The notes under the pieces: generated by a model | Database searches by the model: none | Seen by the model: the letters and a program-made list of their open reading frames with translations, nothing else | What the model was told of the DNA's origin: nothing | From: Rhododendron vialii | Lineage: Eukaryota; Streptophyta; Magnoliopsida; Ericales; Ericaceae | Assembly (NCBI RefSeq): GCF_030253575.1 | Contig: NC_080569.1 | Span: 7,358,001-7,422,000 of the forward strand | Direction of reading: 5' to 3' | DNA length: 64,000 bases | Made by a program: the position numbers and the translations under genes | Part shown: in pieces, positions 1-64,000 of the stretch | Layout of the letters: every line of letters begins with the position of its first letter | Position numbering within the stretch: position 1 is the first letter of the stretch

Positions 1-100
1 AAATCCTTTCTGTGATGTGACCATTCTTTCTCTTTTTCCCAAGAAAACAAAACTAAGGTCGTGTCCACTAGAATTTCCTAGTGGGTATCCATATTCTTAA

Positions 101-515
101 GGAAAATCCTATGTGTACCGACCATTTTTGGACCGAAACCGTACCGACGGCCGCACGCGGCCGTCTCCGGCCGCACGCGGCCGTCTCCGGCCACCGGACG
201 GCCGATCCGAGCCGTCCAAAAATTTTAAAAAAAAAAACCGAGGGGCCTTACGCGGGAATCAACGTCATCCGATGTGTGTAGGGTGCTTGATCTAAACACC
301 CTATTTTTCGTGTATACATATATACACGAAAAATAGGGTGTTTAGATCAAGCACCCTACACACATCGGATGACGTTGATTCCCGCGTTAGGCCCCTCGGT
401 TTTTTTTTTTAAAATTTTTGGACGGCTCGGATCGGCCGTCCGGTGGCCGGAGACGGCCGCGCGCGGCCGTCGGTACGGTTTCGGTCCAAAATGGTCGGTG
501 TATATAGCAGTACTC
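101..515. mobile_element. Foldback MULE-type MITE with 9-bp target duplication
   Basis: The element is an almost complete inverted repeat: arms of roughly 190 bp (about 110-312 and 325-503) pair around a short AT-rich centre with tatacatatata. It is flanked by identical 9-bp direct repeats tattcttaa at 92-100 and 516-524, the signature length of Mutator-like insertions. The arms are GC-rich with repeated ccgcacgcggccgtctccgg units in the left arm. It has no coding capacity. A diverged relative is at 42212-42599. Confidence 0.85.
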
Positions 516-524
516 TATTCTTAA

Positions 525-1297
525 AGTCTAATTTCACATTAGACTGTTTCCGAAAGCCTAATAAAGCACCTCTGATGTACTAAGGATTTGGACAATTCTT
601 TCATGTAGTGCAAGACCTTATAAGGCACTCTGTAGAACGCACAGGGGTCATCGATCTCGACAATAAATGGTTAAGTTATAATTTTTAATTATGACCGGTA
701 AGAATCATTTATTACCGGTTATAATTGATTTTTAATGTAGACCGTTGATTGATTAGATCGACGGCTGTGTGCCGCCCTACACGGGATGCACCGTATACTA
801 CAGCACCCCCGATCCTTCGTCAGCCGGTTGTTCAAATATGTGGAGGCATATTCTTGCAACATACCATTGCCTAAAGAAAATTAGGTGCAGCCGACAACAA
901 TAATAGTAACCATTTTAACAACCAAACAATTAGGTGCAGCGGACACCCAAGTGATATTTTTTCAAGTTTGGCTTAAATTATAAGGAATTGAACATTTCAA
1001 GAAGGCTTAGATTCCACTAACTAAAATTAAATAAGTACTTATATCCCGTTTCACCAACTTCTTTTTTTTGGTTTTGTCCTTATTTAAATTTTTTTCGCGT
1101 TTGTTAGTCTTGTGCCTCATTTTTTTGGTTTTCCAATTCATTTTGAAGATACGGATCGGATAAGTATTTGGGTAAAAGTAAAAAAAAAAAATTACTTTTC
1201 CGTCTCTTCTCGACGAGACAAATTAATAAATCATAAAATTTTGATACAAAATTAACAAACGTGAAAAAAAATTCAAGTAAGAAAAAAACCATAACTT
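525..1297. other. AT-rich intergenic DNA downstream of the kinase gene
   Basis: No gene is recognised. The part from about 1080 to 1290 contains a cgtctcttctcgacgagac core with flanking aaaagtaaaaaaa and cgcgtttgttag / caaacgtg words that recur inverted in the palindromic element near 41.8-42.1 kb. It is probably a worn copy of that repeat family lying just beyond the kinase stop codon, so it may be part of the kinase 3' untranslated region. Confidence 0.4.
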
Positions 1298-2839
1298 TTA
1301 GAAAAAGTTAAATGAACACCACTTAAAAAATACTAATAAACTTGGCGAAACACGGTGTAATGCAGTTGGAAGCAGTTCAAATGGACCGTCGAATTGGTAT
1401 ATCAAGTAAAACGTGAATAATACAGCAGATAGGAGTAGTAGGTAAAACATAACCAAATCCTTACACATTACTGGTGTGGAATACAAGGAAGTAGGAGGAT
1501 AAAGTACAAATAAAATTCCACCAGCTGTGACGGCCACGTGCCCACCGTCCGCCACCCAATTCCACCCTCCCAATTTACACCGACAACTCGTACCAGCTTC
1601 GCTCCCACGCCACCGTCGTCCTCCGTCCACCACCACCGCCTCCTCTATCCCACCACCAAAATCAAAATATTCTAAATTGGTCCTCTCAATTTCTTTCCAA
1701 TCAGAATATTCCCCACTTGTCCCTTCCATTTCTCCCTCAGTCCTCGAAAATATCGAGAATTCCGAGCTTGTCCCTTCTTCGTCACCCCCACGACAACAAC
1801 GCGCCTCCGAAACTTCCGGAGCTTTTTCGCTGATCACATTCCTCACCTCAATCCACCCATCAGATTCCCAATTTACCCCCGTGGTAGAAGCTAATTTACC
1901 AATTCTATCTCTAACAGACTGAGTTGGTAATTCCGGAAATTTATCATCTTCTTCATCGTCGTCGTCGTCGTCGAATTCGCAAAACTCTGTATCCAACAAA
2001 TCGAGCACGCAACGCGGCGATTGGTGAGAATCCATAATCGGAACTGCCGACGACGATATAAACGGATGCCGTAGCAGCTGATCGCAGCTCCAACGCTCCG
2101 TTCTGTCCCTTCGGAGACACTTGTCTAGGAAATCCAAGCCGAGTTCAGACAACCGCGTCGGTAACTCGGGCAGCTCGTCGGAGTACCCGATCCGACACAG
2201 CGTGTCGGCGCCGCGGTCCTCCCAACCCGGCTTCCCCGTCACCATCTCGATCACCGTACACCCCAATGACCACACGTCCGACTCCGGCCCCTGGTATTCC
2301 CCCCGAATTACCTCCGGTGCCATCCACAGCGGGCTCCCACGTGGCGCCGCAGCCGACTCCGCCGCCGTCCCGAAATCGGATAGCTTCGCCGCGTACCGTG
2401 CGGGGCCCAGCAACACGTTCCTCCCCTTGACGTCGCAGTGGACGATACCCAACGAGTGCACGTAACTCAGAGCGGACGCGACGCACCAGGTTAACGACCG
2501 CACAATGCCCTCGTCGTCCGCGTCGGCCGCCAGGTCAGCCGCGGTGCCACCCGGCAAGTACTCCAAGTGGAGGTTCCGGAACGGCTCCACAGCGCCGTCC
2601 TCCACCGTCATGTCGTCGCCGAGGTACGCCACCACCCACGGCGACGAGAGACGCCGGAGGATCCGGATTTCGTTCTCCAAGGCCTCCGCCCGGGCCTCCG
2701 AGCCGGGCCCGAGGCCGACGGACTTGACCGCGAAAACCCCGCCGTCGGACTTGTCGACGGCGCGGCTGACGGTCCCGAACGAGCCCCTGCCTATACAGCT
2801 CCCCCTGACCCAATTGGGTTTTGTCTTGGCCTTTTCCAT
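1298..2839 (-). CDS. MAPKKK14: MAPKKK13/14-type (MEKK subfamily) protein kinase with a C-terminal hydrophobic segment
   Basis: This intronless 513-residue Ser/Thr kinase should act at the top of a MAPK cascade. Visible kinase landmarks are the glycine loop GRGSFG (17-22), the ATP-binding lysine in FAVKS (K39), the helix-C glutamate around E57, HCDVKGRN (catalytic D136), DFG (155-157) and the MEKK-type GSPLWMAPEV signature (169-178). The catalytic domain runs to about residue 261. It is followed by an acidic run (about 286-299) and a low-complexity region, then a roughly 20-residue hydrophobic stretch (462-481) that could anchor the tail in a membrane. The length fits Arabidopsis MAPKKK13/14 better than the shorter MAPKKK17/18. 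In Arabidopsis this subgroup is wound- or nitrate-responsive and signals through MKK3 to clade-C MAPKs. The choice of MAPKKK14 over 13 rests on gene neighbours. The start is the only methionine preceding the kinase fold in this frame. Confidence 0.88.
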   Translation of the reverse strand: MEKAKTKPNWVRGSCIGRGSFGTVSRAVDKSDGGVFAVKSVGLGPGSEARAEALENEIRILRRLSSPWVVAYLGDDMTVEDGAVEPFRNLHLEYLPGGTAADLAADADDEGIVRSLTWCVASALSYVHSLGIVHCDVKGRNVLLGPARYAAKLSDFGTAAESAAAPRGSPLWMAPEVIRGEYQGPESDVWSLGCTVIEMVTGKPGWEDRGADTLCRIGYSDELPELPTRLSELGLDFLDKCLRRDRTERWSCDQLLRHPFISSSAVPIMDSHQSPRCVLDLLDTEFCEFDDDDDDEEDDKFPELPTQSVRDRIGKLASTTGVNWESDGWIEVRNVISEKAPEVSEARCCRGGDEEGTSSEFSIFSRTEGEMEGTSGEYSDWKEIERTNLEYFDFGGGIEEAVVVDGGRRWRGSEAGTSCRCKLGGWNWVADGGHVAVTAGGILFVLYPPTSLYSTPVMCKDLVMFYLLLLSAVLFTFYLIYQFDGPFELLPTALHRVSPSLLVFFKWCSFNFF

Positions 2840-2960
2840 TCAGAAAGCTCAGAAATTTTTTTTGGAAGAAGAATTTAATGCTTTACGAGTTTGGGAGGGA
2901 GCATGGGTTTATATATATATATATACGTGGGGATATATATACACGTGTGTAGTGTATTAG
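2840..2960 (-). promoter_or_regulatory. Core promoter of the kinase gene with TATA-like and ACGT elements
   Basis: Read on the minus strand, an alternating TA tract around 2910-2925 gives TATA-like sequence about 70-85 bp upstream of the ATG. A CACGTG G-box lies at 2942-2947, and a second ACGT core (acgtgg on plus) at 2925-2930. Paired ACGT cores resemble ABA-responsive elements. Regulation by ABA is only an inference. Confidence 0.45.
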
Positions 2961-5038
2961 TTTTAAAAAATGGTGTGGTCAGTGGTGACATCATCTGCGA
3001 GAGAGTTTTGAGTTGAATTTGATTTGATTTGATTCGATAACCAGGTTTAATCCTTATCCACGCGATGTGTTAAGTAATACTAGAAATATCCTTGATTGTT
3101 CGATCGTAGCTAGCTTTACTTGTAAAATGATGTGCTTGTCCACGTCATGGATTGCGTCGGTATTTCAACATGTGGTAAATGGCACAGGCAGGCACCCTGT
3201 GTCCTGGTTGCATGCATCTGTTATAGTACTCAGCAATTCCATCCTGTGCGTGCTTGGCGTGGGATCCTTCTGACCGCTGTGATCAAGGGCGAATTTACGT
3301 TGAGGGCAGGTGTTACGTGACCTGGGGTCATTGACTCGGTGTTTTTACCAATTGGTCTATCATGTACTATTTAATTTCGGAAAAAATAGTAGCGGTCTTC
3401 AATAATTTGAAATTCTTAAAGCATTTTTTTTTTCTCAGGTGTGAAAGTCAAATGACACAATCCGACATGCGAGTTGAACGTATCGATTATTTACTAGTAC
3501 TATAATTAGGGTTAACTTGCGTGGTTGTTAGGGCGTTTAATTTGATAGTTTTAGATTTTTGTCTTATCCATTGACGGGACTTTTTCAGCCAATGACTTGG
3601 TGAACATGAAGTGCAAGGTAGAAGAACTCAGAGGACGACTTTTAGACTCTCCCACACTCTACAGTAACATCTTTCGCTTCTTTAGGCTGGGAGCCTTAAG
3701 TAAATCAGGGCCCACTAAAAGTGGAACAAGTTGACGAGAATTGAGTTCAATTATTATTGTCTCCTAACTCGGTCTAAGCATTGGTGTTTTTAGTAGTAAA
3801 GATCTACTAACAGATTAGTAATCCAGAGATGAAAAACCAATAGATGGCTCTCAGCTTCACGCTATTGATTAACTTCTGCAACACAAGTTATTCATTAGCA
3901 TGAATAACATGCAAAATTAGCATAGTTTATTCACAAAAACATTAGCATGAACACTCTCGCGCAAAGTCGTAAATACCAAGTAAACCAAGCGGCTCTAGCT
4001 CCGCAGCATGGGAAACCAAGCATTTAGGCAAGTTCATAATTCATATAATTTTCAAGGTGTAAGTAAATTTAATGGTCATTGTAAAAGCTAAAGAATTTTA
4101 GGAATGTTGAATTTGTTGTGTGCATTTTTTCTATCAGCATTTTCAAACTTTGTATCACCTGTGCAAAGTATAAGTTCAGTATTATTCTTTGTATCAACTG
4201 TTTTTTAAGTCGAACTGTTCACGATCGTCAGTTTTTTCGTCTTAAACTCAATTTTTGACATACCCATCGATGTCCGGACAAGCTAATTTTTCGCGTGAAT
4301 ATATTATTTTATGGGCCTTATATGATGAACGGTTCGGATTACCCAAAAAAAACCCACGAAAGAGGCCCACAATGATGGCGGAAAACCCTCCATTTTCTTC
4401 CGCCTCCGGAAAGAATGTTTTCTCAATGAAACGAGAATGAATTCTGTTCGGCACGGGCAGAATGGAGGGGTTTTTTCCGCCGCCCCAGATACTATACTCC
4501 ATAACAATTGGAAAGGACAAATATTGAGTGGAGACGCGGCGTGACTTAGTAGCTCCACGTTATTCAACAACAGAAGTTACGAGATTGCCAAATGGCGCGG
4601 TAGACGTGATGCCAGGGTGTGTTTCTACTGCGAGTCTCTTTTGACGTGCACGATTACCCTACTCACATCTCTTATGGCTGCAGTAATCCACGTCGGTGGA
4701 TACCTAGGATCTTACGTCATAATCCAACCGAACTAGTATCTCCAGTACATATTTGGATTTGATTGAGCTCCTCCTGGTTTGTGGGGACTACAAATTTAGT
4801 ACTAATAGGTTTGCCCATGATCAGTTATGTAGGCCTTCAATTAGAATTTGGCAAAATAGATGACAAAATGGTGTTTCACTAATAAGCTAAAAAATTTACT
4901 CTCAACAAACTATCTCCGATGTCAAATTTGGCGTCGTCTTTGATTTTTAAACGTTTGTCACGTCATTCAAGTTGACAGATCTGAATCGAAGAGTAACATG
5001 GGTTTAATCTGATACAAATAAAGAGAAAAGAAAGAAAG
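2961..5038. other. Intergenic DNA without a recognised gene
   Basis: The part nearest the kinase is its presumed distal promoter. Nothing in the stretch reads as a conserved protein in any frame. The 4.25-4.57 kb part has short open frames on both strands and is slightly GC-richer, but shows no family motif. I see no target-site duplication that would identify an element. Confidence 0.4.
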
Positions 5039-5158
5039 AAATGATATTGGCACTCTAAAAATTGATGCAAGCATTCCAAAAAATAAAAGAAAGTAGCTTT
5101 GGAGTTACACTGATTTTTGAGTACCTGCATCAATTTTTGGAATACCATTATCATTTCC
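5039..5158. mobile_element. Small diverged MITE related to the copy at 33.8 kb
   Basis: A gaaatgatattggcactct end and an inverted ..attccaaa..atcatttcc end enclose about 120 bp. Most of this aligns by eye with the MULE-type MITE at 33789-33912, including internal agtagctttggagttacact-like sequence. This copy is more decayed, and its flanks are A-rich, so no clean target duplication can be read. Confidence 0.55.
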
Positions 5159-5424
5159 CAAAAAAAAAGAGTGAATTAAAGGATTTTTCTAGGGTTATCT
5201 GTAGAATGAGCACAACTTCCGCGTCTCTGCCTTCTATGGTAACAAAATTAAAATGCCGTGTCGTTTAGAGAAACATAGAAGAAGGTGACTTGCACATACA
5301 ACTTACTCATTTCAATAGAAAATAAATACTAATAGCCAAACCAACCCAGCCAATGTGGTAAATACATTATCCATGGGAGAGGAGTCATATAGAAAAGAAT
5401 AGCCAGTCCAACCCAACCGATGTG

Positions 5425-6077
5425 AATAACTTTGCTTTCAATAGTCGGAAGGTCGTACCAGAAGAGGTCATTGAGCAAGCTAGAAAAGCCAATATGGATT
5501 ACTTGCAAGGGATATGTCAGCAAAGGGAAGAGGGCCTTGCTAGGCCAAGCGTGTTGGAGGGGTGGTCACCACCTCCTCCATCGCCCATCGGTTATAAAAT
5601 TCAATTGTGACGGAGCATTTAAATCCTCCCGCAGCTTAGCTGCCTTTGGCATTATTGCCAGAGACAGTGGTGGATCGGCTCAAGTATGGCGGTGTGGGAG
5701 AACTACGGTTTCATCAGCTCTATCCATTGAAGCTTGGACTTTAAGGATTGCTTGTAAAGTGGCAATTGAAGAAAACTTCCAGAATGTGATTTTTGAAGCT
5801 GATTGCAAGATTCTCATTTCATGCTTGACTGATGATAATTCGCAATGCCCCTGGGAGATTGAAGCTATGGTACAGGATATTAAAGAATGGGCCAAAACGA
5901 GGCAATGGTCTTTTGTGTGGTGCTGTAGGAGACAGAACAGAGTAGCACACTGGATAGCTTCTAACTGTTTTGATAGGAAGTTTTTATTTCAGTCGGGTTG
6001 TATTCCGCCCGGTCTAGATTCCATCTTATGTAAAGACTTGACTTAAGTTCCAATGAAAACATTGACATCTTAAAAAA
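5425..6077 (+). mobile_element. 5'-truncated LINE (L1-type) insertion ending in an A tract
   Basis: The insertion is flanked by the direct repeat aacccaaccgatgtg (5410-5424 and 6078-6092), and a run of A residues immediately precedes the right copy. A long target duplication plus a 3' A-tail is the hallmark of target-primed LINE insertion. Only the last part of ORF2 is present, so the element is strongly 5'-truncated. An older, imperfect copy of the target (5340-5376) lies just upstream. Confidence 0.82.
5432..6046 (+). pseudogene. RNase H-like (RVT_3) domain relic of LINE ORF2
   Basis: The translation contains the plant LINE RNase H fold: FNCDGAF (first catalytic Asp), a downstream EAWTLRIA (Glu) and FEADCKIL (second Asp), closing with NRVAHWIASN, where plant copies often carry His. 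The linker that normally precedes this domain, with a W-x-PPPPSPIGYK motif, is in a different frame (about 5440-5600) and reaches a stop just where the RNase H frame takes over. A one-base indel in the aaaa run at 5596-5599 explains this. There is no reverse transcriptase in the window. It is a dead fragment, not a cellular RNase H gene. Confidence 0.82.
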
Positions 6078-6734
6078 AACCCAACCGATGTGGTAAATGC
6101 CTTATCTAAGGAAGAATTATCTGTCAAGTTTGTCTGCACTGGTTTTGTAACGCCCCCAATTTTGAAAACGTTAAATAGGCAATTTCATTGAAAAACTAAA
6201 TGGAGTCTGGCTCAATATTACAGAATATTCTCCAAAGAATAATCTTATTCAACAAAAGGAGGGTAGACTAGGGGTCCTATCTACTGCTCCGCTTCTTCCT
6301 CCATCCTGGCCAGCTCCTCGGCTCCAAAAGTCTCCAAGGTGTAGAGTTCACCCTGTTCGTCTGTAAGATCTGACACATTATACCAGCGTCGCCACCGATA
6401 TAATATGTCAGGGTCATCAAGAGTAACACCATGAACTACAAAGCTCAATAGAATAATCCTATACCCACCAACCCTTAACTTACAAATAGCAGGTCATAGA
6501 TATAGCACACAACTCATGATTGTCGCATAACTCATGCATAAATGAATAACAATGACACATCCACATTCGCTATCTTCCTAGCGTTGGTGTCCGTGATTTT
6601 CTGAGTTTCTCCTACGCGACATCTCGTAAACCGTGTCTCCATTTTTCACATTTCATAACCAATTCATTATTTCGGAAATCCATTTTTAACACACCCAACC
6701 TCGGTTCTGCCGTTCCGGTCTCCCGAGTATCCTC

Positions 6735-6905
6735 ACAATGGTTCCGCCGCACCGGGTTTCCATTGGCACACAATTTGCATTGGTTCCTCTCCGCGGATAA
6801 CCAAGCCATACCTCACCATGGTTCCGCCGGTCCGGGTTCTCATGGGAACGCACACAACCTCACAATGGTTCCGCTATTCCGGATTTTCATTGGAACACAC
6901 ACAAA
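6735..6905. repeat. Degenerate tandem repeats inside the Gypsy LTR
   Basis: Three diverged copies of a cacaatggttccgc...ccgggtt..cattgg unit of about 60-80 bp follow each other. They lie wholly within the solo LTR and have no coding meaning. Confidence 0.6.
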
Positions 6906-8344
6906 ACTCACACCACACAATGGGCTACCACGTTCGGCCACATTGCGGTTTTCAAAACATTTCACCATTTTCAAAAACACGCCTTTTTTATTAACCACAC
7001 CCTAGGTGTCATGTTTCTACTTTCTCGATTTCCGTGTCTCGTTTTCATGCATAAACTCCGCGGTAAGACTTTCTACATAAATCATTCATTGTAATCTTGA
7101 AACTAAACTAGCAAGATCATCCAATTCTATATTAATAATCATGCTCATAACTATCTCAAATATCAGACACGAATACTTCTAATCAAACGATAAAGTCTTG
7201 ACTTTTGAAAATCGTTCTTTCTTCCTTTTTGTGAAGTTCTAAACAACATATGCTTTTCCGAAAAATAAAGTCGATATGTTTAACATACTCCCCTTCCTTT
7301 TCATCTTTTTAGGAAAAACACCTTTCAAGTTTTTTTATGCATTTCTCAACATACAAGCATCATACATTTACATTTAGAGTTTAACGGCTAAGAAAACGTT
7401 TATGTATGCTTAGAGATAGGAGTTAAGATTATCCTACGTTATACATAGAGATAGTGAGTAAGATTAATCTACCTTGATCCGAATCTAGTCGGGGACGAAT
7501 AAGCTAGTTGGAGGATTTCTACGGGCGGTGAAATTCGCAAATCTGGACCAAACTTTGGATGGCAGTAACTCGGTCAATATTTGGTCGAATATGATCGTTC
7601 TTGGGTCGTAATTGAAGCTCTCAAAGTGCTCTACAACTTTCGTGAAGGAAGTTGATCCTAGAAACTACTTTAGGTAGGAGAAAAATGGTGATAAAGGAAG
7701 AGACAGTATGCTGTCTGGAAATGGAAATCCGAGATTTTTACTGAACTTCGGATGCCAATATCTTTATCATTTCTTCACTACCGATTGGGGTGGTTCTTGG
7801 GTCTAACTTGAAGGTTTTGAAGTGCTCTACAACTTTCCCGAAGGGAGTTGGTTCTAAAAACTACTTTAAGCAGGAGAAAAATAAAGATTTGTGAAGGGCA
7901 GTAAGCTGTCTGGAAAATGAAAATGGCAAATGAGTGAAGGTGTGAGTTGAATGGAAGGCATGGGGTGCTATTTATAGCCAACACTTGAGCTCCTCCTCCC
8001 TCCTCTATGCCCGCCGCAACCCCCCCCCCCCCCCCCCCCCCCCGCTCTCCTTTCTCCCATGGATTTGCTCCACTAAGTGGTCATTTCAAGCCTTTTAATC
8101 AAGTCATAGCCTTCCATGACTTGTCTTTTCCAATTTAGGCCAAATCTTAGGCCATCATGAAGGGTTTTTGACTTGTCAAGCCTATGAGGAGGTTGCTTGC
8201 AAGAAAGAATATAATCATGGACTAGCTTTGTACTTTGGAAGACTAGAATGGGTTGGCATGAAGTACATAGGCTTAGGGCTATTAAGGTTGCTTGTGTAAG
8301 TGTCCAAAACACAATCACACACTCCACCTCCCTCTCCCATTCGG

Positions 8345-8346
<2 letters not shown>

Positions 8347-8383
<37 letters not shown>
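8347..8383. repeat. (CT)n microsatellite
   Basis: An uninterrupted CT dinucleotide run sits within the Gypsy solo LTR, 300 bp from a poly-C run at 8020-8043. Confidence 0.95.
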
Positions 8384-8387
<4 letters not shown>

Positions 8388-9371
8388 ACATATATAGGTA
8401 TATAAGTACATGTATATATTCATCTAGGAAAGTAAAACCTAAGATAGTTAGGCTTAAGGCTAGGACATAGGTGTGCATGCATGCATGGCTAGTCTTGCTT
8501 CTTTTGGAAGCAAAATGATGGGATTCTTTGTATGACTTGTCTTGTCATGCATATTGGCAAGTCAAAGGTCTATTAACCAAGGGATAAAAATTCTCCTAAC
8601 AATTATGGATCAAGGGGTAAAGGAATATTGGTAATAATTAGGGTTTGAAATGACTTGTCATGGGGTATAATGATTACCCCTAAAAGTCTAAGGGTTCAAT
8701 TAGGGTTCGGGGGTTCAAAAGGCTCCAAGACGATCAAAAATGTCCAATTAGGGTTCGGAAAGTGTAACTAGGAGAAATGGTAGTTTGGTTTGTCCAACTA
8801 GTCGGTTGGAAACTAACCTTACTCGCCAAGTAGGATTTCTAGCCAAGAAATAAAATTTTTACAGACTTAAATCTAATTATGACGGATTATAGAAATTAAA
8901 AACAAATATTAAAAGCAAATCCAAGTAATAAAATTCAAATTCAAATTTTTTTAACGAAATTTTTATTTACTGAAAATCAGAGTCGTTACAGGTTTACACT
9001 AGTAAGCTCGCTTGGGACAGTGCCGGCCCAACCCCAATTAAGGCCCAAGAGGGGCCTCTTGGGCATTCCAAAAATCCCAAATTTTAGGAACACTTAAATA
9101 GTTTTACTATTTGAATTTGAGTAGGACTCTTTTTAAGTCCAATAGAATGAAAAATGCCTAATTTGAGATAATGAGTTAGCCCAACTCATCATTCTATAAG
9201 CCCAAGTGCCCCAACCCACCATCCCATAAGCCCAAATGCCCAATTTAATTGATGCTTTTGCTTCTAGAAATGCAAAACGAGTAATATTCAAGTGATATTC
9301 ATGCGTTTTTGAGATCATATGTATTTGTCTATTGGGGACTTTGCATTTTGTGTTTGTATGTAATGATTAGT

Positions 9372-11175
9372 TGTAACACCCCGACCCAATTCGTACGTGG
9401 TTCGGTTTAATATAAAGGCAACGTTGGGACAGACATATTAAATTATTTAGTTTTATTTTCGAACGGAAAATTGGAAGCAATTTTCTTGCAACAAACGAGC
9501 AGCAAAAAAAAGAAGAAAAAGGGTGAAGTACAAATGTCTTTTTCTTAAGTACGTGTAAATATATCATATATGTAGTAGTTTCTATTATGCTCTAGGAATT
9601 AAAAAAAATGGAAAAAATAAAACCTGCCACATTAGCCTATAGCCACCTAAAGTAGCTTAGCCAAGTCATTTTATAGCTTGGCTTACTCTTACTTAACAAA
9701 ATGACACCTCACACTTGTTGTGACACATGGAATTTTAGGTGTCAAGTTTAGGAAGATTAGGAAACTCTATAAATAGCAAGTCATATTTTAGTACATGGCC
9801 AAAAATGGTATCTTCAATTTAAACCATTTGCACGGGAAAAAAAAGAGAGAGAAAGGTTCAGTTGGTTAGCATAACAAAAGAAATAAAGGAAGTTAATAGT
9901 TGTCCTGTCCAAAGTCATACACCACTACCGAGCTATCGCACTCTATCGGGAGGTTAGCAAGAATACGAGTTAAGTCTCCTCTAAGCTTACAAAAAGTCTA
10001 AGGTGAGATACTTATACTCTAGTTACATGATTTTCCTTTATAAAAGTAACATGATTTTATGTTGAGAAAATATTACAATTTTTTTAGATATGTCATGGAA
10101 AAAGATATGACAAATTTTTCATGTTAAAGATTAGAAGCACGTCAGACAAAGGTGATGACGCTGTAAAGTTTAAGCTAGAAAATGAAAGCGGTCAGACAAA
10201 GGAGATGACCTATTGATGCATCCAGACAGTTATCCTGAGTTTGGGAGACCCTTTAAAAGATACCATAACACAGAAGGGAGTTATATGGACGAAAGAATAG
10301 GGTCCTAGTGGCTAGTGACTTGATCATTTCACACAGCAAGAGGGGTCGCTCCCCTACAGAAAGATTAAGCTGTTGGGTAAACATCATAAGATTATTTGTT
10401 TCAGATTATGCAAGCATTGATGTTAAGAATTGTTTCCATGGTATAAAACTTGCAACTTTGGTATTTGTATCTCACACGAGCATTGGGCTTATGAAAAGAG
10501 TCCTGCTATCCGTACAGATTTTTGTGCACAGATTGTGCACAGATTTCGTTGTGGGGCCCACCACGGGTCCCACACAAATCATCCGAGCCGTTCATTAAAT
10601 GTAAAATATTTTTTCAAGGGTCCCCGTAAAAATAAGCTCAATCAATTACCTATAGGTGCTTCATCCAACCATCTAACTTTTCATTCAGATTTTCGGATAA
10701 TTAAAAGTTATACGATTGGATCGAGCATCTATAGGTATTGGATTGAGATTATTTTTTACGGGAACCCTTGAAAAAATATTTTACATTTAATGAACGGCTC
10801 GGATGATTTGTGTGGGACCCGTGGTGGGCCCCACAACAAAATCTGTGCACAATCTGTGCACAGATTGTATGTGTGTGTAGCATTTCTGTTATGAAAATTA
10901 ATATTTTTTACAGATAATGAAGAATAGAGATAGAGTTGTTGCTGCCCTAGGACATGCTTGTTGTACTTTTGTGTAGATATTGTAAAGATGTTCTCTTTCA
11001 GAAGACTTGGGTTTTGTAATAAAACTTAATAAGTGTTTTTGAAATAAAATAGTTATGTCTTTCTCAAGCTATTGTCTCCAAATTGATTTATGAAAAAAGA
11101 GGCCTGGATGAGCGTTAGGACTCATCGGCCGGTCACGATGACTCAACACAAGTTCCTAGAGTCGGGGTCGTGACA
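9372..11175 (+). mobile_element. Solo LTR of a Ty3/Gypsy retrotransposon with a nested MITE
   Basis: The element starts TGTAACACCCCGACCC and ends GGGTCGTGACA, with the 5-bp direct repeat ttagt at 9367-9371 and 11176-11180. A TATA motif ctataaatag at 9767-9776 orients transcription to the right, with aataaaac near 11020 as a plausible polyadenylation signal. Subtracting the nested MITE (10498-10888) and one copy of its duplicated target leaves about 1.4 kb. No internal retrotransposon region remains. Confidence 0.85.
10498..10888. mobile_element. Foldback MULE-type MITE nested in the solo LTR
   Basis: Two arms of about 170 bp form an inverted repeat. Each carries tgtgcacagat near its tip and gtgggaccc / gggtcccac inside. 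The 9-bp direct repeat ttatgaaaa at 10489-10497 and 10889-10897 gives exact borders and a MULE-type assignment. The termini begin gagtcctgctat, resembling those of the 101-515 element. Confidence 0.88.
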
Positions 11176-11356
11176 TTAGTAGAACTTTATATTGGTTTGG
11201 TTTTCTCGTATTGTAATTGTTGATATAAAAATTATTAAGTATTAACTTTTTAAGGGCATACTTTTTTTTATTAGTCATTGGGCTCTAAAAACCCTTGGGC
11301 CGGCCCGACTTGGGGGAACGTTTTTTTTTATCCGCTCGTTTGGGGGAACTCGTTTG

Positions 11357-11761
11357 CACTTTAACAACGGTGTGAATTTAAGATTGTGCTAAAATGACAC
11401 CAAATGATTGTGTCAATATTACGACATTGCACAAGCCTTATATAAAATAGCTTTGAAAAATCATTCTAAAACCAATAAGTACACTTGTTCCCAGGGGCGG
11501 ATCAAGTAAGGGGCACGTTGCACTACCCCACCCATCCCTTTTAAAAAAAAAAAAAAAACACTTTAACAACGGTGTGAATTTAAGATTGTGCAAAAATGGC
11601 ACCAAATCATTGTATCAATATTACAACATTGCACAAGCCCCATATAAAATAGCTTTTGAAAAATCATTCTAAAACCCATAAGTACACTTGTTCCCAGGGG
11701 CGGACCAAGTAAGGGGCACGTGCCACTACCCCACCCCCACCCCCACCCCCATCCCATTTTT
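11357..11761. repeat. About 202-bp tandem duplication spanning a hAT left end
   Basis: The sequence beginning cactttaacaacggtgtgaa at 11357 repeats from 11559, and both copies run through cttgttcccaggggcgga and an A- or T-rich tail. The duplicated unit contains the host flank, the target duplication and the first tens of bases of the hAT element, so it arose after that element inserted. Confidence 0.85.
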
Positions 11762-12237
11762 TTTTTTTAAATTTATAGTTTATTTTTATGCAAAAATCAA
11801 TTTTTTTTGGCAAAAATGAGTGGGAGAACGAGAAACCCACACAGAAAACTTAACGGGGAGAACTCGCTCGACGCTTGATTTATTATGTTGTTGCCGATTG
11901 CTCGTCTCTGTGGTCGTTGCCCGTCATCTCACTGTTTTCCTCACCAATCATCAATTAAATTTGAGGCTACACGGCAAAAGTAACATTTTATTGAAAGGAT
12001 TTTTAATTTGGGGCTACATAATTTAGGACTTTTTATTCTTTTCTTATAAGGTTCGTAATATATATCTTGATTGTTTGGAAAATTTAGGCCTTCATTTCTT
12101 TACTTGGTTTTTACCCAATAAATGAAATTTACAATTCAAATTTTCATAGTTTGTGCCTTTGCGCTTAATTTTGATTTTTGCTTAAGATTATTAGTATAAT
12201 GTGCCCCCACGTGAGGCAAATCTTAGGTCCGCCACTG
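11695..12237. mobile_element. Non-autonomous hAT element with 8-bp target duplication
   Basis: The termini caggggcggacc and ggtccgccactg are inverted repeats of the common plant hAT type. The direct repeat cttgttcc at 11687-11694 and 12238-12245 is 8 bp, as hAT transposases produce. The interior has no transposase. A second left terminus at about 11493 comes from the tandem duplication. Confidence 0.85.
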
Positions 12238-12245
12238 CTTGTTCC

Positions 12246-12739
12246 TAAGAGCATCTCCAATGAGAATGGAAAATGACTATGGATGGATAGTCATTTTAGC
12301 ATCAGAAAGTTGCTAAAAGCTAATTGGTTGTAAAATAAGACTCACCTGCCCTTTGGGCGTTTTTGCGGATCAATATATATATATATAAAAGACTCACCTC
12401 TCTCTGATGGTGAATTCTAAAATGGAACCAAAGAGTCCTAAATGTTAATAGTAACTAACTTTCCCTTCACGTTATTCCCCAAACCCACCCCCCCCCCCAA
12501 GTTAATTCAACTACTGGTTCCCTTCAAAAATAATTGTGTTTGTAAAACAAGGACTTTAAAAAAATATTTTCCTTAAAAAAATTATCTTTTATAAAAAAAA
12601 CTTCCGTTCAAAATTTTCTCCCAGTTAAATTTTCGTCCACCTAAGTTTCCACTAACCACCATTCTCAACTCAACTACCATTCTCACAATTAATCTATAAA
12701 ATAAACATATCGTTTCATGGATACAATACCACACCACCA
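12246..12739. other. Repeat-derived spacer
   Basis: It starts with gagcatctccaatg, a terminus common to small plant MITEs and shared in type with the element at 32.13 kb, but I could not locate the matching right end. An AT microsatellite lies at about 12375-12388 and a C run at about 12489-12498. No coding signal is seen. Confidence 0.4.
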
Positions 12740-13004
12740 TTTTTTTTTTTGAACTGTAAAAAGGGTGGGAGGGGACAACCAGCGTAGCAACTCCCCGGGG
12801 CGTAATCATGGGGGCTCCCTACCCGCTATGGAATGTCCGATTGAGCCATAGCTCCTGCCCGGGAGAGCAAGCCGTCACCACAACACCAAAGGACCCTGTC
12901 CGTGAAGTCCAGCAACGAGATAAAGTCTTGCAGGACTCGAACCAAGGTCCGTGTACGGAAGGGAGGGCATTAGGCCACTCACCTTTGCCAACTAGGCTAC
13001 ACCG
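12740..13004 (-). mobile_element. tRNA-derived SINE
   Basis: On the minus strand the sequence begins with an A-box-like tagcctagttgg (12988-12999), followed about 45 bp later by a perfect B-box ggttcgagtcc (12933-12943). These are the internal RNA polymerase III promoter elements of a tRNA-derived SINE. The element ends on the minus strand in ttc plus an A run (T run 12740-12750 on plus). About 265 bp, a non-tRNA body and the A-tail separate it from a tRNA gene. Target duplications were not resolved. Confidence 0.72.
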
Positions 13005-13630
13005 AAACTATGTTTATCAAAGACTCCTTGTTCTTGGAAAAACTTGTCCTCCTATATCAATGGACTCTCAACTTGAAGACGGGTGCAACTTGAAGGCACA
13101 ATTATGCTTGGAGCCTAACGCGACAAACCCATTGCCCCATCTTTCATGTAATAGCTAGGAGCTAGGAACAGAATTCCCCTGTGAGATTAAGCTCTGTAAA
13201 ACTCATTCACTGAGATCAGGACTTAGGAACGGGATTTTCACCCAACAATTCTTATCTCCCTGTGCAGGGTCAACTTGAAGATGTATTGAGCTAGGTCGAA
13301 AGCGTTTGTACTTGTAGACTAATGAGGGCTAGAGCCAAATGAATCTCGTCTCGTGAACCAATTGCAATGTAAAACTTAGATCCCAATGAATCTTTTGTAT
13401 AAGTCGTCAAAAAGACTTTACAAAGTAGAATCAAGTACAGAGTAAAGGTCAGTGTTCAATGAATAGTCATGCTAAATGTGCAGAAGCACCTAAAAGAATT
13501 GGTCACTATATAACTAGTAAAATGGCTGAGGCCCTTCCATCTTTCATCATCGTCGACATCAAAATGTGTTAGGAGGTTAACTTGCTATTCTCTTATAGTG
13601 TAGAACTACCGTACTGCCGGGCTGGGACTG
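13005..13630 (-). other. Presumed 3' untranslated and downstream region of the PP2C gene
   Basis: No conserved reading frame is found in any direction. The 300 or so bases adjoining the PP2C stop codon probably form its 3' untranslated region. The rest is ordinary intergenic sequence. Confidence 0.4.
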
Positions 13631-15786
13631 TCAACAAAAGCGTCCCAATTGAATCAGCATCACACTAATGTCATCGGTTGAACCTCGTGAGATAGAGAGG
13701 GTTGCGAGCTTTTTACAAGCTGAGAGCAGCTCTGGCTTTTGGATGCCTATGCAAAAGGGGCGAGCAATATCTACTGCTTCCTGGGTACTAACCTGCAAGA
13801 TGAAGCGAGAGGTGGTCAATTTAGACATCGTCAAACATGGTATTTGTGACAAAAATGGCCGGAAGACTAACTCAGAAGCGGAAGTAAATTTCGAGTGATT
13901 ACCTTATCCCACAAGCCATCAGAAGCAAGGATTAAGAACTCGAAATTAGGTTCAATTTTCAGGATTTTTGTTTCCGGCTCTGCTGTTACCCATTGTTTAA
14001 GGTGCCGATCTCCAATTCCTCTGGACACGGCCAAAGATCCCTGGATTCTCCAAACACCATGGCAACAATCCACGTACCCACCCTACAAAATCACATCACA
14101 CAACCCATGAGCATAAAGCAAAGATGCTACGAGATTCAATTCAAAGAATTCAGGGAAAAGGAAAAGAATAAGTATATGATAAGGACTAGTTGCTCACCAA
14201 CTTCTCAATCCTATCCTTTTCGTCCTCTCGTGAAGGCCGGTGATCAGATGTAAGGGCCTCAGCAATCCCCCCTCTGCTCATTACGGCGCGACAGTCACCA
14301 GCGTTGGACACCACAAGATTTCCTTTCTTGATCAGTGCCGTGACACAGCATGTTCCACCGCGGATATCTTCCTTCAGAAATTCAGAATCTGTGCTCAGAT
14401 ACCCGTACTTAACAGCCTCCGCCATCTCTTCTCCATCTCTTCTCCCAACCTCATCTAAGATGTTCTTATCCAAGTTCTCTGCGGCAAACTCAGCAGCCTT
14501 TGTACCTCCGTGCCCATCAAAAACTCCATAGAAAGCCTAAAAAATCACAAGGTCACAGCATGTTAGATTCCTGAATTTAAACAACCGTTAATATGATGAT
14601 TGAATATCCTACAACGACTAATTGAGTTATTGATCAATCCTATCGACGACTGATCGAGTTATTGATCTACAGAAAAAATTTCAAGCCAAAAACTATACGA
14701 AGAAGTAATCGAACAAAATTATGACCTCTGTTTACAGACCCTAAAACCCAAATTATTGGCCCCGTCCCCACCTTGATCCATGAATTAAAAGAGAATCATA
14801 TTAGTATTCAACTTAGCTAATTATTCACGCCAATACCCTGTTTATGTGTTTTCCCCATGGGCCATAGTTTGGTCAAAGTCGGATACACGTTTCGGTTTCA
14901 TGACCATTTTGGCTTTGACCAAATATTCAACATCTTCACAGGCCACAGTTGAACAAAATTAAAGGTCCAGCTATCCAACACCTAGAAAATCAAATTAACT
15001 GAATATCAAATTTTATTAGATTCGCACAAGGGCCCTCAACAGTATTCATGTAGCCGACCCCAATTGATTGAGACTTACTCGGCTTGGTTTATTATTCGCA
15101 TAAGGGATACTCTTCCCAGTTTCTGCTTGGACGCCTAGAAAATCAATTCAACTGAATAGAAATTTGGGAATTCCATGAAAATAATTAACATTTCCAATTT
15201 TCCACCACAAAATAATTAACAGCCACCAACTAATTCCATGTTATATTTGAGCGATTAAAAAAGCGCAAAAAGGGGGGGATTTAAAATTTAAGTGGGGAGC
15301 TAAGAAAAAACTCGAGAATTACGATACCTGTTTGGGATCTCCTTGAAGATCGACGACAGCCGAGTACCGATCCTCCATAACCTCTCTCCTCCCCCTCTTA
15401 CAATACACCGAGTACCACCCATCCCTCTCCACCTCCACCTCCTCCCTCCTCTCCCCCGCGGCCGCCGGCGTCTCCGCTCCGAAAAACGACATCACCGGGA
15501 TATCCAGCCTCGCCGGCCTCTTCCTCTTCGAAACCGTCGGCGACGTCGAGCGCCCGGCACCACCGTCCCCGCACGCCCTGTTGAGCCCGCTGGGAGGCTT
15601 CTGCAGCCGAAACCTCAGCGGCGAGGACGGAGAGGAGGATAGGGAAGAGGAGGAAGGCGAATGAGTCAGGGTCAGGGATGACTTGTCCGGGGAAGATGAT
15701 GAGAGAGAGGATTTGCAGAAGAGGGAGGATGGAACCCTAGACGGGGAGAAGACCGGGGAGTTCGAGATTGCAACGGTACAAGACAT
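13631..15786 (-). CDS. AP2C1: AP2C-type protein phosphatase 2C (MAPK phosphatase), four coding exons
   Basis: Metal-dependent Ser/Thr phosphatase of PP2C clade B. Coding exons are 15328-15786, 14198-14536, 13903-14082 and 13631-13792; all junctions are GT-AG and keep phase, giving 379 residues. Conserved pieces appear in order: GRREVMEDR (metal-binding Asp 139), FDGHGG (D160), [42 protein letters not shown] and the final [10 protein letters not shown]. The serine-rich N-terminus carries a basic-hydrophobic cluster [10 protein letters not shown] (87-96), matching the kinase-interaction motif by which Arabidopsis AP2C enzymes bind MAPKs. Stress MAPKs are therefore the likely substrates. In Arabidopsis AP2C1 is wound-inducible and dephosphorylates MPK4 and MPK6. 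A TATA-like catAAATAcc (15871-15880) and W-box-type TGAC motifs lie upstream. No catalytic residue appears missing. Confidence 0.9.
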
Positions 15787-15859
15787 TTTTTTGTGTTTGT
15801 TTCCAGTTTCTCAGTTTCTCTCTCTAACGTTCGGATTTTTTTCGGTTCTATGGGGAGGG

Positions 15860-15960
15860 AGGAGAGAGAGGGTATTTATGTCGAGGGAGTCAAAGTGGGG
15901 TCTTTGAACCATCCGTGTTTTAATAGCGTGGCTTTTTCTTATCAATTTTGACCAGGCGCA
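15860..15960 (-). promoter_or_regulatory. Proximal promoter of the AP2C-type gene
   Basis: On the minus strand a cataaataccc TATA-like box lies about 85-95 bp upstream of the ATG. A ttgacc core on plus (about 15947) and a tcaaag / ctttga motif nearby are WRKY-type W-box sequences, which would suit a wound- or defence-responsive gene. This is a motif match only. Confidence 0.4.
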
Positions 15961-16053
15961 CCACCCGTCGTTAGTAAATGTCTAATCTACCCCCGAGGCT
16001 GCCGAACCGAGTCGAGCTTGAAGATGTTCAGGTTCATTTGCTACATGATGTTC

Positions 16054-16453
16054 GGACGCTGGAGGGCTGCTGTCCCCGAATTCGGGCCTACTCCGGTCTC
16101 GCTCGAATAATCGGAAGCGTTCATTTCGTAGAACTCGTCGAGTAGAACAACTATGCAAAAAATTAACTTAATTGGATATCATTAAGTGCCTAATCGGAAC
16201 CTATATAACTTTCGGTCTATAGGTTACAATGGATTTGATCCAGTGTTTCGGATCCATTTTTTTCAAGATAAAAAAAGGCTCTGATCAGATACTTAATGAT
16301 ATCCAATTAAACTGATTTTTTTGCATAGTTGTTCTACTCGACGAGCTCTACGAAGTGAACGCTTTCGATCATTGGAGCGAGACCGGAGTAGGCCCCGAAT
16401 TCGGGGACGGCAGCGTGTTGTTGCCCCTAAGGGGACAATAGCCCCCAGCGTCC
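16054..16453. mobile_element. Foldback element of about 400 bp
   Basis: The left arm starts ggacgctggagggctgctgtc and pairs with a right arm ending in cccccagcgtcc. Nearly the whole sequence folds on itself, including gtagaactcgtcgagtagaa and its inverse. Flanks atgatgttc and aagatgttc are a possible 9-bp target duplication with one mismatch. A longer direct repeat, aagatgttca.gttc.tttgcta, lies on both sides (16021-16044 and 16454-16477). Confidence 0.7.
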
Positions 16454-16469
16454 AAGATGTTCAAGTTCG

Positions 16470-17120
16470 TTTGCTATGAACTTAAGCTCGAGTTCAATAA
16501 ATATTTAACGTGCTGAAGTGGCTGAGATTTGAGTCGAGCTCAAGCTTGATCACGAGTTTTGACAAGCCAAATAGTTATACAAAACTATTAAGAAATGCAC
16601 ATATATAAGTTTATTTACAGTGTTTAGAAAGTTATACATATACAAGTTGCAAAATTTTCATTATGTTCATTTATAAGCTTAAACATATACACGAGTTTTG
16701 TACGAGAAATGTTCATTACATATTTATACTTTAGGTTCGCGAGCCTAATCAAGATAAATTTTGTCAAGTTAATATCCAGCTCCTTTATTAAACGAGCCTA
16801 AAATTGAAGCTTAGATTTGTTTTATTTAATATGAGAAACGAACTTGAACGAACATTTATTGAGTCAATCCTCAAAACAATTTGCAAACGATTCGGTTTAT
16901 TTGTAGCCTTACACAGGACGAAGGGGATTTATTGTTTCTTCACACAAAAAATTGACATTTTTCACGTTATGGTGGATAATTCGCAGCAGAAGTGAATGTA
17001 TGCAAGTGTGCGTATGTGATTCTTATAAGCACCAAAAATGATTGATTTTCGACTTCAATATTCGATGAATCATCATGCTTTACGTGTATATTTATATACA
17101 CAAACAAACCTCAAACTTCC
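16470..17120. other. Degenerate GAGCTCG-type dispersed repeat
   Basis: Words such as gctcgagttc, gagtcgagctcaag, cgagttttgac and aacgaacttgaacg place this in the same loose family as 42.7-42.9 kb and the hAT element at 62878-63474. No ends or target duplications could be read. Confidence 0.4.
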
Positions 17121-17124
17121 AATA

Positions 17125-17480
17125 AGGGTGCTTTTAACTTATTAAGTTAAGGACGTCCCTTTTCCGACTAATTTGCGATGATCCAAGCCGCTCAATATGT
17201 TCAGAACGTAATTTTAAGGGTACTTATGAGAAATCAGCAAAAAAAAAAGACCGGAAAGGGCTTGATTCGAGTAGTTTTTTTTTTGTATTTTATCGAATTG
17301 TTCAAATAAAAACTGTTCAAATCAAGCATTTCCTGGTCTTTTTTTTTTGATGACTTTTTTTAGGTACGCTTAAAATCACATTCTGAACATATTGAGCGGC
17401 TCGGATCATCGAAATTTGATATGGAAAAGGGAGAAAAGGGGACGTCCGCATTTTATTTAAAATGAGGGCGCCCTCATAGA
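17125..17480. mobile_element. Inverted-repeat MITE
   Basis: The left arm (ggacgtccc..., gcgatgatccaagccgctca, atgttcagaacg..aagggtac) is matched by an inverted right arm (gtacgcttaaaatc..., catattgagcggctcggatca, ggggacgtcc). The arms are about 120-150 bp around an A/T-rich middle with agaccggaa..ctggtctt. The target duplication is unresolved. Confidence 0.7.
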
Positions 17481-17529
17481 AAGGGGACTCATATATATAT
17501 ATATATGTGTATGTGTGTGTGAAACAACA

Positions 17530-17615
17530 AAAAAGATAGTAAAATTTAGAATACATTTTACAGTACACTACAAAAAAGATACTGTAAAATTTAGAATACA
17601 TTTTACAGTACACTT
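17530..17615. repeat. Two-copy tandem repeat of about 43-45 bp
   Basis: The motif aaaatttagaatacatttta followed by cagtacact occurs twice in direct succession beside an AT/GT microsatellite (17490-17520). Confidence 0.8.
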
Positions 17616-18609
17616 ATTGGGGGTTCTTAAAACAATTTAGAATTCAGTTATATGGAGTAGATTCTATGGTAGAATGAAGATATGGTCAGATTTTTTGAAA
17701 CTAGAAAAGACACTTTATTTTATCCACATTAATGGACTCTCAAATCAGGAGAGGAGCATTGTATTTTGGAAGTGAACAAGCCCGCCCTGGTAAAGTTCAG
17801 TCCGATCTTAACAAAATTTGAAAGTCAAGAGATGGTCAAATCTTTAAAAGTGAACACACATTCATGGGTACGTTCTTGTATGTATTAATGGGCTCAGGTG
17901 CATTATTGTACTCCTAATTTAGAGGTGATCGAACAAATAGAAGAGAAACTTAATTTACTTGTTTTATTTCAAAATTGTAATACCGAGTAAAATATGACGG
18001 TCATTGGGGGTCATATATATTTTTTTAAATTAAAATACCCATTCATAGGCCTTTTTATAAGTCAAGAAGTCCAAGGTCTTGTTTGTTTTTCAACCTAATC
18101 TCGAATGAACTTTGAAATTACTATGCCACAAACCGAGCTTGAATATTGTAATTTAATTATGAAAATCTTGAACTACTCAAGACACCAATCATGAAACAAT
18201 TCGACTTGAAGTTTTAGTTCATGCTATGTTTTTTTGTTTTCAGTTTTTTTTTTTTAACTACAGCTTACTTTTTATAATTTTTGTTTACTTTTTCGTCGTA
18301 ATTTTTGGAATTAATCATTCGTCTCGACGAGAGGAGTTGGAAAAGTATGAAAATGAAGACCAAAGTTGAAAAAATTTCTTTAGTATTTTTTTTCCCTTTT
18401 GGTTATAATTTTTTTACTCATAATTTAAAAATGACGGAGTCCATATCACATGATTCAGGGATCATCACATCAATCTCGCACCGTGGCACGGAGAAAGAAA
18501 GCATGAGAGCACTAGAAAATCATTCGCGTCGAGGCGGGCGATTAATCTAAAAAATAAAACGTGAATTTAACAAAATTCAAAAAAAGACAAACTTTTATAC
18601 CGATACGAA
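17616..18609. other. AT-rich intergenic DNA
   Basis: No gene is seen. The segment at about 18230-18400 carries cgtctcgacgagagg inside T- and A-rich flanks and looks like a one-sided remnant of the palindromic-core repeat family of 41.8-42.1 kb. Confidence 0.4.
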
Positions 18610-18869
18610 TGTTAGAAATAATATCAGGGGATATTATGCTACCATATTTTCTAGATTTCATTATTGTGCTTCCTGTTTATATTAGTCCCTATTATTTATA
18701 TTACCTAGCAAGTCCATGTGTTTTTTTTTACTTATTATGCATGTTTTCCTGTTTTGTTTATTTTTCTTACTAATAACCAAAGTCTTGTAGTCTATATAAA
18801 GACATGTTAGGCCTATGTTTTAATACACATCAATGAAAGTTTGGTTCTTGTCTATTCACTTTTCTAACA
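18610..18869 (+). mobile_element. Solo LTR of a Ty1/Copia retrotransposon, 260 bp
   Basis: The element begins TGTTAGAA and ends TTCTAACA, flanked by the 5-bp direct repeat acgaa (18605-18609 and 18870-18874). A ctatataaag TATA box at about 18791-18800 sets the orientation, and the length is typical of Copia LTRs. No internal domain follows. Confidence 0.88.
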
Positions 18870-18874
18870 ACGAA

Positions 18875-19775
18875 AAATAACAAAAACATAGCGTGAACTC
18901 ACCCTAGAACAACGGGCTCGTGTAATAATACGCGTTCTTGTGTATCTTTTCGTAGTATGTGGTGTAATCTTTATTCAATGCGAAATCTCTCTCTCAAGGT
19001 TAAAACAATTGGGTCGAGTCTTAAAATTCAATACTTCTCTTTTGACTGTTTGAAGGGAGTGTAACTAGTAGTGGTAAAAAAAGACTAGACAGATTCAAAT
19101 TGCATTCAAAGATCGCCAACTAATCTGGACAATTTTTTTTCCCACCCAACAACTTGAATACAGCAAATGGGCGCCTTTTGATACATGATGACTAAAAAGA
19201 GGATATATATATATATATACCGCCGAGGTGGGCTACGATCAATATTCTTTCTCGGTCGGGTTAGCTACGGCTTAAATCCTACTAACATTCCAGGTCGATC
19301 GGATGAGTTCCTCAATTGATCGAGCTTCGCTACTCTGGTTCAATTCAACCCGGTTTTTTTTTTTTTTGGGTAAGAGTAAAAAACAATGAAGAATAAAACA
19401 AGGATGCGAAGTGAGTGGAGGGGTCAAACACGTTAAAACAAAGAATGCTGGGTTTTTCTTTCTTTCTTTCTTTCAAGGTCCCCCCGGGGATGCTTTGACT
19501 CAAAATTGGGAACTGTGACCCTTTTTTTTCTACGCCTTTCAACTTCCAGCTTTTCTTAGCATCGAAGGGTCGTCGATGTGTTTTAGTTTTTCTTCAATAG
19601 CGTGGTGGGGAAGGTCGTGAGAAGGTTGCCGCCCCTGGTGGAAAATGCGTCCGTGACAGCGACCTCTGCTTCAACATCACTGGAGTACTAGTTTATTTTT
19701 GTGACACTAGTAGTTTATTTTACAAACTTTTGCGACTCCTTCTACACGAGATTTTGGGGTTCGTGTAACGAGATA
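18875..19775. other. Intergenic DNA without recognised genes
   Basis: Contains short AT repeats (19205-19221), a tttc microsatellite (about 19457-19473) and poly-T runs. No conserved open frame or insertion border could be supported. Confidence 0.4.
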
Positions 19776-20014
19776 CTCTCTCCGTCTCATTTTTATTATT
19801 CATTATTCTGTTTGTCTCTTTCACGTCCTTTGCCTATATATTTTAATGTGAATTTTGAAAAATATGCAATATGAATTTTGTTTGACAAATCTCGATTAGT
19901 TTTACAATACAAAGTTTTCAAATTTATAAAAAAATATCATAAATTGAAAAATATAAGTAATTAAAAAATGACACGCAATTCAAAAATATATAATGAAAAA
20001 TGGGAGGGAGGGAG
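19776..20014. mobile_element. Stowaway-type MITE (Tc1/Mariner)
   Basis: The ends ctctctccgtctcatttt and aaaatgggagggagggag are inverted Stowaway-type termini, and TA dinucleotides flank both sides (19774-19775 and 20015-20016). It is 239 bp, AT-rich and non-coding. Confidence 0.8.
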
Positions 20015-20082
20015 TATTATGTTGTTAAGTTAATAGTATGAACTTTTTAGGTTACTTTTACGAATATTTGTGATATAATATA

Positions 20083-20250
20083 CTCCCTCCGTCCTCAATT
20101 TTTAGTCCAAGTTAGCACTTTTTGCTATTCTAAAAATATTGTCTCACCTCTAAATCAAAACAGTTATACTAGTTAATGAAAGTTCTATTTTATCCTTCTA
20201 TTTTTAAATCAATAGTATCAAAAATAACTAAAAAATAGAGACGGAGGGAG
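20083..20250. mobile_element. Second Stowaway-type MITE
   Basis: The termini ctccctccgtcc and acggagggag are inverted, with TA on both sides (20081-20082 and 20251-20252). The flanks also share gaatatttgtgat outside the element, suggesting a local duplication around the insertion. Confidence 0.85.
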
Positions 20251-20439
20251 TATGAATATTTGTGATTCAAAAAATGACGGCGCAAACCTATGAACTTAGT
20301 GATGTTGGTCATGAATTTTTGTGGTGGTGTTAAAACCTGATGATTTTGATTTTGGTTCTGAACCTAACTGTTGCCATCCCTCTCCATACCCCATCGTCCA
20401 CTCCTTTCCATTTCCGACCCACAATCCAATGGTTCAAAC

Positions 20440-22050
20440 TAGAGGTGGCAAATGGGCGGATTTAGGCGGATTGAAACGGGTCGTGGGTCAAATATGGACG
20501 GATCAAATATGGGTAAAAAAGTAAAAGGGTTGAAACGGGTTGGGTCGAATATGGGTCAAGCCAAAGCCAAACCCGCCTGACCCGTTTTGCCCCCTCCCCC
20601 TTTTTTTGTTTTTTGTTTGTTTTTGTTTCCCGTCCCCCCTCTTCTCTGATTTGTCTCAATAAGGGGATTCAGAAAAAGTAAAATTTTATAATTAAAACTC
20701 TATTTTTTAAAATAAAAATGAAGTAATTAGAGGCTAAATTTTTTAAAAAAATTTAGGTTTTTACTTCTTTAATTTTATTTTTTTTCATTTTCAAACAGTA
20801 ACGTAACTTCGACGGAAGTCAGAGGTTGCATTAGAGAATTGTTTGGAATGCGATGATTGCACCGATTGTATAGTTTCGTTCTTTGTTGTGTGCGCTGAAG
20901 CCGCTTAGGTTTGGATTAAAAAGTCAAGCGACTTTTTTTTTTTTGTATTTGTTTGTTTTGCGACAAGCTTTTTATCCCTGTTAGTTCGTCTCAACGAGAG
21001 AATCGAAAAGTAATTTTTTTTTACTTTTACCCTAATGTTTTTTGTAATATTCAAGATAAATCCCAACAACCGGCTTTTTAGACTTTATCTTGGATGTTTT
21101 CAAAAATATTTAGGTAAAAGTCATAGGCCTTGTTCGTTTAACATATTTACTTTGTTTTCCAATCATTACCCTATTTCTCCAATTATTAATTTCATTTCTC
21201 TTTCTATCTCTCTCTAATCATTACCCCTCCCTCCAATCATTACCTTATTTCTCTCTCCACCCACTATCAAAACTAAAATACCCAAAGTTACTACACGAAC
21301 AAGTCCATAATTTTTTACTTTTCTGATTGGAGCGAATCAAAAATCGTAAAATACTTGTCGCAAAACGACAAACGTGGAAAAAATATTTTTCATCCGATGA
21401 ACTTGCAGAGGCCAATCGATCTTAAAGAACTATTTTGAATTAACAACTATTCTAAATAAATTAACATCAAAACTAATACAATTATGGAGAATTATTTGAG
21501 TTGTGCAGGGTTCCGGACAAGCCGGCACCACCTCCCGTGACCTGGTCTGCCCCTGGAGCTATTATTGCGGACCGGGCCTGAAACTAACGGAAAAAAAAAA
21601 AAAAAAAGGAGAGAGAGAGAGTCGGGGGGGGGGGGGGGGGTGACGAAGACAGTCTAAGAAAGTTATTTTTGGGCTTTGTTTGGTTTACATTTTAAAAAGT
21701 TGGAATGGTAATGAGTAGAGAGAGATTTATTGGAAGCTATGCCGAGAGTCAACTCTCAAAATGTTAAACCAAACAGAGTGACTAGTGAAGTTGTTCGATT
21801 TCGTTTTGTTAAAGGGAGAAACGGCAAAAAGTCTAGGGGAAATGGTCACGTCACGTGAATTAAGTAGGAGACTTTGTTGTCTGGGTCTTTGTATTTCAAC
21901 CCATTTTTAACCCATTTAAATTCATATAAATACGGGTTGAAATGTGTTCAACTCATATCAACCCATTATACAATATGAGCGGATTGGATTGGGTTAAAAG
22001 TGGACAGATGTGGACGGATTAAAAAATATGAGTTAAGATTGCCACCTCTA
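20440..22050. mobile_element. Non-autonomous hAT element, 1611 bp
   Basis: The inverted termini TAGAGGTGGCAAA and TTGCCACCTCTA are flanked by the 8-bp direct repeat gttcaaac (20432-20439 and 22051-22058). The subterminal regions are rich in gggcggat / gggttgaa motifs. No transposase is present. The interior includes a likely nested MITE (about 21126-21305, ttgttcgttt...acgaacaag), a palindromic-core remnant (20930-21070) and a poly-G run (21626-21641). Confidence 0.85.
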
Positions 22051-22058
22051 GTTCAAAC

Positions 22059-23044
22059 TATTAATCTCTTATATATCACCCATAAAAGCATGCTAGAAGA
22101 GTAGAATCCTCTTTGATTGGAGTCAATAGTTATGAAACGATTTAAGTTACATGTTACTACTATACATTCTATATGAATTATTCACGTGCCTATAGTGTTC
22201 GATCAAGCAGATTTTTTGTGCAGATATTAATCACAAAGGAAGCATACTATCGGGGAATGATCTTCGAGAGGTTCTTCCGACAGGCGATTGAATCAAATTA
22301 ACTCTTCGCCCAAAATAAAAACTCATTAAATTACATAAACCCTACACAAACCCATCATCCAACTATAGCATTCAACATGATAATGGAAAATTCAGTTTCC
22401 TACCCCTTGCAGGTTTTACCATATTGATTCCATTCACACAGGGTCAACATGCCTTCAGAAAATTCAATCTTCGGTACAACCCAATTCCATCCGTTGTTTG
22501 CTAGGCACACAAAATTGGCCACTAACGCGATAAGGCCAGGTCAAAGCTATACTCTAAACAAAATGCAACGAAAAGAACAAGATAAATACGGCCTCTTCTT
22601 CCATTTACAGGAACCCGAAGAAATGATCCCCTTTATGTACAAGAGACCGAAATCCTACAAAATCCTACCACTAGATCTCTACAAGCATGGGATCAACACC
22701 TTCGTTATGCAAGACAAGAAGTTCCGGTCCCCAAAAACAATCGACTGAACAGATGCCCGTGGCACTGGCACAATTGGCCGAGTTTTATCTCACCGTTAAG
22801 TTATTAATTGTATTTACGAGGTCAGCTATGTCGTCTAGCAACACGTAAAAGTCCTTAGCTTCTGCAATCTGATATCCTCCTCCGCTTGTAACACTTGAAA
22901 CTGCTATTGTCATTGTTTTCCTTATGGCCATTCTGGTATGGTATCAATTCAAGATTTGGTTGGTTCAACTGCGAACGCAGAATACATCAGTATACCTGAC
23001 TGGATGAAAGAGAAAAAAGAAAAGAAGAAAGGCATAAAAATCAT
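22059..23044 (-). other. Region downstream of the IDM1-type gene
   Basis: The several hundred bases before 23045 are likely the gene's 3' untranslated region, read on the minus strand. A 99-codon plus-strand frame at 22449-22748 shows no family similarity and I do not call it. Confidence 0.4.
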
Positions 23045-25659
23045 TCAATGCAAATAGAACACCTTTTTTAAAGAATCAGTTACCTCGAAACCTGGAGGTG
23101 CAGTAACGCTGCCACCATCACTGCCATCGTCCCCGGCAACACTGGCAAAACCCCAAAGTAAACTTTTTACCGATTGTTCTAATGAACTCATCCATACACG
23201 TTGGATAGAATGATAATTATGGTGAAGTTCTATTATTTGCTTTAAATTGGCTAATGACAGCATGATGACTACATGGTAACAACATAACACCTCGTCAGGA
23301 CTTACAGCTTTCCCCCTTACAATACTTTTGGTTATTAGCAGTGTCATAGATAGATAGATAAAACAATTTTGTTAGGGAAGGATTGTTTAAAATTATTGAG
23401 GTTGGCAGAAGATTTTTAATTTCCTTTTTAACATCGATAAAAATTAAAGAATTTAGCCTGCAACTTTAACAAAATGGAAAACGTCAACAAAGAGGCCAGA
23501 GTAAACTATACATTAGCAGAGTCCACACGGTACCTTATGCTTATTAGTTATTAGCATTAGTGAAATTCGTATCATCCACTAGAAGTAGGTTTCTTTTCCA
23601 ACTCTTGCATAGTGGGGAGCGGGTGTGGGTTAATTACTTTATGCTCGTAAAGTTTCTATTGCACAAGCAGGTCATAATCTGGTCCTAACCCGAAAAGGAA
23701 TGACTTTCCTTTTTAGAGACCAAGAGCAATTTCCTAAACAGAAAGTCCTATCTTTCTGGCCTGCCACAGACACAAATTCCTTGGTACTTGCTTTTGATTG
23801 TCATATTTGTGGTGACTCTTTAGGGTTCGTGGCGTTCACGTTCGCCTTACAGCAGAGTTCGGCTTCTGTATGTTTTAGCTTGCTTAAATCTGACAGAAAA
23901 TGAGAGTAGAGAAAAGACGTACACTGGTGGTTCTTGGTCCACAATTTCACTCTTCTCAACTTTGTCTGCTTGGAAAGCTTCAGAAATAGCACTGTTCCCA
24001 TCCAAATCCATACAATCACTTCCACTGACAACACTATGAATGTTTTGCTGAGTTCCTGCATAAACATATAACAGACCATGTTATTAGATTTTACAATGTT
24101 TATGAACCTTAAAAAGTTAGTCAGGGACACCATCAGTCATCGACACCATACGTACTTATTATCAGTCTCAAGTCTGTAGAAGGGATCTTCCTTAGGAGTT
24201 TCTGGCACATGACCGTTCCCTGGAAGTCAAGGAAAGTGCAATCTAGAAAGTTTAATCTCTCCTCGTTTGTCATTTGTGAAAACCCAAATGAGGTAGTCCA
24301 AGTGTTTAGCACGTCTGGAACTGCAGGCAAAACTAGTCTCTCCACTCCTAATTCCTGCAACTTCTGTAGAGAAAAAAAAAGTGGGAATCAATGGTGAGAA
24401 TGAACAAATCTATTGCTGGCTAATGATGCAAAAATGATACTACGAAAGTTTCCCTTCCCACTTGGGTTTATAACCTTGCAGTTGGCCTGATACTTATCAT
24501 ACCTATCTGCTAGAATCACCAGGGGCATGACAAGTAAACACATAAAAGTGAACCTCATAATTCTACAATCTATTATTAATGTTTAATCTGACAACCTGTG
24601 AATTGTATGAATTCATGATGCTAAATTCTGGAACAAACATAATGGTAACAGATTGGGGGGAAAAAAAAGCTTAGATACAGATATCCAAATGTAGACAAGG
24701 AAAAGTCGGTATTTCACGGGCTTTAGCAGCTTCTAAATTAAGTTTTTGCTACAGCCGTCTAATTGTAACTTCTCCTAGAACATTAACCACATTACCTTTA
24801 ATGCTTCAGTTGAATAGCAATGATGAAAAATTTCTTAACATTTCTATACCAACCTTTCCCCTCTCCCCAGATCCACAGAAAGAAGATTACCTTTTCAAGC
24901 TCCTCAATCAAGATGCGACACATTCCAAGTCGGCGAAATTTAAACCGTGTGCCAACAAGTGGTACTTCTGCAACTTTTGCTCCATGAACCCTTAAAAGAA
25001 GGGGAGAAAGGGAAGAAATATTTAAAGTAGTATGATCGAACAAAAGAATGAGGAACTCAGCTTGAGCTTGTGATTTGTATGATACCTTACAGTAGCTGCA
25101 GAAATCAATTCGTCATCTTTCTCCAAAAGTACAGTGTAAAACCCTTGGAAATTCAAACGATTCAGCTCTGACCTGCAGAAGCAATAATTACACTTATGCT
25201 TGGAGCAATAGAAAATGATGTCTGGCAAACAAATATAATTGAATTAGCTTAAGAAATAAATACACGTAACAAATTAGTTAACAATAACATTTAAATGTAA
25301 GTCAGACGGGATGGTCTTTAGCAAAAGTTACTATTTTAAACACTTCCACAAAACTTAATGCCTACTAGCCAAAAGTTTTCACCTACCATTTTTTTCACCA
25401 AAACCAATATAGAAGGGGCAATTTAAACACATCATCCATCCTAGAGTTTCTTAAATCAATTCCACAGAAGATCACAAGTAACTCCATGAAAACACTTCCA
25501 TAAAACTTCCTCACCGTCTCAAGTCCACTGATTTAGAAGGGAGGGAGTTTTGATCATCAGCTAGATTAGCACGATGCTGTTCAGGGAGGGTCCATGTTTT
25601 GAGGAAGAGAAAACAGAGAAAGATAAAACAAGAGAAAATCAAATTATGTGTGTGTGTGT

Positions 25660-25700
<41 letters not shown>

Positions 25701-28700
25701 CTCCAAATAGGGAAAGTGAAAATGGGATGCAGTTGAGCATAATTTCTCCTCTTCAATGGTAACTCAAGCTACTATTAAGCAGATAACGTAGACTCTCCTC
25801 TAGCAATAAAAAAATGAACATGCATTAAGAGTCCAACTCAATATATGCCCTGTTTGGGAAGAAAAATGAAACCATGAAAATTACCAGCAGAACAAAAAAT
25901 AAAATTTACACATGAACAACATAAACACGAAAACCATAATATTCCAAATATCAACAGATCATGGGTTTAAATATCAAAACTACAAGACATGACCAGAATC
26001 AATAGCTTCCTTCAAAGGGAAATCAGGAAATATGTCTTTCCTGTCAGTTCATAAAAAGAGACTAAAGAACTACACAGGGTTGGTAAATAAGGTTGTCATG
26101 GCTTCTATATTTCCCGTGAGCAACGAATATAGAGTCAAGTAGTCACTATCACAAAACAGAATAAAGAAGATGACTGGTTCACAAGAATTTTCTCACCATC
26201 TACTGAAAATAACATCTTCCACAAGATCTCTCCTAGTTCCTGGTTCCTTAACAGGCTCAAAACATTCGTGCATCACAGAAAGAGCAACATTAAGCTTGCT
26301 GTAGTTCTCTGTCAAAGCCTCCGTATCATAGCCATCATGATCATCAGCATCACATTTGATGTATTTCAATAAAGTCCAAGTTACATTATCTCCACTGACA
26401 GAAACTGATTTTCCCAGAAGCTTGTGGAGACCCAAAGATATCTGCAATAACAACCCAGCTTTATCAAACCCACATTCAACAGTTTTCAACCCGTGCAAGT
26501 GCATCCAAGAGATAATTATGCTTAACTAAATCATGCTTATAATGTGATACAACCATTACTATGTAGGTGACCAAGGGGAGGAAAACCTTCAGTGGCCTTT
26601 CAGCAGTTTTACATGGGCTCTTCAATTCCGTGTCAACCCATATGAAACGGTAAAGGTATGGGATACTTGTCCGAAACTCATAACCACATCATATAGTTGG
26701 ATCCTTTAATTATTGATGTGATTGAGAAGAAAGAGGCTCACATTCTAGCCTCACGTGGATACAAGAGAGAAGTTAGTTCCCCCTTATATCCCATGGTATT
26801 CAAGTACATTCTTAGTAACAACATCTTCTGCCAAGGTACTTTGAGATATATAATCCAATAAAATACTAATGTTGTATCCACGAACCCAACTTTTTAGATA
26901 CATATATATTCGTACACGATAACGATTATTGAGTCCATGTAACATAGCATTCAAGAACTCTGCACAATTTCCTTTTACCTTAGAAGCATTAAAAAATTGT
27001 TTTCCGACAAAAAAGGGTAAACGAAGCTATATAGACACAGTTGCATATGACAAATTAGAATTTTTAGAAGTAGCAAGTAAACAACTAGTGTTAAAACTCC
27101 TTTTGCGAATTTCGAACCACTGTCTGGCACGAAAGATCAGAGACTAGGTATAGACTCGAGGATATATCTGACTTGACATACTGGATAACTAAACTTTGAT
27201 AATATGTGAGAATGGAACTTCTAGTCTTTTTCTTCTTCTTCTTCTTTTACAAGTTAAAGAAGCTACTTATCTGCAACTTTCTTCTGCGTGTGTTTGCCTC
27301 CTCAGAGGTCTCAGACCGAGTTTCTCTCGTAAGGTTACTAGATTATAGTAGTCAACTACCAAGTCAATGACGTTCTCACCTACTGCAACCAAATACAAGC
27401 ACAACTGCAAAACGTGCAACCTGACTATGATCAGAAGTCTATATGCACCTAAAATACAGAGAGCCAAGTTGGATGTCGGTTTCATTGTAGGAAGAAGCAA
27501 GGGGAAGGACTAAACAAAAACAGCAAGGGAGATATCATAGATTCATATCAGAAAATAGAACAAACAAGACATGCCATTATTCATTTTACCAACCATAAAT
27601 CTATAATGGTTATCAAATGTTATTCCAATGTTTTTTGCTGAAGAATGATTATCCTCCTTTTAGAGAACACAACTTGCAAATTGGATGGAAGTTAGTCTGC
27701 GTCAAGACCAATAGTTTCTGCCGTAGTTCCATAATTCTATCTAAAACAGGGCAGGGAATTACCTTTTTGCATCCTTTACTGCAAAACCAACTTCCTCTAG
27801 GATGCTTGTCTACAATTGCAACACCCCTTAGGCACCCAACATGGTCTGCATCAAAGTGGTCAATACATCAGAAAAACATTAAGGACGCGTATCATAAAAA
27901 ATATTCCACAAATACATGTTTAACAATCAACTTAGCACAGCTAAAAACATGTTGGAGTACGCACATTGATGCTCACACTGGTCGCAACTGAGAACACTGA
28001 CATCCGTACAGTTTCCCATATCGTTATTTAATCTGCTTCTCCCACATATTTGACAACAGCATGATGGACAGAACCAGTCACCATCTGGGACATCCTGTAA
28101 ACAATATATTGAAGACCTAATTAGCACTCAAATTGAACATTTGTACACTCTGTTAAAAGTGGTTGAGCGTAATTATAAGATAAAAAAAAGTTTAATTAGA
28201 ATGACAGGCTAATAGAAAGGATCTACCTTCATACCAAGGCAACTTGTGTGAAATGAGGATGGGCATTGATCACATAAAATTAGGTCACCGCCAGCGTGAC
28301 ACACAGTACATACATAGTCATTTGTGCCGTGATGGCGGCTGCCCTTCATCTCATGGGGTTCCATCATCGTGTTTTTCTGACTATTACGGCTTTTCAATTC
28401 TGATTGGCAATCTAATAGAGATCTCCCATCCTCCAAAAAGATATTGGCTGCCGGTCTGTGATAAGTGCTGCCCGCATGAGCTTCAAATTTACTAAGTGTA
28501 AAAACTTTGTGGCAACAACTGCACTTGATCCCATCGCGAGTTATTTTCCCTTCTGCCAGTGGATGATTGTTCTTTCTACTAATGTAACGTACTTTTGCCC
28601 GAGGCAGCAGCACATTATTGTCTATTAACCAAGACAGTATGGTTTGAGCGTTCTGATAAGAGGAAGAAGAAGCCACCCCCTGCCGAGCTCTTTTGCTTGA

Positions 28701-31424
28701 CCGCAGCACACGTACTGGAAATTCACTATCCAAATCATGTCTCAATTTGATGAGAGATCTAGATGTCTTTCTTTTCTTCGGCATCCGCTTGTAGGCATTT
28801 CGACCTTTCCTCTGAAGTAAAGGCAGCAGACCATTAATTCTCTTCCCCCACAATTTTTTATTTTCTTTGACTGGTGGTTTACAAAGTTCAACGAGTTCCT
28901 TAGACAATAAAGCGCCAAAAGGTCCTACTAGGCAATCCTTGCCAGACTCCACATCAGATATTTTGGAGGATAATCTCTCACTACCTAACAGGCACCTAGC
29001 TTCCTCACTGATATTCGGCCTGGACTCAGAAGCATTACTACCAGTCACCCCTCCTTCCATCATACAGCCTTCGCAGGCTGCTCGAAGAGAATAATACAAC
29101 TTTCCACTTGGAGAAGAATACCGTAATTCCCTGCCCATTCCTCCGCTCTTCGCAACGTACCACAACGACCACCCGATAGCTGAGAGATGCATCTTTGCTC
29201 TCAATTGCAAGACCTTAACTTTGGATTTCAGATACTTTTTTTTTATTTCCACATAATCCACGATAGCTTGTGGGCAATACTCAGATCCAACAACTATATC
29301 GGAAGATGAGGGTTTCTGTCTTGCATGTGATTGTTCAGAGATAGGAGAGAAAAATTGTCTTTCTGAAGATGAAATAATTGTGTTGTCAGGAGAGGAAAAA
29401 GGAACAATGTGTAATGTAGGGTCCATCAAAGCCTCGCAAACTTTAACAAGTGAGTAGTACAATTTGCCATCAGGTGAGGTGTAGCGCATCCTACGAATTG
29501 AATTCTCTCTCACAAACTCAATCTTCCAGCCCAAATATGCAAGATGCATCCTCAACTTCGAAGTATCTGCATGCTTGCGACTACAATATTCAGTAACTGA
29601 ATTTGGGCAAAACTCAGGTCTGGGAACTATGTCAAGGTCAGCAGGTCTCCACACCCAAATACTTTTTCCTGTTCCTTGATGTTCAAACTTTCCACCTGGT
29701 GTTATAGACCCGGGACTGGAAAAACTTTTACTCTCTGAGTTTAAAGACAACCCACAAAATTCATCCTGTTTAGAAGGAGTTTCGTCATCGCAAGGCATAT
29801 CCGAGTTACTTAAGAGATTTGAATCCTTTCTGCCATCCTCCTCCATGGATGTGGAGCCATCCAGATTGATGGCCTCTGCAACTGGTGGCAGGACTCCCTG
29901 TACCAAGTCCCCCGGCAACTCCAATACCTGGAAAAAATGATGTACACTAATATGACAATTGTCAACAATAACATCCCACACCAATTGTTTCCAGACAGCC
30001 CTATTGGTAGAAGTCCACTGCTCAAGCTTCTGAAAACCCTTCTTCTCCCGCACTTCGTACCATATTTGCCTCAGAGAAACTTGAAGAGGCCACTGCTGCT
30101 CAATTTCCTGAACCAAATCAAGAAATAACCAGTCCCCACGGGGCTTCCAGTCTTCCGTAAATTCATCCCAGTCATAAGTGACCCTAAACTTATCAATCCC
30201 AATCTGCATTTCATCACCTATATCAGGGAAGAAAATTGTCCGCACCTCAGAATCGTCTTCATGGTCGAAAATCACCCCTTCCCACCATGCCTCATCATAG
30301 TAGACGTCAACACACAGCCCAAAGTGGAGGGAACATTTCTGAAAATCATGCCTAGGTGGCGTTGGCCTTATCGAACCCCGATAGTTACATAAATCCCAGC
30401 TTGCTGGAATGATCCCGTCAACTACTGCAGGAACTTTTACTCTTTGCTTCAACTGTCGTGAAACATTCTCACAAAAATGATGGTCGAATTTGATTCTACG
30501 AGCCCGATTTTCATAGGCGATCACAGTTCCAGGGTGCCATGACCCTTGATATCCCTCTTCCACACTCCTTACCTGTGCAGAGTGCAGACTCCACATTAGT
30601 ACCCTATTAACACCCTCCACAAATAAACACTGATCTATAAATAGAAAGCATTGATGAAGACCTATGGACTCCCAAACTAAACAGTGCATGTGCAGTGATC
30701 ACCCCAAAAAAAAAAGAGAGTACTTTATTCAAACCCACAAATTGGTTCGACAGATATGGAATTTGAAATTAATCCCCAAAAAACTAGAATTGATGAAAGG
30801 CAAGGACTTGTTTAAACCAATGAAACCCCAAATTAACAATGCACGTGCATCAATCACTCAAAAGAGAAAGGGATTTACTGTAACCCACAAATTGGCTCAA
30901 CGTACATGGAATCAGAAATCAATCCCCCACACAAGCAAAAGTTGATGAAACGCAGGGACTAGTTTTAAACCAATGAAATCCCAAATTAACTTTGCATGTT
31001 CATCAATCACCCCAGAAAGAAAGAAATTTACTGAAAGCCACGAACTGATTCAACAGATAGAGTCTTAGATTAATCATTGCATGATCATCGAATCACACAT
31101 GCAAACACTGTTTACGCCTGTACACTGAGAGATAGTATAAACAAGAAAGAACACAACGCAGTGGAAATCGAATCAAGAGACAATCTTTGAAACCGATCAA
31201 CCCACATAGCATCAACAAAAGACTGATTACAATTTGCAAATAAGCTACTGAAAAAAAAAAGGCAAGAACAGCGACCAAGAAAAGAGCTTTACTTCAACTC
31301 TGTCATTAACCAGAAGCTTCGGGCGATCGGACGGCTTCTTCCTCCTCCTTTTCCCCTCTGGGTTTCCAATTTCTGCCGCCATTGATGATCGCTTGAGAGC
31401 TTTGCCGTCGGTCACAGCCCTCAT
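23045..31424 (-). CDS. IDM1: IDM1/ROS4-type PHD-finger GNAT histone acetyltransferase, ten coding exons
   Basis: Nuclear histone H3 acetyltransferase. In Arabidopsis IDM1 supports active DNA demethylation by ROS1 and counters silencing. Coding exons: 31293-31424, 28227-30572, 27965-28094, 27763-27845, 26197-26441, 25086-25172, 24891-24990, 24156-24363, 23923-24055 and 23045-23141. Phase is kept throughout, giving 1186 residues, close to Arabidopsis IDM1. Order: Agenet/Tudor-like segments (about 45-190), two related MBD-like repeats each with a GKLYYSL core (about 380-425 and 500-545), a TDBD-type CCHKVFTLSKFEAHAG motif, a C4HC3 PHD finger (CTVCHAGGDLILCDQC, crossing an intron) and an extended second PHD (CDQCEHQYHVGC). 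The GNAT fold includes VPLVGTRFKFRRLGMCRI, an acetyl-CoA-loop type motif. The tail is acidic and poorly conserved. The start is the first ATG; a second in-frame ATG lies 14 codons on. The last exon is the least certain. Confidence 0.87.
25662..25700. repeat. (GA)n microsatellite in an IDM1 intron
   Basis: About 19 GA units preceded by a short GT run lie inside the intron between the exons at 25086-25172 and 26197-26441. Confidence 0.95.
30685..31090. repeat. About 153-bp tandem repeat in the first intron of IDM1
   Basis: Blocks starting tgca.gtgca or tgcatgttca at 30685, 30840 and 30993 share atcaatcac, acccacaaattgg and aaaccaatgaaa.ccc in the same order, with spacing of 155 and 153 bp. A partial fourth start is near 31079. 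There are about 2.6 diverged copies, all within the intron between 30573 and 31292. Confidence 0.85.
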
Positions 31425-32130
31425 TGATGATTTCCTTCTCTTTCTAAAACGAGGGGTGTGTGCAGCGATCCCGATCGTCTACATTCACAATAATAATCTT
31501 TAAAAGGTCTACAGCTTTCACTGGTGTACTAGTGTGAATCTCATCCGTCCATACCTCTCATAAACTTGTGGGTAAAGCCGAGAGAACTTTTCTTGATTGT
31601 TGTGCAGAAAATTGAACGGAGAATTCAATGTGTGTTAGAAGAAAACAAAACCCTCTGCTCCGGTTCGTTTAGTACTAAATAAAAATCTTTCAACGTACCC
31701 AATAAAAACAAAACCCTACAAAAATATATTGGGCGAATTTGGGTTTTTATAGTCTTTTAGTAGAGTATAATACGGAGTAATTTTGTGCATTGGGTTTTTG
31801 GAGAGGTTTAGGGAATTCTGGGTACGGATACAAAAGGGTGTTTGATGGCAATCTCGTGTGGGCCAAGGTAGTGGAGCGATGCAGACGATCCGGGCTCGAT
31901 TGATAAGGAGAGAGAGGAGTGGGAGAGAGATGAGTGGGAGAGAGCGAGTTCTACTGGGAACCGTTTTTTTTTTTTTCCCTCAAAACTTCGCGCCCAAGGA
32001 ACTATACTGTACTCTCGTCACTACTCCTGTCAATTTCTCTCTCTGTATTTAGAATTTTTGTATAAATGACCCCTTACCTGCCAACAAGACAAAAAAATCA
32101 TTCTTTTCTATTTTCATAAATCATATTTCA
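31425..32130 (-). promoter_or_regulatory. 5' leader and promoter region of the IDM1-type gene
   Basis: Sequence immediately upstream of the ATG, in which the leader must lie. No clear TATA box is seen, which fits a broadly expressed chromatin gene. The distal part (31850-32050) contains GA-rich and T-rich tracts but no gene. Confidence 0.4.
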
Positions 32131-32779
32131 TTAGAGTATCTCCGGCCTTCACCCATTTTTCCCCCTCAAATTTGAGTCAAATTTTGAATAAAAATCCATT
32201 ATGGATAGGTACATCTCCGATCATTAAATCCAAATTTTACCCGAAGTATATATATTTTTGATTCTTAATGGCAGAATGGTAAATAAAGCTAATGAAAACA
32301 GATCACATTTCCACCTTCTTCTTCGCCTGCTCACAATCAAAACCACCACTTTCTCATTCTACATCTTCTTCTTCGTCTGCACCTCCAGCAGCGTGCCCAG
32401 CTTCAAGCAACACAAAGCTTCGACAAACAAAGATTCGACAGCATAAATCTTCGACGAACACAACTTCGGCAATGCAAAGATCAGACGAGAAATCCATTGA
32501 AGAAAGCTTCAACGGTCAGCAACTTAGTGACTTCGGCAAAGGTCGATCAACTCCACGAAATACAAAAGCTCCAGCTATATATATATATATATACACATAT
32601 CTTTTTCTAATTAGTCGTCGCAAAAAATGAGTCAAGGCAAAAGTTGTCCTAGATTTGAGGGAAAAAATCCAAAATAGATAAGGGTTTGGATAAATGATTG
32701 GAGATGAATTTTTGTGGTTTTTATCCAAATTTTAAATTTGAGTCTTGAAATGGGTATAGACCGAAGATGCTTTTAGAGA
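32131..32779. mobile_element. Inverted-repeat element with agagtatctccgg-type ends
   Basis: The left end ttagagtatctccggccttc and the right end gaccgaagatgcttttagag are diverged inverted repeats, and a second inner pair (tacatctccgatcatt and aatgattggagatga) supports a single element of about 650 bp. An AT microsatellite lies at 32577-32594. The open frames inside are low-complexity Ser/Thr-rich and not conserved. The target duplication is unresolved. Confidence 0.6.
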
Positions 32780-33788
32780 TTAATCTCAAAAAAAAAAATT
32801 CCTTTGTTTCTTTTTTACCTCTTTTGTATAATACGATTTGCTCATACATTGCGTGTGTGACGACAGTCTAGTATTTCACATGCGTAAGGCCGCGAGTTTC
32901 GGAATTTCATCAGCCAATTGATTTTTGCACTTTATTTTTGACCATTCGCATTTCAGGATTTAATTTATTAGGGGAATGATTTTCGTATCGTAACTTTACC
33001 ATCCGTACTCTCATACAGTGCACATGGTGAAAACGAGAGTGCGAGTAGTAGAACACGAAAGTGGCACCCCATAATGCGACCGTACAACCCACTTTAGCAC
33101 GCACGTGTATCCAACCAAGCAAATTCCAGACCTTTCCTGCCGTCTCGGGGTTTGTCAATTTAAAGAGAATGTGGTTGTTATTATTCCAAAAAAAACAAAA
33201 GGGATTTTTTAGTACTAGAAAAAAAGTCTTCTTTACAAGAAAAAAAATTAAAAAAAGGGAAAATTACTTTGTTTGTGGAAAGTACTACTCCACTTCTCAA
33301 GGAGCAGCGAATTGGGAACTACTACTTGTTGAGAATCCGAAGCATGGTGTTTTCTCAGGGTCTCAGGTCCTGTTTGGCTCATCTAAATAAATTGGACCTT
33401 TTTATTTTTTTTTATTTTTTATTTTTTATATTACTACAAAACTAAACAAACAAGTTATTTGGTCACCATTTAACTTACCTGCTAGAAAGATTGTCACGCT
33501 TTTCTATTGTCAATGTTTCCTGTCAAATAATATTTTTTATCTAATAAAATTAAATGAATAATTCAATGAACCCTAAATACTGCTTATCCTTCCAAGATTC
33601 ATTCAGATCAAAACAATCACAAGATAGTCGAATGCATTTTATAAAGGTGCAGACTATGGTCAAAACAAATTGTTTTGGCACCAAAAACGTAGCAAGAAAT
33701 ACCGAGGCAATGAAATTCTGTTGTATATATAAATAAATAGATGGGGAAAAAATGTTCGATTGACAATGGAACTAGTACATTTTTTATA
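32780..33788. other. AT-rich intergenic DNA
   Basis: Poly-A and poly-T runs and short random frames only; no gene or bounded element is supported. Confidence 0.4.
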
Positions 33789-33912
33789 GAGAAATGATAT
33801 TGGCACTCCAAAAATTGATGCAAGCACTCCAAAATTAGTGTAACTCCAAAGCCACTTTTTTTTATTTTTTGGAGTGCCTGCACCAATTTTTGGAGTGCCA
33901 ATATCATTTTCC
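33789..33912. mobile_element. 124-bp MULE-type MITE with 9-bp target duplication
   Basis: Termini gagaaatgatattggcactc and its inverse enclose a short A/T-rich middle. The 9-bp direct repeat ttttttata at 33780-33788 and 33913-33921 fixes the borders. It is related to 5039-5158 and, more distantly, to 45900-46054. Confidence 0.85.
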
Positions 33913-34069
33913 TTTTTTATAATGAAGATTGGTGGACCTGTTCCTGTTTCATCAGATCAAAAACTAATGAGGACCATTGAATTAAAATTCAGCGGCTAAA
34001 AATATCTATAATTTTTTTTAAAACTCGAGCTGCTTTTATCATTATATACTAGATGTATATAATTTCAAG

Positions 34070-34650
34070 GACAAAAATCACTTACACCCCCAAGGATTTT
34101 CGCAAGTACAAATTCCCCCTCCAGGTTTGGAAAATGATTTTGAACTCCCTGAGATTTTGCGATGCATTTCAATTACACCAAATTGTTCGAAATCCTTATA
34201 CTGGATTGTGTTGGACCCATCTCAAAGTCTTATACAAATGATCCGAGCCATTTAACTTTTGTATAAAACCTATTTTTAAGGGTCCTTGTAAAAAAAATTG
34301 GCTCAATCGAATATCAATAAAGGCTTGATTGACTCGTCAAATTTTTTGGTCTCTAAATTCACCGAACCCTTAAAAAAATGTGTTAAACACATTAAATGAT
34401 TCCGATCATTTTTGTGGAATTTCGAGGTGGGTCCAACACAATCCAATCCAATGTAAGCATTTTGAATGTGTGGAATTTCGAGGTGGGTCCAACACAATCC
34501 AATCCAATGTAAGCATTTTGAATGATTGGGTGTAATTGAAATGCATCACAAAACCTCAGGAGGGTTCAAAATCATTTTCCAAACCTGGAGGGGGAATCTG
34601 CATTTACGTTAAACCTTGGGGGGTGTCAGTGATATTCACACTAATAAATA
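34070..34650. mobile_element. Inverted-repeat element with an internal tandem duplication
   Basis: The left arm (atcacttacacccccaagg, aattccccctccaggtttgg, gatgcatttcaattacacc) is mirrored on the right (ggtgtaattgaaatgcatc, ccaaacctggagggggaat, ccttggggggtgtcagtgat). In the right arm a block of about 56 bp, tgtggaatttcgaggtgggt to gcattttgaatg, occurs twice in tandem (about 34414-34525). The target duplication is unclear. Confidence 0.75.
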
Positions 34651-34662
34651 TCAATAAGGGGC

Positions 34663-34992
34663 GGTTCCAGAATTTTAGTTTAGCGGTGTAAAAAAAACCC
34701 ATAATGAAAATTTTCGTGTTCAAAGTTCTCTATAAAATAAACAAATTTATATTTGGTTGAAAAATTAGTGGGTTCGGTTTATTGTTTTGTTGGGCTTATT
34801 ATCTACTTACTCACAAACTTGGTGAATCTTCATTTCCTTTAGCTACATATGAAATGATTTAGTGCTGACAATACTAAAGAAAAATGAAATTATATGTAAG
34901 ATATACAAAAATTGGGTGCATTTTTTTGCCCCAAGCAGGTTGCCAGGTTCGAGCGAACCGCCTAGGAAAACAGTGGAGCCACCCCTGATTCT
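34663..34992. mobile_element. Candidate hAT-like fragment
   Basis: The ends aggggcggttccag and gtggagccacccctg are inverted repeats of the hAT type, enclosing about 330 bp. No 8-bp target duplication could be matched, so borders are approximate. Confidence 0.45.
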
Positions 34993-35784
34993 GTTGTATC
35001 TTATTCATGTTTCTCATTCTGGGAATGGGCTACTGGCTTGTTATCTTGCTTTTGGGATCTGTAAGTGGATACAGTTAATAGGAGGGGTTTTCTTTAGTCC
35101 GCAAACTTCCCTACTAGTCGGTTAAACTTAAGAGTAAGTTTCATCATGTATCGTTGTGGCATGAAACCAAAAATGTCAATAAATAACTTTTGCAACACCC
35201 CGTACTCCCATAGTAGGTCATAGTTTGATATCATGACCGTTGTTTAGCCCACAACTTCATCCTTACTTTGCTTTGGTTGGTTTTGTTCATTTAGGGACTT
35301 TTTACTCTTATTGGTTTCTTGAACACCTTATCGGTATGCATTTAGTTTGAACACTTTGAATGGGATGCTGCGTCTAACTGTAATTGTTGGAAGCATGTAG
35401 TTCATTTTTCACTTTAATTGAAATAGTTGCGTCATCAGTGTAAGACTTATGTCACTGCCCTCACTCGTCTTAGCTAGTGCTGTTCCTTCTCCTTTTTTGT
35501 CATATTACTTCGACTGTTTAGAATGGACAGGATCACGAGCACTTACTGTCAATGTTCCAGGTAGAAACGTGTGAATATTTATTCATGCTTCAAAGTGTTT
35601 TATGTTCATTTCCCGTAGTTATATTGTACTCTTCACACACTGTTGGACGTCCAGCTTCTGACTTGGAAATTCTTTGGAAGATCAAAATTTTTGGTAGTTT
35701 GTCGTTGGGAAGTGTAACTCTTTCATTGTTATTGAATGCAGGTTACCCTTCTTGTTCAGAAGATAAGAGCTTTTTGCAGAAGAC
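34993..35784 (+). promoter_or_regulatory. Presumed leader and promoter of the PHF5A-like gene
   Basis: A splice-acceptor-like tgaatgcag ends at about 35742, 43 bases before the ATG, after a T-rich stretch. This suggests an intron in the 5' leader, as in Arabidopsis PHF5A genes to my knowledge. Promoter elements were not identified with confidence. Confidence 0.4.
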
Positions 35785-36096
35785 ATGGCCAAGCACCATC
35801 CTGATTTGATTATGTGCAGGAAGCAGCCAGGTATTGCCATTGGACGATTGTGTGAGAAATGTGTGATTTGTGACTCGTATGTTCATCCGTGCACACTCAT
35901 ACGGGTTTGTGATGAATGCAACTATGGGTCCTTTCAGGGTCGTTGCGTTATCTGTGGAGGAGTGGGGATTTCTGATGCCTTCTATTGCAAAGAGTGCACA
36001 CAGCAGGCGAAAGACCGGGATGGTTGTCCAAAAATTGTCAATTTGGGGAGTGCTAAGGCAGATCTGTTTTACGAATATGGTTTCAAGAAAAGATGA
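35785..36096 (+). CDS. PHF5A: PHF5A/SF3b14b-like splicing factor with two internal deletions
   Basis: This 103-residue frame matches PHF5A (yeast Rds3), the knotted zinc-finger subunit of the SF3b complex that helps U2 snRNP recognise branch points. It starts [16 protein letters not shown] and ends YGFKKR. The family is normally 110 residues and almost invariant. Here four residues, including one zinc-binding Cys, are missing from the CEKC...CVIC segment (residues 23-32 read [10 protein letters not shown]), and three basic residues are missing before YGFKKR. There are also several substitutions at normally fixed sites, such as His for Arg in YVHPC. Both losses are in frame, so the frame stays open. 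Either it is a decaying paralogue or pseudogene, or a locus under relaxed constraint. The intronless coding region is normal for plants. Confidence 0.8.
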
Positions 36097-38180
36097 TAGG
36101 ATTGAACCTATTTTCTTCCTAGGTTGTTTCCATTCGTGATTGTGAACTATATAGTTGGAGATGCCCTTGCAAAATGGTGGAACCAAGTTCTAGCTCTTAG
36201 ATTTGTATTTGTGGATATTATCAGCTCTTTGTTCCCAAAATGGATAGGGATGGGAAACAAGTTGCACTTGAACCTTTTCTGAAGTAAGTCAAACACTAAC
36301 ATTATTTAACTTGCATTTGGTTTTCTATGGATTTTCTTAGTTGTTCTTTCAAGGTTTTTGTTAATTGCCAATGATATTATTGGTTTTATGCAGGTTGACT
36401 CTCAGTATATCAAGTCTCTTGGATGGTTTGATGTTGAGTGGGGATATGTATCGATTGTGATGGTTCAGTGTTTATCTTCTTTTTGTGTCCATCTGAGCTT
36501 CAATTTTTCTCTATGGAATGTTTGGAAGACATGTTAACCGCTTATAGCTTCATGAGTTCCTATACTAGAGACCTGATGGGTGTATCTTTATATCATCCTC
36601 TTCCCTTTTGATTGGCTTCCATATCAGGTATGAAGCAATTAGTCCAATTATAAAGTACCGCTCTGCCTATATTGGGATTGGGGAGTTAAGGCGAAAAATG
36701 ACTTGTCAGCTAAACAGTCCAGCAGGGACGATAGTTTACGTGTAAAATAAGAATGGGTTGCTCGATTCGGATTCATGTTACGAAAAGCTTGTTTTCTGGC
36801 TGCTTCCTTGCTTTTTGGAGAGCTTACTCTGTGCCTGCTGCTTATTGTAATTGAATATCTTCTGTGCATACTTCTTAAGTAGCAGGATTGATTTGCAACT
36901 TGAGCTGAGTAGGGTTCCACTATTAACTTGAAGGTTGGATGATGTAAATAATGTTTCTAGTTTTGTCACTTCTGTTTTCTTTAGTGGAACGGCTGCTGCT
37001 TTGCTGCTTCCATTTTTCTGTGATTGCTAATTTGTACCCCAGCTTTTGTTCTCGTTGTGGTGGTTAAAATCGTATGACAATCAAAAGAGAAGCGCAAAAA
37101 AGTTCCACATATCAGTCAGGCTATTGATGCAGCATCGATCAAATGGGACTGCTATCGATGGTTTAGAAGTTGGGATCTTAAGAAGGGGAAAAAATTCGTC
37201 GCATTGCTTCTCTTATAAGACTTTGAAATCCCTAATGGTTATCCTTCATTGCAGATAATAGTATCTGCTGATTCTAATTCCTGTTGTTCAAGTGGCAGCA
37301 AACCACCATGACACAGGCTACATCAATGGAAGATGGATTCATTCGTCTCCCTTTTACTTCAGGTCAACAATTTGGTTGTGCGCACCTAGCTACCCAGGCA
37401 AGTGTTCACATCTCAATTAGCATTTCCTTTTCATGTGGGGTAAATTTGGTATATTTCGATAAGACAATTTCTTTCGTTGGACGAATGATTCATTGTCTAT
37501 CGTCTTCTAAACAGAAGAATGATGCTCTTTCCTCGTGGACAATATTGCAAGGGAGGAGGGGTGAAAAAAAAGAGACTTCATTGCTCTCTCGTTGGTGAAA
37601 GTAGAAAAGATTGCTCTCTCCTTGGTGAAAGTAGAAAAGAGAGAATGAACACCAGGAGGGGAACTGACGAGGATATGAGGGTCGTTGTGCAAAAAAATGT
37701 CGTGGCTCTAAAAGAAGCCATTGTGGCATTAACGCCACCCGTTTGCAAAATCTAGTCATTGTGAAATTGCGATCCCAAACAAATTTTACCGGCGAAAGAT
37801 TTTCTCCATTGTACGCTAATTGAAATTTCTAACATTTACTTGTTATTGATTTCTCTTTTTTCGGGTTAGACACGTACTGTATGAAAAACCAAGGAAAAGA
37901 AAGTCTTGAGGTATTTAGCCCCCTCAAAGTCGAAATGTAATTGTTCAACAGCAAAATGAGGTGCAAATAGTGCAATAGTAGTAGTACATAAAGCTAAAAC
38001 CCAATTCCGCTGAACTTGCCATTCTTCGCCAAATTGTTCGAGCTTCTAATTGCTTCCTTATAAATAGCTTGGAACCTAATTACTCGAATCTGCAGGAGGA
38101 GAGAGACCTGCAAGTGAATATGATTGGAACTTTGTGTACCAAAAAAGAAAGAATATGATTGTAAAACAATCATTCTACAA
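36097..38180 (+). other. 3' flank of the PHF5A-like gene; no gene resolved
   Basis: The first few hundred bases are probably 3' untranslated. Splice-like sites (gtaagtc near 36284, tgcag near 36393) join short frames, and a T-rich, fairly unbiased composition continues to about 37.4 kb, which hints at transcribed or relic exonic DNA. No protein family is recognisable. A 32-bp repeat containing gctctctc.ttggtgaaagta occurs twice at about 37581-37642. Confidence 0.35.
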
Positions 38181-38185
38181 TCACA

Positions 38186-38313
38186 CCCATTTACACACTC
38201 AATCACATACTCACACTCACAACAAGGATGGAGCCTGCACACACTACACACCCAGTGTGTGTGGGCCTCACCCTTGTTGTAAGTATGGGTGTATGAATGG
38301 ATGTGTAAATGGA
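38186..38313. mobile_element. Small inverted-repeat MITE
   Basis: The left arm ccatttacacactcaatcac...cacaacaagg is mirrored by ccttgttgtaagtatg...gtgtaaatgg around a cacacccagtgtgtg centre, giving about 125 bp of near-palindrome. Confidence 0.7.
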
Positions 38314-38737
38314 CGTGGTGTTAGAATTTTCCGATTGCAAAAAATGAGAGTAGTTTTAAGGATCTCAGTTTGGGGCCAAGGCCATCTCTAAGGGCCCAAA
38401 CCCAAAGCACATGATCCCCAGGGCTGCGGTCTTAAACACGTTGCAGTGATAGCCCCCAATGCAACAAGTACCTTTTCTCCAATAAATCCTCCACAGGTGG
38501 CACGATTGTCCTTCATTGCACCACAGATCCAGGAATTAGATACAGATCGAGGGGCACTACTTAAAGTTAGTTTGAAATTTTATTTCACTATCGAACGCTA
38601 AGAGATAATATCTAACTCAAATATTCACCACTAAGCATATAAATTTGTACTATTACTTATATCAACAAGCCTAAAAAAAAATAAAAATAGGTTACCTTAG
38701 ATACTAATGGCCCTTTGATTTCGAAACTATCTATTCT

Positions 38738-40036
38738 TAGGGCCCGTTTGGATGAGGAAAAAAAATTAGAGGTATTAGTTAATAAGGGAGGATAAGATAG
38801 TAGGGGGTATTAGTTAATAAAGGATAGCCCACATTGATGTGATGTTTATGGAGGGGGGATTAAATAGTATGTTGTTTGAATGAGGTATTAAAGAAGGGGG
38901 ATTAAATAATACTTGGTTTGAATGGAGGACTAATAAGGGGCATAAAGAAAGGTGGATGATATAAAAAGCTGTCAAATGATCCTTTTGTCCTTGTGCAGTC
39001 CCTAAATTAATTATGGATTACGTTTTATATGTAATTGCAAATTTAATTATTCTTTCCCATTTGCAAATATAAACTGACTAAAGAGAAAAAAAATTAAGTG
39101 TTCCAAATTTCAATTCATTTGAACTGGTGGAAAGATTTTAATTTTCTGATCATTTTATCCTAAATGGTCATAATTAAATTTTGACTCTAGGCCTCTCGTT
39201 GATTAGCTTTAAGAAAGTCATAGAATCAAATATCTCTTAGGGCTAATCAACAAGAGCCATATAATCAAAATTAAATTATGACCATTTAGGATAAAATGAT
39301 CAGAAAACTAAAATCTTTCCACCAGTTCAAACGGATTGAAATTTGGAATACTTAATTTTTCAATCTCTTTAGACAGTTTATATATTAAAAAATATGGTTA
39401 AAAAATTAAGTGTTTCAAATTTCAATCCGTTTGAACCAGTGGAAAGATTTAGTTTTTTGATCATTTTATCCTAAATGGTCATAATTAAATTTTGACTCTA
39501 GAGCTTTCGTTAATTAACCCTAAGAAAGTCATAGAATCAAATATCTCTTAGGGCTAATCAACAAGAGCTGAAGAGTCAAAATAAAAATATGACCATTTAG
39601 AATAAAATGATCAAAAATTAAAAATCTTTCCACCGGTTCAAACAGATTGAAATTTAGAACACTTAATTTTTCAACATTTTTAGACAGTTTATATACTAAA
39701 TAAAGAGTCTTAGGATAAGTTTGAATGAAAAATATGATTTTAGGTAAAATGAAGAGTAGAAGTTGGTTGAATGGTGGATGGGGAAATGGGATAACAAGGG
39801 GTATTTTCATCCACAAATCACCCCTCCAAATCCGGATTATTTTTTGGCACCTCAAGAGGAGCCCAAATTTAATACCGGACAATCCCTAAACCTGGCCAAA
39901 ATGACGAGGGGGTCAAAGATAAGAGGGGAACCAATTTCGAATGCCAAAAGGGAGGAAAGGGCTGGGCCCTTCTCCATTTACCCCCTCTTATTCCCCCCCC
40001 CCCCCCCCCCGTTTCACTCCATCCAAACAAGGCCTT
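38738..40036. mobile_element. hAT-like element carrying two palindromic units
   Basis: The ends agggcccgtttggatg and catccaaacaaggcct are inverted and of a type common in plant hAT-derived elements. About 1.3 kb lies between, without coding potential, including the two-unit palindrome at 39090-39690 and a C run at 39993-40010. No target duplication was identified. Confidence 0.55.
39090..39690. repeat. Two tandem palindromic units of about 280 bp
   Basis: Each unit reads ttaagtgtt.caaatttcaat to a central aagaaagtcatagaatcaaa loop and back through the inverted sequence. The units begin near 39094 and 39404 and are joined by tttatatattaaa linkers. They share sequence with the three-unit palindrome at 46830-47710. 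Confidence 0.8.
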
Positions 40037-40387
40037 AGGATTGAAACTCGGGTAGCTATATCTAAGACGTGAGCCTCTATCTATAATAGCCGCAAAATAA
40101 AAAAAGGAAGGGTCTGTTCGTCCTGCCTTAAGCCTAAACATAGTGATTTTAATTACCTATTGATAGTTGGCAGCCACCCAGTACAATAAGGGGGAAAACG
40201 TCCGACTAGTTAGATTTTAGGGATGTAGTAGAGTTGTAGAGATAACCAGAAGAGTTGTAGAGATAACCAAAAGTCCAGGGGGTCATGACACATGTCCACC
40301 CTAGATTGCACCACCCACATTGATTTTCATACTAGATCTGCCGTGCAGACCACGTTTGTATTCGTAGTATTCTCACACGTTAATGTT

Positions 40388-40503
40388 TCCTATGATTCTC
40401 ACGAGTCCACTGCACCTACATGCGGATCACCTTTGTATTTGTTTTCTTATCAGAAAGTAAAGTGGTCCACGTATATGTGCAGTGGACTCGTGAAAATCAT
40501 AGG
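40388..40503. mobile_element. Inverted-repeat MITE fragment
   Basis: cctatgattctcacgagtcc, ctgcac and gtccac-type words on the left are mirrored by ggactcgtgaaaatcatagg on the right, an almost complete 116-bp foldback. Additional ttctcacacgtt...gtttcc words flank both sides in direct orientation. Confidence 0.65.
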
Positions 40504-40609
40504 CTTCTTAATATTTTCACACGTTTATGTTCCCGATGATTCTCATAAGTCCAGGTATGTGACCCGCCTTTAGTCCTTTTTCTCCAAGAATTCTCATGCC
40601 CATTGTAAT

Positions 40610-41023
40610 CATGGGCAGAGTTATGTTGGGGTCGAGGGGTCACGGCCCTCCGATCTTGATCTTTCGAGCGTTCGAGTTTTAAAATTTTTATTTTGTATAT
40701 TTCTGATTTTGAATATTATTCGTGTATAGATACTTATAATCTTAATATATTTGATTTGATTTGATAAAAAAATCGGTTCTTTTACATTTTTATTTTTCAA
40801 TTTCTTTCACAAATAAAAAATAAGCACGTGGCAATTGAAGCAGCCTAAAGAAATTTTTTTTTTTTTTTGTATACTTTAACTTTATTAGGCTAGAATCATT
40901 TTAACGTACAAATGTAATGTTTTGGAAAACAAAAATCTTATGATATAATAAGTATACTTTTCGATAAAAAATATATGTCTATTAAGTCGGCCCTCCGGGA
41001 TCCTAATCCTGACTCCGCCACTA
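40610..41023. mobile_element. Non-autonomous hAT element, 414 bp
   Basis: The imperfect inverted ends catgggcagagttatg and ctgactccgccacta are flanked by the 8-bp direct repeat attgtaat (40602-40609 and 41024-41031). The interior is AT-rich and non-coding. Confidence 0.78.
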
Positions 41024-41031
41024 ATTGTAAT

Positions 41032-41760
41032 CCATGCTAAACATATGAGAATTAGGACTTCTTTTGATAGGAACAACTTGAGTTCCTTGTAACTAACACA
41101 CAAAACCGCCACATGCAATCGGTACTCATCACTGCTCCACCGCCACCGGCCTATAGCTCTGTTGCTTTCATGTTTGCATTCAGGACAGTACGTCTTAGTT
41201 AGGACTTACGAGGCTCCTGTCTCCATCTGCTGCTTGATTCAAAAATCCATAAATATATAATAATAAAAAGAAAAGAAAAGGAACAATAATGGAGTCACAA
41301 ATGGGTAATTTAATACCTTTTTTTTTCCAATATTACCCAGTCCAATACTCATCATCCACGGAATAGGTACATCAATGAACCGCATTCGAATCGAGTCCAA
41401 TTGATGGGCAGGCCGAGTCTGGTCCATTGACAAGCCGATCGCTGACTGCTACATGAGCGGAGGGCCTTAATCCCCTGTGCCAGGATCCTCCACTCCTCCA
41501 ATGGTTGAAGGAATGGGGTAGTGTATTTTCTTTTATTTAGTTTCCTTTTGTATTTTTTGTTCGAGTAAAACCCCTTGTCGTTTTATTTAAATATTTTTAA
41601 AATGTTAAATTTCGTTTTTATCATGCACATGTGCCATTGGGCTCCACTTTAAGGGTTGATTCATTGATCCCATTGCTTTCGGATTGTAGGCAGGGGCGAC
41701 TCTAATGTATAGGTAGTGGTGTCAACTGAACACCCTCAACCGAAATTTTTCGAAAATTAC
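41032..41760. other. Intergenic DNA without recognised genes
   Basis: Short AT-rich frames only; no element borders could be supported. Confidence 0.35.
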
Positions 41761-41764
41761 CAAG

Positions 41765-42130
41765 GCTGCATTTCTTTTTGCACTTAACTTAAAATAAGTT
41801 GATTTGTCATTAATTAAATTTTTTTCGCATTTGTTAGTTTTGCGTTAAATTTTTGTAAATTATTGATTCATCTCAACAAGAGGAATCGGAAAAGTAAAAA
41901 AAAATTTACTTTTACTCAAGTATTTTGCGAAAAAGTGAAAAAAATTGAATTACTTTGAGAAATAAGTGGTTATTTCTTAAAATATTTGGGTAAAAGTATA
42001 ATTTTTTTATTTTTTTCGATTCTTCTCGTCGAGACGAATCAATAATTCACAAAAGTTTTGCGCATAATTAACAAATACGAAAAAAAATTCAAATAATGAC
42101 AAACCAACTCATTTTAAGTTAAGTTTAAAA
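41765..42130. mobile_element. Palindromic-core foldback element
   Basis: cacttaacttaaaataagtt at the left is mirrored by caactcattttaagttaag at the right, with inner inverted pairs ttttttcgcatttgttag / caaatacgaaaaaaa and two cgtctcgacgaga-type cores (near 41870 and 42025). Fragments of the same family occur near 1080-1290, 18230-18400, 20930-21070 and 21300-21380. Confidence 0.65.
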
Positions 42131-42211
42131 GAATGAAGCGCGCGCGTGTGTGTATATATATATTATTTTATTTTTCCCACCTACCAGTGAATGACACCAC
42201 TACAAAAAAAA

Positions 42212-42599
42212 ACAGAAAGTCTACCCTTACCGACCCAAATTCACAATCGGAATCCCGACGTCCCTCCGGGCACATTCCAGCCACTGGAACGCCGATCCGA
42301 GCTATTCAAAAATTCTATAAAAAAAAACCGAGTGGGTTTTGAGCGGGAATAAACGGCATCCGACGTGTGTAGATAGCCGATCCAAACAATCCATTTTTGT
42401 GTTTGGATCGGCCAAAAATGGAGTGCTTGGATCGGCTACCTACACACTTTTGATGTTGTTTATTCTCGCGTAAGCCCACTCGTTTTTTTTTTTAGAATTT
42501 TTGGACGGCTCGGATCAGCCGTCCGGTGGCCAGAGTGTGCCCGGCGGGGCGTCGGAATTCCGATTGGGATTACTCCCATCGGGAACTGTAGCTTCACTG
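42212..42599. mobile_element. Foldback MULE-type MITE, relative of the 101-515 element
   Basis: Inverted arms of about 190 bp share with 101-515 the words gacggctcggatc, ccgtccggtggcc, a long A run and a gcgggaat.aac..catccgacgtgtgtag block. caaaaaaaa flanks both sides (42203-42211 and 42600-42608) as a probable 9-bp target duplication, although its low complexity weakens that point. Confidence 0.75.
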
Positions 42600-42699
42600 C
42601 AAAAAAAAGTTGTTCAACCCATAAATATACATTTGTATCTCCACGCGCGTTATAAAGAATACAAAGCTGTGGATTATTATGCGGCTTCTCCTACATTCA

Positions 42700-42905
42700 G
42701 TTTTCCTTATGACTGTAAACGAGCTGAGTCGAGTTTTGTCGTTTGAGCTCGGCTCATTTACTAAACATGCCAAGAACTTGAGCTGAAGCTCGGCTCGAGC
42801 CTTAACGAGCCGAGCTAAGTTATTTGGAGTATTAAACAAGCCAAGCTCTACTCGGCTCGTTTAGTAAACTAGTCAAAAACTCGAGCTCGACTCGTTTAAG
42901 GGTGA
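42700..42905. repeat. GAGCTCG-rich dispersed repeat fragment
   Basis: Dense gagctcggctc / cgagccgagct / ggctcgtttagtaaac words in both orientations match the sequence type seen at 16.5-16.9 kb and 63.2-63.5 kb. Confidence 0.55.
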
Positions 42906-43126
42906 TGCTTTCGAAGAAACTCTTCGGCAGAATCGTGGACGCTCAAATTTTTTTCGGGTTTCATCATCTACGAGCAAATACTTATAAGGAGCACTCAGAA
43001 CCAAATATTTGGTAAACCATTTTCTATCTTTACGTTTTGTGAGTTGAAAAAATACTCTGAATACGTTGTTGCAATTAAATTGACAAAATTCTTTTTTGTT
43101 TTAGTTGATTAATTAGTTCTACTACT

Positions 43127-43303
43127 ATGGACAGATTTCTGAAGAGAAAATCAATTGTAGTGCAACATTCAATTCCTACTCCAGAAACTTGTGGTGATAG
43201 TGAAACAGAAATGTCGTCTAAGCGTAGTCGGGTTGATGTAAACAATCTTCCCTCGGATCCCGGGCTACGAGAAAAAAATCATCCTATTAAACAACGCCAC
43301 TAA
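43127..43303 (+). pseudogene. N-terminal fragment of a TTF-type (ZMYM1-like) hAT transposase
   Basis: A 58-codon frame starts MDRFLKRKS and runs through a variable acidic stretch into NNLPSDPGLRE. Plant TTF-type zinc-finger hAT transposase proteins typically begin with such an M-x-R-F-[FL]-K-R-K motif followed by an LPSDPG.R motif. The frame is cut off soon afterwards by a stop, and neither the TTF zinc finger nor the catalytic domain follows. It is the only transposase-coding trace I find among the many hAT relics in this window. Confidence 0.7.
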
Positions 43304-44940
43304 TCCAAATTGTTGGAGTCGCTACTGCTTGTAAGAAAGCACCAATGACATGTCTCTCCTAAAAGCTGTCCAACATGAAATTCATGTGTACTCTTTTGAT
43401 CAAAAACAAAGTCAAGGAGTACATATTAACCACGTTGGACAATTTTTAACGAGAACAGTTTTGTTCACACTCACCTTAACGCAAAAATATTTTTTTTTCT
43501 CACTTTGAGTGACCCATTTTGCATTACCCTCTAATGATTGAAATCACTTATTTATTTATTTATTTATTTTTCACTTTAATTGACACCCTATTCGAATTAC
43601 ACTCTAATGATTAAAATTGCTAGATTAATTTATTAGAAGTTTTCAAAAAATTTAAGTAAAAAGATAAGGTTTGTAGACCAATCACTTGTTACTTCTGATT
43701 GAATTCAAAACTTTTGCAAGGTCGATCTCCTAACATAATAATTTGAATGAAGTGAACAATTATTGATCATCAAATTAGGACCTAGAATTAATCCACCCAC
43801 CCACGTACGGATGAAAGCTGTGTTACTGTGTAGAAAAAGTAAATTAAAACAAGAGTACTGTTTGAGTTTGAAGTTTGAACGAACCCACTATATAGTCACC
43901 GAATTGAAATACAACGGATCATAATTTTCTATCTTCTTGTTGCCCCCAAAAGAGAAAGAGTCAATTTTAAGGTACTCCACTAATAGAGAACCGATGGCTT
44001 ATCTCTTGACAAGAAATAGTCGATTTTGTACGTAAGTAGAGCTGCCAGTTTTAACCCAAAAACAAAAAAACAAAATTCAAAAAAACAAAAAAAGGGGCTA
44101 GGCTATAGCAAATTTGTGTATTGGATGGATCCCCTCGATTTGATGTACCGTTTGTCAAGTTTTTTTTTAATAAATTTATCACCGATAAAAAAAAGGAGTT
44201 GAACCGAATGTTTAGGTGTCTTCTTCACTAATTAGGCGGGCCGTCCATAAAGCGTGTCATGTGGAGAGTAACAAATGTGCTGAACTTCTTGCAAAAGAAG
44301 CAAAATCACATAAATTGTTTTCATTTTCTTGTTTATCTTTCAGTTTTATATTCTATTAAAGTCCAAATGTTGGAGGACATTAGGGGTATGTACACCTTTG
44401 TATGTACTCGTGGCAAAGACATGCACTCTGTCCTCTTTGAACAAATTAAATGAGTGACTCCGACCAGCAATATTAACGCGGAATATGTACACCTTTGTAT
44501 GTACTCGTAGCAAAGACATGTACTATGTACTCGTAGCAGCATGTGCTTAACTTCGATAGTTCCAATAATAAACTAATTATCTAAAAAACTAAAAAGATAA
44601 CAATAAAAAGTAATTTAAACATAATAAAAAAACTAAAAAACATACGATGTTGGAGATCATCCATATCAATATTTCGACCTTTATCATTAAGGCTCGTAAA
44701 AATCATGGATATGGATGGTCTTGGGGCACCCCGACAGCCTTCTTCTCCATGCATTTATGGCAAAAAGGGTATTACGTGGTAGTGCCCCAACTCGACTGAA
44801 GAGTTGCTCCTTCAGATGGGTTGCACACATAATTTGCCCATTTAAATGCGGTACCTCTGGTTTTCTGTTAGTGTCAGTGGACTGGACACATCATGACAAG
44901 AAATTAATTTCGAGTTGTCGAAATGTTGGTAGTTTTGACA
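43304..44940. other. Intergenic DNA with a short direct repeat
   Basis: No gene is recognised. A 36-37 bp sequence, atgtacacctttgtatgtac followed by tcgt.gcaaagacatg, occurs at 44388-44423 and 44485-44521. Confidence 0.4.
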
Positions 44941-45033
44941 TTAAATTGAAATAATTGTAGTACAGGATTTGATTTGTTACAGAGGTAAAAACTTGGGGGC
45001 TTACTTCTAAAGTTTTCCTTGAATTTAGGATTT

Positions 45034-45208
45034 GGGTCCGGATCCTCTTCAATCTAGTGGTTTAGACTAGACGAGATAATTCTGTATCCACCGTTTATGG
45101 GTATAATTAATGGTTTGAATTTATTCAAAAAAAAATTCATAAAAGAGTTTTACAATAAATCTCAAGATTCTCAACTATTCATTGCAGAAATGGAGAGGAT
45201 CCATTGCC
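45034..45208. mobile_element. 175-bp MULE-type MITE with 9-bp target duplication
   Basis: Flanked by ttaggattt at 45025-45033 and 45209-45217. The inner ends contain ggatcctctt / gagaggatcc inverted motifs. The homologous site in copy B (about 48105-48122, gaatttagcaattagatttc) lacks the insertion, independently confirming it. Confidence 0.85.
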
Positions 45209-45899
45209 TTAGGATTTAGGTTTCAGGCCACTGTAAAATTTACTATCTTGGTCACCTAATTTTCATCCATTTTGAAAATTCTTATTATTTTTTCATAATT
45301 GTTTCGTACTTTTGCGTATAATTTTTTTGATTTTTTTGCAAGTTAAAGAACTAATTGAGATCTTTAAATTAGTACAAATAGATTATGCACAAAATATACT
45401 GTTTCAGTTGAAAAATAACACAAATGTTTTCAATGGTCTAAAATTATGAGAGAGAAAAAAGTACTAAAACTGTAAGTGGCCAAATACCAAGTGAATTGGA
45501 AATTAAGTCAAGTCAAAATTTTACTATGAAACGACTTTCCATGATGAACAAAAATAATCGGAGGGGGAATAATTAATACTATTACATTCTCTTCGTCTCA
45601 AATTACTCATCTAATATTCTTTTTGTTTTACCCAAAAAAATACTTGTGATCTTTTAAAAATTAAAAGAAAGACCGGGTAAATCTCTATAAACCAACCCTC
45701 AAAGATTCAAGTGAGGCCCGCTAGTTGATGGTGTGGGTTTATAGTTCCCAAGATTAGTAGATGTGTGCATAAGTTAACCCAGACACTTGATTTTTTTTTT
45801 AAAAAAAAAAACACTAACAACCCTCACAAATAATTTAGTAGTAATACGGAGTACATAACAATGAGTAATGTTGAAAATTTAAATCCTACATTATTTTTG

Positions 45900-46054
45900 T
45901 TGGGGAATGATAATGTCACTCCTTTTTTGTCTTGCAGTGTATGAATTTACACAATAATTCATGCATTTTGTGAAATATTTATTGCATTGAAGGGTAAATT
46001 AATAAATTCACCTAACTAAAAGACAAAATGAGAGTGGCATTACCATTCCCCTTT
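45900..46054. mobile_element. 155-bp MULE-type MITE
   Basis: The ends ggggaatgataatgtcactc and gagtggcattaccattcccc are inverted. ttatttttg repeats at 45891-45899 and 46055-46063. Copy B lacks it near 48700-48720. Confidence 0.83.
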
Positions 46055-46080
46055 TTATTTTTGTATGGAAACATACATTA

Positions 46081-46470
46081 AGGCTCCGTTTGTTTCGATA
46101 TAAAATGTTTTTCATGTAACATGTTTTTTCAGAAAATAAACTTTCAACTTTTATTTTCTGGTGTTTAGTTGGCACTTGAAAAATATTTTTAAAAATCGAC
46201 AAAATAATGTAGAGAGAGGAGGGGCTTAAACGGTGAAGAGATCTGAGAATATTGGAATTAAACGTGGGTTAGGACTGACGATTAATGAAACTGAACAGTG
46301 AGAATTGCAGTAAAAGACAGCGATTTCATTTCAGAAAATAACTTACGGAAGACTTAAGGGTAAATCATTTTTCATCAAATTAAAGAATCCTTACTTTTTA
46401 CATAATCAAACACCAAAAAATAAATAAAATAATTTATTAAAAAATATTTTACGTCCAAACAAACAACCTC
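46081..46470. mobile_element. Probable hAT-like element
   Basis: The ends aggctccgtttgttt and aaacaaacaacctc form diverged inverted repeats. Copy B runs straight from gagatacatt into aattgcatg at the corresponding place, which supports an insertion here. The target duplication was not resolved. Confidence 0.6.
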
Positions 46471-46684
46471 TAATTAAATATTCCCTTACGAAGTTGAGTT
46501 TTTTGGTGGGGAACAACCACTGCGAGAAAGAAACATTAATGAGTAGTGCGCATTAAATATGTTATGCAGTACTAGTAGTAATTAATGTAAAAGATTTCGT
46601 ACGATTTTTTCCTAATCTGAAGAGATTTCCGTCATTAAATGCTGAATCCTGTCACCCACATAGAGCCAACCTTCCCTGCAGCAG

Positions 46685-47855
46685 GAGAAATTATTCGGTG
46701 CCCCAAAGGCAACGCCAGGTGTTGCCTCCCACCTGTTTTTTTTTTATTTTATCCGCAGGTGCCTCCACCTTAAATATCTATTGACACGCGTTTTCTTCTC
46801 CCCTGTCCCACTAGACACAACCTTTTCTCTAAAATTAAGTGTTTCAAATTTCAATACTTTTGAATGGGTGAGAAGATTTTATTTTTTTATCATTTAATTC
46901 TAAAAGGTCATAATTAAATTTTGACTATAAGGCTCTCGTTGATTAACTCTAAGAAAGTCGTAGAATCAAATATCTCTTAGGACTAACCAACGAGAGCCTT
47001 AGAGTCAAAATTTAATTATGACCCTTTAGAATTAAATGATCAGATAAATAAAATCTTCTTACCCATTCAAACGGATTGAAATTTGGAACACTTAATTTTT
47101 CAATCTTCAGTTTATATATTAAAAAATATAATTAAAAAATTAAGTGCTTCAAATTTCAATCCGTTTGAATGGGTGAGAAGATTTTATTTATCTGATCATT
47201 TAATTCTAAAGGGTCATAATTAAATTTTGACTATAGGGCTCTCGTTGATTAACCCTAAGATAGTCGTAGAATCAAATATCTCTTAGGACTAACCAACGAG
47301 AGCCCTAGAGTCAAAATTTAATTATGACCCTTTAGAATTAAATGATCAGATAAATAAAATCTTCTCACCCATTCAAACGGATTGAAATTTGAAGCACTTA
47401 ATTTTTTAACCATATTTTTTAATATATAAACTAAAGATTGAAAAATTAAGTGTTCCAAATTTCAATCATTTTGAATGGGTGAGAAAATTTTATTTATCTG
47501 ATCATTTAATTCTAAAGGGTCATAATTAAATTTTGACTCTAAGGCTCTCGTTGGTTAATCCTAAGAGATATTTGATTCTACGACTTTCTTAGGGTTAATC
47601 AACGAGAGCCTTATAGTCAAAATTTAATTATGACCTTTTAGAATTAAATGATAAAAAAATAAAATCTTCTCACCCATTCAAAAGTATTGAAATTTGAAAC
47701 ACTTAATTTTAGAGAAAATGTTGTGTCTAGTGGGACAGGGGAGAAGAAAACGCGTGTCAATAGATATTTAAGGTGGAGGCACCTGCGGATAAAAAAAAAA
47801 AAAACAGGTGGGAGGCAACACCTGGCGTTGCCTTTGGGGCACCGAATAATTTCTC
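46685..47855. mobile_element. 1171-bp nested-palindrome MULE-type element
   Basis: The element begins gagaaattattcggtgcccc and ends with its exact inverse, and is flanked by the 9-bp direct repeat ctgcagcag (46676-46684 and 47856-47864). The arms continue as inverted repeats for almost 600 bp to a centre near 47270. Inside are three units of about 280 bp (near 46835-47100, 47140-47400 and 47440-47705), each itself palindromic around an aagaaagtcgtagaatcaaa loop. The third unit carries its loop in the opposite orientation, as required for a mirror image of the first. It has no coding potential. Confidence 0.88.
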
Positions 47856-47994
47856 CTGCAGCAGTGCACCTGCTGCTGCAGCTTTGTGCATGTGATAGTA
47901 AATTCTTTCTAAGTACGAAAAAATGATACTAGTAATAAATTCTTCCTCTCCTCCAAAGCATTTAGATCCAATCAATCAAATGGGTTAAGAATCA

Positions 47995-48525
47995 CATTTA
48001 CAGGGTTTGATTTGTTTACAGAGTTAAAAAATTGTAAGCTTTCGCATTAAATTGAAAATATTGTAGTGCGGAGGGTAAAATACTTCAAGTTTTCCTTGAA
48101 TTTAGCAATTAGATTTCAAGCCATCGTAGAATTTATTATCTTGGTCCCGTAATGTTTGTCCATTTTGAAAATACGCGATATTTTTTAGTAAAAATTTGAT
48201 TACTTCCGTGTCAAAAAAATTTTGATTCTTTTTCACCAAGTTAAAAAAGTAATTGAGATCTTTAAACTAGTGCAAACAGATTATGCACAAAAATACTTGT
48301 TTTAATCAAAAAAATAACAAAAATGATTTCAATGGACTGAATTTAGGAGAGGAAAAAAGAACTAGTAGTATTTTAAGTGGCCTAATACATTACCTAAACG
48401 TGCAAGTAAATTTGGAATTGAAGTCAAAATTCCACTATAATTTAACTTTCTAGGAGAAAAAAGGGTTTGAGGGAATAATTGTTAGAGATATTAGCGGCGA
48501 CATGGAAATGAGAGACAATACACTA

Positions 48526-48556
<31 letters not shown>

Positions 48557-49440
48557 GTCTCATATTGTTTATAAATATTATTCTATTTGTGATTTTCTAA
48601 AATGTTCGCCCTCTTTTAAAAGTTAAAAGAAAATTTGAGTAAAATTTTAAAAGTCATAACTAGTAATTTTAGATGTACATAACAATGGGTAATGCTGAAA
48701 ATTTAATCAAACTTTTTATGGAGAGATACATTAATTGCATGTGCCCTTTACATTGAGTTTCTCAACAACCCCTATGGGAAAGAAACATTAATGAGTAATT
48801 AAAGTAGCGCATTAAATATGTTATGCAGTAGTAATGAAATTAAGATTTTCCTTAGGGCTTGTTTGGAACATGTGAAAAAGAAAGGAAAAACTTAAAAAGA
48901 AAAAAAGAAATTCCCCTCTCCTTGTGCATGATACATTTTCTTTTACATTTTTCTCATTTGATTTTCACACTTCTTCTTTTTTTTTATAATATTTACACTT
49001 TTTTTTTGTCTTTTAGCAAAAAAATACATACACTCTCAATATTAAAAAAATAAAAGAGAGAGTATGAATATAAAAAAAAAAAAGAAGCGTAAATATCAAT
49101 AGGAAAATTCTAAAATCAGTCCATTGGGCTGACAATAGTAAGTGTGTGAATGTGTATTAAAGGATGTATAAAGTACACAAAAATATGTATTTTTATTGTC
49201 TTCTAGTATGTTTATTGTCAGCTCAATAGACTGACAATAGCAATATCGATATCAATTTCTTAATTTTTCTTTTCTTTTCTCTGCATTTGTTTTTTTCCTA
49301 GGTTCCAAACAGCGGGCAAGAATCTAAAGAGATTTCCCTACTACTCTGTTACCCACACACGGGCCGCCCTATCTCCTCTGCAGCAGTGCACGTGCTTCTC
49401 TGTGCATGTGAAATTTTCCCTTTGATGTGAGACAGAAATT
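47995..49440. repeat. Copy B of the duplicated FAD3 upstream region
   Basis: This is the copy adjoining FAD3, homologous to copy A as described there. It has a CT microsatellite (48525-48558) and its own insertion at about 48853-49320. Its right end contains ctgcagcagtgcacgtgc, the intact form of the site where the palindromic element entered copy A. Confidence 0.8.
48853..49320. mobile_element. Probable hAT-like insertion in the FAD3 promoter copy
   Basis: The ends agggcttgtttggaac and gttccaaacagcgggca are inverted. Copy A reads through the site (about 46608-46618, ttttttcctaatctgaagag), so the roughly 465 bp here are an insertion. T- and A-rich interior, no coding potential. Its right end is about 180 bp from the FAD3 TATA box. 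Confidence 0.65.
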
Positions 49441-49499
49441 CACTCCCAATCTACGCATGCTGCTGACACACATTAGGGTGTTTTTTTTTTTTTTGGGAG

Positions 49500-49707
49500 C
49501 CTCTATATATACACCACACACTTGGAGACTGCCATTGAAGAAAGAAACAGAACCCAGGAGCCAGAGGGGGAAGCAAATTCGCTTCCACCTGTTCTGGAAC
49601 CTGATTTGCATGCCATCCTGGTGTCATAAAAAAAAAAAAAAACTCTGGTTTTAACAAAAGAGCTGTACCTTCATTTATATATATAGAGGGATAGATCAAG
49701 GCTTGCA
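49500..49707 (+). promoter_or_regulatory. FAD3 core promoter and 5' leader
   Basis: A ctatatatac TATA box lies at 49502-49511, about 200 bp upstream of the ATG, leaving a leader of about 165-170 bp. The leader includes a run of A residues (about 49627-49641) and a short TA tract. The box is preceded by a T/G homopolymer run. Confidence 0.6.
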
Positions 49708-52700
49708 ATGGGGGAATCCGAAGGAGTTGCTGCGAAAGAGACCGCCTCTACCAATTCTCAGATGGGTAAAGGTCTGCGTTTCTTTTCTCCAGAAACCCAG
49801 CATTTGCCTTCTTTTTTCTTGAAATTGCATTGGAAATGATTTTGTGTATTTCATATCTTGATATTATTTTCTTACCCAAATGGAAAAGATTTATTTTTTA
49901 AAGAAATGATTTTTCCAACTTCCAAGGGAAGGAAAATCTTTTATGAATGAAGCAATGCAGAACTATGTTACACGAACTTTCTTCATTGGGATTGGATGGG
50001 TATAAAATGGTAGGGAGGGTGATGGTGAAGTTTGTTTCTGCAGAATTTCTCTCCCCCCCCCCCCCCCCCCACCCCCCCAAGGAACCCTTTTCGCAAAACA
50101 AAAAGATAAAACAAAAAAATGCCCCAAACCGTATCAATTTGTGATGTTGATATGACAAGGGCAAAGCAAAACCAGACAAATCTTGACAGGTTTTGCCTGT
50201 CCCTACATTCGTTTTCTCAAATTGTTTGCAACATAAAGATGGTAGATTTAACTAATTTCAAAGAAATCGTTCAATCTCAAATTTCGTTTTCATATAATGC
50301 TCATCTGATATCTCTCTCTGTTTCCATTATCCATGGAGTAGGTTGAATTTTTTATGCGGTGCTAACGGCTTAATAACTATCTCTGTAGCTTCTCCGAATG
50401 GCGCATCTCCTAACGGGGTTAACCGCATGAAGAAATTCGACAACGAAGGGGAATTTGACCTGAGTGCTCCTCCTCCGTTTAAGATAGCCGAGATTCGAGC
50501 TGCCATTCCCAAGCACTGTTGGGTGAAGGACCCATGGAAGTCTCTGAGTTATGTGTTCAGGGATGTCCTTGTGGTTATTGGGTTTGCAGCTATTGCAATT
50601 TACTTCAACAATTGGGCTGTTTGGCCACTTTACTGGGCTGCCCAGGGAACCATGTTTTGGGCACTATTTGTGCTTGGTCATGATTGGTAACATCATGCTC
50701 ACCCTACTTTTATGGTTCTACTTTCCTCTTTGCAACTCAATTTATTAAATCTGGTTTTTGTTTTCCGGCTTGAAGGATGTGTGGTTCAATTTGAAGTTCA
50801 GATTTATTGAATCTTTTACCGGTAAAATTCTTTTTTAACATGCGTAAAAGATTGAAAACAAATTTGGACTATTAAAAATGCTAACCGATGCTTGCGATCA
50901 CTTGAACCGCATATGGGCAGTCCAAACCTGGATTGGATTTGGACCGCTGACAAACCAAGCCAGATTCTTCGAGAAAGTTTTGCAGGAAACTTGCTACAGT
51001 GGAAACTTGTTTGATAGACAGTTTTCGAAACTTGGGCTTTTAAGAATATTATACTCCTTTAGAATAAATTTTTGTTTCGTGCGGAAAAGAACCCATTTAG
51101 AAATTTTTTAATATGTTATAACTGGATGTCGAGCTAACTTACGCACACCTTAACTAATACCGTTAGAAAACGACTATCATTTTTAGTTTAGGATATAAAT
51201 TTTTGAAAAGTGTTCTGCAAAACTGATTTGACTAACAACAACATAACAAGGTGATGTTTTCTAAGTTAGCATGAAATTTTGTGTTGGGTTCCGGATTTTT
51301 ACAGCGGCCACGGAAGCTTTTCAGACAGTCCCTTGCTGAACAGTGTTGTTGGGCATCTCCTGCATTCTTCAATTCTTGTACCTTATCATGGCTGGTGTGT
51401 TCTTGATTACCTTCTTACTTTAATGCTTCTATTTGGCTCATGATATTTTTATGTCTTGCTTGATTTTGTGAAAGATGACTGCTTATCTGACTGAGACATA
51501 TTACAGGAGAATTAGCCACAGAACCCACCATCAGAACCATGGAAATGTTGAACATGATGAATCATGGGTACCGGTAATACTACGATTTCACCTACGCTTA
51601 GCCTTCCGTTAACCCACTCCTATTTGTTACAGTTCTAACTATTTGTTTCGGTTCCAGTTGAGCGAGGGTACATACAAGTCTTTGGATATTTCCACCAAAT
51701 TTTTCCGGTTTAAAGTGCCATTCCCCTTGTTTGCATACCCCATATATTTGGTAAGAATCCGCCTAAAAAAATTCGTTTACAACACTAATCTTCTGAGAAC
51801 TCAACTACTATTGGGTTGGATTACAGTGGACTAGGAGTCCGGGGAAGAAGGGTTCTCATTTCAATCCTTATAGTGATCTGTTCCATCCCGACGAGAGGAA
51901 GTACGTGATCACTTCAACCATTTGTTGGACTCTAATGGTTGGCCTGCTTTACTACCTATCCAAGCTAATAGGGCCTGTCGAAATGCTCAAGATCTACGGT
52001 GTTCCGTACATGGTAAGTGTACCATTGTTTTCTCAACAAGAGTTCCTAGAATTCCAGCTGATAGGAATGAATTTATTTGATTCAAAACTATACTTGGACT
52101 TAATATACTTCTCTGGATCGGTCGGGCTTGTAACTCTGCAGGTTTTTGTTATGTGGTTGGATTTTGTTACTTACTTGCATCACCATGGCCATGAGCAGAA
52201 GCTTCCTTGGTACCGTGGCAAGGTACTATAACAATCTTTTCTAATTCCTGTTCTTAGGTTTGTGGTGAATTATGTGCAAATGTGCTTGGTATCACTTATA
52301 ATCCCAACAAATACAAGGAAAATAACACTCATACGAAGGTGGAGAGATTCGAACTCTCCTGGCCAACTGAACTAGCCGGAAACTAGCCGGAATTGATTAT
52401 TTCTAGGCTAAATTATGTATGGAAGGTTTCCTTAAACCATTTCATCAATCATGTGAGATTTTTATGCAACTCTACGATAAACTTGAACACTAATAAACAT
52501 TCTTCTTCCGTAAATGTGGAAAATTTCCAGACATGGGTTGGTCGAATATGTACGTTTCTAAGAGTTGGTTTAGTGTAGTTTGCTGAGTCAAATTGAGTAT
52601 GTCATAACCCTTTGTTTTCACTGAACAGGAATGGAACTACTTAAGGGGAGGGCTTACGACTGTCGACCGTGATTACGGAATGTTCAACAGTATCCAGCAT

Positions 52701-53047
52701 GACATAGGAACTCATGTCGTTCACCATCTGTTCCCTCAGATTCCCCATTATCACCTAATAGAAGCGGTAAGATATGCTTTAATTTCCCCAGAAAAGTCTG
52801 ATTACTCGTTCCTATTCAAAATGCCTAAGGTTTTGATGCTATCGTGATGCAGACGAAGGCAGCTAAGCCGGTGCTTGGAAAATACTACCGGGAGCCAAGA
52901 AAATCACCGGGGCCTATTCCGTTTCACTTGTTCAGTTATCTGGTCAGAAGCATCCAAGAGGACCACTATGTGAGTGATACCGGGGACGTTTTGTACTATC
53001 AGAGTGATCCTCAGTTATACGGTTTGTATCAGAGCAAAAGGGGGTGA
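49708..53047 (+). CDS. FAD3: Endoplasmic-reticulum omega-3 fatty acid desaturase, nine coding exons
   Basis: Membrane desaturase that converts linoleoyl to alpha-linolenoyl groups on ER phosphatidylcholine. Coding exons: 49708-49765, 50389-50686, 51305-51394, 51507-51573, 51658-51750, 51827-52012, 52142-52222, 52629-52766 and 52853-53047. All have GT-AG borders with phase kept, for 401 residues. Three histidine boxes bind the di-iron centre: HDCGHG (117-122), HRTHH (153-157) and HVVHH (320-324). The family signature [18 protein letters not shown] begins the conserved part. There is no chloroplast transit peptide before it, only a short polar N-terminus, which separates FAD3 from plastid FAD7/8. 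The first exon is just 58 bp, split from the conserved body by a 623-bp intron. The 406-bp seventh intron holds a tRNA-like fragment. Everything needed for activity is present. Confidence 0.94.
52328..52400 (-). repeat. Possible tRNA/SINE fragment in a FAD3 intron
   Basis: On the minus strand tagttcagttgg is followed closely by agttcgaatctctcc, resembling RNA polymerase III A and B boxes, but the spacing is much shorter than in a tRNA and no acceptor stem forms. A duplicated aactagccgga lies at the edge. Treated as a worn SINE-type fragment only. Confidence 0.3.
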
Positions 53048-53226
53048 CCCTTTAATAGAGAAGCCCAGCACTAGTTAATTTCCCTGCAAAATGGACATTA
53101 CTGTAGATTCTGGACTCTCTATTGGAGAATATAAGTGTCTCACCAATAAGACTGTTTCTATGGTCTTCTTGTGATATCTTGATGTTTGCAATCGTTGATT
53201 TGTATGCTAGAATATAAAGACATAAT
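53048..53226 (+). other. FAD3 3' untranslated region
   Basis: Follows the stop codon directly. T-rich sequence with tgtatgctagaatataaag near 53210 is a plausible transcript end, though no exact aataaa signal is visible. Confidence 0.45.
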
Positions 53227-53612
53227 GGCTCGTTTGTCGGACGGATAATGTTTTGGATGGATAAAGAAGAAGGGTGAATAAGAAGTGGATATGTTATAAG
53301 TGGAGATTATTTAAGGAGAGGGATTTCCTATTGCTTGGTTTGGATAGTAGTTGGTAGTGGGTGGATAATGTGATAAATTACTTGATTGCCCTCATTTAAT
53401 CATTCCATTGAGAATACAAAATGATTTGAGGGGTAATTTAGTCTTTTTTTCCACTCGGATAAGGTAATCCTAGGTGGGAGGTGGTGTTAGCTAACACCCT
53501 TGGAGGGAGATAAGCTCTCCACCCCTCCTCCCTTCTCACCCTTCCTTCTCCCACCAACAAACACCTCCCTCCCTTGTTCCCCTCCTTTATCCTCCCAACA
53601 AACAAGCCAGTA
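53227..53612. mobile_element. Candidate hAT-like element downstream of FAD3
   Basis: ggctcgtttgtcggacggat at the left and tcctcccaacaaacaagcc at the right are diverged inverted repeats of the type seen at 38738 and 46081. About 385 bp, non-coding, target duplication not found. Confidence 0.5.
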
Positions 53613-54076
53613 CCAGTTATGGGTACTGGTAGTAAAGAAAAAACTGGAACACAGAGTGTGGATTCTGCCACAGAATTCGAGCAGCAAAGGGTGCAACTTT
53701 GAGTTCACAATCGAAGATTAGATTGCCTTATTTACTCCTTTTTCTACAGAGTACAAAAAGAAAAAGAAAAAAGGGTGTTGAAACTTGTACTACTAGTATA
53801 AAGTTTGGCCGTATCAGAATTTCTAATGACAAAAATCTAGAGGAAACAGAATAAATATTCCAGAGTTGGTCTGGGAGGATTAAAGTAACCTCCTGGACCA
53901 CCACCACTCTGTGTCTGTCATTTCCTTCAACTGCAGTGTGAATGTTTGGCATGTAGTAATTAGCATATACTCCTAGTATACACATTGAAACTGCGGACAG
54001 TACCTTTGGCTGAATAATCAATCAACTTTATTCCTCCACATCCACCGATTTTGAACTCTGCAATCAAGCATATTTT

Positions 54077-54118
<42 letters not shown>

Positions 54119-54694
54119 AGCCTAACCTATTGGCAACTCAACCAGATCAAAAATCACTACAATACCCCTTTATTCTTCTTTCTTTTTAGGCTTTATGAGA
54201 TGCCATTGTTATCTTCTTCTTTTTTGGTTAGACGGTTTGGAAGTTCGGATTAGTTTACGAGCACTCAAGTAATCATTTCCTTGGTCCTTACAAGATATGT
54301 CATCTACGCTAAGGCTAAAGAATTCACACACAAAAAAAATTACTTTCTTGTAACCATTCACGCAATTGTTTATCGTTCTAGGCTCTCTTAGACCGTGCTT
54401 TCCATTTGGGTGAAGACAAAATTGCACAAAATTGACATTTCGGCGGGCGTGGGAACACCAACCACCCTTTTCTTTTCTTTACCAAAGCTCAGTAGGAGTA
54501 ACATGCTAGTACTTGCATTCAAATGCAAAGCCCGCCAAAAGCCCGCCACCACTCTCTCTCTCTCTCTCTCTCTCGTCTTTTAACATATTCAAATCTCCCT
54601 TTTCACTATTTGCTTTTCATCACTATTCCTTTAACTAATGACTTGGAATTCAACAAACACATTTTGCCGTTCACACTTTTTCCACTGATCCAAC
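53613..54694 (+). promoter_or_regulatory. Spacer and promoter of the VARLMGLE-motif gene
   Basis: Contains two CT microsatellites (54078-54113 and 54553-54575). The second lies about 120 bp before the ATG, where pyrimidine-rich leaders are common in plants. No TATA box is assigned and no other gene is seen. Confidence 0.4.
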
Positions 54695-55982
54695 ATGAAG
54701 TTCTTGTCCTCCACTTCTTCCTCAGCTGCCTCCACCACCACCACCTCCTCCTCCTCCGCCTCCTCTAACAGGAGGAGTCTAACCGGAATACTACGCAAAC
54801 TTCTTTGCTTCAATAGTCTCCCTCCAAACCCCACTGATCAATTTAAAGACACCGATCCATTCAACTCAGGTGAGCTCGACAATTCCATAGACATGGAAAA
54901 AGAGGAGAAGGTCGAGGCTGCAGCAAATCCGGGGATAGTGGCAAGGCTAATGGGTTTGGAATCCATGCCACAGATTGCACGTTGCCGATCGATGAATTAT
55001 GATTCTCGGAGAGAGAACGAAGGGCAGAATCGGGGTGTCAACACTTCGTTGTCTTTTCGCGAACTCCCGACCTTCTTAGATCTAGAAAATGATGAGTTCT
55101 TTGTTCTTAGCTTTGACAGTGAAGTTGAGAATAAAGAATTCAAATCAAAAGCAAATAGATCTGAGATGGGTTCTCGGAAATTGGTAAAATGTAAAGGAGA
55201 GAGAAGCAAAAGTAAGTGTGACAGAAGAGGCTTGTCTGAGGAGAAGGATAAAGAAAATCAAGAGCCTAATGTGGTGATAGTGGCAGATGAGAAGGTCAAG
55301 AGGAGGATCAATCAAAATGTTGTAAAGCAGTTGAAACCCTTAACTCAAAGAGAAACCTCAAGCGGAAGGAAACAAAAGAAGGACAAGGAAGAGAGTGTCT
55401 CTGCATCGAAGGCGGTCGAAGCAGAGTGCAGTTTGGAGAATTCAAGCCCTGTTTCTGTTCTTGACTTCAGTGAACCCATTGCTGATCCTCAAGTTCTTAC
55501 ATCAGGTTTGTTTCCTCTGTTTAATTTACTCACTTTTATCGAACACATTCAGAAGTCTCAAGTTTTCATTCTTAAGTGGCCTGTTTTCTGAAATACTTGA
55601 AACAGAAGGTTCAACATCAAGAAGGAAGATAGCAGCAGAACTTGAAAATTGCAAGCACTCACCTCCATCTCCATGTAACCCCAGTACAAATTCAACTGTT
55701 GATGTGGAGAAGCGGAAGTTGGTCGATGGAAAATGTCACGGATCGAGGAGAAAAGATAAACGGAGGCAGAAATATGTGGGAAGAAGATCTGGTGAGATTT
55801 GCAAAATAGCAGAAGGAGCCATGATGGAATCAAATTGGCTATACAAAGAATTGTGGAAGCTTGAAGATTTTGAAGTTACAGGTGCAGATTTTGAGTTGCA
55901 AATTCTGGAAACAATGTTAAATGAGCTGGTAGATCAACTTGTTGAGACTTCCCAGAAGAACTTTTCTATCTGTAACACTTGA
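54695..55982 (+). CDS. DUF3741/DUF4378-like protein with VARLMGLE motif
   Basis: A 395-residue protein in two exons, 54695-55505 and 55606-55982, joined across a 100-bp GT-AG intron that splits a codon. The N-terminus is a Ser/Thr run, followed by RRSLTGILRKLLCF. The diagnostic NPGIVARLMGLESMP (about 79-93) is the DUF3741 motif of the plant LONGIFOLIA/TRM superfamily, whose studied members act on cortical microtubules and organ shape. The middle is highly charged and probably disordered. The C-terminal LYKELWKLEDFEVTGADFELQILE... segment resembles a short DUF4378-like ending. The molecular function of this particular branch is not known to me. The start is the first ATG and leaves the basic N-terminus intact. 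Confidence 0.8.
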
Positions 55983-56954
55983 GAGAGCTGTACGCTTTTT
56001 CAGCTAAACTGAAGAACTGTAATCTGTAAATGGAAAATGCAACGTAGCATGTACAATCTCGAGTGAGAAACAAGAATATGCATAGTATCACTCAAACAAC
56101 CCTTATGCATGCATAGATACGGACACAGATCCAAAAGCAGTTGACTAATAAAGCATGAATCATTTCGTCGTCATTAGTGCACTGTGCTAAAAACAATTAG
56201 GCCACCAAGAAAAGATGATTGGCATCCACAGCATCCACAAAGGAAAGTGGACAGACAGGACCACCCTAAGCGCTCAAGCTCATTGTCAACCATAGAAACA
56301 AAGTGAAACTTTTGTTTTTTGGGAGCCGAAAGCAATTTGCTTTCAGCCCAAAAGATTAGGCAAGGAAAAGAATAAAATGATACTAGTAGTAAGAAGGAAT
56401 GATGTCAAGAACAGGAAAGGTTCGTGGCTCCAAAATCCAGTTCGCTGGTTTAGAAAGCTGCAGACGCATACCCACCCAAACTATATCTGACTGAAGTGAT
56501 CCAAGTCTGCAGCAAACACCATCCCAAGGATAACCCAATTCGAATTCCTCCCACATTTGAATCGAGAAAGAAATTACCATGATTCTGGGACAAAAATAGT
56601 AAAATGCTCCAACAAATTTCATAGAAATAAGCATTTAGCATCACAACAGGATGAGCCAAACATCACAACTCGTTAGTGTCCATTGATTCATCGTCTTATT
56701 TCTATTATTTTCCTAGCCGAGGAATCAATATAAAAACTCTAGCGAACAAAAAATACATAGAAACAAACTACCATATCTCAACTCGAAATAACGGTCTGAG
56801 CAGGACCATTTTATCCTGCGCAGTTCCTTGTTCACTGTCTCCAAATCCTTCCATTACACCAACATATGACGAATGTGAATAAAGATTCAAAAAAATTGCA
56901 CGAATCCTCGTTACATCCCCATTAAGGCAGCCAATATGGAGGTTACGTTTGGTT
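55983..56954. other. Convergent 3' regions
   Basis: The two flanking genes point at each other. An aataaa at about 56147 could end the upstream transcript, and 56400-56954 is probably the 3' untranslated region of the zinc-finger gene on the minus strand. Small frames here look random. Confidence 0.45.
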
Positions 56955-59048
56955 TTAGGCCACCATCTGCTCCTGCTCTAAATAAAACTGCTCCACCCAT
57001 GAAGGGAGCACCTCAGAACCTCCACTATTCAAATGATACTGCTGATACTGATCTTCAAAATTAAAGTGGCCAGGCTTTGCTGTTGGTGCATCCTTCACCA
57101 GGGACTGAACCCAAGACACATCCGGCTCATCACCGGGGGTCAACATTGAGGCTGTTGGGTTAGCGGAACTGCTATTACTACTGCTTCTGAACCCAAAAGA
57201 AGCGGATTTCCTCAACTTGTTCAGCTCTTCTTTCTGAATCCCCCACTCCAACTTCCCATCGGCAGATCCCCAATCCGAAATGGTCGAAGGCAGTACATTT
57301 GCAGCAGAAGACGGTGAAGAAAGCCCAGAGAGACGGTTGTTCACAGTGCTTCTGTCGATGAAGCTGTGGCTCCGTTTCGCAAAGGCAGCTGCCCTTGAGT
57401 TCAAAACTGCTGCTGTGGCAGCCCCCGACATGTCCATCCCAAACGACGGTGGTGCCCTCACTGGTGAAGATGAAAGGCTTGTGGGGTAGCTCGAGCGGAG
57501 CTGCTGGTTCATGTTCTGGCGAATCTGCATTCCAGTAGGAGACTGCACTTGGGATGCAGAGTTATCCATAGAAAGTCCCTGTAACTGAGAAAAAACTGCA
57601 GGATCTATAGATCCAAAAATATCGTCAAGATTACTCGGTTTCACGCCTCTGATTCTATTCAAATCTCCACCAGAGGCGGCTGCAAAAGCTGCAGCAGTGG
57701 CCAAATTATTGTTCCAACTGGTTGGGGAGGAGAGACTTGATATCTCATCCATCAGCTGTTGTTGCCTACGGCGATGACTTTCAAGCCCACCAAGGAACTC
57801 ACCATCTAAACCCATGTCTCTAGCCCTCAACGTTGTTTTCAACCTACTTCCAGGAAGCTGCAGGGTCGGAGGCTGGTTTTGCCACATCGACCCACCCATT
57901 GGAGAGGAACCTCCCGAAGGACTCATGGGAGGCGTTGAGTTGGACGGCATCAAAACAGACGGAGAACCAAGAGAAAATGGACTCATCAATGTCATATCCA
58001 ACGAAGAAGCATCGTTTGAAAATGATCTAGGAGAAGGCATTCCTGAACCCGTTGATGCATACAATGGTCGGAGTTCTTCGGGCTTGTGAGCAAAGAAGCA
58101 CACCCTTCTACTGCACCCTGTCTCGTCTTTGCAGAGACGCGTTCGATACTGAGCAGGGTGGAGCCAGCACTCGAAAATTCCATGCGCATACTCACAAAGG
58201 TCACCTTGCCTACATGTTCCCTTTCGAAACTCTGGACAGGGCACGCAACTGTAATGATATTTCCGGGGATCACGACGCCTAGCGTTTTCCCCTGGATGGA
58301 CAAACGGGCACTCTGTCCAGTCGTGGGAGTAAGCCCTCGAGCAAGGCTTCACCTTGAACGTATACATTCTAAACTCATCGGTCCCATATATCCCATTGTT
58401 TATGTCAGGGAGAGAGAGATCGATAGGGTACTCTTTCTTCTCACTACCGTCTTTGGAAGCTGCCTGTGGGAGTATCTGTTGATCAGCCAAGAGACATTCA
58501 TCCCCAATATTACCGCTACAGCCCTTTAGCAGGGACTCCAGCATCTTCTTCCTCGAATTGAAGGAAGAACTCACAGATTGAACAATTAGGTCACAGGGTC
58601 GGTTCCCATTAGAATCAAGGGAAATGGGGTCGGCGGAAGCATGGAGCAAGAGCTTGACTACGTCAGGCGAAGAAGCAGAACCACCGGCTACAGCACAGTG
58701 GAGGGCAGTGGCTCCATCGGAACCACTAGCCTTGTTAACATCAGCTCGTCCGGTTTCAAGTACGTAACTCAAGATTTTCTTGCTGCCAAACATGGCTGCA
58801 ATCATGAGGGGTGTCCTCTCTTCAAACCCCATCTTGTTTGAGCCAATTCTTCTACCATACCAGCAGCTCGACTGTTCGATATCAAGACCCTCTTCTTCCG
58901 TCGCGATTTTGAAACCGACCAGGTCATCGGAGGCAGATAGCTCGAGCGGATACGGAAAACTCCCCAAATCTCCCTCTTTTGGTTTGGATTCACAATCCTT
59001 CATGATTACACCAGGTGGACAAGGTTCCCACTTGGAATCAATAAGCAT
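56955..59048 (-). CDS. Ankyrin-repeat tandem CCCH zinc-finger protein (RR-TZF family)
   Basis: A 697-residue plant RR-TZF protein, most like the long Arabidopsis C3H30/56/66 group; members shuttle between nucleus and cytoplasmic RNA granules and act in stress responses. Two ankyrin repeats (about 78-155: ERTPLMIAAMFG, GATALHCAVAGG) precede a Cys-His arginine-rich motif (C236-x5-H242-x4-C247-x3-H251). Two CCCH fingers follow: C271-x7-C279-x5-C285-x3-H289 and C306-x5-C312-x4-C317-x3-H321, separated by 16 residues as in the plant family. The long C-terminal half is Ser/Met/Gln-rich, with DVSWVQSLVKDA and a terminal WVEQFYLEQEQMVA. The open frame extends 11 codons upstream (to 59081), but a splice acceptor (tttcgtag, exon from 59062) separates that stretch from the next ATG, so I start at 59048. 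There is no intron inside the coding region. Confidence 0.9.
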   Translation of the reverse strand: MLIDSKWEPCPPGVIMKDCESKPKEGDLGSFPYPLELSASDDLVGFKIATEEEGLDIEQSSCWYGRRIGSNKMGFEERTPLMIAAMFGSKKILSYVLETGRADVNKASGSDGATALHCAVAGGSASSPDVVKLLLHASADPISLDSNGNRPCDLIVQSVSSSFNSRKKMLESLLKGCSGNIGDECLLADQQILPQAASKDGSEKKEYPIDLSLPDINNGIYGTDEFRMYTFKVKPCSRAYSHDWTECPFVHPGENARRRDPRKYHYSCVPCPEFRKGTCRQGDLCEYAHGIFECWLHPAQYRTRLCKDETGCSRRVCFFAHKPEELRPLYASTGSGMPSPRSFSNDASSLDMTLMSPFSLGSPSVLMPSNSTPPMSPSGGSSPMGGSMWQNQPPTLQLPGSRLKTTLRARDMGLDGEFLGGLESHRRRQQQLMDEISSLSSPTSWNNNLATAAAFAAASGGDLNRIRGVKPSNLDDIFGSIDPAVFSQLQGLSMDNSASQVQSPTGMQIRQNMNQQLRSSYPTSLSSSPVRAPPSFGMDMSGAATAAVLNSRAAAFAKRSHSFIDRSTVNNRLSGLSSPSSAANVLPSTISDWGSADGKLEWGIQKEELNKLRKSASFGFRSSSNSSSANPTASMLTPGDEPDVSWVQSLVKDAPTAKPGHFNFEDQYQQYHLNSGGSEVLPSWVEQFYLEQEQMVA

Positions 59049-59061
59049 GGAATGATGTCTT

Positions 59062-59903
59062 TCTACGAAACACAACCACATAGACAGTCAACGAATACTC
59101 TACAGGAATATCAATTTCAAAAATGGGTACTTTCTTGAAAAGAGATTACAAGCATAACAAATGTCCAAGATGAAAGACAATTAGCAAGAATTACAAACAA
59201 CTCATCGGAATATTTTGCTGCAACCATACAAGGCCCCGTTCCCTAAGATTTTTATTTTTTAAATACTTATTTTCCGTTATTCTCGTTTTACGCAACATGT
59301 TATTCTCTCACAATATATCACTTTTAATTTCAAAAATAAGCACTTATTTTAAATATATTAGCCAGCAGAACACACCCAAAGAAAAACTTTAAAGCTACAA
59401 GTTTTAAATGCATCTAGAAAACAAGGAAAGTATAATGGAAATCGTCCAAATTCCTTCCACATCCTCGAAAGCACAAACCTAAAATTCAAAAAGCCCCATG
59501 CACAAGTCCAATTGTGAACTAGTAACGACATCTTATGCTTCCGAAATACAATTTTTGTTGTTGTAAATCCAGGCCATGTTAGGTTGACCAACTTGACCGG
59601 AATACTATGTGCGGATAATTCATTATCATGGGTTACCAAAGTAATACTGAGGGTATTATCAAATACCACACCCAGAGGGGTTACACATACATCAGTGCTC
59701 TATCAGCTGTTTTTTTTTTTTTTGCTAAGCATGCTCTATCAACTGTTGTATTCAAATAGGCTCAAAGGTGTTAGACATACCTTGATTTTGATTCTATCAG
59801 AGAGGAAAATCCAGAGTTGTTTCTCCAGAGTCCAAACAGAACTCGAACTGCTTCGCAAAAGAACAGACCCCTCTTTAATTCAGAAGACCGGGCAGAGACT
59901 TCA

Positions 59904-59944
<41 letters not shown>

Positions 59945-60010
59945 GAGCGAGAGGGAGAGGGAGAGGGAGTTTTTTCTTTCCTTGCTTTCGTCCTTTTGTG
60001 TTAAGGTCAA
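59062..60010 (-). promoter_or_regulatory. Spliced 5' leader and promoter of the CCCH gene
   Basis: A donor (exon end 59781, followed on minus by gtatgtct) and an acceptor at 59062 frame a leader intron of about 720 bp. The upstream leader exon contains a (CT)n run on the minus strand (59907-59938 on plus). Leader introns and pyrimidine-rich leaders are usual in this family. A TATA-like tttatac on minus lies near 60022-60028. Confidence 0.5.
59907..59938. repeat. (GA)n microsatellite in the CCCH leader
   Basis: About 16 GA units on plus, that is CT on the transcribed sense strand, followed by impure GA repeats to about 59968. Confidence 0.95.
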
Positions 60011-60029
60011 AAAAGTCGACCGTATAAAA

Positions 60030-62869
60030 GTACGGGGGCGCCTTTGTCTTCCCTCTTTGCCCACACTGGTTGAAATGAAACGCAAATTCGAATTCAAATG
60101 AAATGCAACTCTTTTTTGCAATGGACCCCACACTCCACTTAAAACCCTAGTAGCGCCACGTGTCGGACCGTAACTGGAAAATATGACTTTAACCAAAAGG
60201 GCTTTTGATTAGATTCCCGGTGTGATTATTCAGTGGTTCCGGAGCACAGTCATATATGGCTTGTTTTTCTTTTTTTTTTGATCCTTCATATATATGGCTT
60301 GTTCATTTGGTACTTTAGACCTGTTCGTTTTGGAATTTTGGATTTAAATTTATAGGTAATAAATGTAAAAAGAAATAAAGTAATGATTGAAAATATGGAT
60401 GATGATTGGATAGAGATAGAGAGAAAAATGAGAGTAATGATTAGAAGAAAATAAGATAATAATTAGAATCCAAAATTCAAAACTCTTAAACGAAAGGGGT
60501 CTTAAAGTTCTTGCGCACGGTTTTTAATACATTTTTTTCTATCTCTCTTCACTCAAACCTCTTTGAAAATCCAAAACGAACAAGCTAGTTTTTCAAATCA
60601 TACCGGCATTGCACATTAACGTGGAATTCATATGTTGAGGTGAGTTCACGTTATATTTTTTGTGTTAAGACTAATGCCAAAATACCATATTTTCATTAAA
60701 AATACCATTTTGTTCATTTAGATAATATAAGGATAAGGAAATGAGTTTCTTGAATAGTGGGTATATTTGGTCTAAATATGGAAAATACCTTTTAGTTGAT
60801 TGGAGTAAACTTACCCTTATTCATGAACTCGGCGAAAATGTGTGGCATTGAAGTTTCGGAACAACATGTGACCGTGTTCTGGGAGAACTGAATCGTTAGA
60901 TGAAGTTTTGGGTCACGGCGTTTGTTTTAGTTGAGGAGTGGGGGATGGCGTGGATGGACCTTCATCGTCAGTTGCAGAACCTGGTTCTTCTATCCTCACC
61001 GGAATGTCTCTTTACGAGACGGCCGATTTGGGCCGTTGTTATATTCGGGTGATGTTACTGATGGTTGGTCGGTTGTCGTTTGGAATATTATAACCGGGGA
61101 TGAGCTCCTCGCCGGTCCATTTCCATAGGCTGGATCGTCAATTTTGTTTGTTTGTGAGCATTTTTTGGACCCAGTTTGATTATCGAAACCGTTCATAAAT
61201 TTAGAGCTCATCGAGAGTATTCATCATGTCAAAATCAAATTGATCGGATATCGTTCGATATGATTTCGGAACATATTTATTTTAGAAGGAATAACAAGAT
61301 TACAACATAGGAACCCATTTAATTCATTTATCTCACGACAAATGCATTTTGAAAGTATATCAACCTGCGTCTAATCAATTTGATTTCTTGCATGACAAAT
61401 GTTGACGACAAACTCTAAAACGTGAACAGACAAATCGAGCGGTCCAGAGGATCCTCCTCCTTAATTATTCGGTGATCTTGGGCATCGTTACGTGGTGCCT
61501 CAACACCGGACACTGTGAAGCCTATTTGAGATCCACTTTAACACTTTGAACCGTTAACGGCGTTAAGTTTCAAATTTGATGGTAACATCAATCATATTAA
61601 AATCATGTTTATCTTATATCAATTGATACGTTTTCGGATAATTAAAAAAAAATATTGATACGTTTTCGAAACTTTCTTTCCCATAAATATATTTAGGAAC
61701 TGAAAATCGAACAAATTAAGAGTTAAAAAATTCATGAACAGCGAAATGGGAAGACTTTTCCTGATTAAAAAAGGGTAGCAAAATCAATGGATACGATTCG
61801 GTTTGAATGGATCTATGTCGTGGTTCAGTTTTTTTTTTTCTTTCTCTCATTACGTATCAAACTCGTTATCTTCCGCAAAAATAATTATGGAATGTTGACT
61901 AATTAATTTTTGTGGACATTCTAAACCAAAAGGTCGGAGATAAGAGCCTGCACGAGATATGGTCTGGGGAAATGGGAGATGCCGGCAAGCGGGATGCATG
62001 ACAGTGGTGCCGAGCACTCCATTCGATCATTCATCTCGGTAATCGACGGTTCAGATTTTTGCCGAGCAATCTATGACTTAGATTTGTATACGCTCAAATT
62101 CAATCCAAATTGCACGCGCCAAAATAAACGGCCGAATCGGATCTTGGCACCTCTCGGCACGGCAGGGAAGCAGGGATGCTGCTAAGCAGAATCTTGACTA
62201 CTTGGTTGTTAACTTGTTGCGTAGTAGTAGCAGTTTGTGTCTTCTGAGCTCAGCCATGGGTACACCAAATATTTTTTACATTGTGTGCGACACATTTTGG
62301 GGTCTCACACTAATAATTGAAGATATTTAAGTTATTTAACAATTTATTATATGAACTCTTGCAAAGAAATCAGTTTTGTTCTGATATTGCTAAATGCTTG
62401 ATTAATTCATTTAATTTTTGTTGCTGCAAATTTAGAGACGAAAATCGATCAAATTCTTGTCGATATTCAATTGAGTTGATTTTTTCGCAATCACTCTTAA
62501 AACATGTTTTGAACAAGTTAAACGATTCCGATCATTTGTATGAGAATGCAAAATGAGTTCCACACAATCTGATGTTTATTTGACGTGGAGCAAAAAGTGC
62601 ATCCACAATTATTTTATTTTATTTTATTTTATTTTATGGGTACCTATCTTTTGGGTTTGGAGTACATGCTTATATCTATATCAACGTTGGATCTAACAAG
62701 GAATGAGTCAACTTAAAGAAAGAAGAGAAGGTCAAAATTGTTCATTATATTTACTACGACTTGTTCCTCTTTGATTTTTTTATTTCTAATCAGAGATTAA
62801 AGCTTCTCTCTGCCCTTACAAAGTATGAAAAACTTGGTCAATATAAACACCTTATTTTGTAGTAAAAGG
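60030..62869. other. Intergenic DNA without recognised genes
   Basis: Beyond the CCCH promoter, 60318-60505 is a likely MITE (gacctgttcgttttggaatt mirrored by aaactcttaaacgaaagggg). A ttatt/tttta microsatellite lies at about 62612-62638. An open frame at 60931-61128 lacks any family similarity. Confidence 0.4.
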
Positions 62870-62877
62870 TTTAGGAA

Positions 62878-63474
62878 TAGGGCTGTCAAGTGAATCAAGT
62901 TACTCGAGTTTGAGCTCTTGTTTGTTCGTTACAAACTTGTTTAGCCGGTTCCAGAAACCTTCTTAAAAAATAAGCAACTTATTTCACATTTTCAAACTCA
63001 AAAATAATATAAATAAAAAATAAATTTTCAATTTTTTTTTGCATCGTATAAAAGATCTCGATGAGATCTTTCAAACAAGATCCATATTGCATATTTTTAG
63101 ATTTTAATAAATCCATAATTTTTTAGCTTGAAATTGCATTCTTAAAAAATAAGGATTTTTTTTCCCTTTCTGGAACGGGCTAGATTGATTTGTTACATAA
63201 TCAAACAAAGCTCGAACATTTTTTTGAAGCTAGTTAAGATTTCAAGCCAAGCTTGAATAAGTTACTACTCGGCTTGTTCGGCTTATTATGTATTCCTATA
63301 AAAAAAATCCAAGCTACTTGAGATCGGCTCGTGTTTGGCTTGATTAAAACTCGTTTTAGATCGGCTCGTCTCATAAACAAGCTAAAACTTGAACATATTT
63401 CGAAACTCGTTAAATTATCAAACCAAGCTTGATCAACTAACTACTTGACTCGTTTGGCTCGTTTATCACCCCTA
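62878..63474. mobile_element. Non-autonomous hAT element, 597 bp
   Basis: The termini TAGGGCTG and CACCCCTA are inverted repeats with one mismatch, and the 8-bp direct repeat tttaggaa occurs at 62870-62877 and 63475-63482. The right third is rich in ggctcgt and aagcttgaa words, tying the GAGCTCG-type fragments at 16.5 and 42.7 kb to this hAT family. Confidence 0.85.
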
Positions 63475-63482
63475 TTTAGGAA

Positions 63483-64000
63483 CTAAATTGACCTAACCCT
63501 GTTTTATAAGCCAAAACCAATATACCAAAACAGAAGCAAAGGGCAAAGAAGGTTAGTGCCTCAGTGGTACATTAGGTTGTGGGAAGGAAGAGGAATAGCA
63601 AAGAATTTTTTTCCTCCCAGAGTCCACAAACACATGGGTCCAGTACTGTATTTGGCGATGAAAAATTTGATGACGGACGATCAAATAGTGTTCAACGGTG
63701 AAGATTGTGATGGAGAAAAAAAGTCCATTTGGGTTGGCCATTGTGGGGCACTTTCAGCACATCAAGACACATCGGATTGCAATATCAGACTCCGTATTGG
63801 GTAAGTGGCGGGACCGGTGAAAGCAACCAAAGGAGGGCTGCTTTTCCCCCCCCCCCCTGACACCCCACCCCCCCCGGCCCCACACCCCATTTCCCATATT
63901 ACCCCCTCCCCTCCCCCCATTTTACTTCTCCTGCCCCTCCCTCCTCCCATTTACTTTTTTTTTTCTCTCTTCTTCTCCTGCTTCCCCCCTCCGTCCATTT
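63483..64000. other. Unassigned right edge, pyrimidine-rich
   Basis: A plus-strand open frame (63556-63804) has no recognisable motif. From 63840 to the window end the sequence is C/T-rich with several C runs. A gene may begin beyond the edge, but nothing here proves it. Confidence 0.3.

Follow-up and report, generated by a model that had tools for sequence, protein, structure and literature searches.

We analyzed a 64,000-nucleotide stretch of Rhododendron vialii DNA (contig NC_080569.1, positions 7,358,001 to 7,422,000), referred to here as the window. It contains a long inverted repeat, element A, which lies upstream of an omega-3 desaturase-like gene, as well as a second array of the same hairpin units, array B, which is enclosed in a candidate transposon of apparently different type. 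The features and their coordinates in the window are as follows:

38737..40037, unstranded: candidate PIF/Harbinger-like element enclosing array B, reading TTA, GGGCCCGTTTGGATG ... CATCCAAACAAGGCC, TTA
39067..39694, plus strand: array B, two direct units (39089-39360 and 39401-39671) with short inverted ends
46676..46684, plus strand: target-site duplication (TSD), left copy, the 9-bp CTGCAGCAG, a perfect match to 47856-47864
46685..47855, unstranded: element A, putative foldback element of MULE type, a 1,171-bp inverted repeat
46685..46830, plus strand: outer zone of the left terminal inverted repeat (TIR), 146 bp, starting with GAGAAATTATTCGGTGCC, two differences from the right copy
46831..47100, plus strand: unit 1, a hairpin with its loop at 46958-46980
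47136..47405, plus strand: unit 2, a hairpin that straddles the centre of element A, with its loop at 47264-47286
47233..47308, unstranded: inner stem and loop of unit 2, the proposed older hinge (differences 4/28 inner, 0/98 outer)
47442..47710, minus strand: unit 3, the mirror copy of unit 1, with its loop, reversed, at 47561-47583
47711..47855, minus strand: outer TIR zone, right, 145 bp, delimited by arm alignment and nhmmer
47856..47864, plus strand: target-site duplication, right copy, 9-bp CTGCAGCAG, perfect and abutting the end of element A
49708..53047, plus strand: omega-3 desaturase-like (FAD3-like) gene, candidate start 49708, next exon from 50389

Pfam analysis of the desaturase open reading frames (ORFs) detected DUF3474 (E 6e-29) and FA_desaturase (E 5e-6, which is under the cut-off of that model and falls in a partial exon), a combination that we take to be the pattern expected of an omega-3 desaturase, and no Pfam match was obtained in two further ORFs read as exons of the same gene. 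The candidate start at 49708, spliced to the exon at 50389, would read in frame, and the far end at 53047 was estimated from the ORFs. In this predicted gene model, element A sits 1,853 bp upstream of the candidate ATG (1,853-3,023 bp over its length), in agreement with the original prediction, which had placed it 1.9-3 kb from a FAD3 start. Element A is at most a candidate regulator of the desaturase gene.

Alignment of the two arms of element A, of 576 and 575 bp, showed identity in 561 of 576 columns (97.4%), the 15 differences being ten transitions, four transversions and one indel. The motif GAGAAATTATTCGGTGCC begins at 46685 and its reverse complement finishes at 47855, at the two ends of the element. 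When this 18-base terminus was searched in the window with up to three mismatches allowed, just two matches were found, both of them at the ends of element A, with 0.06 expected. Exactly at these ends lie the two copies of CTGCAGCAG, a match whose chance at the single boundary of element A was estimated at about 1.3e-5 from the local base composition, and the flanks outside the two arms are unrelated to each other. Folded as RNA, element A forms a single long hairpin with few small internal mismatches (-926.5 kcal/mol), while five mononucleotide shuffles of it folded at -220 to -242 kcal/mol. No ORF of at least 100 amino acids overlaps the element, the longest overlapping one having 94 amino acids. 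With substitution rates of 1.5e-8 to 2.5e-9, the 10 substitutions counted over 547 columns (leaving aside one indel column and the 28 inner columns of unit 2) correspond to an age of about 0.6-3.7 million years for the arms, a figure valid to an order of magnitude at best.

Inside the arms, element A carries three hairpin units of about 270 bp at a repeat spacing of about 306 bp, each composed of two halves of about 126 bp and a loop of about 20 bases. The loop sequence is found on the plus strand at 46958 and 47264 and is reversed at 47561; units 1 and 2 are therefore placed head-to-tail, and unit 3, reversed as a whole with its loop included, mirrors unit 1. The large palindrome is centred within the loop of unit 2. 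The original prediction had described a full-length inverted repeat with arms of almost 600 bp that contained three palindromic units, the third mirroring the first and the second lying across the centre, and that had moved as a unit; the coordinates proved exact, the loop orientations agree with that order of units, and the position of the termini exactly at a perfect 9-bp duplication bears out the movement of the whole.

Two smaller symmetries were noticed at this place. The insertion site at 47856-47881 is a short GC-rich inverted repeat made of CTGCAGCAG, five bases and then CTGCTGCTGCAG, and the empty site could form a small hairpin. In the outer zone of element A, at 46708-46735, small overlapping inverted repeats (GGCAAC...GTTGCC and CAGGTG...CACCTG) were seen by eye.

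MULEs are characterized by TSDs of 8-11 bp and long TIRs (PMC6446971; this and the other articles cited here are taken from their available text). Element A has both, namely the perfect 9-bp TSD located exactly at its ends and its long, nearly identical arms. The length of these arms (576 bp) exceeds the range of 14-500 bp that the text of the same article gives for its own set of TIRs, and lies within the maximum of its table, which has groups of up to 613 and 640 bp (PMC6446971, available part). As in foldback elements, each long inverted arm combines an outer domain with internal repeats, and the whole can fold into a single hairpin. Taken apart from the mechanism of its birth, element A is very probably a non-autonomous MULE-type foldback transposon, its membership of the MULEs being suggested by structure. 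No transposase was found among 10 ORFs scanned against Pfam. The 18-base terminus had no match in viral contigs and eight in bacterial and archaeal genomes, where about 7.5 are expected by chance in 257 billion bases read on two strands, and a search of the literature for the terminus and its truncated versions turned up a single article, which contained one 12-base version and whose title and abstract indicate an unrelated topic. The earlier assignment to MULEs stood as regards structure (TSD and long TIRs), whereas no named family could be attached to it, the ends of element A recurring nowhere else in the 64-kb window. We regard element A as an atypical representative of a known class and not as a new kind of element.

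Among plant transposons, FARE, Hairpin, SoFT and Tnr8 are foldback elements with long inverted arms, a likeness to element A that is one of description only. The closest architecture found in the open-access literature searched is that of Tetris from Drosophila virilis, whose long TIRs combine an outer flanking domain with tandem repeats, in that case AT-rich and of about 220 bp (PMC4079207, available text). Tetris elements have TSDs of 8-10 bp and are apparently non-autonomous, and their repeats are also present in contigs that lack the outer domain (PMC4079207), a situation comparable to that of element A and array B. They differ from element A in being animal elements, and the available part of that article describes neither palindromic monomers nor a central unit common to the two arms (PMC4079207); the array outside element A, for its part, is located in a candidate PIF element. 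Tm1, a Mutator/Foldback family of root-knot nematodes, resembles element A in its composite TIRs with internal repeats and in its non-autonomous copies, has TSDs of 8-10 bp, most often of 9 bp, in 45 of 53 elements, and ties foldback arms to Mutator (PMC3169594, available text). In contrast to element A, the internal repeats of Tm1 are of about 14 bp and the family has a transposase-encoding member, of which none was seen here (PMC3169594). Mu killer of maize is, according to the accessible text, an inverted MULE derivative with the same end twice, as element A appears to be, but it has mudrA sequence and silences MuDR, whereas element A is without a long ORF (PMC3440606). Compared with these systems, as far as the open-access literature goes, element A is distinct in that its repeats are palindromes themselves and that its middle unit serves both arms.

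The units of element A recur about 7 kb upstream of it, at approximately 39088-39671, as two head-to-tail copies separated by a homologous spacer (array B), the half-units of both arrays being 80-87% identical. The ends of element A are absent from array B, and the best other match of the outer zone in the window by nhmmer lies elsewhere (E 0.16). Further divergent copies of the unit were not detected in the window outside the two arrays (best E 0.24), nor did the 21-base unit loop match any viral contig. Inspection by eye around 39067-39694 found no convincing target duplications for array B as a separate transposon. The element that encloses it has TTA flanking each side and TIRs that match in 12 of 15 bases, a score attained by three of the 93,751 TTA pairs in the window, the other two resembling AT-rich chance matches; for this reason we call it only a candidate PIF/Harbinger element. 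Its left motif GGGCCCGTTTGGATG includes the melon PIF TIR, given as GGGCCCGTTTG in the available text of PMC11161486, and its right end CATCCAAACAAGGCC departs from it. One hairpin repeat is thus present in two different candidate transposons 7 kb apart. The original prediction had missed array B, which is without MULE ends and inside an apparently different transposon.

It had also missed that the inner stem of unit 2 is not homogenised, an observation that bears on the origin of the palindrome. When the two halves of unit 2 were compared, none of the 98 outer columns and four of the 28 inner columns differed (Fisher p 0.002, with the cut between outer and inner columns chosen after the data were seen). 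In the same outer 98 columns, the halves of units A1, A3, B1 and B2 differed at 10, 10, 6 and 12 positions, and the outer identity of unit 2 gave Fisher p values of 0.0015, 0.0015, 0.029 and 0.0003 against them, respectively, A1 and A3 being mirror copies and so not independent controls. Three of the inner differences of unit 2 (columns 99, 114 and 119) distinguish the left from the right half in all three units of element A, and the fourth (column 118) does so in units 1 and 2 only. Because the other units of element A have the same left/right states, these differences look older than the large palindrome. The states of columns 114 and 119 are absent from array B, which suggests that they arose in the lineage of element A and are not common to all units. 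A breakpoint scan of all 576 arm columns placed a change at 47233 with a permutation p of 0.017, or of 0.063 when adjacent changes were merged.

An inner excess was also found in B1, a control unit that is not central to a large palindrome like element A (6/28 inner versus 6/98 outer columns, p 0.025), so some inner excess is possible without such a palindrome; B2, A1 and A3 had none (p 0.23, 0.32 and 1.0). The inner stem may simply be a more variable part of the unit. What is peculiar to unit 2 is the full identity of its outer stem. The signal is a modest one that depends on few sites (the 15 differences between the arms), and it is consistent with foldback copying.

To our knowledge, the origin of the long symmetric arms of foldback transposons is not settled. 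For element A, the reading that we consider somewhat better than evenly probable is that of a non-autonomous MULE-type foldback transposon which was born by foldback copying at unit 2 and then transposed. The cargo would have been a tandem array of hairpin-forming repeats of about 306 bp, of the kind that exists outside element A as well. A 3′ DNA end, for example one left by the interrupted repair of an excision gap, would have folded back and paired within the inner stem of unit 2, from which point the left arm would have been copied outward, through half of unit 2 and unit 1 to the outer end. Such copying would leave the inner stem of unit 2 as it was before and turn all that lies beyond it into a mirror copy. 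The left arm probably retains the older order, because the head-to-tail arrangement of units 1 and 2, with its spacer, resembles that of array B, whereas unit 3 is reversed. Having the same end on both sides, the product would then be recognized by a trans-acting MULE transposase and would insert at the present site with duplication of 9 bp; we infer the action of a MULE transposase from the length of the duplication and the long ends. Inverted duplications of yeast, whose centre still holds the short inverted repeat present in the parent sequence, have been accounted for by foldback annealing with subsequent fill-in synthesis (PMC10622511, available text). They resemble element A in that a large inverted duplication surrounds a short older inverted repeat, and differ from it in being chromosome rearrangements, common in repair-deficient cells, and not transposons (PMC10622511). 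By analogy, the same mechanism might extend to plants. Since the centre of the palindrome seems to retain older left/right differences, foldback priming at an older hairpin can be tested by comparing copies from the same genome.

The main rival to foldback copying is gene conversion between older arms, which could leave a similar pattern. Element A would then be an ordinary two-ended MULE with an internal array of hairpin units, whose arms became symmetric later by recombining with, or converting, each other, with no foldback birth. Long inverted ends are ordinary for MULEs (PMC6446971, available text), arms homogenised to 97.4% identity are also predicted by conversion, and an inner excess such as that of B1 needs by itself no foldback event. 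Nevertheless, a head-to-tail array would require a full-length inverted replacement in order to yield a unit 3 that is wholly reversed, loop included, and there is no obvious reason for conversion to end at the inner stem of unit 2. We regard later symmetrisation as a rather unlikely alternative.

A further reading, which concerns the effect of element A and not its origin and is compatible with foldback birth, is that the element is a small-RNA source locus whose targets are neighbouring sequences or related MULEs, in the manner proposed for maize Mu killer. A transcript across the whole element would form one hairpin of -926.5 kcal/mol, and in Mu killer, an inverted derivative of MuDR, both TIRs stem from the same end (PMC3440606, available text). 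However, with no overlapping ORF beyond 94 amino acids there is no transposase gene to target, element A lies at least 1.85 kb from the candidate desaturase start, and the Mu killer article itself proposes, in its available part, a source of antisense RNA other than the original hairpin model (PMC3440606). Such a function can be put forward tentatively, as an idea that the evidence leaves somewhat improbable. The original prediction had proposed long double-stranded RNA and small RNAs near the FAD3 start and a cruciform that could destabilise the locus, all of them hypothetical consequences of the palindrome.

Three independent insertions of hairpin MITEs into one MULE would account for the MITE-like aspect of each unit, a hairpin of about 270 bp, yet they are highly improbable in view of the homologous spacer of about 30-40 bp and the period of 305-312 bp found in both arrays, which argue for tandem duplication rather than for separate insertions. 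An artefact of assembly or long-read sequencing is hardly credible: reads folded on themselves and inverted are a recognized artefact class, but they would yield near-exact arms and mirrored flanks, whereas the arms of element A differ in 15 of 576 columns, mostly by transitions, its flanks are unrelated and bear a 9-bp direct repeat exactly at its ends, its units recur independently at 39.1-39.7 kb, and the differences between units 1 and 3, polarised by array B and unit 2, represent changes in both arms (left arm, column 41 and probably 120; right arm, columns 28, 29 and 46; column 118 ambiguous).

A broader proposal builds on foldback copying at unit 2, and we hold it to be distinctly unlikely as it stands. 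Element A would be a transposon that bears the footprint of its own birth, its hairpin repeats having served as hinges for copying one transposon end to the other side. Through arrays of this kind, DNA lying beside just one MULE end could become a mobile foldback element, and the same arrays would travel in at least two unrelated types of transposon.

Other repeats were observed in the window. An imperfect inverted repeat at 34077-34633, with arms of 153 and 161 bp that are 83% identical, is of MITE type in appearance and overlaps a perfect 56-bp tandem duplication at 34413-34524. The segments 185-451 and 42276-42535 match in inverted orientation (78% over 268 bp), each being a hairpin with GC-rich ends, and the former is by eye a nearly perfect palindrome. 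Two copies of a short MITE-like sequence with ends like GAAATGATATTGGCACTC lie on opposite strands at 5039-5168 and 33780-33909 (88% over 130 bp). Finally, an ORF at 5432-6046 has an RNase H-type domain (RVT_3, E 1e-19) and is perhaps a retrotransposon remnant.
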